Of a DNA stretch of 64,000 nt, positions 1 to 64,000 are shown piece after piece. The notes under the pieces were generated by a model, which saw only the letters and a list, made by a program, of their open reading frames with translations, did not search any database and was not told the DNA's origin. Source of the DNA: Aureliella helgolandensis (lineage in GTDB: Bacteria; Planctomycetota; Planctomycetia; Pirellulales; Pirellulaceae). The stretch covers positions 4,526,001 to 4,590,000 of the forward strand of contig NZ_CP036298.1 of assembly GCF_007752135.1 (NCBI RefSeq), written 5' to 3'. The translations under genes and the position numbers were made by a program. How positions within the stretch are numbered: the first letter of the stretch is position 1; each line of letters opens with the position of its first letter.

Positions 1-1464
1 TGGATTGCCAACACTCTTTGGCTGGCCATTGCCTTCGCATGTGGGACTGCCTTTGCCGCCGATACAATTCGCTGGTCGCCCGATCTCCCTTCAGCTCGCC
101 AAGCTGCTGAAAAATATAAGGTCCCCCTAGTCATCCACTTTTACGGCGACAACTGCCTCCCCTGCCGGACACTCGAAGAACGCGTTTTCACCCGTCCCGA
201 GTTGATCGAAACGCTCAATAAGTATTTCATCTGTGTCCGCATCAATGCCTCGGTCGATCGCGAGTCCGCAGCCAAGTTCGGCGTCCACAGCTGGCCAACC
301 GATGTGTTCGTCAGCGGCGATGGTGAAGTCCTGTACCAAGGCGTCTGCAAGCAGGATCTCAACGGCTACCTAGGCGTCCTTCAAAGCGTCGCCGAAATGA
401 ACCGCGATCGCAATACGATGCTGGTCGCGCGTCAGCAATCCAATGCGCCCGTGACCGAATCCCAGTTGGCTGCACAGCAATCGCCGGCATTCCAATCCTC
501 CACCGCACCACTGGGTGCCAATCGCATGGGCCCCAATGGATCGGCGAGTCCGACCACTCCAGGGTTCTACAACGCGCCCCAGCAGCAAATGTCACAGCAA
601 TTGCAGGCGGGTTTGAGTCCCAACAGCGGAGTCACGGCCGGCCCGATCAACGTCGCCAATCAGGTGCCAGCCATCACCGGCTCGCAGTCCATGGCTAATC
701 ACATGGCGCAGACTTCGCCTGCGCCAACACTCGGGCAGCCGGGGCACTCGCTCGCTCCGTCAACGCAACCAGGCGGAAGCCACATTCGAACGGGGCCTGC
801 GAACTCCCAGCAATTGGTGACTCAATTCCAAGGCATGCCGAACCAGTCTCCCAACGCGCAGACCGCACCGAACCGCGCCTCACAATTCGGCGTTCACGCC
901 AACGCCGCTGATTCGCAAATGGTGAGCAATCCCTACTACCCACAACCTGCAGCCGCACCAGCTGCGCAGGCAAGCGTCCCGCAAATGGGAAGCCAACAAC
1001 TACCGGCTCAAACGGTAGCGTTCCAACCGCGTCGGCAAGCGCAGGCCGCCAGCGAGCCGCGCACACCAAACACACCAAACACACCAAACACACCAAACAC
1101 ACCACCAGCCTTCGAGGGCTATTGCCCGGTGGAAGCCAAGAGCAATGGCAATTGGATTGCCGGAAAAGCAGAACTCGCTGTTAAGCATCGTGGCCAAGTC
1201 TACTGGCTAAGCAGCGAGGCAGCTCGCGCCCAATTCCTGCAAGCACCCGACAACTCCAGTCCCGTCCTCTCCGGCTTCGACCCGATGATCTTTCTGAGCG
1301 AGGGGAAATTGGTGCCAGGCAGCATTCAATTCAATCTTCACGAGCAGGTCAGCGACGAACTGTTCCTCTTCACCTCAGAGCAATCGAAGCAGGCCTATCA
1401 CGCCAATTTCGAAAACAATACCCGCGCCCTCAAAACGGTAATGGCCAAAGCCGAGGGGAAATAG
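1..1464 (+). CDS. Secreted thioredoxin-fold protein with C-terminal YHS-like domain (5' end cut by window)
   Basis: Frame 1 is open from base 1 to the stop at 1464, so the start lies outside the window; 487 residues are visible. The first visible residues are a hydrophobic stretch ending in AFA, consistent with the tail of a signal peptide. A thioredoxin fold follows with the redox motif CLPC (bases 154-165) and a downstream WPT, the cis-proline position. The middle (about residues 140-350) is low-complexity, rich in Gln, Pro, Asn and Ser, and contains an NTP repeat. The last 110 residues (from GYCPVE) look like a YHS-type metal-binding domain, though only one Cys is seen. Likely an envelope thiol-disulfide or copper-handling protein; the exact role is not known. 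Confidence 0.72.
   Translation, partial: WIANTLWLAIAFACGTAFAADTIRWSPDLPSARQAAEKYKVPLVIHFYGDNCLPCRTLEERVFTRPELIETLNKYFICVRINASVDRESAAKFGVHSWPTDVFVSGDGEVLYQGVCKQDLNGYLGVLQSVAEMNRDRNTMLVARQQSNAPVTESQLAAQQSPAFQSSTAPLGANRMGPNGSASPTTPGFYNAPQQQMSQQLQAGLSPNSGVTAGPINVANQVPAITGSQSMANHMAQTSPAPTLGQPGHSLAPSTQPGGSHIRTGPANSQQLVTQFQGMPNQSPNAQTAPNRASQFGVHANAADSQMVSNPYYPQPAAAPAAQASVPQMGSQQLPAQTVAFQPRRQAQAASEPRTPNTPNTPNTPNTPPAFEGYCPVEAKSNGNWIAGKAELAVKHRGQVYWLSSEAARAQFLQAPDNSSPVLSGFDPMIFLSEGKLVPGSIQFNLHEQVSDELFLFTSEQSKQAYHANFENNTRALKTVMAKAEGK
1062..1097 (+). repeat. 9-bp microsatellite, four perfect copies, in frame
   Basis: Four perfect copies of cacaccaaa run head to tail and encode an Asn-Thr-Pro repeat in the linker of the thioredoxin/YHS protein. 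A fifth, degenerate copy follows. Copy number changes here would keep the frame. Confidence 0.9.
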
Positions 1465-1507
1465 GCGCACGCCACACACGCGTGCAGAGCAGGGGGAAGA
1501 CTCCTGC

Positions 1508-1879
1508 TCAGCTGGTAACGCGAGTGCGAATATCTTTGAGTTGAATACTAGGCATTGCGGTTTGAAGCGAGGCGATGATCTTTCGCTTGCAGAAGTACAA
1601 CTCTTGCATCGTCCCACTGTCGCTGACATACACCAGCAACACACCACGTGAAAGATTGCCCGGTCGCGATCGCTCGGCTAACACCGGTCCAACAGCGGCG
1701 GCCCAATGCTTCTGCATCTCCGAAGTGGCCTGGGTTTGACCATAGCCAGATTTAGTCATCAAGCGTCGTACCACCGAACCGATCGGCTTGGCCTCCAGCC
1801 GGCTTCGCCGCTGCTTGATCTGCGCCAGTGTCCAAGCTTCCTGCTCGGGCGTCAACGGCCCATCATCGTGGTTATCCAT
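1508..1879 (-). CDS. DUF721 / DciA-like protein
   Basis: A 123-residue protein matching the DUF721 pattern: a basic helical N-terminal half (KQRRSRLEAKPIGSVVRRL) and a beta-rich C-terminal half with the typical W-AAVGP and L-V-V-S-ELYFCK core. DciA proteins of this family load or assist the replicative helicase in bacteria that lack DnaC; others are uncharacterised. The ATG at 1879 is chosen because the frame upstream (to 2026) runs across the end of an insertion sequence and shows no conserved sequence. An insertion sequence begins 92 bases upstream of this start, so its native promoter may have been displaced. Confidence 0.7.
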   Translation of the reverse strand: MDNHDDGPLTPEQEAWTLAQIKQRRSRLEAKPIGSVVRRLMTKSGYGQTQATSEMQKHWAAAVGPVLAERSRPGNLSRGVLLVYVSDSGTMQELYFCKRKIIASLQTAMPSIQLKDIRTRVTS

Positions 1880-1970
1880 AGATTGGTTCTGCTTAAAGAA
1901 GAAGCCGATTGGCGGCGGCGATACTACCAGCTGAATTGTAGCGTATGCAACAGCCTCACGCCCCCACCGG

Positions 1971-1978
1971 AATCGGGG
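1971..1978. repeat. Target-site duplication, left copy (AATCGGGG)
   Basis: Identical to the 8 bases at 3573-3580 and directly abutting the left inverted repeat of the insertion sequence. Confidence 0.85.
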
Positions 1979-2006
1979 GTGTCTGACCAAAGTTTCTGGA
2001 CAACTT

Positions 2007-3404
2007 TTAGGCAGCATTTTTTGCATGATTTCCCCAGTAATTGTCCCAGAGGTTACTCGCTTCGAGTGCAGCGAGGTTCATCATGCACTCGGCATTGGCG
2101 AAATCCCACCGGCGACCTCGGCCTTTGACCCGTTGTGTGGTAGTTTTGCATTGGGCCTCGGTCGGACCACTGCCGATCTGAATGCCGCGAGCGCGAAGTT
2201 CGCGATAACGAATGATTTCACGACGCTCCGAAATATATCCGATCAATTGCTCCAAGGCTTGAAGGCGTCGACCTGAGCACGTGAGTTTCTGAGTAAGCAG
2301 CTCACTCAGCAGTGCGTCGACTCCCTGTTCCATCAGGATGTTGGTCAATGCCGTTAACCATGTGGCTCCCGATTCATCCTCGCCGAACATCTCGCGACGC
2401 GCCTTTTGTGCGTTGTCTTTCATGTGGTAGTAATCCAAGTTGATTTTATCCACAATGTTGTGAAACTCCAATTGGTTGCGTATCCATGGAGCGCCATCGA
2501 TATTTGCAATGGACTCAGTCGCTTCATCTAGTTTGATGGTCGTCGCCATACTTCGCATCAAGCGCCCAGTGACTTCGCAATCACCGCGGGTAGCTATCAC
2601 AAGCCGGAGCGTCTGAGATTCGTTGTAAGCAACTACGATTCTTGCTTCCTTGTACTGTTGATCCGAACCTGCTCGAGCTGCTGGCAACGGCCGACATTTC
2701 TTTCCACTACGTCGACGTTTCAGTTTGATCGTAGTGCGACGCTTAGTCTTCTCGGCTTGAGTAACGACCGGTACCTTCACTCCGTCGCAGCCGACATAAA
2801 CCCGAGTTGGGGTTGGTTTTTGTTGATCATTCACTGCGCCAGATGCGGCTGATGAACTGGCCGACGACTTCTGGGGAACATTTTCCAACGTGCAGTCTGC
2901 CGACGACCAGCCAATATCAATGCCCCCTCGCGTTAGCTGGTTGGTTACCTTGCGACCTTCGTACTCGACCAATTGCCGTACGCTTTCGCCGCTAATGTCG
3001 ATCGATGATAAACGAGCGATATTGGCCGCAGTCTTTACAAAGCTGGAGGAACTTTGATTCAAACGACAAAGCATCTCACGTATCCCGCACGTGAAGCTTT
3101 TCTCTGCTTCATCCAGCAAGGCATCGATCGGTGTGCTGCTGGTTTCGTCTTGAACTGCCCACCGAACACGCTTTAGTTGCACACGGCCGTTCTCAGTCAA
3201 GAGGCTACGTAGTTGGCGTCCCTTGTTCCGTGCTCGAACTCCCGTCGCGCTCTTCGGAGGGGGAAAAAGCGGCTTCCACCGCATTAATCTTCGCTTGTAA
3301 GGCTGCCTCATAGACCTGTTGCCGGAAACGATCCAAAGCCTGACGACTGAGTCCTTCGCTGTCTTCGATCCAAGCACCATCGCGAGCGTTATCAATCGAA
3401 TCAA
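2007..3404 (-). CDS. ISKra4-type transposase, main catalytic frame
   Basis: This frame holds the DDE-type catalytic part of the transposase. Visible landmarks are VYVGCDGVKVPV (first Asp), LDYYHMKDNAQKA (second Asp) and IGSGPTEAQCK (Glu), followed by a basic tail, as in ISKra4 transposases. The sequence from about 3260 downward (NKGRQLRSLLTENGRVQLKRVRW region) continues the protein begun in the other frame at 3483; the part of this frame before that is probably not translated. Joining the two frames near the TTTTTCCCCC tract (about 3258-3270) would give a product of roughly 495 residues, the usual size for the family. Whether this is programmed frameshifting, slippage or a mutation cannot be decided here. 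Confidence 0.82.
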   Translation of the reverse strand: MIRLITLAMVLGSKTAKDSVVRLWIVSGNRSMRQPYKRRLMRWKPLFPPPKSATGVRARNKGRQLRSLLTENGRVQLKRVRWAVQDETSSTPIDALLDEAEKSFTCGIREMLCRLNQSSSSFVKTAANIARLSSIDISGESVRQLVEYEGRKVTNQLTRGGIDIGWSSADCTLENVPQKSSASSSAASGAVNDQQKPTPTRVYVGCDGVKVPVVTQAEKTKRRTTIKLKRRRSGKKCRPLPAARAGSDQQYKEARIVVAYNESQTLRLVIATRGDCEVTGRLMRSMATTIKLDEATESIANIDGAPWIRNQLEFHNIVDKINLDYYHMKDNAQKARREMFGEDESGATWLTALTNILMEQGVDALLSELLTQKLTCSGRRLQALEQLIGYISERREIIRYRELRARGIQIGSGPTEAQCKTTTQRVKGRGRRWDFANAECMMNLAALEASNLWDNYWGNHAKNAA

Positions 3405-3483
3405 CTACCGCATTGAGCGTCGCTTCGAATTCGGCTTGCAGCGTAGCTTTCAAACCTTCGCGATCCACTTTCGAACTTCCCAT
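3205..3483 (-). CDS. ISKra4-type transposase, N-terminal frame
   Basis: A 92-residue helical segment beginning MGSSKVDREGL and ending shortly after the T5C5 tract. The ATG at 3483 is preferred over the GTG at 3492 because AGGAG sits about 9 bases upstream of it. Reaching the catalytic frame from here needs a +1 (or -2) shift. The segment resembles the helical N-terminal region of ISKra4 transposases and is not expected to act alone. Confidence 0.65.
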   Translation of the reverse strand: MGSSKVDREGLKATLQAEFEATLNAVVDSIDNARDGAWIEDSEGLSRQALDRFRQQVYEAALQAKINAVEAAFSPSEERDGSSSTEQGTPTT

Positions 3484-3572
3484 GGCATTCACTCCTCACT
3501 AAACGGGGAAAAAGGAACACCCTATATTATGCCCCCTGCCCATCTTTCGCGCCATAGGTATTTGTCAGACAC

Positions 3573-3580
3573 AATCGGGG
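3573..3580. repeat. Target-site duplication, right copy (AATCGGGG)
   Basis: Identical to 1971-1978 and directly abutting the right inverted repeat of the insertion sequence. Confidence 0.85.
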
Positions 3581-3590
3581 TAGCATGGCG

Positions 3591-4559
3591 TTAACGCGGC
3601 GATTCGAGCAGCACGTCTGCCTTTTGCGTCGCCTCGGGGATCGACAACCCTTCTGGTAGCCCAGGGCGATTCTTCCCAGTAGCTTCGATGTAGGCATCGC
3701 GCAGCAGGTGCATTCTCTTCATCGTCCTATTTCGAGATGTCTCGGTCAGCTGGTGCTGCTGAACTGCCTCGGGGGCCCCTAGTTCCTTAAGAATCGTGCG
3801 CGCCAGCCAATCGTGTGCCTCCGTGCCAAAGTGGACGCCATCGCCCGAAAAGGCGAAGTCGGAATCGGTCTGCTGCAGCCGTTGTTTGTATTCGAGCAGG
3901 GCGGTCCGCAGGTCGATGACCTGATCTGCTTCAATTTCGTTTTTCAAGCACCATTTCGCTTGTTCGGCCAACACCTCGTCATAGTTTTCGAACGGAGCAA
4001 ACCAGGCGTAGTTCCCTTCGGCTGTCGGGCCCAGCTTGCCCTGCTTCGCGACGGGTGCCACCTCAAAGAGTGGCGGTGTCAAACAGATCAATTTCGCTCC
4101 TTGCTTGCGAATCTTCTCAGCCAACCGCAGCATCCCCTGCCGATACGCCTGCATTCGCTCCTCACTCAGCGGTGCATAGATGCCATCATTCATGCCATAA
4201 CAGATGAACACCACGCTCGGTTTCACAACATCCAACACACTGTCGACACGCTCATGGATGCAGGGACGCGGGAATGGATGATCGGGCTCCGAAAGCCCAG
4301 AAGCGGTTTCGCTTGGCATTCCCAGGTTTACGATAAAGGGCTTCCGCGCCAAACTCGCATCGCCTTGCACGGCCGCGTCAATCGCCGCCACATAACCGCC
4401 AGCGTAAGTGTTGGAATCCCCCAGAAACACCCAAGGCGACTCCTTGGTAAGCTCATCCCACTCACCGGCCACCACAGCCGGCTGCTGGATCAGAAGGAGT
4501 GCAAAAGTCACGGACAACAGGCCCGCAGCAAGGTGGGACAACCGATGTGGCATCATCAT
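3591..4559 (-). CDS. Secreted SGNH/GDSL hydrolase
   Basis: A 322-residue protein with an N-terminal signal peptide (cleavage probably after VVAG, about residue 32). Family blocks are clear: GDSN at residues 47-50 (nucleophile Ser49), GMNDGIY (block III Asn) and GDGVHFG near the C-terminus (Asp and His of the triad). It probably removes acyl groups from carbohydrates or other esters outside the cytoplasm; the substrate is not evident. In planctomycetes such hydrolases commonly lie beside DUF1552/DUF1592 genes, as here (next gene 135 bases upstream on the same strand). Its stop is 10 bases from the insertion sequence duplication. Confidence 0.85.
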   Translation of the reverse strand: MMMPHRLSHLAAGLLSVTFALLLIQQPAVVAGEWDELTKESPWVFLGDSNTYAGGYVAAIDAAVQGDASLARKPFIVNLGMPSETASGLSEPDHPFPRPCIHERVDSVLDVVKPSVVFICYGMNDGIYAPLSEERMQAYRQGMLRLAEKIRKQGAKLICLTPPLFEVAPVAKQGKLGPTAEGNYAWFAPFENYDEVLAEQAKWCLKNEIEADQVIDLRTALLEYKQRLQQTDSDFAFSGDGVHFGTEAHDWLARTILKELGAPEAVQQHQLTETSRNRTMKRMHLLRDAYIEATGKNRPGLPEGLSIPEATQKADVLLESPR

Positions 4560-4694
4560 TTTCCGTAGTTGGGGTGAGGTAGTCGCGCAGGAGATGGAGC
4601 TTCGAAACTAAAACGCCTAATCCGCTGCGTAGAACGATTTGTCCGAGCTAGTCACCTACCCGTAGTAAGACTGCCCGACCGAAAGCAGTTCGAA

Positions 4695-6044
4695 CTAAGA
4701 ACGTTCAAGGTGCTCCAGCATGCCAGTGGAATCGCCAAAGCGATCAGCCGGAATGCCATGCTGCCCGATCATCCATAGGTAAAGGTTGCACAGTGGCGTA
4801 TTGGGCGGATACTTGAAGTGCTGGCCGGAACGCATGCGACCGCCTCCCAAACCGGCCAATAGGATTGGCAGCTCGTTGTGATTATGGCGGTCCCCGTCGC
4901 TAATGCCACTACCATACAGGATCATACAGTGGTCGAGCAACGTCCCCTCTGCCTCACGAATACTGTCGAGTGAGTCCAGAAGATAAGCCAACTTCTGTAC
5001 GTAGTAGACATTGATTTTCGCCAGCTTCTCTTGCTTCTCCGCGCTCTTTCCGTGATGCGAAAGATCGTGATGCCCCTCGGGCGCCCCCAACTCTGGGTAG
5101 CCTCGATTATTTCCTTCGTTGGCAAACATGAACGTAGCCACGCGGGTGCTGTCAGTCTGGAACGCCAACGTCAACATGTCGAGCATCAATCGACAATGCT
5201 CATCCAGCTCGCGTGGCACTCCAGCCGGCCTCGGATAGTTGGGAATACCGTCTTCGCCGATCTGCAGACGCTCGGAGTTGACGAGCCGATTCTCGATCTC
5301 GCGGACCGCGTACAGGTATTCATCGAGCTTCCGCCGATCTGCACTCCCGAGCTGTGCATGCAACTTGTTCGCATCCTTCAACGCAAAATCAAGGACACTC
5401 TGACGCCGACTTTTGCGCAGGAAGCTGGTCTTTTGATCGGCGGCCGAATCCCCCGATGCAAATAAGCGGTCGAACACCGCCGAGGGATCCACTTCTTTGG
5501 CCAGCGGGCTGGTGGCGTTGCGCCAGGCTAGGTTGGAAGGGTAGGCACAGCTATAGCCACTGTCGCATTGTCCCGATTGACTGCTCCCCTCCAGCCCCAT
5601 TTCCAGCGATGCGAACCGCGTCTTAGCACTGCTGCCTTGAGCGATGACTTGGTCCACGCTGATACCATTTTGAATATCAGCTCCATCGGTTTTCTTGGGA
5701 TGCGCGCCGGTCAGGAACGCAGCGGCGCTGCGCGCGTGGTCTCCCGGACCATCACCGTGAGCGGCCGCGCCGTCGAGCGTCAAATTGCTTAACACGCTGA
5801 ATTTGTCCCTCAGATGCGATAGCGGCATCAACGTTGGACGGAGCTCAAAATCGCTCCCTGTGCTGGTGGGCGTCCAATCAGGCATGTGCTTGCCATTGGG
5901 TACGTTCAGAAAGGCAGTGCGTAGAGGAATCTGCCCTGCAGCTCCACGAGCACGCTTGGGAGACATGATCTCCAGCCATGGTAGAGCAATTGCGGTACCC
6001 GCACCTCTTAAGAGTGCGCGTCGATCGAGCGTGTGGTTCTTCAT
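4695..6044 (-). CDS. DUF1552 domain protein, Tat-type signal
   Basis: A 449-residue member of the DUF1552 family, a large planctomycete and verrucomicrobial family of unknown function. It starts MKNHTLDRRALLRGAGT, a twin-arginine-like leader. Family features include NLTLDGAAAHGDGPGDHA and the LYGSGISDGDRHNHNELP segment, typical of this sulfatase-fold-like family. Its ATG overlaps the stop of the DUF1592 gene by 4 bases (ATGA), so the two are translationally coupled. In this family the pair is always suspected to act together on an exported substrate, but no reaction is established. Confidence 0.9.
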   Translation of the reverse strand: MKNHTLDRRALLRGAGTAIALPWLEIMSPKRARGAAGQIPLRTAFLNVPNGKHMPDWTPTSTGSDFELRPTLMPLSHLRDKFSVLSNLTLDGAAAHGDGPGDHARSAAAFLTGAHPKKTDGADIQNGISVDQVIAQGSSAKTRFASLEMGLEGSSQSGQCDSGYSCAYPSNLAWRNATSPLAKEVDPSAVFDRLFASGDSAADQKTSFLRKSRRQSVLDFALKDANKLHAQLGSADRRKLDEYLYAVREIENRLVNSERLQIGEDGIPNYPRPAGVPRELDEHCRLMLDMLTLAFQTDSTRVATFMFANEGNNRGYPELGAPEGHHDLSHHGKSAEKQEKLAKINVYYVQKLAYLLDSLDSIREAEGTLLDHCMILYGSGISDGDRHNHNELPILLAGLGGGRMRSGQHFKYPPNTPLCNLYLWMIGQHGIPADRFGDSTGMLEHLERS

Positions 6045-8446
6045 AATGCTATTTCTCGTTCTCCCTTCTTCTGAAAGGGATCGCTGTGAACAATTGCCGA
6101 AATCAGGGCACTGAATCGAAAGTCGGAATCCTCGAGTGTCGCCAGGATTTTATCCACTGCACACTTGTCGTAGTATTCCAACCCGCGTCCTAGGGCATAG
6201 GTGAGCAGTTTCTCCGTCACGCACTCGACGAACTTCTGCCGGTTTTGCTCCGTCAAGACACGCTGCAACTCGCGCGCACTCGAAACTCGCGTACCGTCGG
6301 GCAGCACGCCGCTTGAATCAACGGGAACTCCATGCTCTTGCTCTCGGTACAGACCAATTGCGTCAAAGTTCTCCAAGGCAAATCCCAGAGGATCCATCAG
6401 TTTGTGACAACCTGCGCAGTTGGGATCCGCGCGATGCTGCTCCAGTTGCTGACGCATCGACCCCACGAGCGGTCCCTTCTCCTGCAATTCAGGGACGCCG
6501 GGTGGAGGCGGGGGCGGCGGTGTTGCGAGTAGATTATCTAGAATCCATCGTCCCCGCTTCACGGGGCTGGTGCGCGTTGGGTTGCTCGTGACCGCCAACA
6601 CACTGGCTTGGGTCAACAGGCCGCTTCGCGGAGTGCCAGCCAAAGAGACGCGCACGAAGTCGTCCCCCTGCACACCGGACATCCCGTAGAACTCCGCCAA
6701 CTCTTGATTGAGAAACGTGAAGTCCGCATCCAATAGCCGAATCACACTCATGTCCGCCTTGAGGACGCCCGCGAAAAAATTGAGCGTCTCAAGCTTCGAC
6801 AGCTCTTTGATTCGGTCGTTCCATTTCGGGAACATCTGCTCGTCCGGCACGAACGACTCGAGCTTACGCAACATGAGCCACTGACTTGCAAAGTTGGAGA
6901 CGAACGCCCGAGCCCGTTCATCCTTCAGCATCCGCGCAACTTGGCGTTCAAGATTGTTTCCGACACGCAATTGATTTTGCAACGCCAGTCCCAACAGCTC
7001 GTCATCGGGCATCGAACTCCATAGAAAGTAGCTCAATCGACTGGCCAATTCAAACTCGTCGAGATTCCGATACTCACCATACTGTTCGCTGGCGGGAGGA
7101 GATTCGACGCGAAAGAGAAAGTGAGGTGAAATAAGGATGGCTTGCATGGCAACTTGAATGCTCTCTTCGAACGAGTCACCGGCGGCCTGAATTTCCAATG
7201 CCAAACCCACCAGCTCCCGCAATTCTTCCGTTGCCACTGGGCGGCGGTACGCGCGGCTAGCGAGCCTTTCCAGGACTTTATGCGTTGCCGTCTGAGAGTC
7301 CTTTTCAGCCGAAGGCGTGGTAAACACCACTCGCCGGTGTTGAGGCCGCAGCTGGCTTGGCTCAATGGCGGTTCCACCCGACTTCCGTCCGATCAACTCC
7401 ACGTGGAAAAGGGAGAGATTACGATCCTGGGCCGGCTGCCCCCCTTTGGCTGCGATATAGAAATCATTGAGGAAGCCGATAGAAATCCGGCGTGCCCCCT
7501 CGCCCAGCCGCAATTCGATCTCAAACTCTTGCGGTGACTCGGTGTCGTTGGGAACCGCCAAGGTACCGACCCGCTTCTCCCCCACTGCAATTCCCATCTG
7601 ACACGGTTCTTCACCAACTTGATCGCCGCCCGCCGTGATGGTCAACCTGTACTTTCCAGTCCAAGGCAACTGCTCTTCGATGCTGGCGACGCCACTCGCG
7701 TAGAAGCTCAGTGCGCCATCGCGCATGTTGCCACCACCTTCGAACTCAAGCTGCGCCCCTGCATAGCTGGCTTGAAAGACCTGATCAGGTGGAGGTGTTT
7801 GTATGACATAGCGACTGATCTTCTCGGCCGCGACTAAATATTTCTCCATCAGCATGGGAGGTAGCGTGAGTACATCCCCAATATTATCAAACCCGTAGCC
7901 GACATCATCGCCAGGGAAATTAGCAGCCGGCGTGTAATTCACTCCCAGCAATGCTTGGATCGTATTCTGGTATTCGGCCGCATTGAGTCTTCTGAGCGTA
8001 ACACTACCAGGGTTGGGTTGTTGCCCACATTCAAAGTCATTGATCGTATCCCGAATCCACGTCACGAGAAACTGACGTTCCGCGGGTGCTAGTTCACTGG
8101 CATCAGGCGGTGGCATCGCGTCAAGCTGCAGTTTCTCGATCACTTTCTCCCAGACCACTCGGCTTTTCAGATAGGAGCTGATCGTTTCAAAATGGTCCAG
8201 CGCCAGCCCCGCATCCGCTTCCGCACCCGAGTGACAGCCATAGCAGTGCTTGCTCAGCAGCGGCGCGACCTTCGCCTCCAACTCGCGTTGCCGTAGAGCC
8301 TGGTCTGCGGCAGGCAACCGGGCTGCTCCTAGCGTAGCGACCCAAACCGCACACAGAACACAGAGGCCTGCCTGCCGATGCCGCCGTGTGCGACTTGCTC
8401 TTGGACCAGAGTTTTCCGAATTGAAGACTGGGTGCTGCATGTACAA
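6041..8446 (-). CDS. DUF1592-family protein with cytochrome c-like and DUF1587/1595/1592/1588/1585 modules
   Basis: An 801-residue exported planctomycete-type protein. After an N-terminal hydrophobic segment (about 26-48) comes a heme c-binding motif CYGCH at residues 68-72. The DUF1587 region (TLRRLNAAEYQNTI), a carbohydrate-binding-like insertion, then DUF1595/1592 (ASRLSYFLWSSMPDDELL), DUF1588 (a second CAGCH followed by KLMDPLGFALENFD) and a C-terminal DUF1585 (TYALGRGLEYYD) follow in the usual order. It is the first gene of a two-gene unit with the DUF1552 gene. The start could also be the ATG six bases downstream. Function is unknown; a role in periplasmic redox or polymer breakdown is only inferred. 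Confidence 0.9.
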   Translation of the reverse strand: MYMQHPVFNSENSGPRASRTRRHRQAGLCVLCAVWVATLGAARLPAADQALRQRELEAKVAPLLSKHCYGCHSGAEADAGLALDHFETISSYLKSRVVWEKVIEKLQLDAMPPPDASELAPAERQFLVTWIRDTINDFECGQQPNPGSVTLRRLNAAEYQNTIQALLGVNYTPAANFPGDDVGYGFDNIGDVLTLPPMLMEKYLVAAEKISRYVIQTPPPDQVFQASYAGAQLEFEGGGNMRDGALSFYASGVASIEEQLPWTGKYRLTITAGGDQVGEEPCQMGIAVGEKRVGTLAVPNDTESPQEFEIELRLGEGARRISIGFLNDFYIAAKGGQPAQDRNLSLFHVELIGRKSGGTAIEPSQLRPQHRRVVFTTPSAEKDSQTATHKVLERLASRAYRRPVATEELRELVGLALEIQAAGDSFEESIQVAMQAILISPHFLFRVESPPASEQYGEYRNLDEFELASRLSYFLWSSMPDDELLGLALQNQLRVGNNLERQVARMLKDERARAFVSNFASQWLMLRKLESFVPDEQMFPKWNDRIKELSKLETLNFFAGVLKADMSVIRLLDADFTFLNQELAEFYGMSGVQGDDFVRVSLAGTPRSGLLTQASVLAVTSNPTRTSPVKRGRWILDNLLATPPPPPPPGVPELQEKGPLVGSMRQQLEQHRADPNCAGCHKLMDPLGFALENFDAIGLYREQEHGVPVDSSGVLPDGTRVSSARELQRVLTEQNRQKFVECVTEKLLTYALGRGLEYYDKCAVDKILATLEDSDFRFSALISAIVHSDPFQKKGEREIAL

Positions 8447-8822
8447 AACCGACAGGGCTCAGAGCAAAGAGTAAAAACGAACTTCGAGCATCCCCGAAAA
8501 GGAACGGCAGGGCACTTTAATACTACTGCTGCAGGTCCCTCTCGGTAAAGCAATCGGTGACCTTATTGCAAACCCCGATCACAACGCTGAGCGATTATGA
8601 CGGTGAGAACGCTCGCAAGCGATCCAGCCCCGATTGCTGCCGCGCACCCCATACGTTGGGTGCCTATCCCCACTGATGTATGGGCACGAAGCATGGCCCC
8701 CACACTGGACCAACGTGATTGGAGTCTGAGATATTCGCATATTTTTGTCTTGACACATGAAACGACCTATAATTAGGGTGGAATTGGTCCAGGTAAGTAC
8801 TCACCTCTGGGGGAATTGCCTT
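8447..8822. other. Divergent intergenic region
   Basis: This 376-base stretch separates the minus-strand DUF1592 gene from the plus-strand gene at 8823. It holds the sigma70-like promoter listed at 8745-8773. I see no gene, tRNA or hairpin of note in the rest. Confidence 0.6.
8745..8773 (+). promoter_or_regulatory. Sigma70-type promoter
   Basis: TTGTCT at 8745-8750 and a perfect TATAAT at 8768-8773 are separated by exactly 17 bases. Transcription would begin near 8780, which excludes the ATG at 8757 and supports the ATG at 8823 for the next gene. Confidence 0.65.
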
Positions 8823-9359
8823 ATGACATCTATTGATGCCAACTCGACGCTCAATCGCTTCTTTACTGGCTTGAGCGAGTACGTATTTCATTCACACCTA
8901 GGTGTGGTGGATACGGAATTAATTGACTACGTGAGTGGTCTACTGGTGCGTTTCACTCGCTGTGAAACCCTGCATCGCATTCGTCAGATTGATGGCAAGC
9001 CGACGACAGAAGTGGTGGCCATGGTTGTGGAAGCGGAAAACCGTCTGGGAGAAGCCCGTCGCGAGGTCCACAGACACATTGGCGATTACACCCTCTTCTG
9101 GTCAGGCATCTATCCGGAAGCGCTTCGCGAGATGCGCGGTGCCGATTCACGCGATCAGTTCATAAACTACTGCGCCCAAGGGAAGCGAGCCTATCGAATT
9201 GCCAGCTCGATTGAGGGAGGCTCACGTGCAGCTCCCAGTTCGCTGCTTGAACGGATGAGCGAGCAGTTTGAAATGTGCGCCTACGGCTTACGGGAAATCC
9301 GTCGTGAATGGGAACGCAGAGATAGCGAAGGCGACGGAAACGTCCCGCTCGTCCTCTAG
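8823..9359 (+). CDS. Hypothetical helical protein
   Basis: A 178-residue soluble protein that I do not recognise. It is mostly helical and charged, with no signal peptide or membrane segment; Cys residues at CETLH, NYCAQ and FEMCAY do not form a clear metal site. The ATG at 8823 is chosen because a GGGGG run lies 9-13 bases upstream and the promoter at 8745-8773 would start transcription downstream of the alternative ATG at 8757. It stands alone, with 0.9 kb to the next gene. Its own promoter and codon use like its neighbours suggest a real gene. Confidence 0.72.
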   Translation: MTSIDANSTLNRFFTGLSEYVFHSHLGVVDTELIDYVSGLLVRFTRCETLHRIRQIDGKPTTEVVAMVVEAENRLGEARREVHRHIGDYTLFWSGIYPEALREMRGADSRDQFINYCAQGKRAYRIASSIEGGSRAAPSSLLERMSEQFEMCAYGLREIRREWERRDSEGDGNVPLVL

Positions 9360-10242
9360 AGCCATTCCACCATTCACACCTTGAACCGGAAACTTGCACC
9401 AGCGGGCGGCTAGCAGTGCTGCAGCCAGCGAGCGAAACACAAAGAGCGACCAGACTAGAATCGCGCAAAGCGTGCGGCAGCAATGCCAAACTAGCTGGTC
9501 TCTCGCTCACAACATTGTTAGATACCACCGCGCAGCGTTCTCCACACTCGCATTCGATAGCGCTACTGGATGTCGAATTCGTAGTCCGCCCCGTGGCTAG
9601 CAAGCGTGAGCACGCCAAGGGGAGATGCAGCCACGGCTGAGCGACGAGCGACCTTACCACGAAAATTGAGAACTCCCTTTCATGGACTACTGATAAAATT
9701 GACGGCAGACAGTCGAGTGTACCGCTATCGCTGCTCCACTGCTTAGCAAATGGATTTCTCTCAACAGAGACGCATTTGCGACGATCCCAATTAGCCAATG
9801 CACACCCTGCGACTCAACTCGGCAATGCGTGAATGCAGAAGGCACGCATCCCCTACGTACTCGCCCGTTAATGGGACTGCAAGCTCGCTCCCCAGTATCC
9901 CTTCCTGGAGATTCTTTCAGTGCGATTCTTTCAGTGGGGTTAGCGCCGCTGATCTCCACCAAGCGATCCAACCAGACTCAGTTTAGATTTCTCGATGGAA
10001 ACGCAGTCCCACTATCTCCAAACGGCAACCGGGGAAGGGGTGTCTGTTCCGTCACGGTCCAAGTTGTTATCGTAGAGGCCTGCATCGCGACCGGAGTCTC
10101 TATGGGCTGCCGGACACCGCCGCGGCGCATGAAACCTCAGTGGGACAGCCTTGACCTCCCCAGTTCGGCAAGTGGCCGCCCAGCACTCCGCCGCTTTTCC
10201 ACAGTCAACTTGCCAGATATAGAGATAATAGAAACTTCATCC
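9360..10242. other. Gene-free region upstream of hslV
   Basis: An 883-base stretch. The frame of hslV stays open back to 9829 but the extra sequence shows no family similarity, and other open frames here look like chance. It holds a 14-base tandem duplication at 9910-9937. The region is long for a promoter and might contain an untranslated leader or a lost gene. Confidence 0.5.
9910..9937. repeat. 14-bp tandem duplication
   Basis: Two copies of gattctttcagtg plus one variable base (c, then g) lie head to tail 305 bases upstream of hslV. No function is evident. Confidence 0.75.
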
Positions 10243-10785
10243 ATGCAATTTCATGCAACGACGATTCTCTCAGTGCGACATGGAAACCAGGTTGCGTTGG
10301 GCGGAGATGGGCAAGTCACCCTGGATAAGACCATTATCAAAAGTGATGCCTGCAAAGTCCGAGTGCTGGCTGCTGGAAAAGTTGTCGTAGGCTTTGCGGG
10401 TGGCGCCGCCGACGCCTTTGCGCTCATGGAGCGTTTTGAGGGAAAACTCAAGGACTATCCGGCAAACCTGCCCCGAGCTGCGACTGAATTGGCGAGAGAA
10501 TGGCGCAGCGATCGCGCACTGCGTCGGCTCGAGGCCTTGTTAATTGCCATCGATGCAAAACATAGCCTGCTAGTGAGTGGAACCGGCGATGTGATTCAGC
10601 CCACCGACGGCATCGTAGGAATCGGCTCGGGAGGTAACTATGCAGTTGCAGCCGCCCGAGCACTGGTTCGCCACAGTCCCCTGCCGGCCAGCGAAATCGT
10701 ACGGCAAGGCCTCACCATCGCCGCGGAGCTCGATATCTATTCCGGTGGCAATATCATTGTGGAACAATTGGATTGCGAAGCATGA
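10243..10785 (+). CDS. hslV: ATP-dependent protease subunit HslV (ClpQ)
   Basis: A 180-residue threonine peptidase, the proteolytic core of the HslUV complex. The start MQFHATTILSVRHG places the catalytic Thr after a 5-residue propeptide (or 6, if the second Thr is used), unlike the enterobacterial enzyme where it follows Met1. Family landmarks are GGDGQVTL, AGKVVVGFAGGAADAFAL, WRSDRALRRLEALL and GSGGNYAVAAARAL. The frame is open further upstream, but only from 10243 is the sequence HslV-like, and the length then matches the family. It overlaps hslU by 4 bases (ATGA), so the two subunits are translationally coupled. Confidence 0.95.
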   Translation: MQFHATTILSVRHGNQVALGGDGQVTLDKTIIKSDACKVRVLAAGKVVVGFAGGAADAFALMERFEGKLKDYPANLPRAATELAREWRSDRALRRLEALLIAIDAKHSLLVSGTGDVIQPTDGIVGIGSGGNYAVAAARALVRHSPLPASEIVRQGLTIAAELDIYSGGNIIVEQLDCEA

Positions 10786-12185
10786 CCAACTCAACATCAA
10801 CACTAGACTCAGCGAATCATCCCACGGCGTATAGCAACCGCAGCTTAACACCCCGTGAAATTGTAACCGAGCTGGATCGCTACATCGTCGGTCAGGCCGA
10901 CGCGAAACGAGCTATTGCTATCGCGGTCAGGAACCGCTGGCGGCGCGGCCAATTGCCGGAGGAAATGCAAGCCGATATCGCTCCCAAAAACATTCTGATG
11001 GCCGGCCCCACCGGTGTCGGCAAAACCGAGATTGCGCGACGCCTCGCCAAACTCACCAATGCCCCCTTCATCAAAGTCGAAGCGACCAAGTACACCGAAG
11101 TTGGCTATTATGGCCGCGATGTGGAGAGCATGGTTCGAGACCTCGTTGAAAATGCAATCACACTCGTGCGGAGCCTAGAGCAGGAGCGCGTGCGAACCGA
11201 GGCGGAAGAGCGGACCGAAGACCGACTGCTCGACCTGTTGGTACCCACGGCGCGCCAAACAGAAATTGACCAGTTGGAGGAGCCGAGCGACGCAGACGCC
11301 GCCGCCAGACGCAAACGCACCCGAGACAAGATGCGCGAAATGCTTCAAGCCGGTGAGCTCGAGGAAAAGGTGGTGGAGTTCAGTGTAGAACAGAAGACGT
11401 CTCCCATCATGGTTGGGGGCGTTGGTGTGGAAAGCATGGACATCGACCTGCAAGGCATGTTCGAGCGGATCATTCCCAAAAATTCGAAGCGCCGCTCTAT
11501 GAAGATCGCACAAGCTCGCAAGATCCTGATCAATCAGGAAGCAGACAAGCTGATCGACGACGACAAAATCGCTTCCTTAGCCATTGACGCCAGTGAGCGC
11601 AACGGAATCATCTTCATCGATGAAATTGACAAGGTAATCGCCAGCGAAGGCGGCAAGTCCGCGGACGTATCTCGCATGGGTGTCCAACGCGATCTGTTGC
11701 CGATCGTCGAGGGGACAACCGTAAATACCAAGCATGGTTATATCAAAACCGACCACATTCTGTTTATCGCCGCAGGTGCCTTCCAACGTGGCCAACCCAG
11801 CGATTTGATGCCGGAATTGCAAGGCCGATTCCCTATACGCGTCGAACTTAGCGACTTGACCAAAGAGCATTTCGTCCGCATCCTCACCGAGCCGAACAAT
11901 TCACTCACCAAACAATACATTTCTCTCCTGGCTACCGAGGGAGTTACACTCGAATTTACGGAGGATGGGATTGAACGACTGGCCGACTTTGGTTTCAGTA
12001 CCAATCAATCCACCCAGAACATCGGCGCTCGCCGACTCTACACGATCCTTGAAAAAGTTTTGGAGGATCTCAACTTTGACGCCTCCGAAGCCACGCTCAG
12101 TCACGTGCAAATCGACGCGTCCTACGTCAATGCAAAACTGCAGGAGATCTGCGCAGACGAAGACTTGAGTCGCTTCATCCTCTAG
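10782..12185 (+). CDS. hslU: ATP-dependent protease ATPase subunit HslU (ClpY)
   Basis: A 467-residue AAA+ unfoldase that feeds substrates to HslV. Walker A is GPTGVGKTE, Walker B is IIFIDEIDK, and the pore motif appears as TEVGYYGRDVES. The intermediate (I) domain lies about residues 110-230, and the protein ends DLSRFIL, the C-terminal tail that docks into HslV. The ATG at 10782 is preferred over a TTG nine bases upstream because it forms the ATGA overlap with the hslV stop. Confidence 0.96.
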   Translation: MTNSTSTLDSANHPTAYSNRSLTPREIVTELDRYIVGQADAKRAIAIAVRNRWRRGQLPEEMQADIAPKNILMAGPTGVGKTEIARRLAKLTNAPFIKVEATKYTEVGYYGRDVESMVRDLVENAITLVRSLEQERVRTEAEERTEDRLLDLLVPTARQTEIDQLEEPSDADAAARRKRTRDKMREMLQAGELEEKVVEFSVEQKTSPIMVGGVGVESMDIDLQGMFERIIPKNSKRRSMKIAQARKILINQEADKLIDDDKIASLAIDASERNGIIFIDEIDKVIASEGGKSADVSRMGVQRDLLPIVEGTTVNTKHGYIKTDHILFIAAGAFQRGQPSDLMPELQGRFPIRVELSDLTKEHFVRILTEPNNSLTKQYISLLATEGVTLEFTEDGIERLADFGFSTNQSTQNIGARRLYTILEKVLEDLNFDASEATLSHVQIDASYVNAKLQEICADEDLSRFIL

Positions 12186-12742
12186 CGCAAGGTACGTCAG
12201 CTTGGGGCGTGTCCACTCGCGAGGCATTGCGCAGACATTGGAATTCACGGCCCCGTCCCAGTTGCCAACGTGAACTTTGCAAGGTGCTACTGGAATTTGC
12301 GAGGTGCCTCTGATGCGCTAGCGGGTTCGGAAAGGCTAGCATCCAGCACGCACACGACGCGCTGTCTTTCACCGCAGCACAATGCCGGGACGCTCTCCTC
12401 AAACCAGCGCTCGCTCCCAGATTTTTTGCTCCGGCAGCGACTGCCTGGAAACACATTTGCAGCATGCGCCCCCTTGCGCGCAACGCTCCGCCTAGGCGCC
12501 CCTTCTGATGCACTCATCGCCCCTCGTGGAACTAGGAGACACGGGCTTGCAACCATTAGTCGGATTGAAGCGATTGCCCTAGCCACGCGGCTTGAACATG
12601 ATTGCTGCGACAATCCGCATTTTGGAACAAGTGGATTCATCGTGCCCAAATTCAGTGCTATCTTTTCCTGAATGTGTGTTGCGTGGGCGTCCGTCGGCCA
12701 GCCAACATCCTAAGTCTCACGTAGTCTAGCGGATCAAATTTA
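12186..12742. other. Gene-free region after hslU
   Basis: A 557-base stretch between hslU and the histidine kinase gene. Open frames exist on both strands (for example 12287-12649) but show no signal peptide, domain or ribosome site. I see no terminator hairpin with a T-run. Confidence 0.5.
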
Positions 12743-14395
12743 GTGCGCAACGAAACAGCAATTGCAATTTTGCAAGTTGACGACGATTTTGAAGATGCAA
12801 ATGTACTAAGTCGCTTGCTAAATGGCCTGGATGGCCAATATACCCTCGATCATGCATGCACACTTGCCGAGGGACTCACACGCGCCGAGACGGGTAACTA
12901 TCAAGTCATTTTCACCGATCTGGGACTTCCCGATGCGAGCGGTTTAGAAGCGATTCAACGACTCAATCTGGCTTGTCCGGAAGCTGCTGTAATTGCTCAC
13001 TCCGGTTTAGGCGAAGAGTACTTACGAATCGAAGCGCTCACGCAGGGCGCCGATGACTTTTTGTCAAAACACGATTTGAATGCAATCGCCCTGCAGCGTT
13101 GCGTAAGCGAGAACCTCCACCGTTCGCGTCTCCGCGAAAATATCCGCTGCCTGTACCATGCGGTCCAAGAAGAAAAGGAGACGGTCGAAGCTCAAGCGGA
13201 AAAGCTGGCACTCCAAGCCACGGAACTAGCTCAACAGAACCGCAAACTTAAGAAACTGTGCGATTCGTCGCAAAAATTCGTTAACAATGTATCCCACGAA
13301 TTCAGAACCCCGCTCTGCGTAGTCAAGCAATACTCAAGCCTACTTGCGGACGGTATTGTCGGAGACGTCAATGTGGAACAGAAGCGGATGTTGCAAGTCA
13401 TCGAAGACCGAGTGGACGATTTGAACAACATGGTAGATGACATGTTGGACATCAGTCGACACGAGTCGGGCATGCTGGCGGCAGCCAGGGAACATTGCCA
13501 GGTCGCCGCCGTGGTGGAACGGATTCTACCGGTACTGCACCAACGTGCAAAACTACATGCTATCGAGATTCAAGCGGACCTCCCGGCAGACCTCCCGATC
13601 ACCTATTGTGATCCCGAAAAGGTGACGCGTACCTTGATTAATTTAGCGATCAACGCGATCAAGTTCTCGCCAGCCGGCTCCACCGTTCACATCCGCTTGC
13701 AATCCGAAGAATCGGCCAAACAAGTACGGATTGCGGTGCAAGATCAGGGGCCTGGGATCCCCTCAGACCAGACCCAGCAAATTTTCAAACGTTTCAACCG
13801 ACTCCATCAGGCTCAAGCAGCCCCGAAAACCGGTTTCGGCCTCGGATTGAATATTGCCGAAGAGCTCGTCGAGCTCAACCTTGGCCAAATCTCTCTGGAG
13901 AGCGTTGTTGGTGAGGGTAGTACTTTTTCGTTCACCGTCCCTGTCGCCGATTGGCCTGAAGTACTTCACCGACACCTTCAACGCGTCGCTCAAGATGAAC
14001 AGGAGCAGGAGGCGTCGATCCAAATTTCCGTGATTCGTGCATCACTCGTTCAACCGCTTTCCGACGCTACATGCCAACAGGGGCCCAAGGAGATTCAAGC
14101 CTTTCTCAACTGCCTCCTGTTCTCCAAAGATCTCCTGTTACCCATTGAAGACGACGTCTGGCTGGCTGTATTGACCGCAGGGCGGAGTGGCGCGGAATGC
14201 TTTCTTGAACGCATAGGCAAGGAGACAGAATCGGTCAATCGCAACCGAGCCCAAGGCGCGTTGCCGGAATTGAAGCTGGAAGATTTGGGGACGGTCGTAG
14301 GTGCGGAAAACCTGGATTCACTGCAGCAGTTACTTACGCGCAACGCTCCCGCCCTAACTTGCTCCGCCCAAAAAGGAACACTCTGTGCCATCTAG
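12743..14395 (+). CDS. Receiver-histidine kinase hybrid (cytosolic)
   Basis: A 550-residue signalling protein with no membrane segment. Residues 5-125 are a receiver domain (acidic pocket D13-D15, phosphoacceptor D59, K109). A coiled coil (about 140-175) leads to the HisKA domain with the phospho-His at H185 (NNVSHEFRTP), then HATPase with NLAINAIKFS (N box), DQGPGIP (G1) and GFGLGLNIAEE (G2). The last 150 residues are not kinase; a stretch DDVWLAVLTAGRSGAECFLERI faintly resembles a degenerate GGDEF-type domain. The start is a GTG without a clear ribosome site. Its 3' end overlaps the next receiver gene by 11 bases. Sensing presumably comes from phosphorylation of its own receiver by an upstream kinase. 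Confidence 0.88.
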   Translation: MRNETAIAILQVDDDFEDANVLSRLLNGLDGQYTLDHACTLAEGLTRAETGNYQVIFTDLGLPDASGLEAIQRLNLACPEAAVIAHSGLGEEYLRIEALTQGADDFLSKHDLNAIALQRCVSENLHRSRLRENIRCLYHAVQEEKETVEAQAEKLALQATELAQQNRKLKKLCDSSQKFVNNVSHEFRTPLCVVKQYSSLLADGIVGDVNVEQKRMLQVIEDRVDDLNNMVDDMLDISRHESGMLAAAREHCQVAAVVERILPVLHQRAKLHAIEIQADLPADLPITYCDPEKVTRTLINLAINAIKFSPAGSTVHIRLQSEESAKQVRIAVQDQGPGIPSDQTQQIFKRFNRLHQAQAAPKTGFGLGLNIAEELVELNLGQISLESVVGEGSTFSFTVPVADWPEVLHRHLQRVAQDEQEQEASIQISVIRASLVQPLSDATCQQGPKEIQAFLNCLLFSKDLLLPIEDDVWLAVLTAGRSGAECFLERIGKETESVNRNRAQGALPELKLEDLGTVVGAENLDSLQQLLTRNAPALTCSAQKGTLCAI

Positions 14396-14768
14396 CCGAA
14401 GAATACTGATCGTCGAGGATGACGAGGCGATTCGCTTTGCCACCGTGCTCCGACTTCGTCAACAGGGATATCAAACCTTCACCGCGTCCGATGGCGAAGC
14501 GGGATTGAAGGCGGCACTCACACTTCGGCCCGATATGATCTTAATGGACATACGCATGCCAAAACTCGACGGCTTAGCGGCACTTCGAGAGTTGAAAGGA
14601 AATCCGGAGACGCTCCACATTCCGGTCGTGATCGTATCCGCCAGTCCTGGAGACCAGTCAAACGCATTGGATTCCGGCGCTGAGTATTTCGTTCGCAAAC
14701 CCTATTCACACGAATTATTAACCCAAGTTTTGGCCTCTGCGTTCGCAGCCCCGACGCTAGGTCGATAA
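14385..14768 (+). CDS. Single-domain response regulator
   Basis: A 127-residue CheY-like receiver: acidic pair E11-D12-D13, phosphoacceptor D55 in LMDIRMP, and conserved K105 in VRKPYS. There is no output domain. A GTG start overlaps the kinase gene by 11 bases, with AAGGA about 8 bases upstream, which implies coupled translation. It is the obvious partner of the preceding kinase. Confidence 0.92.
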   Translation: MPSSRRILIVEDDEAIRFATVLRLRQQGYQTFTASDGEAGLKAALTLRPDMILMDIRMPKLDGLAALRELKGNPETLHIPVVIVSASPGDQSNALDSGAEYFVRKPYSHELLTQVLASAFAAPTLGR

Positions 14769-14864
14769 CAACACAGCAGCCTTCAATTCAAGAATACCGA
14801 CGACGCGCACTCGCTCGAGTCAGCCTCCACTTCTCGCTCCAACTCATCTTCCGGTAACGTATTT

Positions 14865-15416
14865 ATGGCAACCTCCTACACTTCAGCCCCGACCTCGCTT
14901 ACCACTCTGATCGAGTCGTTTTGCTGGAATCCCACGAGCACTCAAGCCGCATCCCACGATGCTCCCCAACAATCGATTGACCGACCTTGGGTCCTCTCGA
15001 TCGACGATGATGAAGAGTTCTCGCATGGATTGAAGCTCGGCCTACAAAGTCGAGGGTATGACGTCGTGCGCGCCTTTGACGGCATGGGAGCCTATCGCTT
15101 TGCAGTGGGCGTTGAACCCGTAGCCATTTTGCTCGATCTCTACCTACCCCACACAACGGGCGAAAAGGTGCTTGCGCAACTACGGTTTCATCCTCGAACG
15201 TCGGGCATCCCCGTGGCAATCGTGACCGGCATGCGGGAGCCAGCACTCAATCAGCGGCTACTCCTGGCTGGGGCAACCGAGGTGTTCCACAAGCCACTCT
15301 CGTTTTCACAGTTGGCAGACGCCATCGATGGATACCGGACACAGGTCAACGCCTCCCCCCCCGCACTTCAGAAACTTACTCGGCGTAGCCTGCCAGTCGG
15401 TGCCGCCGCCCCCTGA
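14865..15416 (+). CDS. Response regulator with N-terminal extension
   Basis: A 183-residue protein. The receiver occupies about residues 40-160 (acidic D47-D49, phosphoacceptor D91 in LLDLYLP, K143 in FHKPLS). The first 40 residues are an unrecognised Ser/Thr-rich extension and there is no DNA-binding output. It follows the previous receiver by 96 bases on the same strand. With the kinase it forms a kinase plus two receivers module, suggestive of a phosphorelay or of competing receivers. Confidence 0.88.
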   Translation: MATSYTSAPTSLTTLIESFCWNPTSTQAASHDAPQQSIDRPWVLSIDDDEEFSHGLKLGLQSRGYDVVRAFDGMGAYRFAVGVEPVAILLDLYLPHTTGEKVLAQLRFHPRTSGIPVAIVTGMREPALNQRLLLAGATEVFHKPLSFSQLADAIDGYRTQVNASPPALQKLTRRSLPVGAAAP

Positions 15417-15794
15417 GAGGAAAAAGTAGCACTTCAGCCACCCTTATCTAGCCATTTTTGTGCAAAAAGCACAGGGTTTCCGCAATCTGCCTCGCCAGAA
15501 ACTCCAATTCTTTGATTGTAGTCAGCCCACGCTTCGGGTAACATGGTGGCCATGGACGCTATGGCCTTTCTCCCCATTGGAGTTTTAGCCGGAGCGTCTC
15601 CCACCCTTACAGCCCCTCCCTAAACTCTCGGCTCATACAGCTTGTGCCAGTTCATTCATGGTGGATGGCGACCTATCGTCAACCTGGATGGCAGCAACGC
15701 TTTTGGCACTGACCGTTCGATTTCCACCTGCGAACGGACCGCCGCAATTGCAAGCTTGTGCGTTGAGTTTCCCCGCCTGTACGAGGCTCTCGCC
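15417..15794. other. Intergenic leader before the secretin-N gene
   Basis: A 378-base stretch. The reading frame of the next gene is open back to 15642, but the signal peptide begins at 15795. A small perfect hairpin, TGTGC-AAAAA-GCACA, lies at 15459-15473 without a following T-run. Nothing else is seen. Confidence 0.45.
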
Positions 15795-18212
15795 ATGAAA
15801 AATCACGTTTTCAGATTGATCTGCTGTTCAACTCTACTGCTGCCAGTGACTGCAGCCTACGGAGAAGACACAGATGGCGCCACACCCCAGCCCCCGCAAG
15901 TCGCGACGGCCCACCAACCTGCGCAGACTACGGTTCAATTCTCCTTCGAGCGGAGCCCTTGGCGGGCGGTGCTGGAATGGTTGGCCGACGAATCGGACCT
16001 AGCACTCCATGTGGGAGAGCTGCCCCAGGGAACGTTTACCTATTCCGATCCGCAGTCTTACACACCACTGGAAGCGCTCGACCGCGTCAATCTATTCCTG
16101 ATTCCAGAAGGTTTTTCCGTCGTACGTTCAGAACAGCTGCTTTCCGTCATCAGCCTCAAAGATGCGCGCAGCTTGAAACAGCTCGATGCGATGGCACGCT
16201 TGGTGAACGCCACCGACCTGCCTCAACTTGGAAATTATGATGTCGTCAAGTGCTTGATTCCGCTGGGGGAAGTGACGCCTGCCGAAGCGGCGGCCGAGCT
16301 GAAGCCTATGCAGTTGATGGTGGAGCCCGTAGTCTTGCCAAGCAGCAACCAATTGCTGGTCACCGACACGGCTGGAAAATTGAAAAGTGTGTGTGCCGTT
16401 CTCAGAGCTTTGGAAACCACCGTGGCGGCAGACAAACCCGTCGTGGAATCTTTCCAATTGGAACATGTCACACTCGAACAACTGCTCGAAGTGGCCGCAC
16501 CTCACTTGGCTATCGAAGCGGGACAACTGGCGAACGAACAAATCAACATCTCCGCAGATTCTACAGGCATGAAACTGTATGTCTCAGGGCAACCCGAGGC
16601 CGTCAGCCTACTCGCTAATCTGATTAAGACGATCGATTTGCCAGCCAATGGTACGAGTCAAGTCCCAGGGGACCAACTGCTCAAATCACATCCTGTACGG
16701 GCTGAGAATCTGAGCTCCGTCTACGACGTACTCCACACCCTGTTGGCCAACGAGCCGATCCGCTTGTCAATGGAGCCGACGACCAACACCATCGTGGCCC
16801 TGGCCGCACCGAGTGTCCATGAAACCATTGCAGAGACGATCACCGAACTCCAAGGCGTGGATACTATTTTTTCCGTCGTACAATTGAAGACGCTGGAACC
16901 TCACTTTGTAATCGCCCTGCTCGACGAGATGTTCGATCTATCCACGGCCGCTAGCCGTGAGAACCTTAAGATTGACGCCGATTTGGCCAGCATGCGACTA
17001 TTCCTGCGTGGTAAGAAGGACCGCGTCGCCGAAATCCAACAGGTTGTTGAACAACTCGATGCGACGCAAACCCACGATGGAACGCGTGTCGTCCCGCTCT
17101 TCGGCCCCAAAGCAGAGCGCGTCCTCGAGGAGGCGATGCGAACATGGAAGGGTAAAGCCGTTGCCAAGCCACCACGCCTGTCGGACAAGCGGCAAGCGAT
17201 CAGCGAACGCATCGTGGGAGCTCAGGACGTCGACACCCAAGAGGCCAGCGAGCTTTCAGACCAACAAGCCGACAATCCACTCCAAGTACGCTCTGCCAAT
17301 TTTGTCAGCACGCTTGCGGTCAAAGAAGATCTCCCCGAGAGTTCGGCTGATCCCTCCAAAGCAATTGGAGCCAAAGCAACACCCCACGGCATCCTTCTGC
17401 AATCGGACAATGAACAGGCTCTAGCGTTGTTTGAAGAACATGTCCGCAATATCGCCCGCTCGGAGAGTACCGACGACTTTCAAACCGTCGTCTACTACCT
17501 GAAGTACTCTTCGGCCGATGACGCCACCCGCTTGTTAGCCGATCTGCTGGAGGGGGCAACTTCAGTAGTCGACCAGCAAAAAGGCCCTCAGTTGATTAAC
17601 GGTTCTTCCGCCTCCTCCTCGGGCCTGTTGGGCAGCTACTTGCGTAAGAACGATGGCGCGATGATGGTCAACTCGGGCACGCTGACGGTAATCTCCGATG
17701 CACGCTTAAACCGATTGATCTGCCTAGGAACGACCACCGATATCGAATTGGTTCAACAATATCTCGAATTGATTGACAAAGACGCGAGCTTGACGGAAAT
17801 CGAGACGCGTGGGCGGTCCCATGTTATTGAGTTGCAACACACGCAAGCTGAAGAAATTGCGGATGTTGTGCGTGACGCCTATGGCGACCGCGTTGCATTA
17901 ACCAGCAAGGAGCGCCAGGCTCAAGCGGCGCAGTTGGCTGCCAGTAAGGACAAGTCGGGTAACAACAGTGGAAACAATCTGCAGGTCAGTAAGAGCCAAG
18001 AGGCTCAAATGACACTGGCGGTACACGAACAAAGTAATGCATTGGTCGTCACCGCACCGGAACCACTGTTCTTGGAAGTTCAACAGCTTATCCAAAAGCT
18101 AGACCAACAGGGCGCACAAGCTGTGGAAGTCGTCTGGTATCCGAACGTAGAGCGTTTAGAGATGCTGAAAGATGTTTTGAATATCGATTCACGCTCGGGA
18201 CGCAGGAGGTAG
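15795..18212 (+). CDS. Exported protein with secretin-type N-domain repeats, no secretin barrel
   Basis: An 805-residue protein starting with a signal peptide (MKNHVFRLICC..., cleavage near AYGED). The ATG at 15795 has GAGG 8 bases upstream. Several N1/N2-like (secretin_N/NolW) modules can be seen: ISADSTGMKLYVSGQPE, TLTVISDARLNRLICLGTT and ALVVTAPEPLFLEVQQL, each followed by a helix ending in L-L-I-D/LDQ. The beta-barrel domain of true secretins is absent; the protein ends 30 residues after the last N-module in a basic tail. It may be a periplasmic scaffold rather than a pore. It precedes the EF-hand gene by 4 bases. Confidence 0.72.
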   Translation: MKNHVFRLICCSTLLLPVTAAYGEDTDGATPQPPQVATAHQPAQTTVQFSFERSPWRAVLEWLADESDLALHVGELPQGTFTYSDPQSYTPLEALDRVNLFLIPEGFSVVRSEQLLSVISLKDARSLKQLDAMARLVNATDLPQLGNYDVVKCLIPLGEVTPAEAAAELKPMQLMVEPVVLPSSNQLLVTDTAGKLKSVCAVLRALETTVAADKPVVESFQLEHVTLEQLLEVAAPHLAIEAGQLANEQINISADSTGMKLYVSGQPEAVSLLANLIKTIDLPANGTSQVPGDQLLKSHPVRAENLSSVYDVLHTLLANEPIRLSMEPTTNTIVALAAPSVHETIAETITELQGVDTIFSVVQLKTLEPHFVIALLDEMFDLSTAASRENLKIDADLASMRLFLRGKKDRVAEIQQVVEQLDATQTHDGTRVVPLFGPKAERVLEEAMRTWKGKAVAKPPRLSDKRQAISERIVGAQDVDTQEASELSDQQADNPLQVRSANFVSTLAVKEDLPESSADPSKAIGAKATPHGILLQSDNEQALALFEEHVRNIARSESTDDFQTVVYYLKYSSADDATRLLADLLEGATSVVDQQKGPQLINGSSASSSGLLGSYLRKNDGAMMVNSGTLTVISDARLNRLICLGTTTDIELVQQYLELIDKDASLTEIETRGRSHVIELQHTQAEEIADVVRDAYGDRVALTSKERQAQAAQLAASKDKSGNNSGNNLQVSKSQEAQMTLAVHEQSNALVVTAPEPLFLEVQQLIQKLDQQGAQAVEVVWYPNVERLEMLKDVLNIDSRSGRRR

Positions 18213-18216
18213 TCGA

Positions 18217-19530
18217 ATGTCGATTCATCGTAAGCTTCCCCTCGCGCCTTGCTTGGCGTTGGTATTATTAGTGCCGATGTCGCTAGCAGCCACCGCTCAG
18301 GTGGTGGGGCCAGACGTTCAAATCCAAGGGTTTGAAAAACCCGCTGAAGACACAGTCGTTCCTGAATTTGGGACGCCCAGCGTCAAGTACCCATACAACA
18401 GTGAAGATCTAGAGACCGCCGACAGTCTCTTGAGACGCTATGACTCGAATCGCGATGGCAACATCGACGCCACCGAATCGGTACGAGCGCGGTGGACGCG
18501 AGGCAATCCCTTTGAACTTGACTTCAACCGAGACGGACAAGTCAATCGTATCGAACTTGCCCAGCGCGAAGCCCTCCAACGCCTCGAGAGAATGCGCCAT
18601 AGCAACAACTTCTTTTCGTTGCTGAAAACGCGCGAGCCCAGACTCGTCCCCTCAACCGAGGAATTGAGTTTCCGCAGCAGAGGCGATTCTCAACAATCCG
18701 ACCGCACCAGTCGCTACATGACCTCGACAATCATCCAGCGTTACGATCGCAATCGGGACAGAGTGCTCGACACTTGGGAACAACAGGGATTGGGAATCGA
18801 CGTTTCGAAGGTTGATGAAAACGGTGATGGTAAAATTGGGTTCGGGGAACTGGATGCGTGGTTGCACTTGCAGATGCAAGAACTCTCGGAAGATTATTCG
18901 GAATTGTTGCCCGATTGGTTTTTTGAACGCGACGTGAATAAAGACGGACAAATCGAGATGTCGGAGTTCGCCACTGACTGGACCGCAGAGTTGGTGGATG
19001 AATTTGCAGCGATGGACACCAACGGAGATGGGCTGCTCACGACACCAGAGATGCTGGGGGCCAAGTCGGTTGTCGGCGGTGTCTTCGAGAACCCAAAGGC
19101 CGAAATGATCCCCCCACGCGGCAATGTGCTGGCGGAGATTGAGATCGAAGAATCGTTGATCATTGGAAAACTCGAAGTAGAACTATCCATTACTCACACC
19201 TACACGGAACACTTGGACGCCTATCTGCTAAGCCCGAGTGGCGAACGCGTTGAATTGTTCAGCAAAGTTGGGCGCAGCGACGACAACTTCGAAGAAACCA
19301 AATTCTCCGACGAATCCCGGGAGAAAATCCGCGAAGGACGCGCCCCCTTTCATGGCACCTACCAGCCGCAGGCGATCGAAAAACGACAGCCTGGCCTAAG
19401 CCAGTTCGAAGGTCAAGAATTGCAAGGTGTATGGCAGCTCATGATCGGGGCAGAACGAAGTGATCGGTTCGGTATGCTTCACAATTGGTCCTTGATTGTG
19501 ACGCCCGCCAAGGAATCCTCTGACGAGTAA
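18217..19530 (+). CDS. Secreted EF-hand protein with proprotein-convertase P-domain
   Basis: A 437-residue exported protein (signal peptide ending about SLAATAQ). Six calcium loops are visible: DSNRDGNIDATE, DFNRDGQVNRIE, DRNRDRVLDTWE, DENGDGKIGFGE, DVNKDGQIEMSE and DTNGDGLLTTPE; the third lacks the central Gly. The last 130 residues form a P-domain-like jelly roll (ITHTYTEHLDAYLLSPSGER ... GVWQLMIGAERSD). No protease domain is present. It follows the secretin-N protein by 4 bases, so they are probably one operon and may act together at the cell surface in a calcium-dependent way. Confidence 0.85.
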   Translation: MSIHRKLPLAPCLALVLLVPMSLAATAQVVGPDVQIQGFEKPAEDTVVPEFGTPSVKYPYNSEDLETADSLLRRYDSNRDGNIDATESVRARWTRGNPFELDFNRDGQVNRIELAQREALQRLERMRHSNNFFSLLKTREPRLVPSTEELSFRSRGDSQQSDRTSRYMTSTIIQRYDRNRDRVLDTWEQQGLGIDVSKVDENGDGKIGFGELDAWLHLQMQELSEDYSELLPDWFFERDVNKDGQIEMSEFATDWTAELVDEFAAMDTNGDGLLTTPEMLGAKSVVGGVFENPKAEMIPPRGNVLAEIEIEESLIIGKLEVELSITHTYTEHLDAYLLSPSGERVELFSKVGRSDDNFEETKFSDESREKIREGRAPFHGTYQPQAIEKRQPGLSQFEGQELQGVWQLMIGAERSDRFGMLHNWSLIVTPAKESSDE

Positions 19531-19929
19531 TTCCGCACTCGAATCCGCTCATGCCGACCGAGACAATGCATCCCAGGAACGCTATGACTCAACCTAGCGT
19601 CCTTGCCCAGTATGCATTCTTACCAGGCAACGATTCGCCCGCCTTGGCGAACTTCCGCTGGACAGCAGGAGACTTCTGAAACTGCGCGATGCGCCCCCTC
19701 GGTGAATTAAATACCTCTTCCCAGCCCTGCCTGCAGCGATGACCAATCCTCGCATTGCCAATGCCGGCGTTTTAATGCACCACCCAGTTTGTACCGCTTT
19801 GTAGGGCGCCCGGTCCGATGACGCGTCTGCAGGGTTTAAAATGGAACCGTTGCGTTTGGCGAGGGACTTTTCAACTTCGAGCATGCGCCGGACTCCTCTT
19901 CTCTTCATTTCCGCTGGCAAGGAAAAGTG
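19531..19929. other. Intergenic region
   Basis: A 399-base stretch between two plus-strand genes. No gene or terminator is apparent. It ends in an AAGGA ribosome site for the next gene. Confidence 0.5.
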
Positions 19930-21963
19930 ATGCTGCTGATCCGTACAATTCTAGTGGCCGGTCTAGCTGTTCTGGCAGCCGGCAGTTGTGAGACTTTCGT
20001 CCAGTCCGCGGAACCCGAGACGACGGGAACAGCTATTCGCCAGGGCCCTCGACCACTCAAGGGAGGAAGCCATGGGGTTGGCCGCTTGATCCCCGATGCG
20101 AGTCTGACAGATCTCCTCGGAGATACACATCACCTCAGTCAGCTTGCGCTAAACCATCAATTGCTGGTGATCGCGATGACCAGCACCAGTTGCCCTCTTA
20201 GCCAGAAATATCTACCAACATTGGTTGAGTTATCCCAAGCGGCTAGCGGAGACGTGGCATGGCTGATCGTGAATCCTATCGCAACGGACAAGACGGACGC
20301 CATGCATACGGCGGCAAAGCGGTTCGATGATAATGTGATCTACGCTCACGATAGCAACGGAGAGTTTTCGGCCCGTATCGGCGCCTTAACCACGACCGAT
20401 GTGATCGTCCTCGATCGTTCGCGGACGGTTGTTTACCACGGTGCCATTGATGATCAATACGGATTCGGGTACTCCACCGAATCACCTCGAAACCGCTATC
20501 TGGCAAACGCGTTGAAGGCATACGCGGATGGAAGATCGCCACTGATTACTGCCACGGAAGCCCCCGGTTGCACGCTAGTTCGGCCCTCGCGGGAGGAAAG
20601 CCCCAACAAGCTCACCTACCACAGCCGCATCTCTCGCATTGTGCAACAAAACTGCGTCGGCTGCCATCGTGATGAAGGGGTCGCGCCCTTTGCGCTCACT
20701 TCGTTTGAAGAGGTTCAAGCGCATGCCGCAATGATTGAACAAGTCGTTGCGCGTGACCTCATGCCACCGTGGTTTGCAGCCGATGCAGAAGCGACGGACT
20801 CCGACGCGCTATCCCCCTGGACTAACGACTGCTCCCTGGCAGATATCGACAAACACGATTTGCTGACCTGGCTCGCCGGACCGATGGACGAAGGTGACGT
20901 TCATGACGCTCCCCTGCCCTTGACGTTTTCCAGTGAATGGCAAATTGGTCCACCAGATGTCGTTTTCGAATTTGCGGAACCCCAAGTGGTGAAGGCATCT
21001 GGCGTGATGCCTTACAAGTATGTCACAGTCGCAACGGACCTCAGCGAAGACAAGTGGGTGCAAGCGATCGAAATTCAGCCCGGAAACCGAAGTGTCGTCC
21101 ACCATGTTCTCGTCTTTGTACAAGGCGGCGATCAGGACCACAGCGAGCGTGACGGATTCTGGGGTATCTATGTGCCTGGCAACAGTTCTCTCATCTATCC
21201 CGATGGATTCGCCAAGCGATTGCCCAAGCAAGCTAAACTCCGCTTCCAAATGCATTACACCCCCAACGGTACGGCAACCACCGATCAAACTAGAATTGGA
21301 CTCGTCTTTGCTAAAGTTCCCACGCAGCACGAGGTGCGTGTAGCTGGGATATTCAATGACAAAATCAATATCCCGGCAGGGGCCGACAATCACCAAGAAG
21401 TTGCGGATCTGCGGATACCAGCGGACGCCAGAGTCATGGGTTTGCTCCCCCACATGCACCTGCGTGGAAAAGCCGCCCGCTACGAAGTCATTCAGTCGGA
21501 TGCAAGTACCACGCTCCTGAACGTTCCTCGCTACGATTTTAATTGGCAACTACTCTACCGCTACCGTGATCCACTATTGTTGAAGCAGGGTGACATCATC
21601 CGCTTTACTGCATGGTACGACAACAGTGACCAGAACCCTGCAAATCCAGACCCGACGAAATCTGTTGGCTGGGGACCGCAAACCTACGATGAAATGCAAG
21701 TCGGCTACGTCGAGTACTACTTGCCCGGCGTCGCCCCAGTAGAGTTGGGAGGGGAGCGCACGCTACCAAGTCTGCGTGAGGGGCGAGTTTCCCGTACTGC
21801 CGCCTTCTTCCGTCGACTCGACGTCAATCAAGACGGAGTCATTACCAAGGCAGAAGTCCAGGAGCGACTACCCGACAATCCAAGGGCGTCAGGACCAATT
21901 TTCGATCGACTCGATGAAGACCATAACGGAGAGTTGACGCAGGCTGAATTGACCAAGCTCTAA
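19930..21963 (+). CDS. Exported redoxin / cytochrome-like / Cu-monooxygenase-like / EF-hand fusion
   Basis: A 677-residue protein with a signal peptide. Order of modules: an AhpC/TSA-type redoxin fold (about 50-215) with TSTSCPLSQKYLP, a heme c-like motif CVGCH (about residue 240), a region resembling copper type II ascorbate-dependent monooxygenases with His-rich strands (VVHHVLVFV, FQMHYTP, LLPHMHLRGK), and a C-terminal EF-hand pair (DVNQDGVITKAE, DEDHNGELTQAE). Similar fusions are common in planctomycetes and poorly studied. The ATG at 19930 has AAGGA 7 bases upstream; a GTG three bases earlier is possible. A periplasmic copper/heme oxidoreductase is the likely class. Confidence 0.85.
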   Translation: MLLIRTILVAGLAVLAAGSCETFVQSAEPETTGTAIRQGPRPLKGGSHGVGRLIPDASLTDLLGDTHHLSQLALNHQLLVIAMTSTSCPLSQKYLPTLVELSQAASGDVAWLIVNPIATDKTDAMHTAAKRFDDNVIYAHDSNGEFSARIGALTTTDVIVLDRSRTVVYHGAIDDQYGFGYSTESPRNRYLANALKAYADGRSPLITATEAPGCTLVRPSREESPNKLTYHSRISRIVQQNCVGCHRDEGVAPFALTSFEEVQAHAAMIEQVVARDLMPPWFAADAEATDSDALSPWTNDCSLADIDKHDLLTWLAGPMDEGDVHDAPLPLTFSSEWQIGPPDVVFEFAEPQVVKASGVMPYKYVTVATDLSEDKWVQAIEIQPGNRSVVHHVLVFVQGGDQDHSERDGFWGIYVPGNSSLIYPDGFAKRLPKQAKLRFQMHYTPNGTATTDQTRIGLVFAKVPTQHEVRVAGIFNDKINIPAGADNHQEVADLRIPADARVMGLLPHMHLRGKAARYEVIQSDASTTLLNVPRYDFNWQLLYRYRDPLLLKQGDIIRFTAWYDNSDQNPANPDPTKSVGWGPQTYDEMQVGYVEYYLPGVAPVELGGERTLPSLREGRVSRTAAFFRRLDVNQDGVITKAEVQERLPDNPRASGPIFDRLDEDHNGELTQAELTKL

Positions 21964-22116
21964 CCGGTGGTACCAAGCGCTGAACGCCAGCCAGTCCCAC
22001 CACGGTAAATGTTCAACACGACGGCCACACCACCCCAGGGCATGCTCGTTGTCCCACGCAGGCCCGCCGCACCTATCGCTCCCCGATTCTCAAATTCCTA
22101 AGCCATAGGATCAACG

Positions 22117-22956
22117 ATGATCAAGCAACTCTTTGCCTCCGCCGTCCTCCTACTTTCGATCGGCGTGTCGCATACCAGTGCGCAAGAGTCGTTTAGCGTC
22201 CCTGTAGCTTCGACAGCGAGCGAACGCACATGGGAAGTTGAAGGCAAGCAGCGAAAAGCCATTGTTTACACTCCGGCCGAAGCCACCACGCATCCTACCC
22301 CTCTGGTATTTGTCTTTCACGGGCACGGGGGAACCATGGGCAGAGCCATGAAGTCGTTTTCGTTGGACCGTCTATGGCCGGAGGCAATTGTGGTCTGCCC
22401 TCAAGGGCTCAATACCCCCGGTTTCCTCACCGATCCCCAGGGCAAGAAGCCGGGGTGGCAGGGTATGACGGGGCAACAAGAGGATCGCGATCTCAAGTTC
22501 TTCGACGAGATGCTTAGCAGCTTAAAACAAGACTACAAAGTTGACGAAACGCGAGTTTACGCCACCGGCCACTCCAACGGCGCGGCCTTCACCTATCTGC
22601 TGTGGGCCACGCGTGGAAACGTGCTGGCCGCCGTCGCTCCATCAGCGGGTGCAATCCGTCCGCAAATTCGGCGTATTATCGCGCCCAAACCCGCCATGAT
22701 TCTAGCCGGTGAGAACGACACACTGGTCAAATTCACTTGGCAGACCGCTACCATTGAATTCGTCCGCAAACTGAACAAGTGCAAGGAGCCTCCGATCACC
22801 GAAGGCCTACTGCACTCCTACAGCTCCTCCATCAATGCTCCGTTGCAGACCTACATTCACCCCGGCGGACATCAGTTCGCTGCTGACAGCGTGCCAGCTA
22901 TCGTAGCATTCTTCCAACAACACCAACTCACTCAACAGAAGAGCGAGTCGGAGTAA
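22117..22956 (+). CDS. Secreted PHB-depolymerase-like esterase (LpqC family)
   Basis: A 279-residue exported alpha/beta hydrolase: signal peptide ending near HTSAQ, oxyanion region FVFHGHGGT, nucleophile motif GHSNGAAF (Ser153), and a late His in HPGGHQF. This matches polyhydroxybutyrate depolymerase/feruloyl esterase-type proteins. ATAGGA lies upstream of the ATG. The true ester substrate cannot be told; plant cell-wall esters are as likely as PHB. Confidence 0.85.
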   Translation: MIKQLFASAVLLLSIGVSHTSAQESFSVPVASTASERTWEVEGKQRKAIVYTPAEATTHPTPLVFVFHGHGGTMGRAMKSFSLDRLWPEAIVVCPQGLNTPGFLTDPQGKKPGWQGMTGQQEDRDLKFFDEMLSSLKQDYKVDETRVYATGHSNGAAFTYLLWATRGNVLAAVAPSAGAIRPQIRRIIAPKPAMILAGENDTLVKFTWQTATIEFVRKLNKCKEPPITEGLLHSYSSSINAPLQTYIHPGGHQFAADSVPAIVAFFQQHQLTQQKSESE

Positions 22957-23273
22957 ACGGAAAATTAGGAATGACACTCGATCGCCGCAGGAGCTCAAAT
23001 TGCAGTGGCGAAATCTAGTTCCGCAGCGTTGATACTACGGAGAGTAGATATTCATCTCGGGGTACCTGCAGGCCAGATATTCGCAACACCTAACGTCAGG
23101 CGGAACCGAACTTGGCGACGAGACCGACCGCCACTGCCCCGCGTGAGCGGTGAGGCAGAGGTTATTGCACTCGGTGAGGTGGTCCAATGAGCAAGGTTGC
23201 TGAAAAAGCGACTGCTTTCGGCCGTCAATACCTGCCAGCGTGAGCGCTAGCAAGACTGCATCGGCTGCCCGCC
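22957..23273. other. Intergenic region, convergent genes
   Basis: A 317-base stretch between two converging genes. No clear terminator, RNA gene or open frame that I would support. Confidence 0.5.
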
Positions 23274-23732
23274 CTACCAGAATCGGTTACGGCGAGCTCT
23301 GAACATATCTTTAAGCAGGCTTGCGCTGCACAGCCCGACCAGCAATCCAACTCCGGCGGCTATCGCCGCGGAGCGAACAGGTACGTTAGAAATACTTTTG
23401 CTAGTGGCCTGAGAAGCTTGTCTCAAGGGCTCTGCAATTCTATCCGTTGCATCCTGAAAGAACTGCTGAGTCGACCGAGCGACGTTTGCAAGCAAACCGC
23501 CGCTGGATGCGGCAATTTCGTCGATCCGCTCTTCGATCTCCAAAATGTTGGCATTGGTCTTCTGATGGACGAGCGCGACCAACTTGCGTGAATCGCCATC
23601 GATGGAAAGCAAGTCATCCCGCGACAGTTCAGGCCATTCGGCCCGAATTCTCGAACGCAACTCCTCCCACCGCGCTTCGATACTCGGCTGAGAAGGCGCA
23701 CCACGTAGAGGGCTGAAATTGTTCTGAGTCAC
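23274..23732 (-). CDS. CsbD-like stress protein with C-terminal glycine-rich membrane segment
   Basis: A 152-residue protein. Residues about 15-70 resemble the CsbD fold (WEELRSRIRAEWPELSRDDL, then DGDSRKLVALVHQK). A linker follows, then a glycine/alanine membrane-inserting segment (AAIAAGVGLLVGLCSASLL) with a basic tail, as in DUF883/ElaB-type proteins. The GTG at 23732 is chosen because GGGAGAAG lies about 8 bases upstream and the open frame above it is unlike anything known. Probably a membrane-associated stress protein. Confidence 0.7.
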   Translation of the reverse strand: MTQNNFSPLRGAPSQPSIEARWEELRSRIRAEWPELSRDDLLSIDGDSRKLVALVHQKTNANILEIEERIDEIAASSGGLLANVARSTQQFFQDATDRIAEPLRQASQATSKSISNVPVRSAAIAAGVGLLVGLCSASLLKDMFRARRNRFW

Positions 23733-24356
23733 GATTGGCTTCTCCCGTTCAAAGCATGAAGATTCAAATTTTGTCTGCCACCGAGGTAGTGCAATCGCCG
23801 TGCCGCACGGGAAAAGTGCATGCCAATTGCTCCTCACTCTGAAAACTAAGGGGGCTGACAGCACGCAGCGCAAGACTGATGGATGCTCAGCAACCAAGAT
23901 GTGCCGCAGCCGCTCGAACTACATGGCAAGCCAACTGGGCCGTCGAATCGCGTGCTTGCAATGCGGCTGGGCTAAAGAGCCCCGCTACTCGCATTCCCGC
24001 CAAATCCGCAGTGGCAATTCTTCAGTAGCAGGTGGGGATTCTGGTTTCGTAGTTCCCGACGGTACAGGGTTTGCAAGCCCTGGTTTTTAGCACACTAGAA
24101 TAGGTTCTGGCTGGATGGAGTTTGGAGTACCGCAGCAACCAGAGCGCCAGCTACCGGTGGACATCAAGCCGCAGCTGTTGCTCTTAATCGCGCTCAAACA
24201 CAACGCTTGGCTCAGTGACTGATTCGCAAAATCTAGGCAAACAGCATGTAAGCGCTACGATTGGCCGACTGGTTTGAAGACTCTTTTGACAAACCAGTTC
24301 CACAGACGAACGCGCGTTTATTCGCCCCGCAAGTTTCGAGATGAGAAAGAACGACC
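23733..24356. other. Intergenic region with orphan terminator
   Basis: A 624-base divergent region. It holds the terminator-like hairpin at 24065-24088. I see no tRNA fold or credible gene here. Confidence 0.45.
24065..24088 (+). terminator. Rho-independent terminator-like hairpin
   Basis: CAGGGTT-TGCA-AGCCCTG forms a 7-pair stem (one G-T pair) with a 4-base loop, followed by GTTTTT. It would terminate plus-strand transcription, yet the nearest plus-strand gene ends 1.1 kb upstream, so it may close an unrecognised small RNA. Confidence 0.5.
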
Positions 24357-25184
24357 ATGACAATGATTCCAACCCGAGATGGACATGCCCTGTATGTGAA
24401 GCGATGGGGGAGCGGACGACCGGTAATCCTCCTGCATGGATGGCCGCTATCGGCGGACAGTTGGGACTTCCATGCCATGCGTATTGCCGAAGCCGGATTC
24501 TGCGCGATTTCATACGATCGACGCGGCTTCGGTCGATCGGATCAGCCTTACGGGAATTACGACTACGATTCCCTATCGGACGACCTTAGCGATGTGATGG
24601 TAGCCATGGAGGCCACCGATGCGTCGTTGATTGGATTTTCGATGGGAGGCGGGGAAGTTGTCCGCTACATGTCGCGACATGCTGGGCGTCATGTTGTGCA
24701 GTGTGGATTGATTTCTTCGGTGGTTCCGTTCCTCTTGAAGACCTCTGACAATCCGCAGGGAGTTGAGCAGAGCGTGTTTGCAGAGATGAGCCAGGCGATT
24801 CTCAGCGATCGTCCCCAGTTCTTTGCTAATTTTTTCAAAGACTTCTATGGCGGAGGGCAGGGAAGCCCCCCTGTAAGTGTCCCCTATCTGCAATGGACTC
24901 AGAGCATGGCCATGCAAGCAAGCTTAAAAGCCACTTTGGCTTGTGCAGAAGCCTTCGCCACGACCGACTTTCGTTCGGACTTGGCGGCCGTAACCGTTCC
25001 AACCTTGGTCGTGCATGGAACTGCGGACGCGATCGTCCCCATTGAAACCAGCGCTCGTGCGGCGATCCAGAATCTGCCTGACGGGACGCTGCAAGAGTAC
25101 GAAGGGGCGCCGCATGGTCTGCTCGCAACGCATCCCGAGCAACTGGCAGATGACTTGATTCGCTTCCTTCAAACATCCCCCTAA
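24357..25184 (+). CDS. Alpha/beta hydrolase, haloperoxidase/arylesterase type
   Basis: A 275-residue cytosolic hydrolase. Landmarks are LLHGWPLSADSW (oxyanion region), GFSMGGGE with nucleophile Ser95, HGTADAIVP (Asp) and GAPHGLLATHPEQ (His), all typical of the non-heme chloroperoxidase/arylesterase group. Starts at ATG ATG-like MTMIPTRDG; a second ATG two codons later is possible. It stands alone. A CsbD-like and a Pmp3-like gene nearby suggest a stress-response neighbourhood, but this is weak. Confidence 0.9.
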   Translation: MTMIPTRDGHALYVKRWGSGRPVILLHGWPLSADSWDFHAMRIAEAGFCAISYDRRGFGRSDQPYGNYDYDSLSDDLSDVMVAMEATDASLIGFSMGGGEVVRYMSRHAGRHVVQCGLISSVVPFLLKTSDNPQGVEQSVFAEMSQAILSDRPQFFANFFKDFYGGGQGSPPVSVPYLQWTQSMAMQASLKATLACAEAFATTDFRSDLAAVTVPTLVVHGTADAIVPIETSARAAIQNLPDGTLQEYEGAPHGLLATHPEQLADDLIRFLQTSP

Positions 25185-25441
25185 CGCCAGCAAAGACGCC
25201 GGGCCAGCAGCAAGGTGGGGCCGGGGTAAGGCGTCTTAGCGGCGGATACTGAGCCACCGAAGTTGCTGGCAAGGCACGACCACTCGGGCGCGTTACGCTT
25301 GCTTGCGAATCCGCTCGCAGAGTGCGTCGCGCTAGCACGGGGCGTCGGATGCTCCCGCCAATTAAACCAGAAAATTCGACCAGGGCCCGCGTTGTTCCGC
25401 TTGAAACCTGTTGTTCCCGAAAGAATCTAAGGAGAAGAAAC

Positions 25442-25621
25442 ATGGACTTCATACGGCTGCTCCTCGCCTTCCTAGTACCGCCAGTCGCGGTGTATTTGCA
25501 ATTCGGAGTTGGAAAGCAATTTTGGTGGAACTGCTTGCTTACGCTTCTAGGCTTCGTGCCCGGCGTCCTGCACGCTGTGTACATCATGGCCTCGCGTCCT
25601 CCAGGCTTAACGCGTCTGTAA
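25442..25621 (+). CDS. YqaE/Pmp3-family small membrane protein
   Basis: A 59-residue protein with two hydrophobic helices (residues 3-20 and 28-48) and the family signature FLVPPVAVYLQFG ... FWWNCLLTLLGFVPGVLHAVYI. Pmp3/YqaE proteins are small inner-membrane stress proteins that influence membrane potential. A strong ribosome site AAGGAGAAG lies about 6 bases upstream of ATG 25442, which decides the start over the longer open frame from 25322. Confidence 0.9.
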   Translation: MDFIRLLLAFLVPPVAVYLQFGVGKQFWWNCLLTLLGFVPGVLHAVYIMASRPPGLTRL

Positions 25622-26394
25622 GCAGCGCGTTCATTGTCAGGCGTTCTCGGAACCAAGACCGGGCTGACTCAGTGCATGCAGCAGCGGCAGGCCCTGCTCC
25701 AGGGATCGCTCGACGATTTTTGGCACTCAATTCGCTGGGCAGCCCTACACCACTGAAGAAAAATGCTTAGTAGCCAGAATGCCCACTTACGCCGTTTTCG
25801 TGTTGGCCACTACTGAAAGTGCACCATTCGCGGGGCGTTTTCCAACGACAGTCGCTGAGATCATTTTCTTGTCAGCTACACGATAGCGGTCACCAACGTC
25901 GCTCAAGGAGCACTGAAATAGTGCCCCGATGAGGAACGACCTGTTGAAACAGACACCCGCTGCAAAAGCCGGGAAGAGTGGTCGGCGCTACCGGGTTGCC
26001 TCGGGTGCAAACGCCTCGCCAAAGCCGAACACGCTCCGAAATCAACAGGCCGCAACCTCTCGGGTTCTCTCAAATCCCAGGCCGCTAGTATCTCCTCTCG
26101 CCAGTATCCGACGGTGGGACCTGCAGAGGCAGGCCGAATTCAATACTTGCTGGCGAATACTCGGGGCGCGACTGTGCGCAGGGCAGGAATAATGGAAGTC
26201 TGCGGCAGTATTTTTTCTCGATTCGCGATTTTTTTAGATTCTCTGTCCTCCCCCTGTCAGAATGTTGGGACACACGTGTTTAAGTTATTGCCCCCACATC
26301 ATTCTCACTGTGAATCAAGCCTTGGTTTCGCCACCAATCCGTGCGATGTGGAACGGCAGGCGAAGCATCGCCGCAAAAATAGGTCGTCAAGCTA
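25622..26394. other. Gene-poor region before the ECF sigma gene
   Basis: A 773-base stretch. Short open frames (for example 25929-26192) have no features I can support. The last 150 bases are T-rich (runs of T near 26211 and 26230) and probably contain the promoter of the sigma factor gene. Confidence 0.45.
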
Positions 26395-27036
26395 TTGGTC
26401 GAATTCCCTGAAACCCGTGAAAGCCTGCTCCTCCGCGTGCGAGATCCACGCGACCAGGAAGCATGGGCACAGTTCGTAAGCATCTACCGCCCCATCGCCT
26501 ATCGTCTCGCACGGCTGAGAGGCCTGCAAGACGCAGATGCTGAAGAGTTGGCTCAGCAAGTCATGCTGGCGGTCTCCAAAAAAATCGGCACCTGGAGCCG
26601 TTCTTCCCCCGACGTTCGCTTTCACTACTGGTTGAGGCGTGTCATCACCAATGCAATTCACAATGCTATCTCCCGTCAGCCGAAAGATCTCGCTTCAGGC
26701 GGTTCGATGGCTGTTGACCTATTGCAGGGCCTTGCGGATACCAATGCCGGAGACCACCGGAACGAGCAAGCAGTGTTGGAGAACGCCGAGATGGAACTCG
26801 CTTACCGTCGACAACTGGTCCGTCGCGCTGCGGAAATTGTGCGCGCGAGAGCGGATCGCGTCACATGGCAAGCATTTGTGCTCACAACACTCCAGGGCCA
26901 ATCCGCGAAGACTGCCGCCAGTAGTCTAGGCTGTTCGGTAGGCAGTATCTACGCAGCACGTAGCCGTGTCGTCCGGCGACTCCGCGACGCCGTCCGTACT
27001 TTGGAGGAGCAGTTTGATGCCACGAAACTCGAGTAG
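26395..27036 (+). CDS. ECF-type RNA polymerase sigma factor
   Basis: A 213-residue sigma-70 family protein. Region 2 is seen in DPRDQEAWAQFVSIYRPIAYR and DAEELAQQVMLAVSKKIGTW; region 4 helix-turn-helix in FVLTTLQGQSAKTAASSLGCSVGSIYAARSRVVRRL. The frame closes with TAG at 26380 just upstream, so the TTG at 26395 is the first usable start and it fits the family N-terminus. It overlaps the next gene by 20 bases. The gene pair is the planctomycete arrangement in which the downstream zinc-finger kinase probably controls the sigma factor. Confidence 0.88.
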   Translation: MVEFPETRESLLLRVRDPRDQEAWAQFVSIYRPIAYRLARLRGLQDADAEELAQQVMLAVSKKIGTWSRSSPDVRFHYWLRRVITNAIHNAISRQPKDLASGGSMAVDLLQGLADTNAGDHRNEQAVLENAEMELAYRRQLVRRAAEIVRARADRVTWQAFVLTTLQGQSAKTAASSLGCSVGSIYAARSRVVRRLRDAVRTLEEQFDATKLE

Positions 27037-28450
27037 CTGCCAATCGAACCATTGCAAGCCGCAACAGATCGAAGCGTATTTGTCAGATCGCCTGACACGT
27101 ATCGAAGAAGAGGAGCTGTTGCAACATTTAGACGAATGCAATGCATGCTGCCAGCAAATAGAAGAAACAGCAGCCGAACGCGAAACCTGGCAGGCCATGC
27201 AAACTCACTTGAGGGACGATGGCTTCGATTCACACCCATTGGCAGACGAACCGTTGGTTACTAGCGATTCACCGATCGTATCGCAGCAAATCAGTTTCAT
27301 GCTGACACAACTTGCACCGACCGACGATCCCAACATGCTGGGTCGCCTGGGCGGGTATGAAATCTCCGGTGTGATCGGCGCCGGCGGCATGGGGATTGTG
27401 CTGAAAGGATACGACACCGCACTCGATCGCGTAGTAGCACTGAAAGTCCTGGCTCCACATCTGGCTAGTAGCGGGGCAGCCCGCAAGCGTTTTGCTCGCG
27501 AGGCAAAAGCCGCCGCCGCAGTCTTGCATCCCAACGTAATTGCTATCCACAGTGTCTCGAACGACGCCCAACTGCCGTTTTTGGTGATGCCCTATGTGCG
27601 CGGCAATTCCCTTCAGCGGCGGCTTGATCAACGCGGGCCGCATCCAATTCGTGAAGTGCTGAGAGTGGGCTGTCAAGTCGCCGCCGGCCTAGCCGCCGCG
27701 CACGCTCAAGGTCTAGTCCACCGTGATATCAAGCCTGCCAACGTTCTCCTTGAAGAGGGGATCGAAAGGGTCACCATTACCGATTTCGGTCTAGCGCGTG
27801 CCGTTGACGACGCAACATTAACGCGCAGCGGCGTAATTGCAGGTACACCACAATACATGTCGCCAGAACAAGCCACAGGCGAACCGATCGATGGCCGTAG
27901 CGACCTGTTTTCACTCGGAAGTGTGCTGTATGCCATGTGTACAGGCCACGCGCCGTTTCGCTCCAACACTACGTTCGGCGTACTGCGCAGAATCACGGAT
28001 TCGCCCGCGCGCCCCATCCGCGAGGGCAATCCTGAGATTCCTGATTGGCTCGGTCGCTTAGTTGAACGTTTGCATGAGAAAAATCCTGCCGATCGATTGC
28101 AATCGGCCGCGGAAGCGGAGGCGCTGATGCAACATTGCTTGGCACACTTGGAATTGCCTCGACAAAATCCTCTGCCGAACTGTTTACTGCCCAGGAAGCG
28201 GACATGGCTACCGGCTGCAATGGCAGCCAGCCTGTTGCTCCTCGCGATGGTTGCGGGACGGCTTGTGATGTGGCCCAGTGGATTGGGCGTTGAACCCAAT
28301 TCGCCTCAGTCGCTTTCGACAGCGACTCCAGCAACGCCCTCACCACCAAACGCCAATCTCGCGGTGTCCTGGGACGACGAAATTGCTGAAACGCTGCAAG
28401 AAACTGCACGGAGTATTGCACGTCTCCAGCGTGAACTCAGCACACCGTAG
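27017..28450 (+). CDS. Membrane serine/threonine protein kinase with N-terminal anti-sigma-like zinc finger
   Basis: A 477-residue protein starting at ATG 27017 (GGAGGAG 8 bases upstream), inside the end of the sigma gene. Residues 10-55 form a zf-HC2-like ZAS motif, H37-x3-C41-x2-C44. The Hanks-type kinase (about 113-375) has GAGGMG (P-loop), VALKVLAP (Lys), HRDIKPAN (catalytic Asp), DFGLA and GTPQYMSPEQ. A transmembrane helix (about 395-412, AAMAASLLLLAMVAG) follows and a short C-terminal tail lies outside. I infer that the finger binds the co-encoded sigma factor and that phosphorylation controls release. Confidence 0.92.
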   Translation: MPRNSSSCQSNHCKPQQIEAYLSDRLTRIEEEELLQHLDECNACCQQIEETAAERETWQAMQTHLRDDGFDSHPLADEPLVTSDSPIVSQQISFMLTQLAPTDDPNMLGRLGGYEISGVIGAGGMGIVLKGYDTALDRVVALKVLAPHLASSGAARKRFAREAKAAAAVLHPNVIAIHSVSNDAQLPFLVMPYVRGNSLQRRLDQRGPHPIREVLRVGCQVAAGLAAAHAQGLVHRDIKPANVLLEEGIERVTITDFGLARAVDDATLTRSGVIAGTPQYMSPEQATGEPIDGRSDLFSLGSVLYAMCTGHAPFRSNTTFGVLRRITDSPARPIREGNPEIPDWLGRLVERLHEKNPADRLQSAAEAEALMQHCLAHLELPRQNPLPNCLLPRKRTWLPAAMAASLLLLAMVAGRLVMWPSGLGVEPNSPQSLSTATPATPSPPNANLAVSWDDEIAETLQETARSIARLQRELSTP

Positions 28451-28554
28451 TCTCGCAAGCTGCGGCGACAATTCGCCAACGCTACTGAGTGCGAGTGCCA
28501 TCCACTTTAGCCCTCGAATCTTAGTCCGTTCACTACTGCCCAAGGAACCTCTTT

Positions 28555-30009
28555 ATGTTCACGCGCTGCACTCCCTGGCTCCTGCTGCTCTTCACACTCG
28601 CGGCGAATCCAATTGATGCACAGGAAATCACACAGACTCCTTCCGCCTCAACTTCGACGGCTCAAAACGTTGTAGCCATGGTTGAGGTGGAATACGGCAG
28701 TGCCGAGGACATGCAGAAAGTGCTGAAGGAGCTGCAGCTAGCGGATGAGCTCGACATCTCTGCCCAACCACAGTCCAATCTATTGGTGCTCAGAGGTCCC
28801 CAAGAAGCAATGATCGCTGCCCGAGAAGTCCTCGAAGAGCTTCAATCCCACGCTGAGCAGCATAGTCTTGCAAGCCAAACACGAAGCTTCTACCTACACA
28901 GCGATACCACTACTGCGAGACTGCGTTGGTCTGGGGGCGAAGGCGGATTGGGCCCCGGCCCAGATAGCCACGCTTTGATCTGTAGGCGCAGCAGTTCCAG
29001 CCGATTTAGATTGAGCGACATCGCACAGTTCCCTGGATTGCTAGTAGAGATTCAAGTGCGGACCACGGCCTGGAACAGTGAGATCGTCAATGCCTTGAAA
29101 GCTTCACCCGAGGTCTCAATCACGCGAGAGGATCTGACGAAACTGAATGAAGGTTGGGACATCTTGAAATACGTGACTGGGCCACATCCATTGAGCACTG
29201 AGCATCCGCAAGTCTTTGACGTGCTAACCAGCCAGGAACGCAAGGAGTCCCCGGAAGCATCAACGGCCCCCGAGGACTACGTAGCCGTTTTCAAGATGAG
29301 CGGCATTACGCTACCAACTCAAACAGCCACTCCGCATCGCGGGTCCGCTCAACAGAGCCCATTCGACGATTCCTCATCTGCCGCCCCATTCAACCCAGAC
29401 GGCGTCCCCTCCAACCCCTTCGATGTCGCTACGCCATCAACCAATCCCTTTGGTGAAAATCCGACACGCGTGGATGATCCCTTTGGAAAAACAGTCGGTC
29501 AACAGAGCCCATTCGACGATTCCTCATCTGCCGCCCCATTCAACCAAGACGGCGCGTCCCCCAACCCCTTCGATGACACTACGCCATCAACCAATCCCTT
29601 TGGTGAAAATCCGACACGCGTGGATAACCCCTTCGGAGAACCAACGGGACTTTCGTCGCAAGCGACCCACAACCAGCATGCGCAACCAAGGTCTGAAAGC
29701 ACCGCCCACAGTACGTTCTTACCTCCACGGGTTGAAGCAAGCGAAAATGAGATTCGCTTGACTTTTGAACAACTCAGATTTGCGCAGAAAAATCACCTGC
29801 CACCCGAAACCATTTCCAGGTTGCAGGAATCTCTGCGGCTGGTGATCACCAATGCATTCAAACTACGCCAAACGGATCAACTCGATGAGATTCGATCCCA
29901 ACGTGTAAAGCTCGATACACTCGAGGAGAAAGTGCAACTCAGAGCAACTCAAGCAGAAAAGATTATTGAGCAGCGCTATCAGCTGTTACTGGAGAGAGCG
30001 AAAAATTAG
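28555..30009 (+). CDS. Exported protein with secretin-N-like domain and 50-residue tandem repeat
   Basis: A 484-residue protein with a signal peptide (cleavage near IDAQE). Residues 35-105 resemble a secretin N-domain (ISAQPQSNLLVLRGPQEA). Residues 266-365 are two near-identical 50-residue repeats rich in NPFG/DPFG and Ser/Pro. The C-terminal 110 residues are a charged coiled coil (EIRLTFEQLRFAQKNHL ... EKIIEQRYQLL). It follows the sigma/kinase pair by 104 bases and may belong to the same response. No function can be assigned. Confidence 0.75.
   Translation: MFTRCTPWLLLLFTLAANPIDAQEITQTPSASTSTAQNVVAMVEVEYGSAEDMQKVLKELQLADELDISAQPQSNLLVLRGPQEAMIAAREVLEELQSHAEQHSLASQTRSFYLHSDTTTARLRWSGGEGGLGPGPDSHALICRRSSSSRFRLSDIAQFPGLLVEIQVRTTAWNSEIVNALKASPEVSITREDLTKLNEGWDILKYVTGPHPLSTEHPQVFDVLTSQERKESPEASTAPEDYVAVFKMSGITLPTQTATPHRGSAQQSPFDDSSSAAPFNPDGVPSNPFDVATPSTNPFGENPTRVDDPFGKTVGQQSPFDDSSSAAPFNQDGASPNPFDDTTPSTNPFGENPTRVDNPFGEPTGLSSQATHNQHAQPRSESTAHSTFLPPRVEASENEIRLTFEQLRFAQKNHLPPETISRLQESLRLVITNAFKLRQTDQLDEIRSQRVKLDTLEEKVQLRATQAEKIIEQRYQLLLERAKN
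29350..29649 (+). repeat. 150-bp direct tandem repeat, two copies, in frame
   Basis: Copies at 29350-29499 and 29500-29649 share long identical blocks (both begin caacagagcccattcgacga) and differ at scattered positions, several of them changing the protein (VPSNPFDVA against ASPNPFDDT). This is a recent duplication inside the gene for the exported secretin-N-like protein. Confidence 0.92.
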
Positions 30010-30428
30010 CCCCCAAGTTCACTTCTCGACGCAAATCTCACTGGATACAGCGTCATCTTGCCCTTCACCGCGCGACGCTCTTGGCTTGGCAAACGCTGCA
30101 TCTGTTCGTAGATTGCGTTGTTCGATCCGAACCAATGCGGAAAAACTTCCACCCGATCCATCGTCAATCAGTTAATGCAGCCCTATTGCGCCAAATTCAG
30201 GGTGCAAGGCGATGAATCTCAGCTGCCAAGTCAAAGGGGACTCTCGGGGTGAAGTGTTGCGTCTGCTCGATGCGTTCCGCCTTGCAGCGGACGAGTCGGC
30301 TCGGTGCGGATGACGGGCGAAGTCATGTACCTAGAACTCTCACCGCAGGCAGCAGGCTAGGTCGGCCTGAGGAAGCGGGTGGCCAGTGAGCCTTTGCTCC
30401 TCAGTACGCATATCGATCGTCTACGAAA

Positions 30429-30476
30429 CCTAGTCGCCCACAAACCCAGTCGCCCACAAACCTAGTCGCCCACAAA
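30429..30476. repeat. 16-bp tandem repeat, three copies
   Basis: Three adjacent copies of ccTagtcgcccacaaa; the middle one has c instead of t at position 3. It lies in the gene-poor region with no obvious partner. Confidence 0.85.
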
Positions 30477-31135
30477 TTTAGGTCGGTCCGCGTGGTTGAC
30501 TGCTCCTTCGTGCTGAAGCCGCCGAGTACACTTCCAATCCGGGCGTTCATCACCGGGAAATTCCTGGCAGTGACCGAGATTCAAAATGGCGCATTTTCGA
30601 TTGCCCCTGGCCTTCAGGAGAGTGGTAGTCGACTCTCCACCGACTCTCATTTCAAGCGGCTCAACTTAACCGCATCCTTCACAAGGCGTTTGGACGCCAA
30701 AAGCCAGAGCCGATAAGGATCGGGGACGTTTGAGTTGGACGGTAAAGCTACCTCCATCGCGTTTAGCAATGCGAATCTCCCGGATGGGGTTGAGCGGGTG
30801 ATGATAGGGCGTTCTAGCAAGCGAGGCAACGCTGCATTGGTGTTCAGGGGATGCTCGTTGATAGAACGATTTCGATACGCTGCGAGTCCGCTCAGTGCAA
30901 CGAGCACGAGGGGCGGTCATTGCGTTCCCCAAGAGGAAACGGCTTTCCCTGGAGCACTGATTTCTGTAAAAGAAGCAACGCGACTTGAAACGTGAATCAC
31001 TGCAGTCATGGATGTCGATAAAAAACTGCTATGGATGGCCAACGCAAGGAGCTATGCGGAGAGCCTCCCCTACTGAAAAACGTACCGCAAGATCCGAAAC
31101 TAGCGAATCAAGAGGCTGCGTTCGCAGAACGTTAA

Positions 31136-31330
31136 ATCAATGCCTTTGAACAGCAAGCCCCCGTTTTCTCGCCTGACCTCTACGATGTTCCAGCAAGACT
31201 GGAATCAACGGAATGTCGGCGGTGTGGTGATTGGCGACATGCCCAATTGGATGGACGACAACATGCCTTCCGGTGGATCCAAAGACAGGCGTTATGGACC
31301 TGTAGCCGCGCATTTCAAGATGCGAGTCAC
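31136..31330 (+). pseudogene. Aldehyde dehydrogenase C-terminal fragment, frameshifted
   Basis: In one frame from 31136 the translation reads INAFEQQAPVFSPDLYD, like the IN-S-GLQAGVFT-DL part of aldehyde dehydrogenases. From about 31212 a neighbouring frame continues NVGGVVIGDMPNWMDDNMP and then SGGSKD, like the family's GGVVIND-P-(x)-DHMPYGGVKDSG segment. The two parts are in the right order and spacing but need a frame change, and the rest of the enzyme (including the catalytic Cys region) is missing. This is therefore a remnant, not a working gene. Confidence 0.6.
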
Positions 31331-31606
31331 ATCTGTGCCTTGTAATCTGGCCCTCCGAACCCCAGAGCAGTAGCGTCTGCAGTATCCTTCAAGTATTAAT
31401 CGCAGGGGTGTCCCACACTTCCCCATCAGCTTCTCCAACGTTTGCTTCGCGTGAGTGTTTGAAGATTTCCGATAAAAACCTGGGAAAGGTGAAGTCCGCC
31501 GACGCACTGGAGGCTCGCCGCAAAATCTGGATTCACTCCGCTCCTTCCATTACCGGGGAAGCCGAAGCTGCCCCCTGTGCAACTAAATCTAGCTAGGAAT
31601 ATTGAG

Positions 31607-33004
31607 ATGCCGCTACACGACAAAAACTCCAATCGTGACCAGCTTGCCGATGACATTTATGGTTCAGACGACCTTGCAGGCAGTACGCCCAAATTCCAAT
31701 TTCCCAATGCGGAGCTCGACTCACGCCATGTCTACGCACTGGTACACGACGAGCTGATGTTGGACGGAAACTCGCGTCAAAACCTTGCTACCTTCTGTCA
31801 GACCTGGGCTGAGCCAGAAGTGCATAAGTTGATGGACGAGTGCATGGACAAGAACATGATCGATAAGGACGAATATCCGCAAACGGCAGAAATTGAATCG
31901 CGTTGCGTGAACATGTTAGCGGATCTTTGGAATTCACCTGAGGCTGCCAACACCATCGGCTGCTCTACAACGGGATCAAGCGAAGCAGCCATGTTGGGCG
32001 GAATGGCGATGAAGCGAGCGTGGGAAGCCAAGCGGAAGGCCGCGGGGCTTCCCTACGACAAACCCAATTTGATCACCGGGCCAGTCCAAGTCTGTTGGCA
32101 CAAATTTGCGAGGTACTGGGATATCGAACTTCGCGAAGTTCCGATGGAGCACGACCGTTTGATCATGACCCCCGAGGAAGTTCTCAAGCGTTGCGACGAG
32201 AACACTATTGGAGTTGTGCCCACGCTAGGCGTTACCTTTACTTGCCAGTACGAGCCCGTCAAGGAAATATCCGATGCGCTCGACCAACTGCAGAAGACTA
32301 GCGGACTTGATATTCGCATGCACGTCGATGGCGCCAGTGGCGGATTCCTTGCTCCATTTTGTGCTCCCGACCTCGTGTGGGATTTTCGCTTACCACGCGT
32401 CAAATCGATCAATACTTCGGGGCATAAGTTTGGTTTGGCTCCCCTGGGGGTTGGATGGATCATTTGGCGTGAGGAAGCAGACTTGCCGGAAGAAGAGATC
32501 TTCTGGGTAAACTATTTGGGCGGCAACATGCGTGACATTGCCCTCAACTTTTCTCGCCCCGGTGGGCAGGTTGTTTGCCAATACTACAACTTCTTACGAC
32601 TCGGATTCAATGGCTATCGCCGCATCCACGGTGCGTGTTACGATACCGCCAAGTTTATTTCCGCTGAGATTGAAAAGCTCGGATTGTTCGACGTTCTTTA
32701 CGATGGTGATCGTGCGACTGGCATCCCGGCTCTTTGTTGGAAGATGAAGAAGGGGATCGATCCTGGATTCAATCTTTACGAGCTGGCTGACCGGCTTCGA
32801 ACGCGTGGCTGGCAGGTACCGGCCTACTCGCTTCCCTCCAACTGCCAAGACACCGTCATCCAGCGTATACTGGTACGACATGGAGTTAGCCGAGATTTGG
32901 GCTCCCTGCTCGTCGAAGATATCGATCGCGCAATTGCCCACTTGAAGAAACACCCACACCAGACTGCCATCACAGCAGACGACGCCTCAGGGTTTCACCA
33001 TTGA
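31607..33004 (+). CDS. gad: Glutamate decarboxylase
   Basis: A 465-residue PLP enzyme converting glutamate to GABA with proton consumption. The length matches the E. coli GadA/B enzymes (466). The PLP lysine is K274 in SGHKFG, and [14 protein letters not shown] and HVDGASGGF are the expected cofactor-binding segments. The ATG at 31607 has AGGAAT upstream. No GABA antiporter gene is adjacent; instead a membrane protein gene overlaps the stop by 4 bases. A role in acid or general stress is likely. Confidence 0.94.
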
Positions 33005-33786
33005 CACCAACGGTTCGCACGCCTCGCCACTTGCGCAAGTCGCTCGGTTCCCACCGGCTTGGAACCGTGCTCTCGCCGTTGTGGAAGCCAGAAAATCTGA
33101 ATTGGTGGATCGGTTGTATCTTTGCGATCGGATCCCTGCTGTTTGCCGTGGCTAGCCTACTGACTCTGCTACCAGCTCTGGCAGCAGCTTGCTCGTTGCA
33201 ACCCTATATCAATGCGATTTTCTTCTCAGGCTCGATTCCGTTTACCCTCGCTGCTTGGCTGCAACTCTACCAAGCTGCCAACGCACATCCTCAAGTTGGC
33301 ACAACGCGAAAATGGTTCGGTTGGCGTCCGCAGGACGTGGGGTGGCGGAGTTGTGCATTGCAGTTTGCTGGCACGCTCCTCTTCAATATCAATACTTACG
33401 ATGCGATGCTACCATCACTCAGTTGGATGCAACAGGATCTGGCGGTTTGGACGCCCGATGTGATAGGTTCCATTCTGTTTTTGAGCTCAGGCTACCTAGC
33501 ATTCGTTGAAGTCAACCAAGGGCAGAGCTGGTTTCAGCCACGACAGTTGTCTTGGTGGGTGGTGTTCGCCAATTTACTCGGATGCATCGGTTTCATGATT
33601 TCAGCCGTCTACGCTATTGCCTTGCCCGAAGCGCACGAAGCTTGGAGTACCATCTCCATCGGACTCACGTTGGTCGGAGCAATATTCTTCTTGCTCGGGT
33701 CACTGCTAATGCTAGAGGAAGCAATCAAGTCCGAACTACCGAGTGAACGCGAATTGGGGCGTCTGCCAGAGACCGCTGAACTTTGA
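33001..33786 (+). CDS. YrhK-like integral membrane protein
   Basis: A 261-residue protein with about six membrane helices. The repeated pattern [19 protein letters not shown] and, later, [19 protein letters not shown] plus [16 protein letters not shown] resembles the YrhK domain, a small membrane fold of unknown function. It starts with TTG in a TTGA overlap with the decarboxylase stop, so translation is coupled. By position it could move GABA or glutamate or sense pH, but nothing in the sequence proves transport. Confidence 0.72.
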
Positions 33787-33866
33787 CCGAACCAGACTGG
33801 CATCCCAGGCCCAGCTTACGTGCCCCAGCCCCTAGGGCTATCCATTTCTAACAGCAAAGCGAATCC

Positions 33867-34859
33867 ATGACATTCAAAGCGTTATTGATCGAGAAGAAGG
33901 GCCCCACGGAAGTCACCGCATCTGTTCAAGAATTGGCTGAGGATCGCTTGCCGGCAGGAAACGTGACCGTGGCTGTCGAATACACGACCGTCAACTACAA
34001 AGACGGCTTGTGCTTGCAGGCCGGCAGTCCCCTGGTGCGTAGTTATCCTCACATTGCTGGAATCGATTTCGCGGGCACTGTGGAGAATTCAGAGGATCCA
34101 CGCTACCAAACTGGCGATAAAGTCATCCTCACTGGCTGGAAAGTCGGAGAATTGCATTGGGGAGGATTCTCACAGAAGGCGCGCGTGAATGCCGATTGGC
34201 TGGTTCCCCTGCCGAAGAATTTGACGACCAAGCAAGCGATGGCCATTGGGACAGCTGGATTTGCTGCCATCCTCGCAGTGCTGACGCTTGAGGACCATGG
34301 CCTGAAGCCGGAGCAGGGTGAAGTCCTCGTGACGGGGGCTTCCGGCGGAGTCGGTTCCATCGCGACTGCCATTCTCGGAAAGTTGGGGTATCAGGTTGCT
34401 GCGGTTACGGGCCGCCCCGAGACATCCGACTATCTGCTCTCATTAGGAGCAACCCGGATCATCGCTCGCAACGAAATTGGCTCGGTGTCGCGAAAGCCAC
34501 TCGAATCCGAAGTTTGGGCTGGCTGCGTTGATGCCGTCGGTGGTGAGATGTTGGCACGTGTTCTAGGCCAGCTGAAGTACGGTGCCTCGGTAGCCGCGGT
34601 CGGACTAGCCGGCGGTGTTGCGCTCCCGGCCAGCATGCTGCCCTTCTTACTTCGTGGTGTCAATTTACTGGGCATCGATAGCGTCTTGTATCCAGCGGAA
34701 AAACGCGTACGAGCCTGGCAACGCATCTCCGAAGACCTGCCCTTAGAAAAGCTCGATGCGATGATGCAGATGGCGACGCTGGCCGACGTTCCGCTCCTGT
34801 GCCACCAAATTATTCAAGGGCAGGTGCAGGGCCGCGTCGTTGTGGATGTTAACACCTAA
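33867..34859 (+). CDS. acuI: AcuI/YhdH-family acrylyl-CoA reductase (quinone oxidoreductase-like)
   Basis: A 330-residue zinc-free MDR oxidoreductase. YTTVNYKDGLCLQAG and HIAGIDFAGTV are hallmarks of the YhdH/YhfP/AcuI group, and VTGASGGVGSIATAILGKLGY is the NADPH-binding Rossmann motif. Members reduce acryloyl-CoA to propionyl-CoA, used in DMSP or 3-hydroxypropionate metabolism, and detoxify acrylate. It lies 80 bases after the YrhK-like gene on the same strand and may be co-transcribed. The subgroup is fairly sure; the substrate is inferred. Confidence 0.88.
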   Translation: MTFKALLIEKKGPTEVTASVQELAEDRLPAGNVTVAVEYTTVNYKDGLCLQAGSPLVRSYPHIAGIDFAGTVENSEDPRYQTGDKVILTGWKVGELHWGGFSQKARVNADWLVPLPKNLTTKQAMAIGTAGFAAILAVLTLEDHGLKPEQGEVLVTGASGGVGSIATAILGKLGYQVAAVTGRPETSDYLLSLGATRIIARNEIGSVSRKPLESEVWAGCVDAVGGEMLARVLGQLKYGASVAAVGLAGGVALPASMLPFLLRGVNLLGIDSVLYPAEKRVRAWQRISEDLPLEKLDAMMQMATLADVPLLCHQIIQGQVQGRVVVDVNT

Positions 34860-35004
34860 TTCCCAATTCCAACTAGGCTCGTAATGCAACAGTCCCTCTG
34901 CACTTGCGCGCAAACCTGCAGCCGATTCAGCAAGTTTTTCACAGGCGCGTAGTTTAAGCAGCAATCTTCTCGCAATTCTAATTGGAAGCCAGAGACACAA
35001 TCTG

Positions 35005-36576
35005 ATGCCGGAAAACACGCCCCAGATGCCACTCGTACAGTTGCAGCCCAGTGATGCGCACAATCTCGAGTTGGAAGCAAACGTACATCCGCGTACTTGG
35101 TCCAATCCAACGCCATTGCATCCGTACCACTTAGTCGTAATTGGAGCCGGCACGGCGGGCCTAGTGACTGCTGCTGGCGCTGCGGGGCTGGGAGCACGGG
35201 TTGCCTTGATCGAACGCGAGTTGATGGGCGGGGACTGTTTGAACGTAGGATGTGTTCCTTCCAAAGGCATCATCAGCGCCGCCCGCGTGGCTGCAACGGT
35301 GCGCGATGCGAAGAAATTCGGAGTGCATGTTCCCGATGGAACACGCGTCGACTTTGGAGAGACGATGTCGCGCATGCGACGTTTGCGCGCGCAGATCAGT
35401 CCCGCTGATTCCGCACAGCGTTTCTCCGACTTAGGTGTCGACGTCTTTTTTGGAACGGGAAAATTCACCAACAATTCAACGATTACCGTTTCCAACTCGG
35501 ACGGCTCGACCAGGGAACTGAAATTCAAGAAGGCTGTCATCGCTGCTGGCGCACGCGCCGCAGCGCCATCGATTCCAGGACTCGAGACAGTCCACTACCT
35601 AACTAATGAAAACCTATTTTCGCTAACCGATCTCCCCAAGAGGTTGGGAATCATTGGATCTGGGCCGGTGGGTGCCGAAATGGCGCAAACATTCGCGCGC
35701 TTCGGCAGCGAAGTTTACCTTTTTGAACGCTCTGGTCAGATCCTTTCCCGCGAAGACTCCGATGCAGCCACGATCGTGCAAGAAAGTCTTTCACGCGATG
35801 GCGTTCATTTGATTCTCAATAGTTCGGACCTAGCCGTTCACTCCACCGAAAATGATGAAATTCAAATTGTGGGGCAGCAAGCTGGCGTTCCCTACGACCT
35901 CCAAGTCGACCAATTGCTGATCGCCGTGGGGCGCGCTCCTAACACCGATGGACTTAATCTGGAAGCGGTCAATGTTCGCTACGATGGACGGGGAATCGAA
36001 GTGAACGACTATCTGCAGACAACCAACCCGCGAATCTACGCTGCTGGCGACATTTGCTCGAAGTACAAATTCACGCATGCTGCCGACTTCCAAGCTCGCA
36101 TCGTGATTCAGAACTCCCTGTTCGCGGTCGGTCCCTTCGGAAAGAAGAAGGCGAGTGAGCTAGTGATCCCTTGGGCCACTTACACATCACCAGAAATCTC
36201 CCATGTCGGTTTATATCCGCACGAAGCGAAACAAGCTGGTATCGAAATCGACACCTACACTCAGCCTCTGGAACATATCGATCGGGCAATACTGGACGGT
36301 GAACAGGAAGGATTCGTTAAGGTCCATACCAAGCGGGGAGCCGACAAAATTGTGGGTGCCACCATTGTCGCTGAAAACGCGGGCGACATGATTTCCGAGA
36401 TCAGCGTGGCGATGTGCAACGGTGTCGGGCTATCGAAAATCGGTGCTACGATCCATCCCTACCCAACTCAAGCCGAAGCGATTCGTAAGTTGGGCGACCA
36501 GTTTATTACAACGAAATTGACACCGCTCAGTGCCAAGCTATTAAAAGCGCTGATGCGTTGGAATGTTGGCAGCTAG
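35005..36576 (+). CDS. MerA-like pyridine nucleotide-disulfide oxidoreductase
   Basis: A 523-residue flavoprotein. FAD motif VVIGAGTAGLVTAAGAA, redox-active GGDCLNVGCVPSKG (C78 and C83), NAD motif IIGSGPVGAEMAQTFARFG, second FAD motif YAAGDIC, and a C-terminal dimerisation domain with HPYPTQAEAIRK. This is the mercuric-reductase-like branch, but the N-terminal metal-binding domain and the C-terminal vicinal Cys pair of true MerA are absent, and no mer operon is present. The first 40 residues are an unusual extension. A general disulfide or quinone reductase is more likely than mercury reduction. Confidence 0.88.
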   Translation: MPENTPQMPLVQLQPSDAHNLELEANVHPRTWSNPTPLHPYHLVVIGAGTAGLVTAAGAAGLGARVALIERELMGGDCLNVGCVPSKGIISAARVAATVRDAKKFGVHVPDGTRVDFGETMSRMRRLRAQISPADSAQRFSDLGVDVFFGTGKFTNNSTITVSNSDGSTRELKFKKAVIAAGARAAAPSIPGLETVHYLTNENLFSLTDLPKRLGIIGSGPVGAEMAQTFARFGSEVYLFERSGQILSREDSDAATIVQESLSRDGVHLILNSSDLAVHSTENDEIQIVGQQAGVPYDLQVDQLLIAVGRAPNTDGLNLEAVNVRYDGRGIEVNDYLQTTNPRIYAAGDICSKYKFTHAADFQARIVIQNSLFAVGPFGKKKASELVIPWATYTSPEISHVGLYPHEAKQAGIEIDTYTQPLEHIDRAILDGEQEGFVKVHTKRGADKIVGATIVAENAGDMISEISVAMCNGVGLSKIGATIHPYPTQAEAIRKLGDQFITTKLTPLSAKLLKALMRWNVGS

Positions 36577-36812
36577 ACTTAGCTGGTCTCTCGAAAGATT
36601 TGCGGGCGGCCCTCCGTGGCAGCGGTAGCCTTGTTTCGGGCTCTCGCAGAAGACCGTTGGTTGAGATCGCCATGAGTCCGAACGAATCCGTCGGGCGATT
36701 ATCGGCACGCACTGGCACTCGCCTCATGGTTGGGCGCAAGCGGCGCAGTGGGCATCGGCCCAGTGCAGAATTCCTGGCCCCAGCTAGTCGATTCCTCCTC
36801 TGCAAGCAAAGC

Positions 36813-39125
36813 CTATTTTCTGAGAAACGCTGGATGAGTGCAGATGGCGACAATGGCTTCGTGCAACGAAAAATCGCTTTCCTCAATTTGGCGATAGACA
36901 TCGTTGATAAATACTTCTTCTTGAAGACCTGCGTCGCGTCCTGTGGAATACGAAATCAGCTTGGACACGATGTTTTTCAGCACCAGCTCCTTGTCTGCCA
37001 GGAGAATACTCTTAACTGCTGGCAAGGAATTGACCGGACGACCATCCCAGAGACTCGCCGTCGTATCGATGGGCATCCGGCTGGTTTTCAAGGTCTCCCC
37101 ATTATCTGAGTTCGCCAAAACTTCAACATGCGTGTACTCATCGCGCCATCTTCCCAAAGAATCATAGTGTTCCAAGGCCAGCCCGAGTGGATCGATCTTC
37201 CTATGGCAGCGATTGCATGTTTCCACGTTCTGGTGTTGCGCCATGATTTCCTTCATGGTTTTTGCGCCTCGGATATCGGGCTCTTCGATCTTCAAATCCG
37301 CAGGAGGTTCTAGTTTTTCCCCATAGAGATTCTTCAAGATCCAAACTCCACGCAAAATGGGAGATGTACTGAAGCTGCCCGAGGTCAGCTTCAGTATTCC
37401 TGCCTGGCCAATCAAACCACCTCGCTGGCTATCACTAGCGAAATTCTGAGGGCGGAACTCCCTGCCGCTAACGGGCGGGTAGTCGTAGAACTCGGCGGTC
37501 AAATCATTTACCATCGCAAAATCGGAATCGATAAAATTCACCATGCTCAGCTTCTTCAGAAGGATTTCTCGAAACAGCGCGTTGGCTTCCCCCGAGAGTG
37601 CATCGATGTGTAGCGTGGTAACGTTGGTGAACAGACGATGGTCGGGTGCAACATCATCGATCCGATCGGTCTGCAGCCATTGCCTGGTAAAGTCTTCGCA
37701 AAAACGGAAGACTTTAGGGCTAGCTAACATCCGAACGAGTTGTGCCTGCAGCAACTCTTTCGACTGCAGCTCGCCCGAATCAGCTGCCCGCAACAACTCT
37801 TCATCTGGGCCTGAGTTCCATAGGAAATAGGCTAACCGAGCGGCAAACGCTCTGTCATCGAGAGTGCTCGGCTCGTGCTTGTAAAGAAAGTACGGGGAAC
37901 TCAAGATTGCGGTGACCATTCGACGAGCGGCCATGCGATAAGTACCTCCCGCATCCAACGTGCGCTGCCCAAGATCGGTGATTGCGTCGAGATCTTTCTG
38001 TGGAAGCGGACGGTGGATAAACAGAGTGGCCAAATGCTGGGCGAGCTCAGCAGGGTCTTCCGACTCACTCAACAAGATGCGTCGTTCCGCAACAGTCGGC
38101 CACTCATCATAAATCGGTCCGGTGATTTTCACTCTATTGAAAATGAGCTTCGGCCCCGCATACTTTCGGTGCTTTTCAGCCCCCTCGCCAATATTCCAAG
38201 TAGCTGCACTATCGAAGGTAAAGGAGATCTCGGTACCAGGTAGCAAGGTGAGATCCAGAGAAAGAGAGCTCGCTTGGTTCGGCAGCACGAACCTTTGGAT
38301 CTTTTTTAGGTTGGTAGGATAGCGTGGATCCCCCGAGTTGACGCCGATCGTCTGATCCAGTTCCGAGTTGACGATAGTCACATCGGCTTCGAACCGATAC
38401 CTTCCGAACTCAGGAATCTCAAACAACTCCTCCGAATCGCCACTCGTGGAAAAATGGAGATTGCTGCGCCACGGGTAATTGGTGGTCAGGACGTGCGAAT
38501 CCTTGGTTTGGTAGTCTCCGCGCGAACTGCCGCGAAAATTCTCGATTTCAAAATCCCAGCCGCGCACGAGCGGTTTTTCATCGAGGATCAATTGATTCGC
38601 AACGAACCGTGCCGTCTTCAAATAGGCCTGCACTTGATAGGGTGACATCAAAAGCGATTCGCCAGCCTTATTGAACCGTTCACCGCTAGGATCATCGGGC
38701 AGGAACTCCGTCAACTCAAAGTTGGTGTCCAAGAGATCATTAATGGTGTTGGTGTACTCCTCACGCGTTAGCCGCTTGAGCAGGCTAGGGGGTGCCACTT
38801 CACGCAGCCTTCGTTTCAAGCCTTGTACCATAGTCCGACGCAGGTCGTCGGCTGGCTGTGGCTCTTTGGCTGGTGGCATCTCCCGCTCATCAAGCACGCC
38901 AATGAGCGTCTCCAAGAACTCACGGTTGGCGAGACGAGATTCGCTGAGTGGATCGAGACGAACCTCTCCCTCCGGTTGGTCAACTCCGTGACATGCCACG
39001 CAGTACTGCGCAAAGAACGGGGCTTCAAAAGACTCAGCGAAGACCTCACCTGGCAACAAGCAGAGGACGATAGCGTACGCAATATATCTCATGGAATCAC
39101 AAATCATTGGAGCACCGACATTCAT
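36813..39125 (-). CDS. DUF1592-family protein with cytochrome c-like motif (second copy)
   Basis: A 770-residue relative of the 6041-8446 protein. A signal peptide begins at Met12 (39092), which is the likelier start; the open frame begins at 39125. The heme motif CVACH (about residue 42) is followed by DUF1587 (RLTREEYTNTINDLL), DUF1595/1592 (AARLAYFLWNSGPDEELL), DUF1588 (CNRCH then KIDPLGLALEHYD) and DUF1585 (ISYSTGRDAG). It lies 27 bases downstream of the DUF1552 gene. Here the order is DUF1552 then DUF1592, opposite to the first pair. Confidence 0.88.
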   Translation of the reverse strand: MNVGAPMICDSMRYIAYAIVLCLLPGEVFAESFEAPFFAQYCVACHGVDQPEGEVRLDPLSESRLANREFLETLIGVLDEREMPPAKEPQPADDLRRTMVQGLKRRLREVAPPSLLKRLTREEYTNTINDLLDTNFELTEFLPDDPSGERFNKAGESLLMSPYQVQAYLKTARFVANQLILDEKPLVRGWDFEIENFRGSSRGDYQTKDSHVLTTNYPWRSNLHFSTSGDSEELFEIPEFGRYRFEADVTIVNSELDQTIGVNSGDPRYPTNLKKIQRFVLPNQASSLSLDLTLLPGTEISFTFDSAATWNIGEGAEKHRKYAGPKLIFNRVKITGPIYDEWPTVAERRILLSESEDPAELAQHLATLFIHRPLPQKDLDAITDLGQRTLDAGGTYRMAARRMVTAILSSPYFLYKHEPSTLDDRAFAARLAYFLWNSGPDEELLRAADSGELQSKELLQAQLVRMLASPKVFRFCEDFTRQWLQTDRIDDVAPDHRLFTNVTTLHIDALSGEANALFREILLKKLSMVNFIDSDFAMVNDLTAEFYDYPPVSGREFRPQNFASDSQRGGLIGQAGILKLTSGSFSTSPILRGVWILKNLYGEKLEPPADLKIEEPDIRGAKTMKEIMAQHQNVETCNRCHRKIDPLGLALEHYDSLGRWRDEYTHVEVLANSDNGETLKTSRMPIDTTASLWDGRPVNSLPAVKSILLADKELVLKNIVSKLISYSTGRDAGLQEEVFINDVYRQIEESDFSLHEAIVAICTHPAFLRK

Positions 39126-39152
39126 GAAGGTGCACAGCGGACACGAAAAAAC

Positions 39153-40358
39153 TTAAGTCAACGACACCGTTGATTCACTTTCCCCGAACACATCCTCTTC
39201 GATCCCCAGGTCCTGCAGTATCGACAAATAGACGTCGCAGATGGGGCGATTCTTTCGCACTTCGTGCTGAAATTGCTTGACCGAACCATTGAAATAAAGC
39301 GCCGGCAGGTCGTCGAAAGTGTGTGCACTGGCATTGCCCATCGATGCCGTGACCAAAGTGGAAGTCTCCTCGAACAGGTTGCGCCCCGCCGACATCGACT
39401 TGCTCTTCATGTTTGCTAAAGTGCTTCCGATCTTGCCTAGAATCATGTTCTCCATGACCAGCAGCTTGTCGATTTTGGATTGCTTCTTGCCATGGTGGGA
39501 GAAGTCGTGATAGCTACCAACAATATTGTCTTGCGAAAAGCTCTCCCAAAACGGAATCTGCAGTGTGACCACTCGAGTCGAATCGGTTTCGAAAGCCAAC
39601 AACGATAGATCCAGCATTACCTGCAAATAGTCTTCGACGCTGCGATTGGAGTACTGCGGAAGCTCATAGTCCGTATGCGGCTTGTCCGAATCACTCCAGA
39701 ACACCCGCTTGCGAACCGACTTCTCCACTTCTCGAACTGATGTGAAGTAGTCATCAACTTTCTCACGATCCCGATGAGACAGATCTTTGGACATCGATTT
39801 AGCATGCTCGTACGCCATATCGAGAATGCTCTTCTCTTCCGCCAGAATCTGCTTCTGCTGGGCGTGATTCTCGTCCACCCCGAAGAGCAAGTTAAAAATT
39901 CGCTCCGGAGAATCCATTTGGTAGACAGGCAAGCCGTGCCGGTCCCAGCAGACTTGGGAGAAGTTCAGGTTCTGCCCCGCTTGCAGAGCCAAGGATTGAA
40001 AGCGAGTCTCGCCGCCTAAGAGCTCAGCAGCCTGTTGATCGAACGAAATGCGATTCTTGCGTTGCAGCTTGTTAAAATAGCCAGACAGGACGCCGACGCA
40101 GGGCGTATGGCCATTGCCCAGCTGCACTCCTGGATTGTCCATGCCGCTGAAGATCTTCAAGTTCTCTCGATGCGCCTCCAAATTTTTGAGAAGCACAGGG
40201 GACTCTTGGTCGGGCAGCAGCGCGGGCTGATAAAACCCCAGGTGGTTGACGACGGTAAACAACCGCTTTACTGGATTTATGGGCTCTTGGCCGAAGCTTT
40301 CCAGCTGCGGCAAAAGCAGGGTCAACCCCGCCGCTTTGACAAAAGTTCTTCGTTGCAT
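39153..40358 (-). CDS. DUF1552 domain protein (second copy)
   Basis: A 401-residue DUF1552 protein, 48 residues shorter than the copy at 4695-6044. It begins MQRRTFVKAAGLTLLLP, a twin-arginine-like leader. VVNHLGFYQPALLPDQ and FSHHGKKQSKIDKL are family-like. It is the first gene of the pair on the minus strand and diverges from the sulfatase gene at 40609, with a 250-base shared promoter region. Confidence 0.87.
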   Translation of the reverse strand: MQRRTFVKAAGLTLLLPQLESFGQEPINPVKRLFTVVNHLGFYQPALLPDQESPVLLKNLEAHRENLKIFSGMDNPGVQLGNGHTPCVGVLSGYFNKLQRKNRISFDQQAAELLGGETRFQSLALQAGQNLNFSQVCWDRHGLPVYQMDSPERIFNLLFGVDENHAQQKQILAEEKSILDMAYEHAKSMSKDLSHRDREKVDDYFTSVREVEKSVRKRVFWSDSDKPHTDYELPQYSNRSVEDYLQVMLDLSLLAFETDSTRVVTLQIPFWESFSQDNIVGSYHDFSHHGKKQSKIDKLLVMENMILGKIGSTLANMKSKSMSAGRNLFEETSTLVTASMGNASAHTFDDLPALYFNGSVKQFQHEVRKNRPICDVYLSILQDLGIEEDVFGESESTVSLT

Positions 40359-40608
40359 GTCTTCTCCCAGGCACTTGTGTTGTCTGGTCTATTCTAGCAG
40401 ACATCTACCACAAGAGTTTTTCCAACGCATTGTCCTCGTCTACAATGCTAGTCGTCGCTTTGGGTGCCCCAACCGACGCGTTCACCGCAGTTGCCAAGGT
40501 TTAGAGCCGTTTCAATGCAAAGCTCAAACTACCACTTTCATCAACCAATCTTAACCATACGGCCCATCCTCAACGGCAACACGCCTCCTCTTCTTTCGAG
40601 CATACCTT

Positions 40609-42036
40609 ATGAAACACTTTCTCCTTTCCGCTTTGACGGTGGTGGCATGGGCCGCTGGCGTTCATGCAGTCGAGCGGCCCAATGTCGTGTTCATGATGAC
40701 CGACGATCAGGCACCTTGGGCCATCGGCGTGCACGCTGGCCCAACTCACGCCGACACACCCCATTTGGATGAACTATTTCGATCGGGAGCCTATTTGCCA
40801 AATACGTTCACACCGACGCCCGTTTGCAGCCCATCCAGAGCGTCCTTAGCGACGAGTCTGTACGGAAGCGAAGTTGGAATTCACGATTGGATCAATCCTA
40901 GAGTTGAACCAGACCTCGGCTTGGAGCCAAATTTGACGACTTGGTATGAATGCCTCCACGATGCTGGGTACTACACCGGAATTATCGGAAAGTGGCACCT
41001 CGGTTTACCCGACAAATTCCATCCGACTCACAATGGCTTTGACTACTTCATCGGCCATCGGGGAGGGGGCTGGTCCCCCAACAATCCTACCCTGGAGAAA
41101 GACGGCCAGGATAAGAAGTTTCAAGGACTGACCACGGATATTCTGACAGATCACGCCATCGGGTTTTTAGAAGATCGTCCCCGCGACCAGCCGTTCCTAC
41201 TCGTTCTGCACTTCCGTGCTCCCCACGCAGCCTGGCTGCCAGTCGCACCCGAGGATTGGGCGCCCTTTGAAAACCTTGAAGTCGACTTGCCCGATCCGAA
41301 TTACCCTGGAATTGACACGATGACGGTCAAAAAGAAAACGCGGGAGTATCTCGCTAGCGTGCGCGGCGTCGACCGCAACGTTGGACGCCTCATGGGCAAG
41401 CTCGACGACATGAATCTATCGGATAATACGGTGGTCATTTTCACCTCGGACCACGGCTATAACATGGGGCATAACGGGATTTGGCATAAGGGCAACGGGC
41501 ACTGGATCTTGATGCCCGATGCACTACCAGCCGCCACGGAAAACATTCCCCAAGGCCAAAGACCGAACATGTACGACACGTCGCTGAAAGTGCCAACTGC
41601 AGTGCGCTGGCCCGGCGTCACCCAACCGGGGAGTACTATTACAACGAACATCTCCCACTTGGATTGGTTCCCCACGCTGGTGAGTATTGCTGGTGGTAGC
41701 TCGCCTGCATCTCAACCGGTGCGCGGCCGAGATCTATCCCAAGTTCTAGCCGGCCAGACTGAATTGGATTGGGACGAGAACATTTTTTCGCAATATTCCA
41801 CGCTCCACCAATCTCGCACACACATGCGATCACTCCGCACGCCTCATTGGAAATTGATTCGTGATTTCTTGAACCCCGAACGCGATGAACTGTATGACTT
41901 ACAGGCAGATCCTGGTGAACATACCAATGTGATCGCAGACGAAAAGAATCAAGCGACTATCGAACGCCTTCACCGAGAATTGATCTCGCGCATGCAAGCA
42001 ATCCAAGATCCCGTCTTGGAGATGGTTGAGCATTGA
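40609..42036 (+). CDS. Secreted sulfatase (arylsulfatase family)
   Basis: A 475-residue S1-type sulfatase with a signal peptide (cleavage near GVHAVE). The formylglycine signature is VCSPSRASLATSL with Cys73. Metal ligands are in NVVFMMTDDQ (DD) and FTSDHGYNMG (DH). IIGKWHLG provides the conserved Lys and His. Planctomycetes use many such enzymes on sulfated algal polysaccharides. It has no adjacent sulfatase-maturating enzyme gene in the window. Confidence 0.93.
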   Translation: MKHFLLSALTVVAWAAGVHAVERPNVVFMMTDDQAPWAIGVHAGPTHADTPHLDELFRSGAYLPNTFTPTPVCSPSRASLATSLYGSEVGIHDWINPRVEPDLGLEPNLTTWYECLHDAGYYTGIIGKWHLGLPDKFHPTHNGFDYFIGHRGGGWSPNNPTLEKDGQDKKFQGLTTDILTDHAIGFLEDRPRDQPFLLVLHFRAPHAAWLPVAPEDWAPFENLEVDLPDPNYPGIDTMTVKKKTREYLASVRGVDRNVGRLMGKLDDMNLSDNTVVIFTSDHGYNMGHNGIWHKGNGHWILMPDALPAATENIPQGQRPNMYDTSLKVPTAVRWPGVTQPGSTITTNISHLDWFPTLVSIAGGSSPASQPVRGRDLSQVLAGQTELDWDENIFSQYSTLHQSRTHMRSLRTPHWKLIRDFLNPERDELYDLQADPGEHTNVIADEKNQATIERLHRELISRMQAIQDPVLEMVEH

Positions 42037-42425
42037 CGAATGCCTAAGCTGCGGGTGTTCTAATCTGGACTGGTAAGGCCCCTAGTTGCTCAACAAAGTG
42101 TCATTGGGTTCCTGTCCATCAGATGGCTAAATTGAGAGCGTTTTTTGGGTTTCACGCGATGATAGCATCCTAACGACTCGGTAGCCGAAAACACCTATCC
42201 TTGCTCACCGGGCTGTCGATTTAATAGCAATTTGAATTTTACCGCGGCGGTAGCGTCCCTAATTACCTTGTAGCAGCAACCACCTTTCCTTGCTCACGCG
42301 GCGGGTTACGATTTCAACAACTCGTCTCGCAGCGGAGTACGATTCGGGACGCGCTCGGTCTGTTTGGGACCAGTACCAATAGCAACATTGGCCCCTGTTC
42401 GACGCTTTCTAGCTTGGGAAAACGT

Positions 42426-42510
42426 AACCGTTCACGGTTGTCTGCAACTTAAGCTCAAACCTGAAGCACTTGATGAAGCTGCCCGGTGGATGAGGAAGGG
42501 CGCGAACGAC
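42426..42510. repeat. Diverged direct repeat, copy A
   Basis: Shares aaccgttc, caacctgaagca-like and gtggat.aggaagg blocks in the same order with 42693-42775, about 70% alike by eye. Confidence 0.6.
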
Positions 42511-42692
42511 CGACTAAATGCTTCGCAGCGGTGAGCTTGCTTAGTACTACTCCGCGCGGTTGAGTTTGGTTGGGGGCGAGTCGGGTGCAGCAGAGAATGT
42601 TGTTGGCAGGAAAATGTTGGCAGGAAAATAGCCAGAGCAATTCATCTTCCTGCCCCCATCTTCCTGTCAAAACGTCCGCCTGGATGCTTCGA

Positions 42693-42775
42693 AACCGTTC
42701 GCCGTTGTCAGCGACCTACACTCCAACCTGAAGCAATGGTTGAAATTGTAAGTGGATAAGGAAGGTCGTGAACGG
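42693..42775. repeat. Diverged direct repeat, copy B
   Basis: Partner of 42426-42510. The copies are 183 bases apart and both lie between the two converging sulfatase genes. Confidence 0.6.
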
Positions 42776-42848
42776 TTACGGGAAAACTAGCTTGGCATAC
42801 GCGAGGTTCCGCTATCGCGCGGCCCGCTCCACACTTGCCTGCCTGACT

Positions 42849-44252
42849 CTAGTGTGGTGAGTCGCCACGGAGTGACGAGAAATTCTTTGGGTCTGGGTGT
42901 GCTGGAAGCGTGGACTTCCACTGCGAGAGCTTTTCAATCAGCTGAGCGACAATCTCCGGATGCGACTCCTTCACGTCCTGCTCTTCGTACACGTCGGCAA
43001 CAATGTCATACAGTTCCACATAGTCAGCCGTTTCGTCGCTGAGCAGCTTCCAATTTTGATCGACAATGCAGTAGTCGACCCAATGAAAGGAATCGGCTTG
43101 CCCGGGCTTTCCGCCACCTCGCATCTTCCAGAACAGAGGCTTGCCTCTTCCTTGGCTGGTTCCGCCTTGAAGTTGCTTGAGCTGGCTGATTCCGTCAGGC
43201 TTATACTGCTCAGGCAACTTCGCGCCGGCGACTTCGCAAAAAGTAGGAAGCAAATCGACCGCTGAGATCATCAGTCGACGATCGACTTTGCCTTTTGCAA
43301 TCTTCCCAGGCCAGCGGGCGATGAAGGGCACGTTGATCCCGCCCTCGAACAGCGACGCCTTAAAGCCCTTCCGTCCTGCGGTAATGCCTTTCGAAGCAGC
43401 GATGCCAAACCCTGCTCCGGTAGCGGTGTCATAGCTCAACTCAAGCGGCCTAGCGTCCTTCGCGCGGGCTGGTCCATTATCGGAACTGAAGATCACCAGC
43501 GTATTCTCTGCAAGGTCTAGTCGGTCTAGAGCATCCAAGACTTCCCCGATCCGCTCGTCGGCGTGTGACAGTACCGATGCGTAGATTTCGTCAGCTTCCT
43601 GCAATCCACTTTCCCGAAACCGCCATCGGTACTTTGGGACCACATGGAAGGGAGTGTGCGGTTCATGAATCCACAGATTGACGAAGAATGGCTTTCCCGC
43701 CTGCCCGCTACGCTCGATAAACTCGATCGCGTTCTCGGCATCTTCGTGGACGGGCATCTGCTCTCCAGAGCAATTGAACGCACCGTAGGCATCGTATCCA
43801 TACTCACCAGGTGCTGGCGAGTCCGGGATCATATCGTTCGCCAAATGCCACTTACCGAAATGAGCGGTTGCGTAGCCCGCTTGCTGCAGCAGTCGCGGCA
43901 GGGTGGTGGAATCGGTATCCAGCCAATCCGGCATGTTACGTTTCGCGTTGCTGGGCACCCAAGCAAAATGCCCGTCGATGTTGTATCGCGCCGGAAACTG
44001 CCCCGTCATGACCGCTGTACGACTGGGAGAACAGACACCACTGGCAACGGTAAACCGATGAAAGTCAGTTCCTTCGCGAGCCAAGCGATCGATGTTGGGT
44101 GTCTTGACATAGGGATGCCCGTGACAGCCGAGGTCCCCCCAGCCCCAATCGTCAGCAAAAATGAACAGGATGTTGGGACGGGGAGTGTCAGCGGCTGCAA
44201 CCGAAGTAAGCAAGCTCACAAGCGCCAATGCAATAAAAGCAGTTGATTTCAT
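42849..44252 (-). CDS. Secreted sulfatase (arylsulfatase A-like)
   Basis: A 467-residue S1 sulfatase. Signal peptide MKSTAFIALALVSLL ... SVAAA, then NILFIFADDWGWGDLGCHG (metal Asp pair), GVCSPSRTAVMTG with formylglycine Cys74, HFGKWHLAND, and SSDNGPARAKD. The ATG at 44252 is chosen because the signal peptide begins there; the frame stays open upstream to 44624 across a decayed gene with no similarity. The target is probably a sulfated polysaccharide; it differs from the neighbouring sulfatase and is not a recent duplicate. Confidence 0.93.
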   Translation of the reverse strand: MKSTAFIALALVSLLTSVAAADTPRPNILFIFADDWGWGDLGCHGHPYVKTPNIDRLAREGTDFHRFTVASGVCSPSRTAVMTGQFPARYNIDGHFAWVPSNAKRNMPDWLDTDSTTLPRLLQQAGYATAHFGKWHLANDMIPDSPAPGEYGYDAYGAFNCSGEQMPVHEDAENAIEFIERSGQAGKPFFVNLWIHEPHTPFHVVPKYRWRFRESGLQEADEIYASVLSHADERIGEVLDALDRLDLAENTLVIFSSDNGPARAKDARPLELSYDTATGAGFGIAASKGITAGRKGFKASLFEGGINVPFIARWPGKIAKGKVDRRLMISAVDLLPTFCEVAGAKLPEQYKPDGISQLKQLQGGTSQGRGKPLFWKMRGGGKPGQADSFHWVDYCIVDQNWKLLSDETADYVELYDIVADVYEEQDVKESHPEIVAQLIEKLSQWKSTLPAHPDPKNFSSLRGDSPH

Positions 44253-44254
44253 GT

Positions 44255-45045
44255 TTAAGAGTACCCGTTTAAAGGTAAGAAATAGAGATCTGGAAATTGC
44301 ATACTCGCCAACCTGCGTGCCGCTCGGGTAGACGGAACAATCCAACACAGCCGGAACAGCAAATGACGCGGAAAAGACCAGTTCAGAAATGTCCATTGGA
44401 GGATGCGATGGATTCGAGCCCAATCTTCGTGCACCGCCTGGAAAGCAAGCGTGACCGTGTCGAGCACCGGTTTGGACTCTTTGCCTGTAGTAGCTTTGAT
44501 CCTGATTTCGAATTGAAATCCGTAGCCCTCCGGCAATTCGGAGAGCTTTAGTAGAGCGGGACTCTTCGCCACCTGCTTGGAAAATCCTGGCATGTAGTCG
44601 TAGTGCTCTTTGGCGGATTGCCACTCAGTCCACTCCTCGATTTTGGCATCGTTGTCCGCGCCAACTCCCACACGCGTTTTAACACTCTCAACCCAAGGTC
44701 CCGGACTCACGAAATCCATTTGCGGTTGCGTTGCCAAATAGAATTGGCTCTCGGCAAATATGATGTCAGGATCAGGCTGCCCTTGACCGATATTTCCACA
44801 CCATTTGAACGGTTCATCGATGCTCTGGGAGGTAAACCAGCCAACGCTCATACTCTTCCTTTCTGCTGGAACGAAGTCAAAAAACAGGTAGTACTGTCCG
44901 GCAATCGAGATGGCCGCCCAATCCCCGTAGGCGTTCTGTTCGGGTTCATGAATCTCGTGTCCGGCAACATTCGTATTGAACCGGTCTCGGTTTTCTTTCA
45001 CCCTACCTGGGCAAAGAGCAGGAGGGAAAACAGCAGAATTTTCAT
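44255..45045 (-). pseudogene. Decayed secreted glycosidase-like gene (GH43/GH32-like half)
   Basis: At 45045 an ATG begins MKILLFSLLLFAQVG, a good signal peptide, but it stops at once. From about 45000 the next frame continues ENRDRFNTNVAGHEIHEPE, GDWAAISIAGQYYLFFDF and WCGNIGQGQPDPDIIFAE, which resembles the second half of a beta-propeller glycosidase of the GH43/GH32 type. Thus the N-terminal blades are missing and a frame change follows the signal peptide. The end, past about 44420, is also unlike the family. I call it a remnant of a larger gene by deletion. Confidence 0.6.
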
Positions 45046-45141
45046 TTAAGGCCCCTTTGAGGACGTGTAGGTTGCAGCCCCGGCTTTGTACATATTCCCG
45101 GAACGCGACTCGGTGATACAACGGAGTTTCGCTTATCGGCA

Positions 45142-45816
45142 CTACTGGGTAGGCAGCACCCCGAAGCGGAATGCTTTGGCAACGGCGGCCGGAGCATTTT
45201 GAACTTTCAGCTTTTCGTAAATATGAGCCACATGCGTGCAAACCGTCGCATTACTGATGCGGAGTTGATCCGCAATAGATTTCCGTTCACACCCGTCCGC
45301 TAACAGACTGAGTACTTCGACTTCTCTTTCGGTGAGCATCTCCAATCGTTCATCGCTGGGTAGCAGCTTCTTGAGTCGCCTCATGATCATTGCTGCCAAC
45401 TTTGTGTTCAACAATCCACCGCCCGTGTACACGGTGCGAATGCCATCGGTAATCTGGCTGAGCGTCGCCGACTTGAGGAGATATCCCGCCGCGCCACACG
45501 ATATTGCACGCAGCACATCCTCTTCATGGTCCGATTGGGTAAGCACGATGATCTTGGCCTGATTGCTCTGCGCACGCAGATGCTCAATTGCACTCAATCC
45601 GTCCATTCCTGGAAGTCTCAGATCGAGTAAGATAACGTCGGGTTTCACGGAGTCGGCCTGCTCTTGCAGACTATCAAGCGCGCGCTCGGCAGTCCCAAAT
45701 TGGCTGGCGAGATCAATGTCCAATTCGTCATTAATCGCCGGTGCGATGACTTGCCGATACTCGGCATTGTCCTCCACAAGCATGACACGAATCTTCTTTT
45801 GGGACCTAGCGTTCAC
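45142..45816 (-). CDS. NarL/FixJ-type response regulator
   Basis: A 224-residue regulator: receiver (about 8-125; phosphoacceptor D65 in LLDLRLP, Lys in YLLKSA) and a LuxR-type HTH (about 158-215; LTEREVEVLSLLADGCERKSIADQL). It lies 4 bases after the discoidin histidine kinase and is its probable partner. It likely controls nearby polysaccharide genes, although no binding site can be recognised. Confidence 0.93.
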   Translation of the reverse strand: MNARSQKKIRVMLVEDNAEYRQVIAPAINDELDIDLASQFGTAERALDSLQEQADSVKPDVILLDLRLPGMDGLSAIEHLRAQSNQAKIIVLTQSDHEEDVLRAISCGAAGYLLKSATLSQITDGIRTVYTGGGLLNTKLAAMIMRRLKKLLPSDERLEMLTEREVEVLSLLADGCERKSIADQLRISNATVCTHVAHIYEKLKVQNAPAAVAKAFRFGVLPTQ

Positions 45817-45820
45817 TTTC

Positions 45821-47818
45821 TTACCTCCCCAACCTCCGGCGGCGGACTTTCAAGGTTAACGCAACACAGGTTCCGTGATTCGCTTGGCTCTCAACGCGAA
45901 CCTGGGCAGCTAATAGTCTAGCCCGTCGCGCTAAGGAAGGGGGCACCGCAAGCTCGTCTCCTGTAATTCCGCTGCCATTGTCGCGGATGGTCAACCGAAT
46001 TTGCTCCCGATCGGCGATCAACTGTGTGTGGAATTCGGTAGCGTCACTGTGACGGCTGATATTCACAAGGCATTCTTGGTAGAAGAACAGTAGATCAGCA
46101 CGGTCCGTGGGCGTTAGCCGACTCAAATGCTCCTCACCTTCGAACAACATCTCGTGTTGCAGGTCGGCCATAATCCGCTTTGAGGTGCGCAGCATCTCTT
46201 CCGTAAGATTTCCATACAGATCCTGGGTCGCTAGAGCACGCGTGCAGGATCGCGCCGCATCGCTCGTCCTATCGGTTAAGTCGCGTAAGCGTTGCAAGAT
46301 CAACTTCATCTTCTCAGGGGAACCGATCGACGCCCGGGCATGATCCCCCAGCAAGCCTATTGCGTGCAGGTTCCCACCCAACTCATCGTGAAGGTCGGCG
46401 GCCAGCCGTTCCCGAATTTCGGTAGCTTGTCGCATCCGTAGCAAGCGTTCCGCCAAAATAGTAAAACCAATGCCCACGGCCAGCAGTACCGTTAACCAAG
46501 TCATGACCGTCAATTGCGATTTCTGCTTTGCGTAGAGCCTTTGGAGTGCTGCGGTCACCCTTGGGCGTTCAACTTCTAGCTCGTGCCGCAATGCCAGCTC
46601 GTTGAGCCAGGATCGGACGGGCAGGATGCTACCATGGAAATTGCGTCCGTCGGTCAACGCAGAGATTTCACGCTCGGTTTGAAAGTCCGCACTCACGGGT
46701 CGCCCCAAAGCAACGTTGATCCCTTGTGAAAACACTTCCATCTCTGCAAAGCCGAACCGTGGACCTGGGCGGTGATTTTCCACACCTACCAGGTACGGAT
46801 CTTGGACGGTCAATTTTACATAGCGACACTCCGCTTCTGGAGTACGCCGCATCAGGATCGGCCCAGTATCAAAGATGGACTCCTTGCGATAGCTCACTAA
46901 GGGAACCGCATCGCTGAAATCCTCGCGCAAGGCGCCTTCGATTACGAACCGATCAGGGATTCCAAAGTCATTGGGAGCAGATTGGGGAATGTTGTCACTC
47001 AACTCGATCGAATGCAGGTGGATTTCGTCGACTGTATGACTGGCTCCAAGATCAATTGTGATTGAGGCTTGTTCGATGTCGGTCGCCGCCAGCCAAGCCA
47101 CACTGTGTTTACTGCTGGAAGCTTCCATCAGGTAAGGCACGAAACCGTCGACGACAAAACGGTCCTGCCACGGCCCGACCGACCGACTTGGAGCCGGAGA
47201 CAAGGAACGCACCGTTTGTCCCAGCCCTATGCAATCTTGGTGGCGAAAAACCATGATCTCAGCAATTTCGAGTGCATACAATCCATCGAAGGCGCGCTGT
47301 GATAAGACCGACGCGTCCAACCGGATCCACGACGCCGTGGTGTTGGGACAATCGATTACGACTGGCGCAATACGGGGCAGCAGCTCGTCTCTCGGACCAA
47401 AACTCGCAAGCGTCGCCCCCGTTTCCCTGCCACATCCTGCCACCACTTCGAACGCGACCGGAAAGCACTGGGCATGAACGCCTTGCTTCGAATTGCTGCC
47501 GATGGATGGGACCAGCACGATTTGGTCGAACACGACGTTGCCGCCGAAGTCGATACATAGCCATTCGCGATTGTAGGGATCGCCATGCGAGCTGGAGCGT
47601 GAGCTGACCGAACCAATGCCCCGGCGCATATTGAAAGCGGCAAGCCTGTCGAGCTGTGCATTGATCTCATCGAGCCGATTCTCTAACTCGGAGATCGTCC
47701 AGTCGCTCAGCTTCAGTGACAGCTGCGAGCTACGCGTACCGCTCTCCGCTCCCTCGACGGAGGTAGCAATGGCAATCAGCGTAAATCCGAGAAGGGGAAT
47801 CCAGTGCGACATAACCAC
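45821..47818 (-). CDS. Membrane histidine kinase with extracellular discoidin (F5/8 type C)-like domains
   Basis: A 665-residue sensor. After a signal peptide come two discoidin-like jelly rolls (about 60-190 and 220-370; WLCIDFGGNVVFDQIVLVPS and ITIDLGASHTVDEIHLHSIEL). A coiled region and one transmembrane helix (about 440-460) follow. The kinase is of the HisKA_3 class: LAADLHDELGGNLHAIG holds the phospho-His, FYQECLVNISRHSDA the N box, RDNGSGI the G box. Such outer domains bind carbohydrates in other proteins, so this may sense polysaccharide breakdown products. ATG at 47818 or two codons later. Confidence 0.85.
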   Translation of the reverse strand: MVMSHWIPLLGFTLIAIATSVEGAESGTRSSQLSLKLSDWTISELENRLDEINAQLDRLAAFNMRRGIGSVSSRSSSHGDPYNREWLCIDFGGNVVFDQIVLVPSIGSNSKQGVHAQCFPVAFEVVAGCGRETGATLASFGPRDELLPRIAPVVIDCPNTTASWIRLDASVLSQRAFDGLYALEIAEIMVFRHQDCIGLGQTVRSLSPAPSRSVGPWQDRFVVDGFVPYLMEASSSKHSVAWLAATDIEQASITIDLGASHTVDEIHLHSIELSDNIPQSAPNDFGIPDRFVIEGALREDFSDAVPLVSYRKESIFDTGPILMRRTPEAECRYVKLTVQDPYLVGVENHRPGPRFGFAEMEVFSQGINVALGRPVSADFQTEREISALTDGRNFHGSILPVRSWLNELALRHELEVERPRVTAALQRLYAKQKSQLTVMTWLTVLLAVGIGFTILAERLLRMRQATEIRERLAADLHDELGGNLHAIGLLGDHARASIGSPEKMKLILQRLRDLTDRTSDAARSCTRALATQDLYGNLTEEMLRTSKRIMADLQHEMLFEGEEHLSRLTPTDRADLLFFYQECLVNISRHSDATEFHTQLIADREQIRLTIRDNGSGITGDELAVPPSLARRARLLAAQVRVESQANHGTCVALTLKVRRRRLGR

Positions 47819-47959
47819 ATCTTAGCGGAAGAATAACACCCCTGCCTCATCTATATAGATGATTGATAGGGGCCGGCAAAATGTGTAGCTTACGGTCTCC
47901 CGAATGCGTAGCTGCGATGCAGATCGTTCCCTCTGTCCTAGGTTCGGAGAATAATTCTG
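47819..47959. promoter_or_regulatory. Divergent promoter region
   Basis: The 141 bases separate the kinase-regulator genes from the lipoprotein gene. The ribosome site GGAGA (47946-47950) serves the latter. No clear -10/-35 pair stands out. Confidence 0.4.
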
Positions 47960-48379
47960 ATGAGAATTGAATGGTTGTTGGCCGTGCTTCTTGCGGCAAG
48001 CATTGGCTGTAGCAGCAATGAGAATTTGAGTCGTGTTACCGGCACGATCAAGCTGGACGGGGAGCCGCTCCCAGATGCATTTGTAGTCTTCTCTCCGACG
48101 ACCGGAGGCACGACATCCTACGGTCGCACCGGCACCGACGGTCGATACGAAATGATGTTTTCCGACAGTGAAAAGGGGGCTTGGATCGGCGAGAACCGCG
48201 TTGAGATTAGCACCGGGGACGTCGATCCGACCATGAGCGGGTCGGGTGTGCGCGAGCGGGTTCCAGCCGCCTACAACAAACAATCGACTTTGAAAGTGGA
48301 GGTTGTCGCCGGCGGCAATGAACACAACTTCGACCTGAACTCTGAAGAGGGCAGGATCATTCAGCCTCCCACGGAGTAG
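47960..48379 (+). CDS. Small exported lipoprotein with carboxypeptidase-regulatory-like fold
   Basis: A 139-residue protein with an N-terminal lipobox-like ASIGCSS and a single beta-sandwich domain (VTGTIKLDGEPLPDAFVVFSP, then GRTGTDGRYEM), as in many planctomycete lipoproteins found beside DUF1559 genes. The DUF1559 gene follows 153 bases downstream. Surface anchoring or a structural role is likely. Confidence 0.85.
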   Translation: MRIEWLLAVLLAASIGCSSNENLSRVTGTIKLDGEPLPDAFVVFSPTTGGTTSYGRTGTDGRYEMMFSDSEKGAWIGENRVEISTGDVDPTMSGSGVRERVPAAYNKQSTLKVEVVAGGNEHNFDLNSEEGRIIQPPTE

Positions 48380-48532
48380 TGCAACTCCCAGAGAGGCTGG
48401 CAAGGGGATCTAGCCAAGGAGAGCTACAGAATCGCATTGGTTTGAGAAGCAGCATTCGCCCGTTGATATAGAGCTGGGTACTTTAGGCAGTCTTGATTGA
48501 CTGCGCGTTATTTGGGAATTGGGAGCAAGCAA

Positions 48533-49537
48533 ATGTCAAAACTCCATCATCGTCGCGGTTTCACGCTAGTGGAATTGTTGGTCGTGATCGCAATCATCGG
48601 CATCCTAGTCGGCTTGCTATTGCCAGCGGTTCAGGCCGCTCGCGAAGCCGCCAGACGCATGCAGTGTAGCAATAACCTTAAGCAGATTGGCTTATCATTT
48701 CACAATTACGCCAGCTCACACAAGAAGTTCCCCCCCGGCTTCCTCTTCTTTGATCCACGAATGTCCGGGCGTGGCGACCGCGTGAACCGACAACCAGGCT
48801 GGGGTTGGCAAACCATGATTCTGCCCTACGTCGAACAGGGCAACATTTTCAATCAAATCGTATTCGACGGCCGGGGCATGACCGACGCCCCCAACAACGA
48901 AATCATCAACCAACCCGTTCCCTTTGCGCTTTGCCCATCATCCGGTGATCCACAGCACATCCAACTGGGGCCAGATACCCTTCCCGTGAATCCAGGTATC
49001 GCGTCCAGCAACTACCTGGGTGTTGCTGGCTCATTCGTCGCCAGTGCTTACTACAACCAACCCGCTGGAAGGAAAAATGGCATGACGATCGAGGATCGTT
49101 CCATCAAGTTTGGTGACGTGACCGATGGAACCAGCAATACGCTCATCGTTGGCGAAGTTGCCTTCTCAGGAAATGGTAAGAACTTCGGCTCCGGTGGCTT
49201 CCTGTGGGATCCCAAATGGTACGGCAGCTTTCAAACCCGAGGAGGATTGGCCCGAGCCGATGGACCGGAATGTGTGATGCGGGCGGGACAATTTCGCATG
49301 AATCCACCCTCAGTCGTCAGCGCCAATGTGAAACGCAACAGCTTCAAGAGTAGGCACACCGGAGGAGCGCAATTTGCCTTGGCTGATGGTTCTGTTCACT
49401 TCATTTCAGAAAATATTGACCACACGCAAACCGGCTGGGGACCAGTCAACAACGGATCTGTCCCCTGGAGTCAAGTCGGCACCTTCCAGCGGTTGTGTAG
49501 TCGAAATGATGGCCAGGTTGCGTCCATCGACCTCTGA
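48533..49537 (+). CDS. DUF1559 family pilin-like protein
   Basis: A 334-residue planctomycete-type protein. The prepilin motif is RGFTLVELLVVIAIIG; NNLKQIGLSFHNYASSHKKFP is typical of the family. Near the C-terminus HTGGAQFALADG is the H-x9-DG motif. The ATG at 48533 has GGGAG upstream and places the prepilin motif at the correct distance. Planctomycete genomes hold many DUF1559 genes; their structures and functions are poorly known. Confidence 0.95.
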   Translation: MSKLHHRRGFTLVELLVVIAIIGILVGLLLPAVQAAREAARRMQCSNNLKQIGLSFHNYASSHKKFPPGFLFFDPRMSGRGDRVNRQPGWGWQTMILPYVEQGNIFNQIVFDGRGMTDAPNNEIINQPVPFALCPSSGDPQHIQLGPDTLPVNPGIASSNYLGVAGSFVASAYYNQPAGRKNGMTIEDRSIKFGDVTDGTSNTLIVGEVAFSGNGKNFGSGGFLWDPKWYGSFQTRGGLARADGPECVMRAGQFRMNPPSVVSANVKRNSFKSRHTGGAQFALADGSVHFISENIDHTQTGWGPVNNGSVPWSQVGTFQRLCSRNDGQVASIDL

Positions 49538-49988
49538 GCTTGCATCGTCAGATCCGCAAGAATATACCTCTTGAATCGCATCGTTCAGGGATGTGCAAGC
49601 GGACATCCAAGGGACTTCTGCGACGCATGCGATTCCGGTTGGAAATGGTGAATATCATCGCGCCGCTACGTCGTCTGCAGTCGGCACGAAGCCCCCTTGG
49701 GACTCGCAATACAGCGAAATGCTTCAGTCCAGACTCTGCAGGTGCCACCAAAATGCTTACATGGCCATCGGCATGACTTCGGTGTCGATTGCGTTGGCCG
49801 CCACATTGCGTTTGGCAACATGGCGTTTGGCAACATGGCAACTGGGGGAAATTACCGAATGAATGACTTCGGTAGACTCCCCCATCCTCAACCATACACA
49901 ACATGAATCGGCATCCTCGCGGAACGAACACCGGAACGGTCCGTTTCCGGCATCCCCCAACCATCTATTCCGCTCACCATCCCCCAAC
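49538..49988. other. Intergenic region, convergent genes
   Basis: A 451-base stretch between the DUF1559 gene and the pectate lyase gene. It holds two copies of a 15-base unit (gcgtttggcaacatg, 49808-49837), extended by a partial copy. No gene is supported. Confidence 0.5.
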
Positions 49989-51362
49989 CTATTCGATGCT
50001 GTTGAGATATTTCTCGAGCATCGTGTAGCCATCTTCTCCCACTTTGTTTCCGTCGCCCATATCGCTTGGATCAAGTCCATGCAGCGTTTCCCATTGATCT
50101 GGGATACCGTCATGGTCGGTATCCTCCGAGGCAGGCATACTGTTGAGTTCCGGCCAGCCGCCGACATCGTTTTGCGAGTCAATGATTCCCGTAAGCTTTG
50201 CGGGGTCGGCTACGGTCTTCATGGTTTCATAGACACCTTCATAGGTTGCAGTGCCATCGCGAGCTTCTTGGACGATGCGAGCATCCACGGCATCTCGTTT
50301 CGGTAGCGTTGCTCCGGCGTCGCTGAGAACGGAACTGAAGGCATCTTGGGCAGTCTGCTGGTGGATCGGCATGGCGTCCCAGGCTTCAGCCAACTTGACA
50401 AAGTTGCCACCGCGTACACCGCTCCAATTGTCGGCCGTGACTTCAGGACTGCCTTCGATGAAGTTTTCGGCGACATACCATTGCCCCTTATCGTCTGCAC
50501 CACGGGCAGATGGATCCGCAAGCTCCGACCTGCGTGCCGGGTCGGTTGCCGGTCCCGGCTTGTAGTAATTGGCGACCATGTTGATGTTGGACAACTTAGA
50601 TTGGTCAAAGCCCTTCTGTACTGCTTCCGCTCCATAAGCACTGCGGTAGCCCCAGTTATACACGACGTTATTGCGATAGTCGGTATTACCACAGCCGGAA
50701 GCGAAACGCGGGTTACGGCTGGAGTGATGGGCAATCAGGTTGTGGTGGTAGGTACTGTTGTTCGATCCCCAGATGCCTCCAAATCCATGCGTGCTTTTGC
50801 TGTGGTTCGAGTTGAACATGCTCTCGGTGATCATGCACCATTGCACGGTGATGTTTTCACAGTGGTAGATTGACATTGTCTCGTCAACACTCCAACTGGC
50901 TGACACATGGTCTAGAATCAGATTTTTCACATATCTGGCAGAGATCGCGTCTGCATCTTTGCCAGATTCATCCCCAAATCGGACACGGATATATCGGACG
51001 ATCACTTCATCGGCGCTGATCATTAGGGGGTACCCCCTCAGGCAGATCCCGTCGCCTGGCGCTGTTTGCCCAGCGATGGTGATGTTCGGGTTCCTGATCC
51101 TGATATCACTCTTCAGTTCGATGGTGCCAGAAACTCGGAAGACAACGGTTCGTGGTCCCTCGGCATCCACCGCAGCCCTCAAACTGCCAGCTCCGGAATC
51201 GTCCAGGTTCGTCACTTCATAGACTCGGCCGCCTCGGCCTCCCACCGTGTGCTTACCGTATCCTTCCGCAGTCGGGAATGCTAACGGGGCTTGGGCCAAG
51301 CTGATAGCAGGGTAGATAAGCAATCCGATCAGGCTCAACGTCCTGCAAACCGCGTAGTGCAT
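49989..51362 (-). CDS. Secreted pectate lyase-like protein (PL1-type parallel beta-helix)
   Basis: A 457-residue exported protein. Signal peptide to about residue 24, then FPTAEGYGKHTVGGRGGRVYEVTNL, GTIELKSDIRIRNPNITIAGQ and KNLILDHVSASWSVDETMS, all typical of PL1 pectate lyases. WCMITESMFNSNHSKSTHGF and HSSRNPRFASG include catalytic-type His/Arg. The C-terminus has a calcium-binding DTDHDGIPDQWE motif seen in dockerin-like or thrombospondin-type tails. It would cleave polygalacturonate outside the cell after removal of methyl esters by the neighbouring esterase. Confidence 0.85.
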   Translation of the reverse strand: MHYAVCRTLSLIGLLIYPAISLAQAPLAFPTAEGYGKHTVGGRGGRVYEVTNLDDSGAGSLRAAVDAEGPRTVVFRVSGTIELKSDIRIRNPNITIAGQTAPGDGICLRGYPLMISADEVIVRYIRVRFGDESGKDADAISARYVKNLILDHVSASWSVDETMSIYHCENITVQWCMITESMFNSNHSKSTHGFGGIWGSNNSTYHHNLIAHHSSRNPRFASGCGNTDYRNNVVYNWGYRSAYGAEAVQKGFDQSKLSNINMVANYYKPGPATDPARRSELADPSARGADDKGQWYVAENFIEGSPEVTADNWSGVRGGNFVKLAEAWDAMPIHQQTAQDAFSSVLSDAGATLPKRDAVDARIVQEARDGTATYEGVYETMKTVADPAKLTGIIDSQNDVGGWPELNSMPASEDTDHDGIPDQWETLHGLDPSDMGDGNKVGEDGYTMLEKYLNSIE

Positions 51363-51452
51363 GACAGGCTCTCTTTCTTGTAAGGTGAATGAATTCCAAG
51401 TGTTCGTGGCTGATGCAGCTGAATATCATCTCGGGCCAGCCAGCTCCCGCTG

Positions 51453-53870
51453 CTATTCAATCTCCACCACCACGCGTTGATACCTTGTGAGTTGAGGAGT
51501 TCCTGTATCCGCCACTTCACAGATCACGTGTAGGGTTTGGCCTGGAACGCAAGCGGTGGGGACAATCAACATCGCGTCCTGTGTCCTGGCATTTTGAATT
51601 TCGACGGTATGGTCAACCGTTCCGGCTTCTCGATACTGCCACCATCGATATTCCAAATCGTCTCCATCGGGATCCCACGATAGTCGTGCACTCAGCTTCA
51701 CGACTTCTCCCGGTTGAACTTTTAGATTCAGCGCGTTGACTAGGCTTACAACAGGCGGATGATTCGCTTCTTCAAAGGACTTGACGCACCAGTCGGCACG
51801 CGACGCAAAATCGTTTTGCATCGCAGCGTTCCAACGCCAGATGGGTTTCAAATAGTCCGTCAGCAGTTGGTCGTTGGGAATGTCCTGGCGCAGGCGTTCT
51901 CGGCCCCAAGCCGAATTTCCGTACCATCTACCCCCAGGATACTCGTAAGCGGGATCGGCCACAGGATCGAGCCAAGTGTTGTTGTGCACCTTGACGTAGC
52001 GTCCCCCCCATCCACCCCAACCAGGCGACTCCATACTCCGCAACCCGGTCGGAATCGTATGCAGGAACGCAGGTGAGTCACCTTCGGATCGAAAGTCCCC
52101 CGCCGCGAATCCCTTGTCTCCCTGCTCATGGGCCGGATACAGTGCACACAGCGGCCCGTGGTTCTCCAGGATGTTCGGCTTCATCCAGCCTGCCTCCAGA
52201 TACGCTTGCTGTTCTGCCGGCAAGTACTTCTTCCAGTGATAGAAAATCGCGATAAACTGGTCGGAAATGATCGTAGGGATGTCATACTTCCCCCACTGAG
52301 AACGGATGTAGGTTTGATAGGTCGAATCCTGCTCCCAGATAAAGAAGAAGCGAATTTTGTGAGCAACCTCGGCCATCTTTTCAGGATGCTCTTCCTCAAT
52401 CGTGCGAAGGGCGCGGGCGATCGTGTTCGTACCGCCCCATGCTTGAATCCAGATGGGACGGTCATCCGATTCATCCAACAGAACCTTCACAATATGTTGC
52501 GAGCCTGGAGTTATTATGTCCATCTCGCCTTCTGCCGTCACATTGCCAACGAACGTTCGCGACTGCAAAAATTCTGCGGTCGGATAACGGGAGTCGTGCG
52601 TGAGCAAGTTGGGATAAACGGCTGCATAGGCCGTTAAATACGGCTGCACCCAATCGTCACCGGGCCATTTGTGTCCATGCCAGTGGTACTGGGAGCTCGA
52701 CGTGACAATCCCTTCGATATCCCACTCATTGGCGTACAGCAAGAACCGCACCATGGAACATTGGTCATCAATTTCACCATCGCTGGTGACTAGGACACGG
52801 GACTTCTGCAGCAACGCCGTACCGGTCGCCACGTAGAGCTCCGAAACGTCGGGGTTCCAGTCTCCGTCGAGATGCGCGGCAGTGGTGCTATCGGCCTTAA
52901 AAATATTCCCCTTGGTGTACTGGCTCGCTTCCTCTTCGGTTAACTGCCGCGTCCATGGCAGGCGTTTGTTTGGTTGGCTTCCAGGACCACGATTGCTGTA
53001 TTCGGCATAGAAGGCGGTTTGATGATTGTCTCTTCCGCGCCACGGCGACCACCCCGTCGCGACAACGTGTGGGCCAATTTCGCAATTCAAATAGACGACC
53101 CGGGCTGCGTTGCCCCATGGTCGGCCCAGCGTCGCTTGGGAAACCTCTTCGTCAGGATGTTTCTTGATGGTGCAGTTCTGGAACACGTAGCCAAACTTAT
53201 TGACATGTTTGCCTTCTTTCAATTTTTGGCTGTGTGCAGTGATGTGCGAATCACGGCGGTTTACGATCGTGCAATCCTCGAACAACGCGATTCCATCTCC
53301 GTAGATAAAATCGGTTGTACCTTCAATAATGCACTCCTGATGGTATGAGCGCAGATTGCGACCGGTGTAGTAGGTATCCTGGAATCCCATGATTCGGCAG
53401 CGGTTAAATACCGCTCGATCTGCGTCGACTCGCAAGGCCGCAGCTTGCCCGCCAGCGATCCCAGTTCGACTGTCGATCGTATTCTGAAACGTTAGATTCT
53501 GGGCATAGAAGTCGTCGGCCAGAATTCTGGTGCTGGCGTAATCAGAAGTACGGCCGGCGTAGTCGTCAAAGGTTAGAATCGTGTTCTTGTACGACTCGCC
53601 TACCAGTGACAGATTCTTTGCTGCCGAGGGAACACGAAGCTTTTCTTTGTAGATTCCAGGCTTGATGAAAATCACCGTCCGCGACGGACTATTTTCCGGC
53701 ACAGCATCAATCGCATCTTGGACGTTCAGAAAGTCGCCACTTCCATCCATGGCCACCACCAACTGCTCGGCAAATGCAGGGGAGAGCAAGACCAGCCCCT
53801 GCAGCGCGACGAACGCGAGTCCCGCAAGCAAGTTCTTTAGGTTGAAGCACAGCATATCCCTTGACCTCAT
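51453..53870 (-). CDS. Pectinesterase (CE8) fused to DUF1593/Sde182-type hydrolase
   Basis: An 805-residue exported fusion. The first half (about 35-330) is a pectin methylesterase: GGQAAALRV and GFQDTYYTGR (catalytic Gln/Asp), GTTDFIYGDG (Asp) and LGRPWG (Arg-Trp). The second half (about 360-805) is DUF1593: LVTSDGEIDDQCSMVRFLLYANE, WIQAWGGTNTIARAL, and a C-terminal Ig-like part (SWDPDGDDLEYRWWQ). The start was set at 53870, where a signal peptide fits; ATG 53855 and the longer frame to 53936 are alternatives. Gene order and domain match suggest concerted attack on pectin, with the DUF1593 part removing a second group. Confidence 0.9.
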   Translation of the reverse strand: MRSRDMLCFNLKNLLAGLAFVALQGLVLLSPAFAEQLVVAMDGSGDFLNVQDAIDAVPENSPSRTVIFIKPGIYKEKLRVPSAAKNLSLVGESYKNTILTFDDYAGRTSDYASTRILADDFYAQNLTFQNTIDSRTGIAGGQAAALRVDADRAVFNRCRIMGFQDTYYTGRNLRSYHQECIIEGTTDFIYGDGIALFEDCTIVNRRDSHITAHSQKLKEGKHVNKFGYVFQNCTIKKHPDEEVSQATLGRPWGNAARVVYLNCEIGPHVVATGWSPWRGRDNHQTAFYAEYSNRGPGSQPNKRLPWTRQLTEEEASQYTKGNIFKADSTTAAHLDGDWNPDVSELYVATGTALLQKSRVLVTSDGEIDDQCSMVRFLLYANEWDIEGIVTSSSQYHWHGHKWPGDDWVQPYLTAYAAVYPNLLTHDSRYPTAEFLQSRTFVGNVTAEGEMDIITPGSQHIVKVLLDESDDRPIWIQAWGGTNTIARALRTIEEEHPEKMAEVAHKIRFFFIWEQDSTYQTYIRSQWGKYDIPTIISDQFIAIFYHWKKYLPAEQQAYLEAGWMKPNILENHGPLCALYPAHEQGDKGFAAGDFRSEGDSPAFLHTIPTGLRSMESPGWGGWGGRYVKVHNNTWLDPVADPAYEYPGGRWYGNSAWGRERLRQDIPNDQLLTDYLKPIWRWNAAMQNDFASRADWCVKSFEEANHPPVVSLVNALNLKVQPGEVVKLSARLSWDPDGDDLEYRWWQYREAGTVDHTVEIQNARTQDAMLIVPTACVPGQTLHVICEVADTGTPQLTRYQRVVVEIE

Positions 53871-54157
53871 GATTAAGCGGCTAGTGGCTACATTCATAAA
53901 CGCTCGTCGAGAATCCGCTGGCGTAGCTCGGTGCACTCACCAGCCACTAACGCAGACATCCTCAATCCGATACTCGCATAGCTGCCATGGCAATGCGTTC
54001 CCAATCCAATTCCCTGCAGATTGCAGCGAACTCATACCATTCAATGCAAATCCACTGCGGGTGTACAACACACCGTTTGAGCACCGTTCGTTTCGCGTTC
54101 GTGGCTAGAATTCCGCACCGAACGCCTATCGACTCGCACTCAAAACCGTGCACCGGT

Positions 54158-55546
54158 TCACTCAATTGGCTCAAAGATAATTCTGCGATAGCTGGTGAGA
54201 TTGGGTACACCATCGTCGGTAACTTCACAGATCACGTGAAAGCTTTCGCCAGCTGATTCCGGAGGCACGCTGACCGTCGCTACCTTTGAGTCACTGCCTT
54301 TAATATCGACGGTGGAATCAAATGTCCCCGCTGCCGACAACACCCACCACTTAAACCTCAACGTGTCCCCATCGGGGTCCGACGATTTCGATGCATCCAA
54401 CGTAACTGACGTTCCCTGTTGGGGCTTCTTGGTCAAAATTTTGAGTTCTTGGTTGTCGTCAATTGCAACCAACGGATTTCGATTGCCGGTTCCGGCGTTG
54501 GCCCAGTCCATGCGTGCGGCAAAGTTGTTGAAGGTAGCCGGATAGAAGTGAGTTTCTAGCGCGTTGCAGGCAGCCTTGGTTTCGCCCGCGTGGTTCGTAT
54601 AGCAACGGGTTTCACCGTCTTCGCTTAGGCCCCAGGCCGAATAGCCACCCCAGCCGCCGTGAGTCGGAACGCTGGGATCGTTCATTCCCTTCTGCATGAG
54701 ATGGAGAAACGCGGGCGTGTCCCCTTCGACACCGTATTTGTATTTCGGATAAACCTTGCCCAAGTTACCGTGCCCCTGGATGTGCGTTTCATATTCAGGC
54801 CAATTCTTCCTGCCGGTCCCGTTCTGGAACTTCCAGGCGCATTCGTCCCAAATGAAGAAAAGATCCTTTTCGAACTCGCGGCGCAGCCATTGATGGGCAC
54901 TGTCCGAGTAGGGAGTTCTTTGCTCGCGATCTTGATCGGTAATCGTATACACGCGGAGTTTATGCAGAAACGTCTTCAGCTCCTCAGCGCTGCGATCTTG
55001 CTGTACTCGCCAAACAGCTTGAGCCAGGGTGTTGCCGCCGCCCCAGACCGTGATCCATAGTGGTCGACTGTCATCTTCATCTGCCAATTGAATAATCAAC
55101 TCGCTACCGGGTGAATCATTACCTTCGCCCACATGTTCCCCACCCCGTTTTTTGCTGCCAAACACGGTGCGACTCCGCAAGTACTCTGGGCTTGGCCAGT
55201 AGCCGATGTCTTGGCGTGACTCGTCCTGCATATGTACGGTTTGGCTAGACCTCTTTTGCAAATTTGCCAGATCCTTTTCGTACGCGTTGACCGCCACATG
55301 GATCAGGTCCATGAAGTCATCACGCGTTTCATTGAGGCTCCAGCCAGTGGTGAATACGAGTCCCTCAATCTCTAACAAGTCCCCGTGTACCATCAGGCGC
55401 ACCAGAGACTCGCTATCGTCGGTTTCCCACGTAGAAACGTCGGTCAGTACTACCATTCGCGGCTTGGATTCTTCCGCACGCGATGCATCAACGACGGAAA
55501 CGGTTAGCAGCAAAATTGTCGCCAGAAAAGCGAATATGCTCCGCAT
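54158..55546 (-). CDS. DUF1593/Sde182 family secreted nucleoside-hydrolase-like protein
   Basis: A 462-residue exported protein: signal peptide, nucleoside-hydrolase-like domain (VVLTDVSTWETDDSESLVRL, WITVWGGGNTLAQAVWRV), and a C-terminal PKD/Ig-like domain (SSDPDGDTLRFKWW, FHVICEVTDDG). ATG 55546 is preferred over 55567 because GGAGAG lies 4 bases upstream of it. It follows the next DUF1593 gene by about 23 bases. Members of this family are described as cellulose-binding in Saccharophagus (Sde182), but their reaction is unproven. Confidence 0.9.
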   Translation of the reverse strand: MRSIFAFLATILLLTVSVVDASRAEESKPRMVVLTDVSTWETDDSESLVRLMVHGDLLEIEGLVFTTGWSLNETRDDFMDLIHVAVNAYEKDLANLQKRSSQTVHMQDESRQDIGYWPSPEYLRSRTVFGSKKRGGEHVGEGNDSPGSELIIQLADEDDSRPLWITVWGGGNTLAQAVWRVQQDRSAEELKTFLHKLRVYTITDQDREQRTPYSDSAHQWLRREFEKDLFFIWDECAWKFQNGTGRKNWPEYETHIQGHGNLGKVYPKYKYGVEGDTPAFLHLMQKGMNDPSVPTHGGWGGYSAWGLSEDGETRCYTNHAGETKAACNALETHFYPATFNNFAARMDWANAGTGNRNPLVAIDDNQELKILTKKPQQGTSVTLDASKSSDPDGDTLRFKWWVLSAAGTFDSTVDIKGSDSKVATVSVPPESAGESFHVICEVTDDGVPNLTSYRRIIFEPIE

Positions 55547-55569
55547 TGGTCTCTCCGAATAGTTCATGG

Positions 55570-56964
55570 TTACTCAATGTTGAAAAGTACGTGTTGGTAA
55601 CCAACAAGGGCGGGTGAGCCATTGTCGGTAACCTCAAGGATGAGATGAATTTGCTGACCAGGCTGATTGGGCACGACGAAACTCGCCTGGTCGATGGAAT
55701 CGCTGGATGAAATCTCCACTTCCGGATCAGCCGAGCCGTTCGTGGATTCTTGCCACCACTGACAACTAAGAGAGTCGCCATCGGGATCCGTCGCTGCACC
55801 TTCCAGCTTGATGCGTTCGCCCGGCTTGACCTGACGGGTGGGGGAACCGATCACATCGACCAGCGGCGCATGATTCGCATCGCGGAACTCGTGCACGCAC
55901 CAGTCCATCCGGGCGGCGAAGTCGTTGTCGAACGATGTGCTCCAACGCCTGACGGTATCCGCTCCATGCGGACTATCGGTCCAGTGGTTACTCCCCGGGC
56001 TCACTGGAACAAATCGACCTCCCCATGAGGCTTCACTGGGTGCATCTGGATTGTTTAAGCCGTGCATAGCGCTCACCAATATCAAATAGGATGGTGAATC
56101 GCCTTCCTTGATGCCAGGCTTGGTCCCCATGCCCATGGTGGGATAAATCGCACCAAGCACCCCATGCTCGCGCCGCACATTTGCATTCAGCCAAGTCAAA
56201 TCGGAAGAGCCAAAGATGCCAGTCCAGGTATTCTTAGCTGCGATAACGAACAGCTTGGGAAACGTGTCGAGAAGCCATTGGCCCGAGCCGTCTTGCAGGG
56301 TTATTAGATAGACACGAGCCTTGGAGACAAGCAGGTCAGCTTCTGCTGGAGAGTGCGTTTCCTTGATTTCCCAGAGGGCTTGTGCCAAATCACAAGAACC
56401 TCCCCATACGCAAAACCACACGGGCCGCGCATCCCGTTCTTCTAAGATCTCAACGATCTTCTCCGAGGCTTCGCTATCCCTGCCTTCGCCAATGATTTGA
56501 GCCGCTGGCTTCCCATAGCTACCTGACGCCCCCTGCCATGTAATCGAGCGCAAGTACTCCGCTGTAGGAAAACGAGGGTCATGCTTCTGCAAGTTTCCCT
56601 GGACATCCTCGTAGAGATCCAAGATGTCGAGCAAATGCTGCTTGGTGGCGATATTCGCAAAGGTTGCAGAGGATGCAACGAGACCTTCAATCTCAAACTC
56701 GTTGGCATACAACAAAAAACGGACCATCGACTGAATATCATCCGGATCGCTGCGTTTTCTCGGCGGACCGGAGCCGATTTGGACATCAAGAGGCGGAAAG
56801 TCGGTCAAAATCACCACGCGCCGCACGGCAGCTTCAGCCGCGTGACGCGCTACGTTTGACGACTCCTGAGCCGATAGCTCACCGGCGACAGCGGTGATAA
56901 ACACAGCAACCACCAGTACCACAAGACCGCTACCTCTTGGCGAAATTTGGGAGAACTTTTCCAC
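55570..56964 (-). CDS. DUF1593/Sde182 family secreted protein (third paralogue)
   Basis: A 464-residue relative of the two preceding proteins, with the same layout: signal peptide, VVILTDFPPLDVQ then DDIQSMVRFLLYANEFEIEGL, WFCVWGGSCDLAQALWEI, and a C-terminal TDPDGDSLSCQWWQ and ILEVTDNGSP module. The three copies are clearly diverged from one another (LLYANE and similar blocks conserved). It stands 263 bases downstream of the ABC transporter permease. Confidence 0.9.
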   Translation of the reverse strand: MEKFSQISPRGSGLVVLVVAVFITAVAGELSAQESSNVARHAAEAAVRRVVILTDFPPLDVQIGSGPPRKRSDPDDIQSMVRFLLYANEFEIEGLVASSATFANIATKQHLLDILDLYEDVQGNLQKHDPRFPTAEYLRSITWQGASGSYGKPAAQIIGEGRDSEASEKIVEILEERDARPVWFCVWGGSCDLAQALWEIKETHSPAEADLLVSKARVYLITLQDGSGQWLLDTFPKLFVIAAKNTWTGIFGSSDLTWLNANVRREHGVLGAIYPTMGMGTKPGIKEGDSPSYLILVSAMHGLNNPDAPSEASWGGRFVPVSPGSNHWTDSPHGADTVRRWSTSFDNDFAARMDWCVHEFRDANHAPLVDVIGSPTRQVKPGERIKLEGAATDPDGDSLSCQWWQESTNGSADPEVEISSSDSIDQASFVVPNQPGQQIHLILEVTDNGSPALVGYQHVLFNIE

Positions 56965-57227
56965 TGCGTTTTTGATTCCTCTAGTGAAGCTCGAATCTCG
57001 GATATCGACTCAAAGACATCTGGTACTGCTCGACGAAATGTCGGGGCGTAATAATGGGGAATGCATTGTGGGGTGCTGCCGAATCGACCACCCATTCTGT
57101 AACGGTGTTAGCCAATGTCAGCGTTGCAATTCGACTTACCGAAATCGTGGAAGTTTGCCTATTCAGTTTGAGGCCGGCAGCGTGTTGCTCGAGTTTTTTC
57201 CGAGGAAGCGAGACAGGCCTGTTTGGA

Positions 57228-58205
57228 TCAATCGTTCGACTCTCGCATGCGATCGATTGCCACCGCAACCAAAATCACGCTCCCCTTGACGACTTGTTGC
57301 CAGAACGGCGAGACATTGAGCAGCACCAACCCGCTATTCAGCACACCAATGATGAGGCAGCCAATGACGGTGCCAAAAATCGTTCCACGACCACCAGAAA
57401 GCGATGTGCCGCCAATAACCACGGCGGCGATGCTATCGAGCTCGTATCCCATTCCGGCATTGGGTTGCGCCGAATCCAAGCGTGAGGTCATGATCAATCC
57501 GGCAACTGCCGACAGCGCACCGGCAAGCATATAGACAATGACCTTAATGCGATTCACGTTCAGCCCGGACAGCCTGGCGGTTTGTTCATTTCCACCCACC
57601 GCATAGATGTAGCGTCCCACGCGCGTCTTCTTGGTAATCAAGACGAAAGTGGCAACCAGAGTACCCGCAATCCATACTGGCGCTGGAACTCCCAGGACCG
57701 ACCGTGTTCCCAGAATAGCTAGACCTTCCCCCAAACCGGTAATCGGAAAACCTTTGGTCCACAGCATCGTCAGACCACGAGCAATACTGAGCATACCGAG
57801 CGTGGCAACAAAAGGAGGAATTTTTAAGCGGGTTATCATCTGTCCATTGAACCACCCCAGGAACATGCCCACCATCAATCCGGCCAAGATGGCTCCCCAG
57901 GTGGTAAATTGCACTTCCACGCCCAACATGGGTATGGGAACCGGAGCTTTGATCAATCCGGCAGTGATCGCACCAGCAAATGCCAGCACCGATCCCACGG
58001 ACAAATCGATTCCACCGGACAAGATCACCATGGTCATGCCGATCGACAGGCAGACGTTCACCGAGATCTGCCTCATGATGTTCCAGCCATTCGCCGAAGT
58101 CAGAAACCGGTCCGACAGCAGGCTCATCGCCGTGATCATCAGCACCAACACAAGTAGCGATTGAAAGCGGCTCGCATGTTGCCAAAACTTCGATTGATCA
58201 TTCAT
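57228..58205 (-). CDS. Ribose-type sugar ABC transporter permease
   Basis: A 325-residue RbsC-type permease with about nine membrane segments and the family motifs SVGSVLAFAGAITAGL and ALSAVAGLIMTSRLDSAQP, plus IAAVVIGGTSLSGGRGTI. It overlaps the ATPase stop by 8 bases. With the other genes of the cluster it would import a pentose or similar sugar. Confidence 0.93.
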   Translation of the reverse strand: MNDQSKFWQHASRFQSLLVLVLMITAMSLLSDRFLTSANGWNIMRQISVNVCLSIGMTMVILSGGIDLSVGSVLAFAGAITAGLIKAPVPIPMLGVEVQFTTWGAILAGLMVGMFLGWFNGQMITRLKIPPFVATLGMLSIARGLTMLWTKGFPITGLGEGLAILGTRSVLGVPAPVWIAGTLVATFVLITKKTRVGRYIYAVGGNEQTARLSGLNVNRIKVIVYMLAGALSAVAGLIMTSRLDSAQPNAGMGYELDSIAAVVIGGTSLSGGRGTIFGTVIGCLIIGVLNSGLVLLNVSPFWQQVVKGSVILVAVAIDRMRESND

Positions 58206-59748
58206 CGTTCGTCGTTGAGCCTCCAGGTACTGCGGCTCGCATCAACATTTCCTCATTAGCTGCAGATCGTTTGAATTCACCCGTCTTCCGACCTTCACAC
58301 ATTACCATGACTCGATCGGCAATGCCCAGCAGTTCTGGCAGTTCAGAAGAGACGACAATGATCGCCATTCCATCCTGTTTTAACCGATCAATCAGGGCAT
58401 AAATCTCGCGTTTGGCGCTGACATCAATGCCACGAGTCGGCTCGTCGAGCATAAGCACGCTTGGCTTCCGCGAAAGCACTTTGGAGAGCACGACCTTTTG
58501 CTGATTGCCACCGCTCAGGGCCCCCACACGCTGCGTGGCACTGGGGGTGCGAATCGCAAATTGTTCGACGAACGACTGGGCGTGCTCCCTCTCTCGCTTG
58601 CCGCTCAGCAGCCAGGCCGTCTCCAGATCCGCTAGGTTGGACAAATTGATATTTTGTTCCACGCTCATCCCCAGAATCAATCCTTGGCGTTTGCGATCTT
58701 CCGGCACAAGCCCTAGACCGTTGCGTAGTGCGACCTCAGGAGAATCAATAGCACAGGGTACACCGTCGATGGTTAAAGCCCCGGTGGTGCCAGCGGGGTG
58801 TAGACCGAAGATGGCTTCCAACAATTCGGTGCGGCCAGCGCCCATCAGTCCAAAAATCCCCAATACTTCGCCGCCACACACCCCAAGCGAAACGCGATCG
58901 ACGAGCGGTCGCCGCATATCCTTGCGGATCAGCGAAAGTGACTCGACGCGCAGGCGTTCGCCCCCCTGGGACACGGCGGGCGAATGGACATAGAGTTCAT
59001 CGAGTTGTCGCCCAACCATCAACCTTACAATCGAGTCTCGATCGGCCTCTGCGGTCTGGACAGTATCGACCAGCTGCCCATCACGAAGAACCGTTATGCG
59101 GTCGCTAATACTCAAGAGCTCGTCGAGTTTGTGGGACACGTAGACGATAGAAACGCCCGAGTCACGCAGCGAACGAATCAAGCGGAACAGAGATTCAACT
59201 TCCTGGTCGCTGATCGCCGATGTCGGCTCGTCCATGAAAATCACACGCGCCTTTGAATTAATCGCCTTGGCTATTTCGACCACCTGTTGCTGTCCCACGC
59301 GCAGGCGATGCACCTCTGTGCGAGGATCGATCGTGTCATCTAGCGCGGACAACAGATTTTTGCAGTGCCGGTTCTGATCCAGCGAGCGAATCAGTCCTGC
59401 CTTGGAGACCAATTCGCGGCCGAGAAAAACGTTCTCAGCCACGGTAAGGTACGGAACGAGGTTGAGTTCTTGGTGCACCAATGCAATACCGCAGTCCATC
59501 GCTGCACGTGGATTGGCAAAGTCAACCGGCTCACCGTCGAGCCGAAGTTCCCCCGCATCGGGCTGGGCGGCTCCAGCTAAGATATGCATCAGCGTCGATT
59601 TGCCGGCACCGTTTTCACCGATCAGGCCATGGATCTCTCCAGCCCGCACCGAGAAGTCGACTTGGTTCAACGCCAGCACGCCGGGATACCGTTTGACAAT
59701 GCCGGTCCCCGCCAATACGACCTGTTCTGTTGCCGACGGCATTATCAT
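58198..59748 (-). CDS. Sugar ABC transporter ATPase, double cassette (RbsA type)
   Basis: A 516-residue protein with two ABC domains. First: GENGAGKST (Walker A), LRVGQQQVVEIAKAI (signature region), VIFMDEPTSAIS (Walker B). Second: GLMGAGRTELLE (variant Walker A), LSGGNQQKVVLSKVL, VLMLDEPTRGID. The second Walker A variant is normal for RbsA/MglA. It overlaps DUF2291 by 4 bases and the permease by 8. Confidence 0.95.
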   Translation of the reverse strand: MIMPSATEQVVLAGTGIVKRYPGVLALNQVDFSVRAGEIHGLIGENGAGKSTLMHILAGAAQPDAGELRLDGEPVDFANPRAAMDCGIALVHQELNLVPYLTVAENVFLGRELVSKAGLIRSLDQNRHCKNLLSALDDTIDPRTEVHRLRVGQQQVVEIAKAINSKARVIFMDEPTSAISDQEVESLFRLIRSLRDSGVSIVYVSHKLDELLSISDRITVLRDGQLVDTVQTAEADRDSIVRLMVGRQLDELYVHSPAVSQGGERLRVESLSLIRKDMRRPLVDRVSLGVCGGEVLGIFGLMGAGRTELLEAIFGLHPAGTTGALTIDGVPCAIDSPEVALRNGLGLVPEDRKRQGLILGMSVEQNINLSNLADLETAWLLSGKREREHAQSFVEQFAIRTPSATQRVGALSGGNQQKVVLSKVLSRKPSVLMLDEPTRGIDVSAKREIYALIDRLKQDGMAIIVVSSELPELLGIADRVMVMCEGRKTGEFKRSAANEEMLMRAAVPGGSTTNDE

Positions 59749-60458
59749 GGCGGGGTTCCCCCACGCGATTCATCGGCTGATGCAGCGACACTCTCTTGCT
59801 GGCTAGCAACTTCCAATCGTATAGGAATCAAGCACAGGGGATCCAGGTCGGACTCGCCGCCAATCCTAGCGCAACCAACGAAGTCGACTTGAACACCAGG
59901 TTTCAACAGCGGACGGTTCGGTGCAATGATTTCGCTTTCGACCTTAAGATTCAGGTCTGAAGAGATCGCATTGAATTCTTGTGAATTTGCAAACTCGCTG
60001 GCCTTAACCCCCACCGCTTCACGCACGGTGTTGTCAACGACCCCCCCCAATTCAACACAGACTCGGCTTGAACAATCCGGCACGGTTAGCACAACGCGAT
60101 CTTTCTCCACCATGGCGACCACTCCTTGGCCACGGATACAGAAATACCAGGCTCCGCCCAGCCCAGCCTGCTGACCGAATCGACTTCGGGCTTGGGACGC
60201 GTCGGCCGCAAAGGCATCCCACAGCTGCTTGATGTCCGTACTGGCATCGCCGGTACGTAGCGGTCCATCCCACAGAAGACGCACATAGTCAGCCGGATCA
60301 GCTACCCTTGGGCGGCCCGCCGCCGCAGGCGAACCACCCGCGTCTGACGCACTGCCTCCCAGCGGTTGCACATGAAATAGTGGCATGAACCAGCAAGCGA
60401 TGCCACCCAACATTAGCAGCACTCCGGACACGATTAACTGCTTGCGTGACACATTCAC
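59745..60458 (-). CDS. DUF2291 family protein
   Basis: A 237-residue protein with one N-terminal membrane segment (about 9-30) and a periplasmic or outside-facing domain ([48 protein letters not shown]). DUF2291 genes repeatedly occur within ribose-type ABC operons. It lies between the binding protein and ATPase with 4-base overlaps on both sides and may be an accessory component of the importer. Confidence 0.85.
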
Positions 60459-61420
60459 TCCCTTTTGCCGAACCCAGCGAACTGGTCGACGTTTTCAGGG
60501 GTAACCAGTTCAACGTTGACCGGTATCTTCTGGTCAAAATCCCGCTTGCCGTTGGCCAAATACTCATGTGCGTATTCGGCGGAGGTCCGAGCCATTACCT
60601 TGGGATATTGCATCACCGTTGCGGCGATTTTGCCTTCGCTGATCGCAGTCACAACATCCTCAGACCCATCGTACCCAAACACCCGAACTTGCTCCTCGAT
60701 CCCGGCGGCCAGCAGGGCTTGGTAAGCTCCCATTGCCATAGCATCATTTCCGCAGAAGACCGCGTTGATGTCGTCATGCGATTGGAGCACCGATTCCATC
60801 ACCTCCAAAGCTTTGTTGCGGTCAAAGTCCGCGCTTTGTTGGGCCACCATCTCGAGCCCGGGATACCGATCGACCACGCTGTGGAAGCCTTTCGAGCGGT
60901 TCCAGGTGTTGTTGTCTCCGACCAACCCCAGCAGCTCGACGTACTTCCCCTGCTCACCGATATCTTGGACAAAGTACTTGCCAAGTTCAACGCAGCCCGA
61001 ATAGTTGTCCGACAAAAGCTGAGCTGTCGCAGCGTCTGTCGAATTAATCTCGCGGTCGATGCAGAACACAGGGAGTCCCGCTTCCTGGGCGCGTTTGACG
61101 TTACCAATCGACCCATCGGCATCGGTCGGATTAAACACGATTGCTGCGTATCCGGCAGCAATTGCATTGTCAAAATGAGCTGATTCCTTAGCGGTGTCAT
61201 TCTGCGAATCGAACAGCGTGGCTTCGTACCCCAGTTCCGCAGCGCGATCGCGAGCCGTTTCACCCAGCACGACAAACCAGGGATTGTTGAGTGTCGAAAT
61301 AATCACAGCTATTCTTGGCTTCTCCGATTTGCTGACAGGACTGCTGCAACCAATCATTGCAATGAGCAGTAGCCAAGCCAACGGTGAGATACATCGAAGG
61401 ATGGATCGATTTTGATTCAT
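60455..61420 (-). CDS. Ribose-type sugar ABC substrate-binding lipoprotein
   Basis: A 321-residue periplasmic binding protein of the RbsB type. The lipobox is [31 protein letters not shown] and [11 protein letters not shown] are typical. The closed sugar pocket is suggested by the Asp/Asn/Arg spread in [11 protein letters not shown] and [14 protein letters not shown]. It starts the transporter set, 44 bases after the mutarotase gene. Confidence 0.94.
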
Positions 61421-61464
61421 GGGAGTCGTTTCGTTCGCAGAAATAGGATCGCAAGATTTAGGGC

Positions 61465-61872
61465 TTAAAACGTGACGCCAGACTTGAGAATGACGTTTGC
61501 ATACGGACTACATTCGCCGGTACGCACAATCACCTCGCTCTCGCGCGTAAGCCGCTTGAACTCGTCGTGAGGTACTTCGGTGACCAACGGCTCCATTGCG
61601 TGGCTTCGGAAAACCTCCATCATCGTTTTAAAGACCTCTGGATTATTCTCATGAATCTCACGGGCCAGCACAATCTCCTCGACCATGAACTCACTCAATA
61701 TTACGTCCAGCGTTCGCACGAAAGATGGAAATCCTCGTTCGATTGCAAGATCGATCCGCTTCACTCCGGCAGGTATCGGCAGCCCGGCATCGCACACGGT
61801 CATACCTGCCGTATGCCCCAGGCGGCTGATCTCATAGCTCAATTCACTGTTGAGCAATCTGGTACGTTTCAT
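61465..61872 (-). CDS. RbsD/FucU family sugar mutarotase (D-ribose pyranase type)
   Basis: A 135-residue protein: [33 protein letters not shown], split here as [17 protein letters not shown] and [14 protein letters not shown], with [12 protein letters not shown] at the C-terminus. It interconverts pyranose anomers or ring forms after sugar import. It lies directly upstream of the transporter genes. Confidence 0.92.
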
Positions 61873-61905
61873 ATTTCACCTCGCCGCCACCACTCAAGAT
61901 GCCAT

Positions 61906-63075
61906 TCACGCCTTGTGGGGCACGACTTCGATTTTGACACACTCGTCAAAGTTCGTGACAGTACCGAAACCGTCGACGAGTTCCTCAAGCCCCATGCGAT
62001 GAGTGATCATTGATGGAAAATCGTAGCGATTGGCTTGCTGCTGAAGGATCTTTAACACAGGTCTCCAATTGGTCCCACAGTGGAAGACGGAATGGATGTG
62101 CAAGTTCTTCGAAGTAATGTGTCGCATGACATCCAAGGGCACATGCTTGCCCAGATCGACCCAGTTGCCCACTTCGATAATTGTTCCGCCCTTTCGCACC
62201 ATCTGCAGCGCCTCGAGAAAGGCCTCGGGTTCACCCGCGGATTCGATCACCAGGTCTGGTCCTACTCCCTCGGTCAACTCCTTCGCCCGCTCAAGGCGCT
62301 CTTCTACGCCTACTTTGGATGCGTTGATCGTGACGTCAGCATACAGACTCTTGGCCGTCTTGAGTCGGAGATCGGACAAGTCAGTGGCGATCGTCAATCC
62401 GGCTCCCTGAATCCTCGCCATGACTCCGTGCAGCAACCCCAACGGGCCATTGCCCAGCACGGCGACAGACATCCCGGGACCGAAGCCTTCGTTCACTGGC
62501 GCAAACGGCACGGAAGCTCTCGCAAGCGAATGGTAGGCTACCGCCATCTCCTCCACGAAAACAGCCACGTCCGTCGCCATCTCTTCCGGCACCTTGAAGA
62601 GATGCGTCCTGGGGCGAATGTACATATATTCCGCGAACCCGCCGCGCAGGAAGGGAGGCGTATCGGCATTCGGATGCAGTCCATACGCCTGTATCTGGTT
62701 TTCGCAGGTGGTGTTGTTGTAGTGATTTCGACAATACCAGCACTCGCCGCAGTTCACCTCAACAGCAATCGCCACCCGATCACCAGGGACGAGCAATTGC
62801 CCGTCGTAGTCCATCGTCCGCGCGGCGGTGTCCCCAATCTCGACAATCGTCCCAATGACTTCATGCCCACCGACGTAGGGATAGATCGACTTCCCACGCA
62901 ACTCCGTAGCTTCCCCCTTGAAGATATGCCGGTCGGTCCCGCAGATTCCGGCCATATCGACCTTGAGGATCGCAGAGTCGTGATCCATCGTCGGATAGGG
63001 ATATGTTCGCATCTCCGTTTTGCCGGGCGCGGTCATCGCGACGGCCTTGACTTTGGCGGGACTTGAGTGAGCCAT
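61906..63075 (-). CDS. Zinc-dependent alcohol dehydrogenase (MDR)
   Basis: A 389-residue dehydrogenase. GICGTDRHIFKGE (catalytic zinc Cys), GGHEVIGTI, and the structural zinc site CGECWYCRNHYNNTTC are clear; VAVLGNGPLGLLHGVMA is the NAD(P) motif. The ATG at 63075 has GGAGA 5 bases upstream and is preferred over 63090. As the first gene of the run it may oxidise the imported sugar or its alcohol. Confidence 0.92.
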   Translation of the reverse strand: MAHSSPAKVKAVAMTAPGKTEMRTYPYPTMDHDSAILKVDMAGICGTDRHIFKGEATELRGKSIYPYVGGHEVIGTIVEIGDTAARTMDYDGQLLVPGDRVAIAVEVNCGECWYCRNHYNNTTCENQIQAYGLHPNADTPPFLRGGFAEYMYIRPRTHLFKVPEEMATDVAVFVEEMAVAYHSLARASVPFAPVNEGFGPGMSVAVLGNGPLGLLHGVMARIQGAGLTIATDLSDLRLKTAKSLYADVTINASKVGVEERLERAKELTEGVGPDLVIESAGEPEAFLEALQMVRKGGTIIEVGNWVDLGKHVPLDVMRHITSKNLHIHSVFHCGTNWRPVLKILQQQANRYDFPSMITHRMGLEELVDGFGTVTNFDECVKIEVVPHKA

Positions 63076-63453
63076 CGATCTCTCCTGCATCCAAAAATAT
63101 AGTTGGGGTCCGTTGCTTCGGGCTCGGAATGAACCCTACAACAATGTCGACAACGGTATTCTCCTACAATGAAATCGAGAAGTCTCCCGCGAAATCAGCA
63201 TAAACTCACGGAATACTAAGGCGGGGTCTTGCCCAGCAGACCATGGCACAAGACACGCTGACGGACCTGTCGTATCGTTCGACGGCGGGCGGCGAGTTGG
63301 TTCGAAATCGTCAGAATTTAAATCCTAGAGATTGCTCGTCCTACTTGCGGCCATCGAGATCCAACAACTGGTAAAATCGTGGATCCAGTCTCCCAACGAA
63401 CGGCTAGCCATGCAACATTTCCTTTCAGTTCTCGAACTCCAGTTGGACCGAAT
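63076..63453. other. Divergent intergenic region
   Basis: A 378-base stretch between the minus-strand sugar operon and the last, plus-strand gene. It should hold the promoter of the operon. I do not see an operator palindrome with certainty. Confidence 0.45.
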
Positions 63454-64000
63454 GTGACACTCAAACCCATTTTCTTTTTTGCCGTGGCTCTGGTTGTCGT
63501 GTCCTGCTCGAGCGCCCATTCCGAACAATTGTTAGTCGAAGGACTAAGGCACCTACGGATTGAAGGGCCGCGAGAGTGGACCGAATTCCCCAATGCACCC
63601 GATGACCACAGTATCAACGTGCAATTTGAATCATCGGTCAACGAACGCGAGGTAACGCTCGTTGTCCAACAGCAAGATGTTAAACAGCGTTGGAACGTGG
63701 CCATCAACGGTAAACAGCTTGGCCGCCTGCGTGTCAACGAAAACGACATGCTCGTCTACTTTCCAGTGCCAGCGAACCTGCTGCGAGCCAGCGAGAACGC
63801 CTTGCAAATCGAGCAAGCCACTCAGCGCAATGCGGTAACTGACGATGTCCGCATTGGGAACATACGGCTACTGGACCGAAAGCTCGAGGATGTACTCTCC
63901 GAGGCAACTTGCGAGTTGACGGTCGTGGAAGCCAGCTCAGGAAGCCCTTTGCCGTCAAGAATTACAGTGCTCAATTCGGATGGCGCCCTCCAGTCAGTGG
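63454..64000 (+). CDS. Exported protein, N-terminus; CehA/McbA-type metallohydrolase-like (3' end outside window)
   Basis: A GTG at 63454 starts MTLKPIFFFAVALVVVS, a signal peptide, and the frame is open to the window edge (182 residues visible). An ATG one frame over (63452) is blocked by TGA. The visible part is beta-rich: GPREWTEFPNAPDD, VNEREVTLVVQQQDVKQRWN and LGRLRVNENDM. This fits the N-terminal region of planctomycete CehA/McbA-like metallohydrolases as I recall them, but the catalytic part is not in the window. Confidence 0.6.
   Translation, partial: MTLKPIFFFAVALVVVSCSSAHSEQLLVEGLRHLRIEGPREWTEFPNAPDDHSINVQFESSVNEREVTLVVQQQDVKQRWNVAINGKQLGRLRVNENDMLVYFPVPANLLRASENALQIEQATQRNAVTDDVRIGNIRLLDRKLEDVLSEATCELTVVEASSGSPLPSRITVLNSDGALQSV

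Follow-up and report, generated by a model that had tools for sequence, protein, structure and literature searches.

Why should genes for pectin-degrading enzymes adjoin a sugar importer of the ribose type, and which sugar might the DUF1593 proteins encoded between them release? The question is raised by the window, that is, the whole stretch of 64,000 nucleotides analysed here (positions 4526001–4590000 of the 8.44-Mb single-contig genome of Aureliella helgolandensis), in which a sequence-only reading had placed ten minus-strand genes for secreted pectin enzymes and a ribose-type importer.

Gene content and extent of the cluster

All ten genes were located in the list of open reading frames, at 49989–63090 of the window; the dehydrogenase frame begins at 63090, and the start given earlier, 63075, is an inner ATG in the same frame. 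Pfam domains bore out the identities proposed for nine of the ten, the exception being the pectate-lyase-like gene, which had no Pfam match at 0.001. The cluster enzymes are, as judged by eye, probably secreted, and the proposed combination of secreted pectin enzymes with an adjoining importer of the ribose type is supported to that extent. The genes are as follows.

61906..63090, minus strand: Zn-dependent dehydrogenase of 394 aa, ADH_N and ADH_zinc_N (Pfam)
61465..61872, minus strand: RbsD, D-ribose pyranase type (Pfam; NF008761 at 172.3 bits, above the cut-off of 93)
60455..61420, minus strand: RbsB-type sugar-binding lipoprotein (Pfam, alignment)
59745..60458, minus strand: DUF2291, PF10054 (Pfam)
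58198..59748, minus strand: sugar ABC ATPase of the RbsA/AraG/XylG type (Pfam, NCBIfam)
57228..58205, minus strand: RbsC-type permease (Pfam, NCBIfam)
55570..56964, minus strand: DUF1593 paralogue a, Sde182_NH-like and Sde0182_C (Pfam)
54158..55567, minus strand: DUF1593 paralogue b, Sde182_NH-like and Sde0182_C (Pfam); structure modelled
51453..53936, minus strand: fusion of pectinesterase (59–347), Sde182_NH-like (380–647) and Sde0182_C (746–826) (Pfam)
49989..51362, minus strand: pectate-lyase-like, PelZ-like (NCBIfam PelZ at 165.9 bits, far under the cut-off of 840)

The genes fall into two blocks. In the tight transporter block, the dehydrogenase and RbsD genes are separated by 33 bp and the RbsD and RbsB genes by 44 bp, and overlaps of 4 bp (RbsB/DUF2291), 4 bp (DUF2291/ATPase) and 8 bp (ATPase/permease) follow. 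The enzyme block lies beyond a gap of 263 bp between the permease gene and paralogue a, with 2 bp between paralogues a and b, 221 bp between b and the fusion, and 90 bp between the fusion and the lyase-like gene. A single operon for all ten genes was not accepted, because the gaps of 263 and 221 bp interrupt the series and the terminator scan was undecisive (21 sites, against 12.0 in shuffles, sd 3.2). The dehydrogenase is 82–86% identical to proteins of Stieleria, Rhodopirellula and two genus mates; its best NCBIfam match, IolM, reached 159 bits, under the cut-off of 450.

Although the ten genes are real, the bounds drawn earlier enclose only one half, the left one, of a pectin cluster that extends past the right edge of the window. 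Beyond this edge lie another three DUF1593 genes, one of which is paralogue d at genome positions 4599010–4600482, together with GH127, an AraC regulator, DUF6807, GH9 and an additional pair of pectate-lyase-like genes (recognised by eye; without a Pfam match). The three DUF1593 paralogues reported before are likewise genuine but belong to six within 30 kb; a profile search counted nine matches to PF07632 genome-wide, and the stretch 4577996–4607648 contains six of these, with GH127 alongside. To the left of the cluster, at 45821–47818 of the window, lies a gene whose product, by eye, resembles a sensor histidine kinase and has its N-terminal half outside the cytoplasm; this protein could be the sensor of the cluster.

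Linkage of DUF1593 with importer and catabolic genes

Loci were gathered by a search of genome contigs with the DUF1593 'd' subfamily, and the best 80 of 275 confirmed loci were compared. Their genes are our own ORF picks and their families Louvain clusters of BLAST hits, named by Pfam from ten cluster representatives, not from members, or, for the importer, DUF1593 and PL1-type clusters, via BLAST to the window proteins. Among these best 80 of 275 loci, we found importer families (RbsA-type in 31, RbsB in 29, RbsC in 29, DUF2291 in 28), pectin families (PL1-type in 30, PF09492-type lyase in 28, GH140-type in 18) and catabolic families (transketolase N half in 27 and C half in 25, FGGY kinase in 24, isomerase-like in 22).

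When the 29 of 80 loci with less than 8 kb on one side were left out, 51 loci remained, flanked by 8 kb or more in either direction (full-flank loci). In 32 of these we found the RbsBAC-DUF2291 importer, the catabolic set (isomerase, FGGY kinase, split transketolase) or both, with 21 having the two together, 5 only the importer and 6 only the catabolic set. In 18 of these 32 module loci, a DUF1593 gene directly adjoins an importer or catabolic gene on the same strand within 500 bp, and by record title the 32 belong to Planctomycetota, Verrucomicrobiota, Bacteroidota, Pseudomonadota, Bacillota and Acidobacteriota. A lyase was present in 35 and a GH140-type gene in 15 of the 51 full-flank loci, the latter not clearly more common in module loci (11/32) than in the others (4/19); seven loci had none of importer, catabolic, lyase and GH140-type genes. 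In two Paenibacillus loci (L083, L124), DUF1593 occurs with isomerase, transketolase and FGGY genes and no RbsBAC/DUF2291 cluster nearby, where another importer may serve. The importer operon of four Lacipirellulaceae loci (L046–L049) includes isomerase, split transketolase, FGGY kinase, RuBisCO-like and DUF1537-type genes and is preceded by a gene for a large secreted hydrolase with GH43-like and GH29-like parts joined (by eye).

The coupling was further analysed through DUF2291 in 45 of 46 genomes (L127 left out), which had been picked for one DUF1593 subfamily and are related, not independent. DUF2291 was present in 33 of the 45, as a single copy each, and lay within 20 kb of DUF1593 in 28 of the 33, against 0.42 expected under random placement, the distances being upper bounds taken from the DUF1593 matches listed. 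Because the genomes were so chosen and share ancestry, the tail probability that goes with this expectation is not to be read at face value. Among the remaining five, one was 95 kb off and four had no listed DUF1593 on the same contig. In an unselected survey of the order, DUF2291 was found in 5 of 77 genomes, each of which also belongs to the 21 that carry DUF1593. Four of these are Lacipirellulaceae, and there the importer either lies at least 95 kb from the closest DUF1593 match listed or sits on another contig. In Bythopirellula polymerisocia, importer and DUF1593 genes are neighbours. The earlier reading had taken the coupling of DUF1593 with RbsABC-DUF2291 to suggest release of a ribose-like pentose, had regarded no such link as established and had called for comparative mapping of DUF1593 against rbs-type operons; that mapping (28 of 33 DUF2291 genes within 20 kb; 32 of 51 loci with a module) reveals a conserved coupling far beyond this genome.

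Fold, conserved residues and fusions of DUF1593

DUF1593 is PF07632, at present named Sde182_NH-like ('Cellulose-binding Sde182, nucleoside hydrolase-like domain'), of which a crystal structure (2YHG) has been available since 2011; to our knowledge, no activity is known for any DUF1593 protein. The three window regions score 228–262 bits, above the curated cut-off of 26.8, and each has an Sde0182_C domain C-terminally. The structure predicted for paralogue b (54158..55567) has a nucleoside-hydrolase-like fold, although identity to nucleoside hydrolases (PF01156, e.g., E. coli RihA, 3G5I) is just 8–14% and DUF1593, unlike these enzymes, has a C-terminal beta-sandwich domain. In an alignment of 67 rows, 19 columns are invariant, including D43, D50, D51 and D283. 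The first three line up with the Ca2+ Asp motif of nucleoside hydrolases in a weak profile alignment (E 0.021, 9 sequences), in which the first Asp of DxD is replaced in DUF1593. Beyond the aligned stretch, D283 may be read by motif as the last Ca2+ ligand; if Asp283 is equivalent, the invariant Gly282 before it stands where nucleoside hydrolases have His (group I) or Trp (group II).

Ten of the 13 long DUF1593 proteins from beyond the window were scanned; six contained another family, two were tandem DUF1593 proteins and two showed nothing else at 1e-6. The fusion partners are pectinesterase (in the window; a piece in L073), PF09492 lyase (L073), GH127 (L070), GDSL esterase (L113), DUF6807 (L066) and DUF5060 (L119), some of which assembly errors in metagenome contigs could mimic. 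Fusion to pectin enzymes argues that DUF1593 acts on the same polymer. A further DUF1593 match in the genome, at 5486955–5487452 (L012:6923-7663), covers profile positions 91–268 only and is possibly a truncated copy.

The solved member, Sde_0182 of Saccharophagus degradans (PDB 2YHG), likewise consists of PF07632 and PF21027, with extra carbohydrate-binding domains according to PMC8910321, whereas the window copies are stand-alone or pectinesterase-fused. The same source reports Sde_0182 to be inactive on nucleosides and suggests a binding role. DUF1593 might accordingly have no catalytic activity and instead bind furanose, keeping pectin in place for the lyases and esterases that are fused to it or encoded nearby; fusions to esterase, lyase and GH127 would be expected of such a module too. 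We consider this unlikely, since 19 invariant columns with four Asp residues exceed the need of a binding module and the copies, numbering 2–5 per locus in 39 of the 51 full-flank loci, are mostly stand-alone and apparently secreted. In the literature searched, which leaves most subscription papers outside, the name DUF1593 was found in no paper, and Sde182, Sde0182 and PF07632 led to a review and a genome paper merely matching locus tags; none of the matches listed (titles, abstract starts, passages) tied DUF1593 to apiose or to the RbsBAC-DUF2291 importer.

Ribose-type features of the window branch

The closest solved relative of the binding protein (60455–61420) is the ribose-binding protein of Thermotoga (tmRBP), with 62% identity, and all ten ribose contacts of tmRBP are kept (10/10), whereas the score against the RbsB equivalog NF007936, 228.9 bits, is under the cut-off of 337. 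In T. maritima, a ribose importer, ribokinase and transketolase lie in one operon (PMC3750489). DUF2291 is present in the T. maritima genome too; unlike in the window, pectin enzymes and DUF1593 are not described for this operon (RbsR regulon) in the accessible text of PMC3750489.

No ribokinase gene was found among the ORFs of the window and of the rightward stretch of the cluster, and the closest homologue that the rest of the genome encodes shares 37% identity. In two genus mates (G079 and G086), however, a ribokinase gene lies upstream of the same genes, the G079 protein scoring 361.6 against a cut-off of 299.65 and the G086 one being alike by eye; in G086, four DUF1593 matches lie just upstream. 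RbsD was found in four of 15 genus genomes, namely the window genome, G086, G079 and one with a weak match (E 6e-4). Elsewhere in the window genome (5912374–5914268; L186), a PF01156 match of 57 bits directly precedes a PfkB kinase 37% identical to the G079 ribokinase, possibly a separate route of ribose or nucleoside salvage.

These features would suit an importer of D-ribose, the DUF1593 proteins being extracellular ribosidases that act on ribosides or ribose-bearing polymers arriving with plant debris and the pectin enzymes merely sharing the niche. The RbsD score above the equivalog cut-off, the Thermotoga-like contacts, the genus-mate ribokinases and the nucleoside-hydrolase fold speak for ribose, a reading that we regard as possible but rather improbable. 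Ribose is not a usual sugar of pectin, the window itself is without ribokinase, the dehydrogenase would be superfluous for ribose use, the solved family member is reported inactive on nucleosides, and the Thermotoga-type pocket, present in 31 of 36 binding-protein rows, recurs in loci with apiose-type genes.

Apiose-type features of the wider family

Pathways of D-apiose are reportedly the topic of Carter et al. The D-apiose cluster of E. coli SE15, the reference sequence in PMC13001218, comprises two SDRs, a permease, an ATPase, DUF2291, a 'D-ribose' binding protein, an FGGY kinase, a regulator, AptA and AptB, and, as reported there, Escherichia strains with the cluster and P. carotovorum grow on D-apiose, whereas K-12 does not. 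The window shares with SE15 the combination of permease, ATPase, DUF2291 and RbsB-type binding protein, and the cross-phylum DUF1593 loci share with it the FGGY kinase and split transketolase. Indeed, all N-half transketolases of the loci match AptA (28/28, 39–54% identity) and all C halves match AptB (25/25, 33–43%). The SE15 stretch is without DUF1593, and only 2 of 28 DUF2291 proteins of the loci match that of SE15 at 1e-5.

Unlike SE15, the window has RbsD and the Zn-dependent dehydrogenase. By the screening rule of PMC13001218 (AplK, AptA and AptB within ten genes), none of the three was found beside the window genes. In the window genome, no AptB-like half gene was found (best match 32%, inside a 631-aa frame), the best AplK-type kinase match adjoins a GlpD-like frame (by eye), and no RuBisCO-like protein was found. 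The SE15 binding-protein pocket (NYYNRRGNDL) also differs from that of the window protein, the two proteins being only 33% identical. The pocket NFFDRRWNDQ of 5IBQ and 4RY0 (read by eye) is that of L086 and L112; 5IBQ presumably holds D-apiose.

An FGGY kinase was rejected as proof of an apulose kinase: for one representative, the solved structures most similar to it are glycerol kinases, and its score against the GlpK subfamily model PRK00047, 542.8 bits, exceeds the cut-off of 498. In the kinase tree, the L086 kinase is the only partner of SE15 AplK, and GlpK already falls within the next node (support 0.064), so that the FGGY kinases of the loci do not group with AplK and are glycerol-kinase-like. 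The isomerase is weakly identified (PF02952 at 26.6 bits, under the cut-off of 29.3), with no solved relative at 1e-5 and sulfoquinovose isomerase as the best NCBIfam match, far below its cut-off. The best NCBIfam matches of the RuBisCO-like and DUF1537-type genes of L047 are OiaX (530 bits) and OiaK (388 bits), both under the cut-off of 700.

BT1012 is described as a beta-apiosidase of RG-II (PMC7939467). The GH140 beta-apiosidases to which it belongs (PF13204) are a family unrelated to DUF1593, which they neighbour in 18 of the best 80 of 275 loci; these GH140-type neighbours match 3KZS/5MSY and 8T9W, 'Apiosidase'. In the window cluster, no PF13204 match exceeded the cut-off, and the sole match in the genome (5033114) is borderline and outside the cluster, with 25.9 bits (26.6 with neighbours) against 26.5. 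The corresponding protein (genome 5033114–5033590; L146:1090-3477) combines DUF5060, apiosidase-like and Collagen_bind_2 parts, and a relative in L119 is fused to DUF1593.

The ribose-like pentose of the earlier reading thus fits the binding protein, whereas in many other lineages the neighbours of DUF1593 resemble D-apiose catabolism. Given these neighbours and the occurrence of apiose in pectin, the case for apiose is no weaker than that for ribose. It is also conceivable, though improbable in our estimate, that the paralogues differ in the pectin furanoside that they cleave (arabinofuranose, aceric acid, apiose) and that just one of the released sugars is taken up by the importer. The several paralogues per locus, which form separate clades, and GH127 as a neighbour or fusion partner would fit such a division; against it, neither the importer nor the catabolic genes linked to DUF1593 are of the arabinose type, and the Ca2+ of nucleoside hydrolases holds a cis-2,3-diol, which arabinofuranose lacks.

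Proposed function

Collectively, the window would hold the importer half of a cluster of ~30–40 kb for pectin bearing a furanose pentose, in which secreted DUF1593 furanosidases free apiose (or ribose), a proposal to which we give nearly even chances. Outside the cytoplasm, the pectinesterase and pectate-lyase-like enzymes would expose and cut the homogalacturonan backbone, and the DUF1593 proteins, as putative Ca2+-dependent furanosidases, would remove a pentofuranose with a cis-2,3-diol, most likely beta-D-apiofuranose across the wider family. The RbsB-type lipoprotein would capture the freed pentose, RbsAC with DUF2291 would import it, and in many other lineages isomerase, FGGY kinase and split transketolase (or OiaK/OiaX-like proteins) would then use it. 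In the window branch, RbsD and the dehydrogenase may start the use of the sugar, possibly followed by ribokinase as in the two genus mates. As to the sugar of this branch, RbsD, the Thermotoga-type pocket and the genus-mate ribokinase favour ribose and the cross-phylum pattern favours apiose.

More tentatively, and against our own expectation, DUF1593 might be a new family of secreted Ca2+-dependent apiofuranosidases, the hallmark, with RbsBAC-DUF2291, of an unnamed apiogalacturonan/RG-II system in at least six phyla. The window branch would then be a variant in which RbsD, Zn-dehydrogenase and (in genus mates) ribokinase replace the isomerase–kinase–transketolase set.

PF07632, a family with a known structure for which no activity has been found, now becomes a specific, testable candidate for cutting apiose or another furanose from pectin, because it is linked to apiose/ribose-type uptake and catabolism and fused to pectin enzymes. 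If this is true, a nucleoside-hydrolase fold has been recruited for work on polysaccharides, and a DUF1593 gene would mark bacteria able to eat apiose-rich pectin, of which duckweed pectin is an example (PMC6062639).
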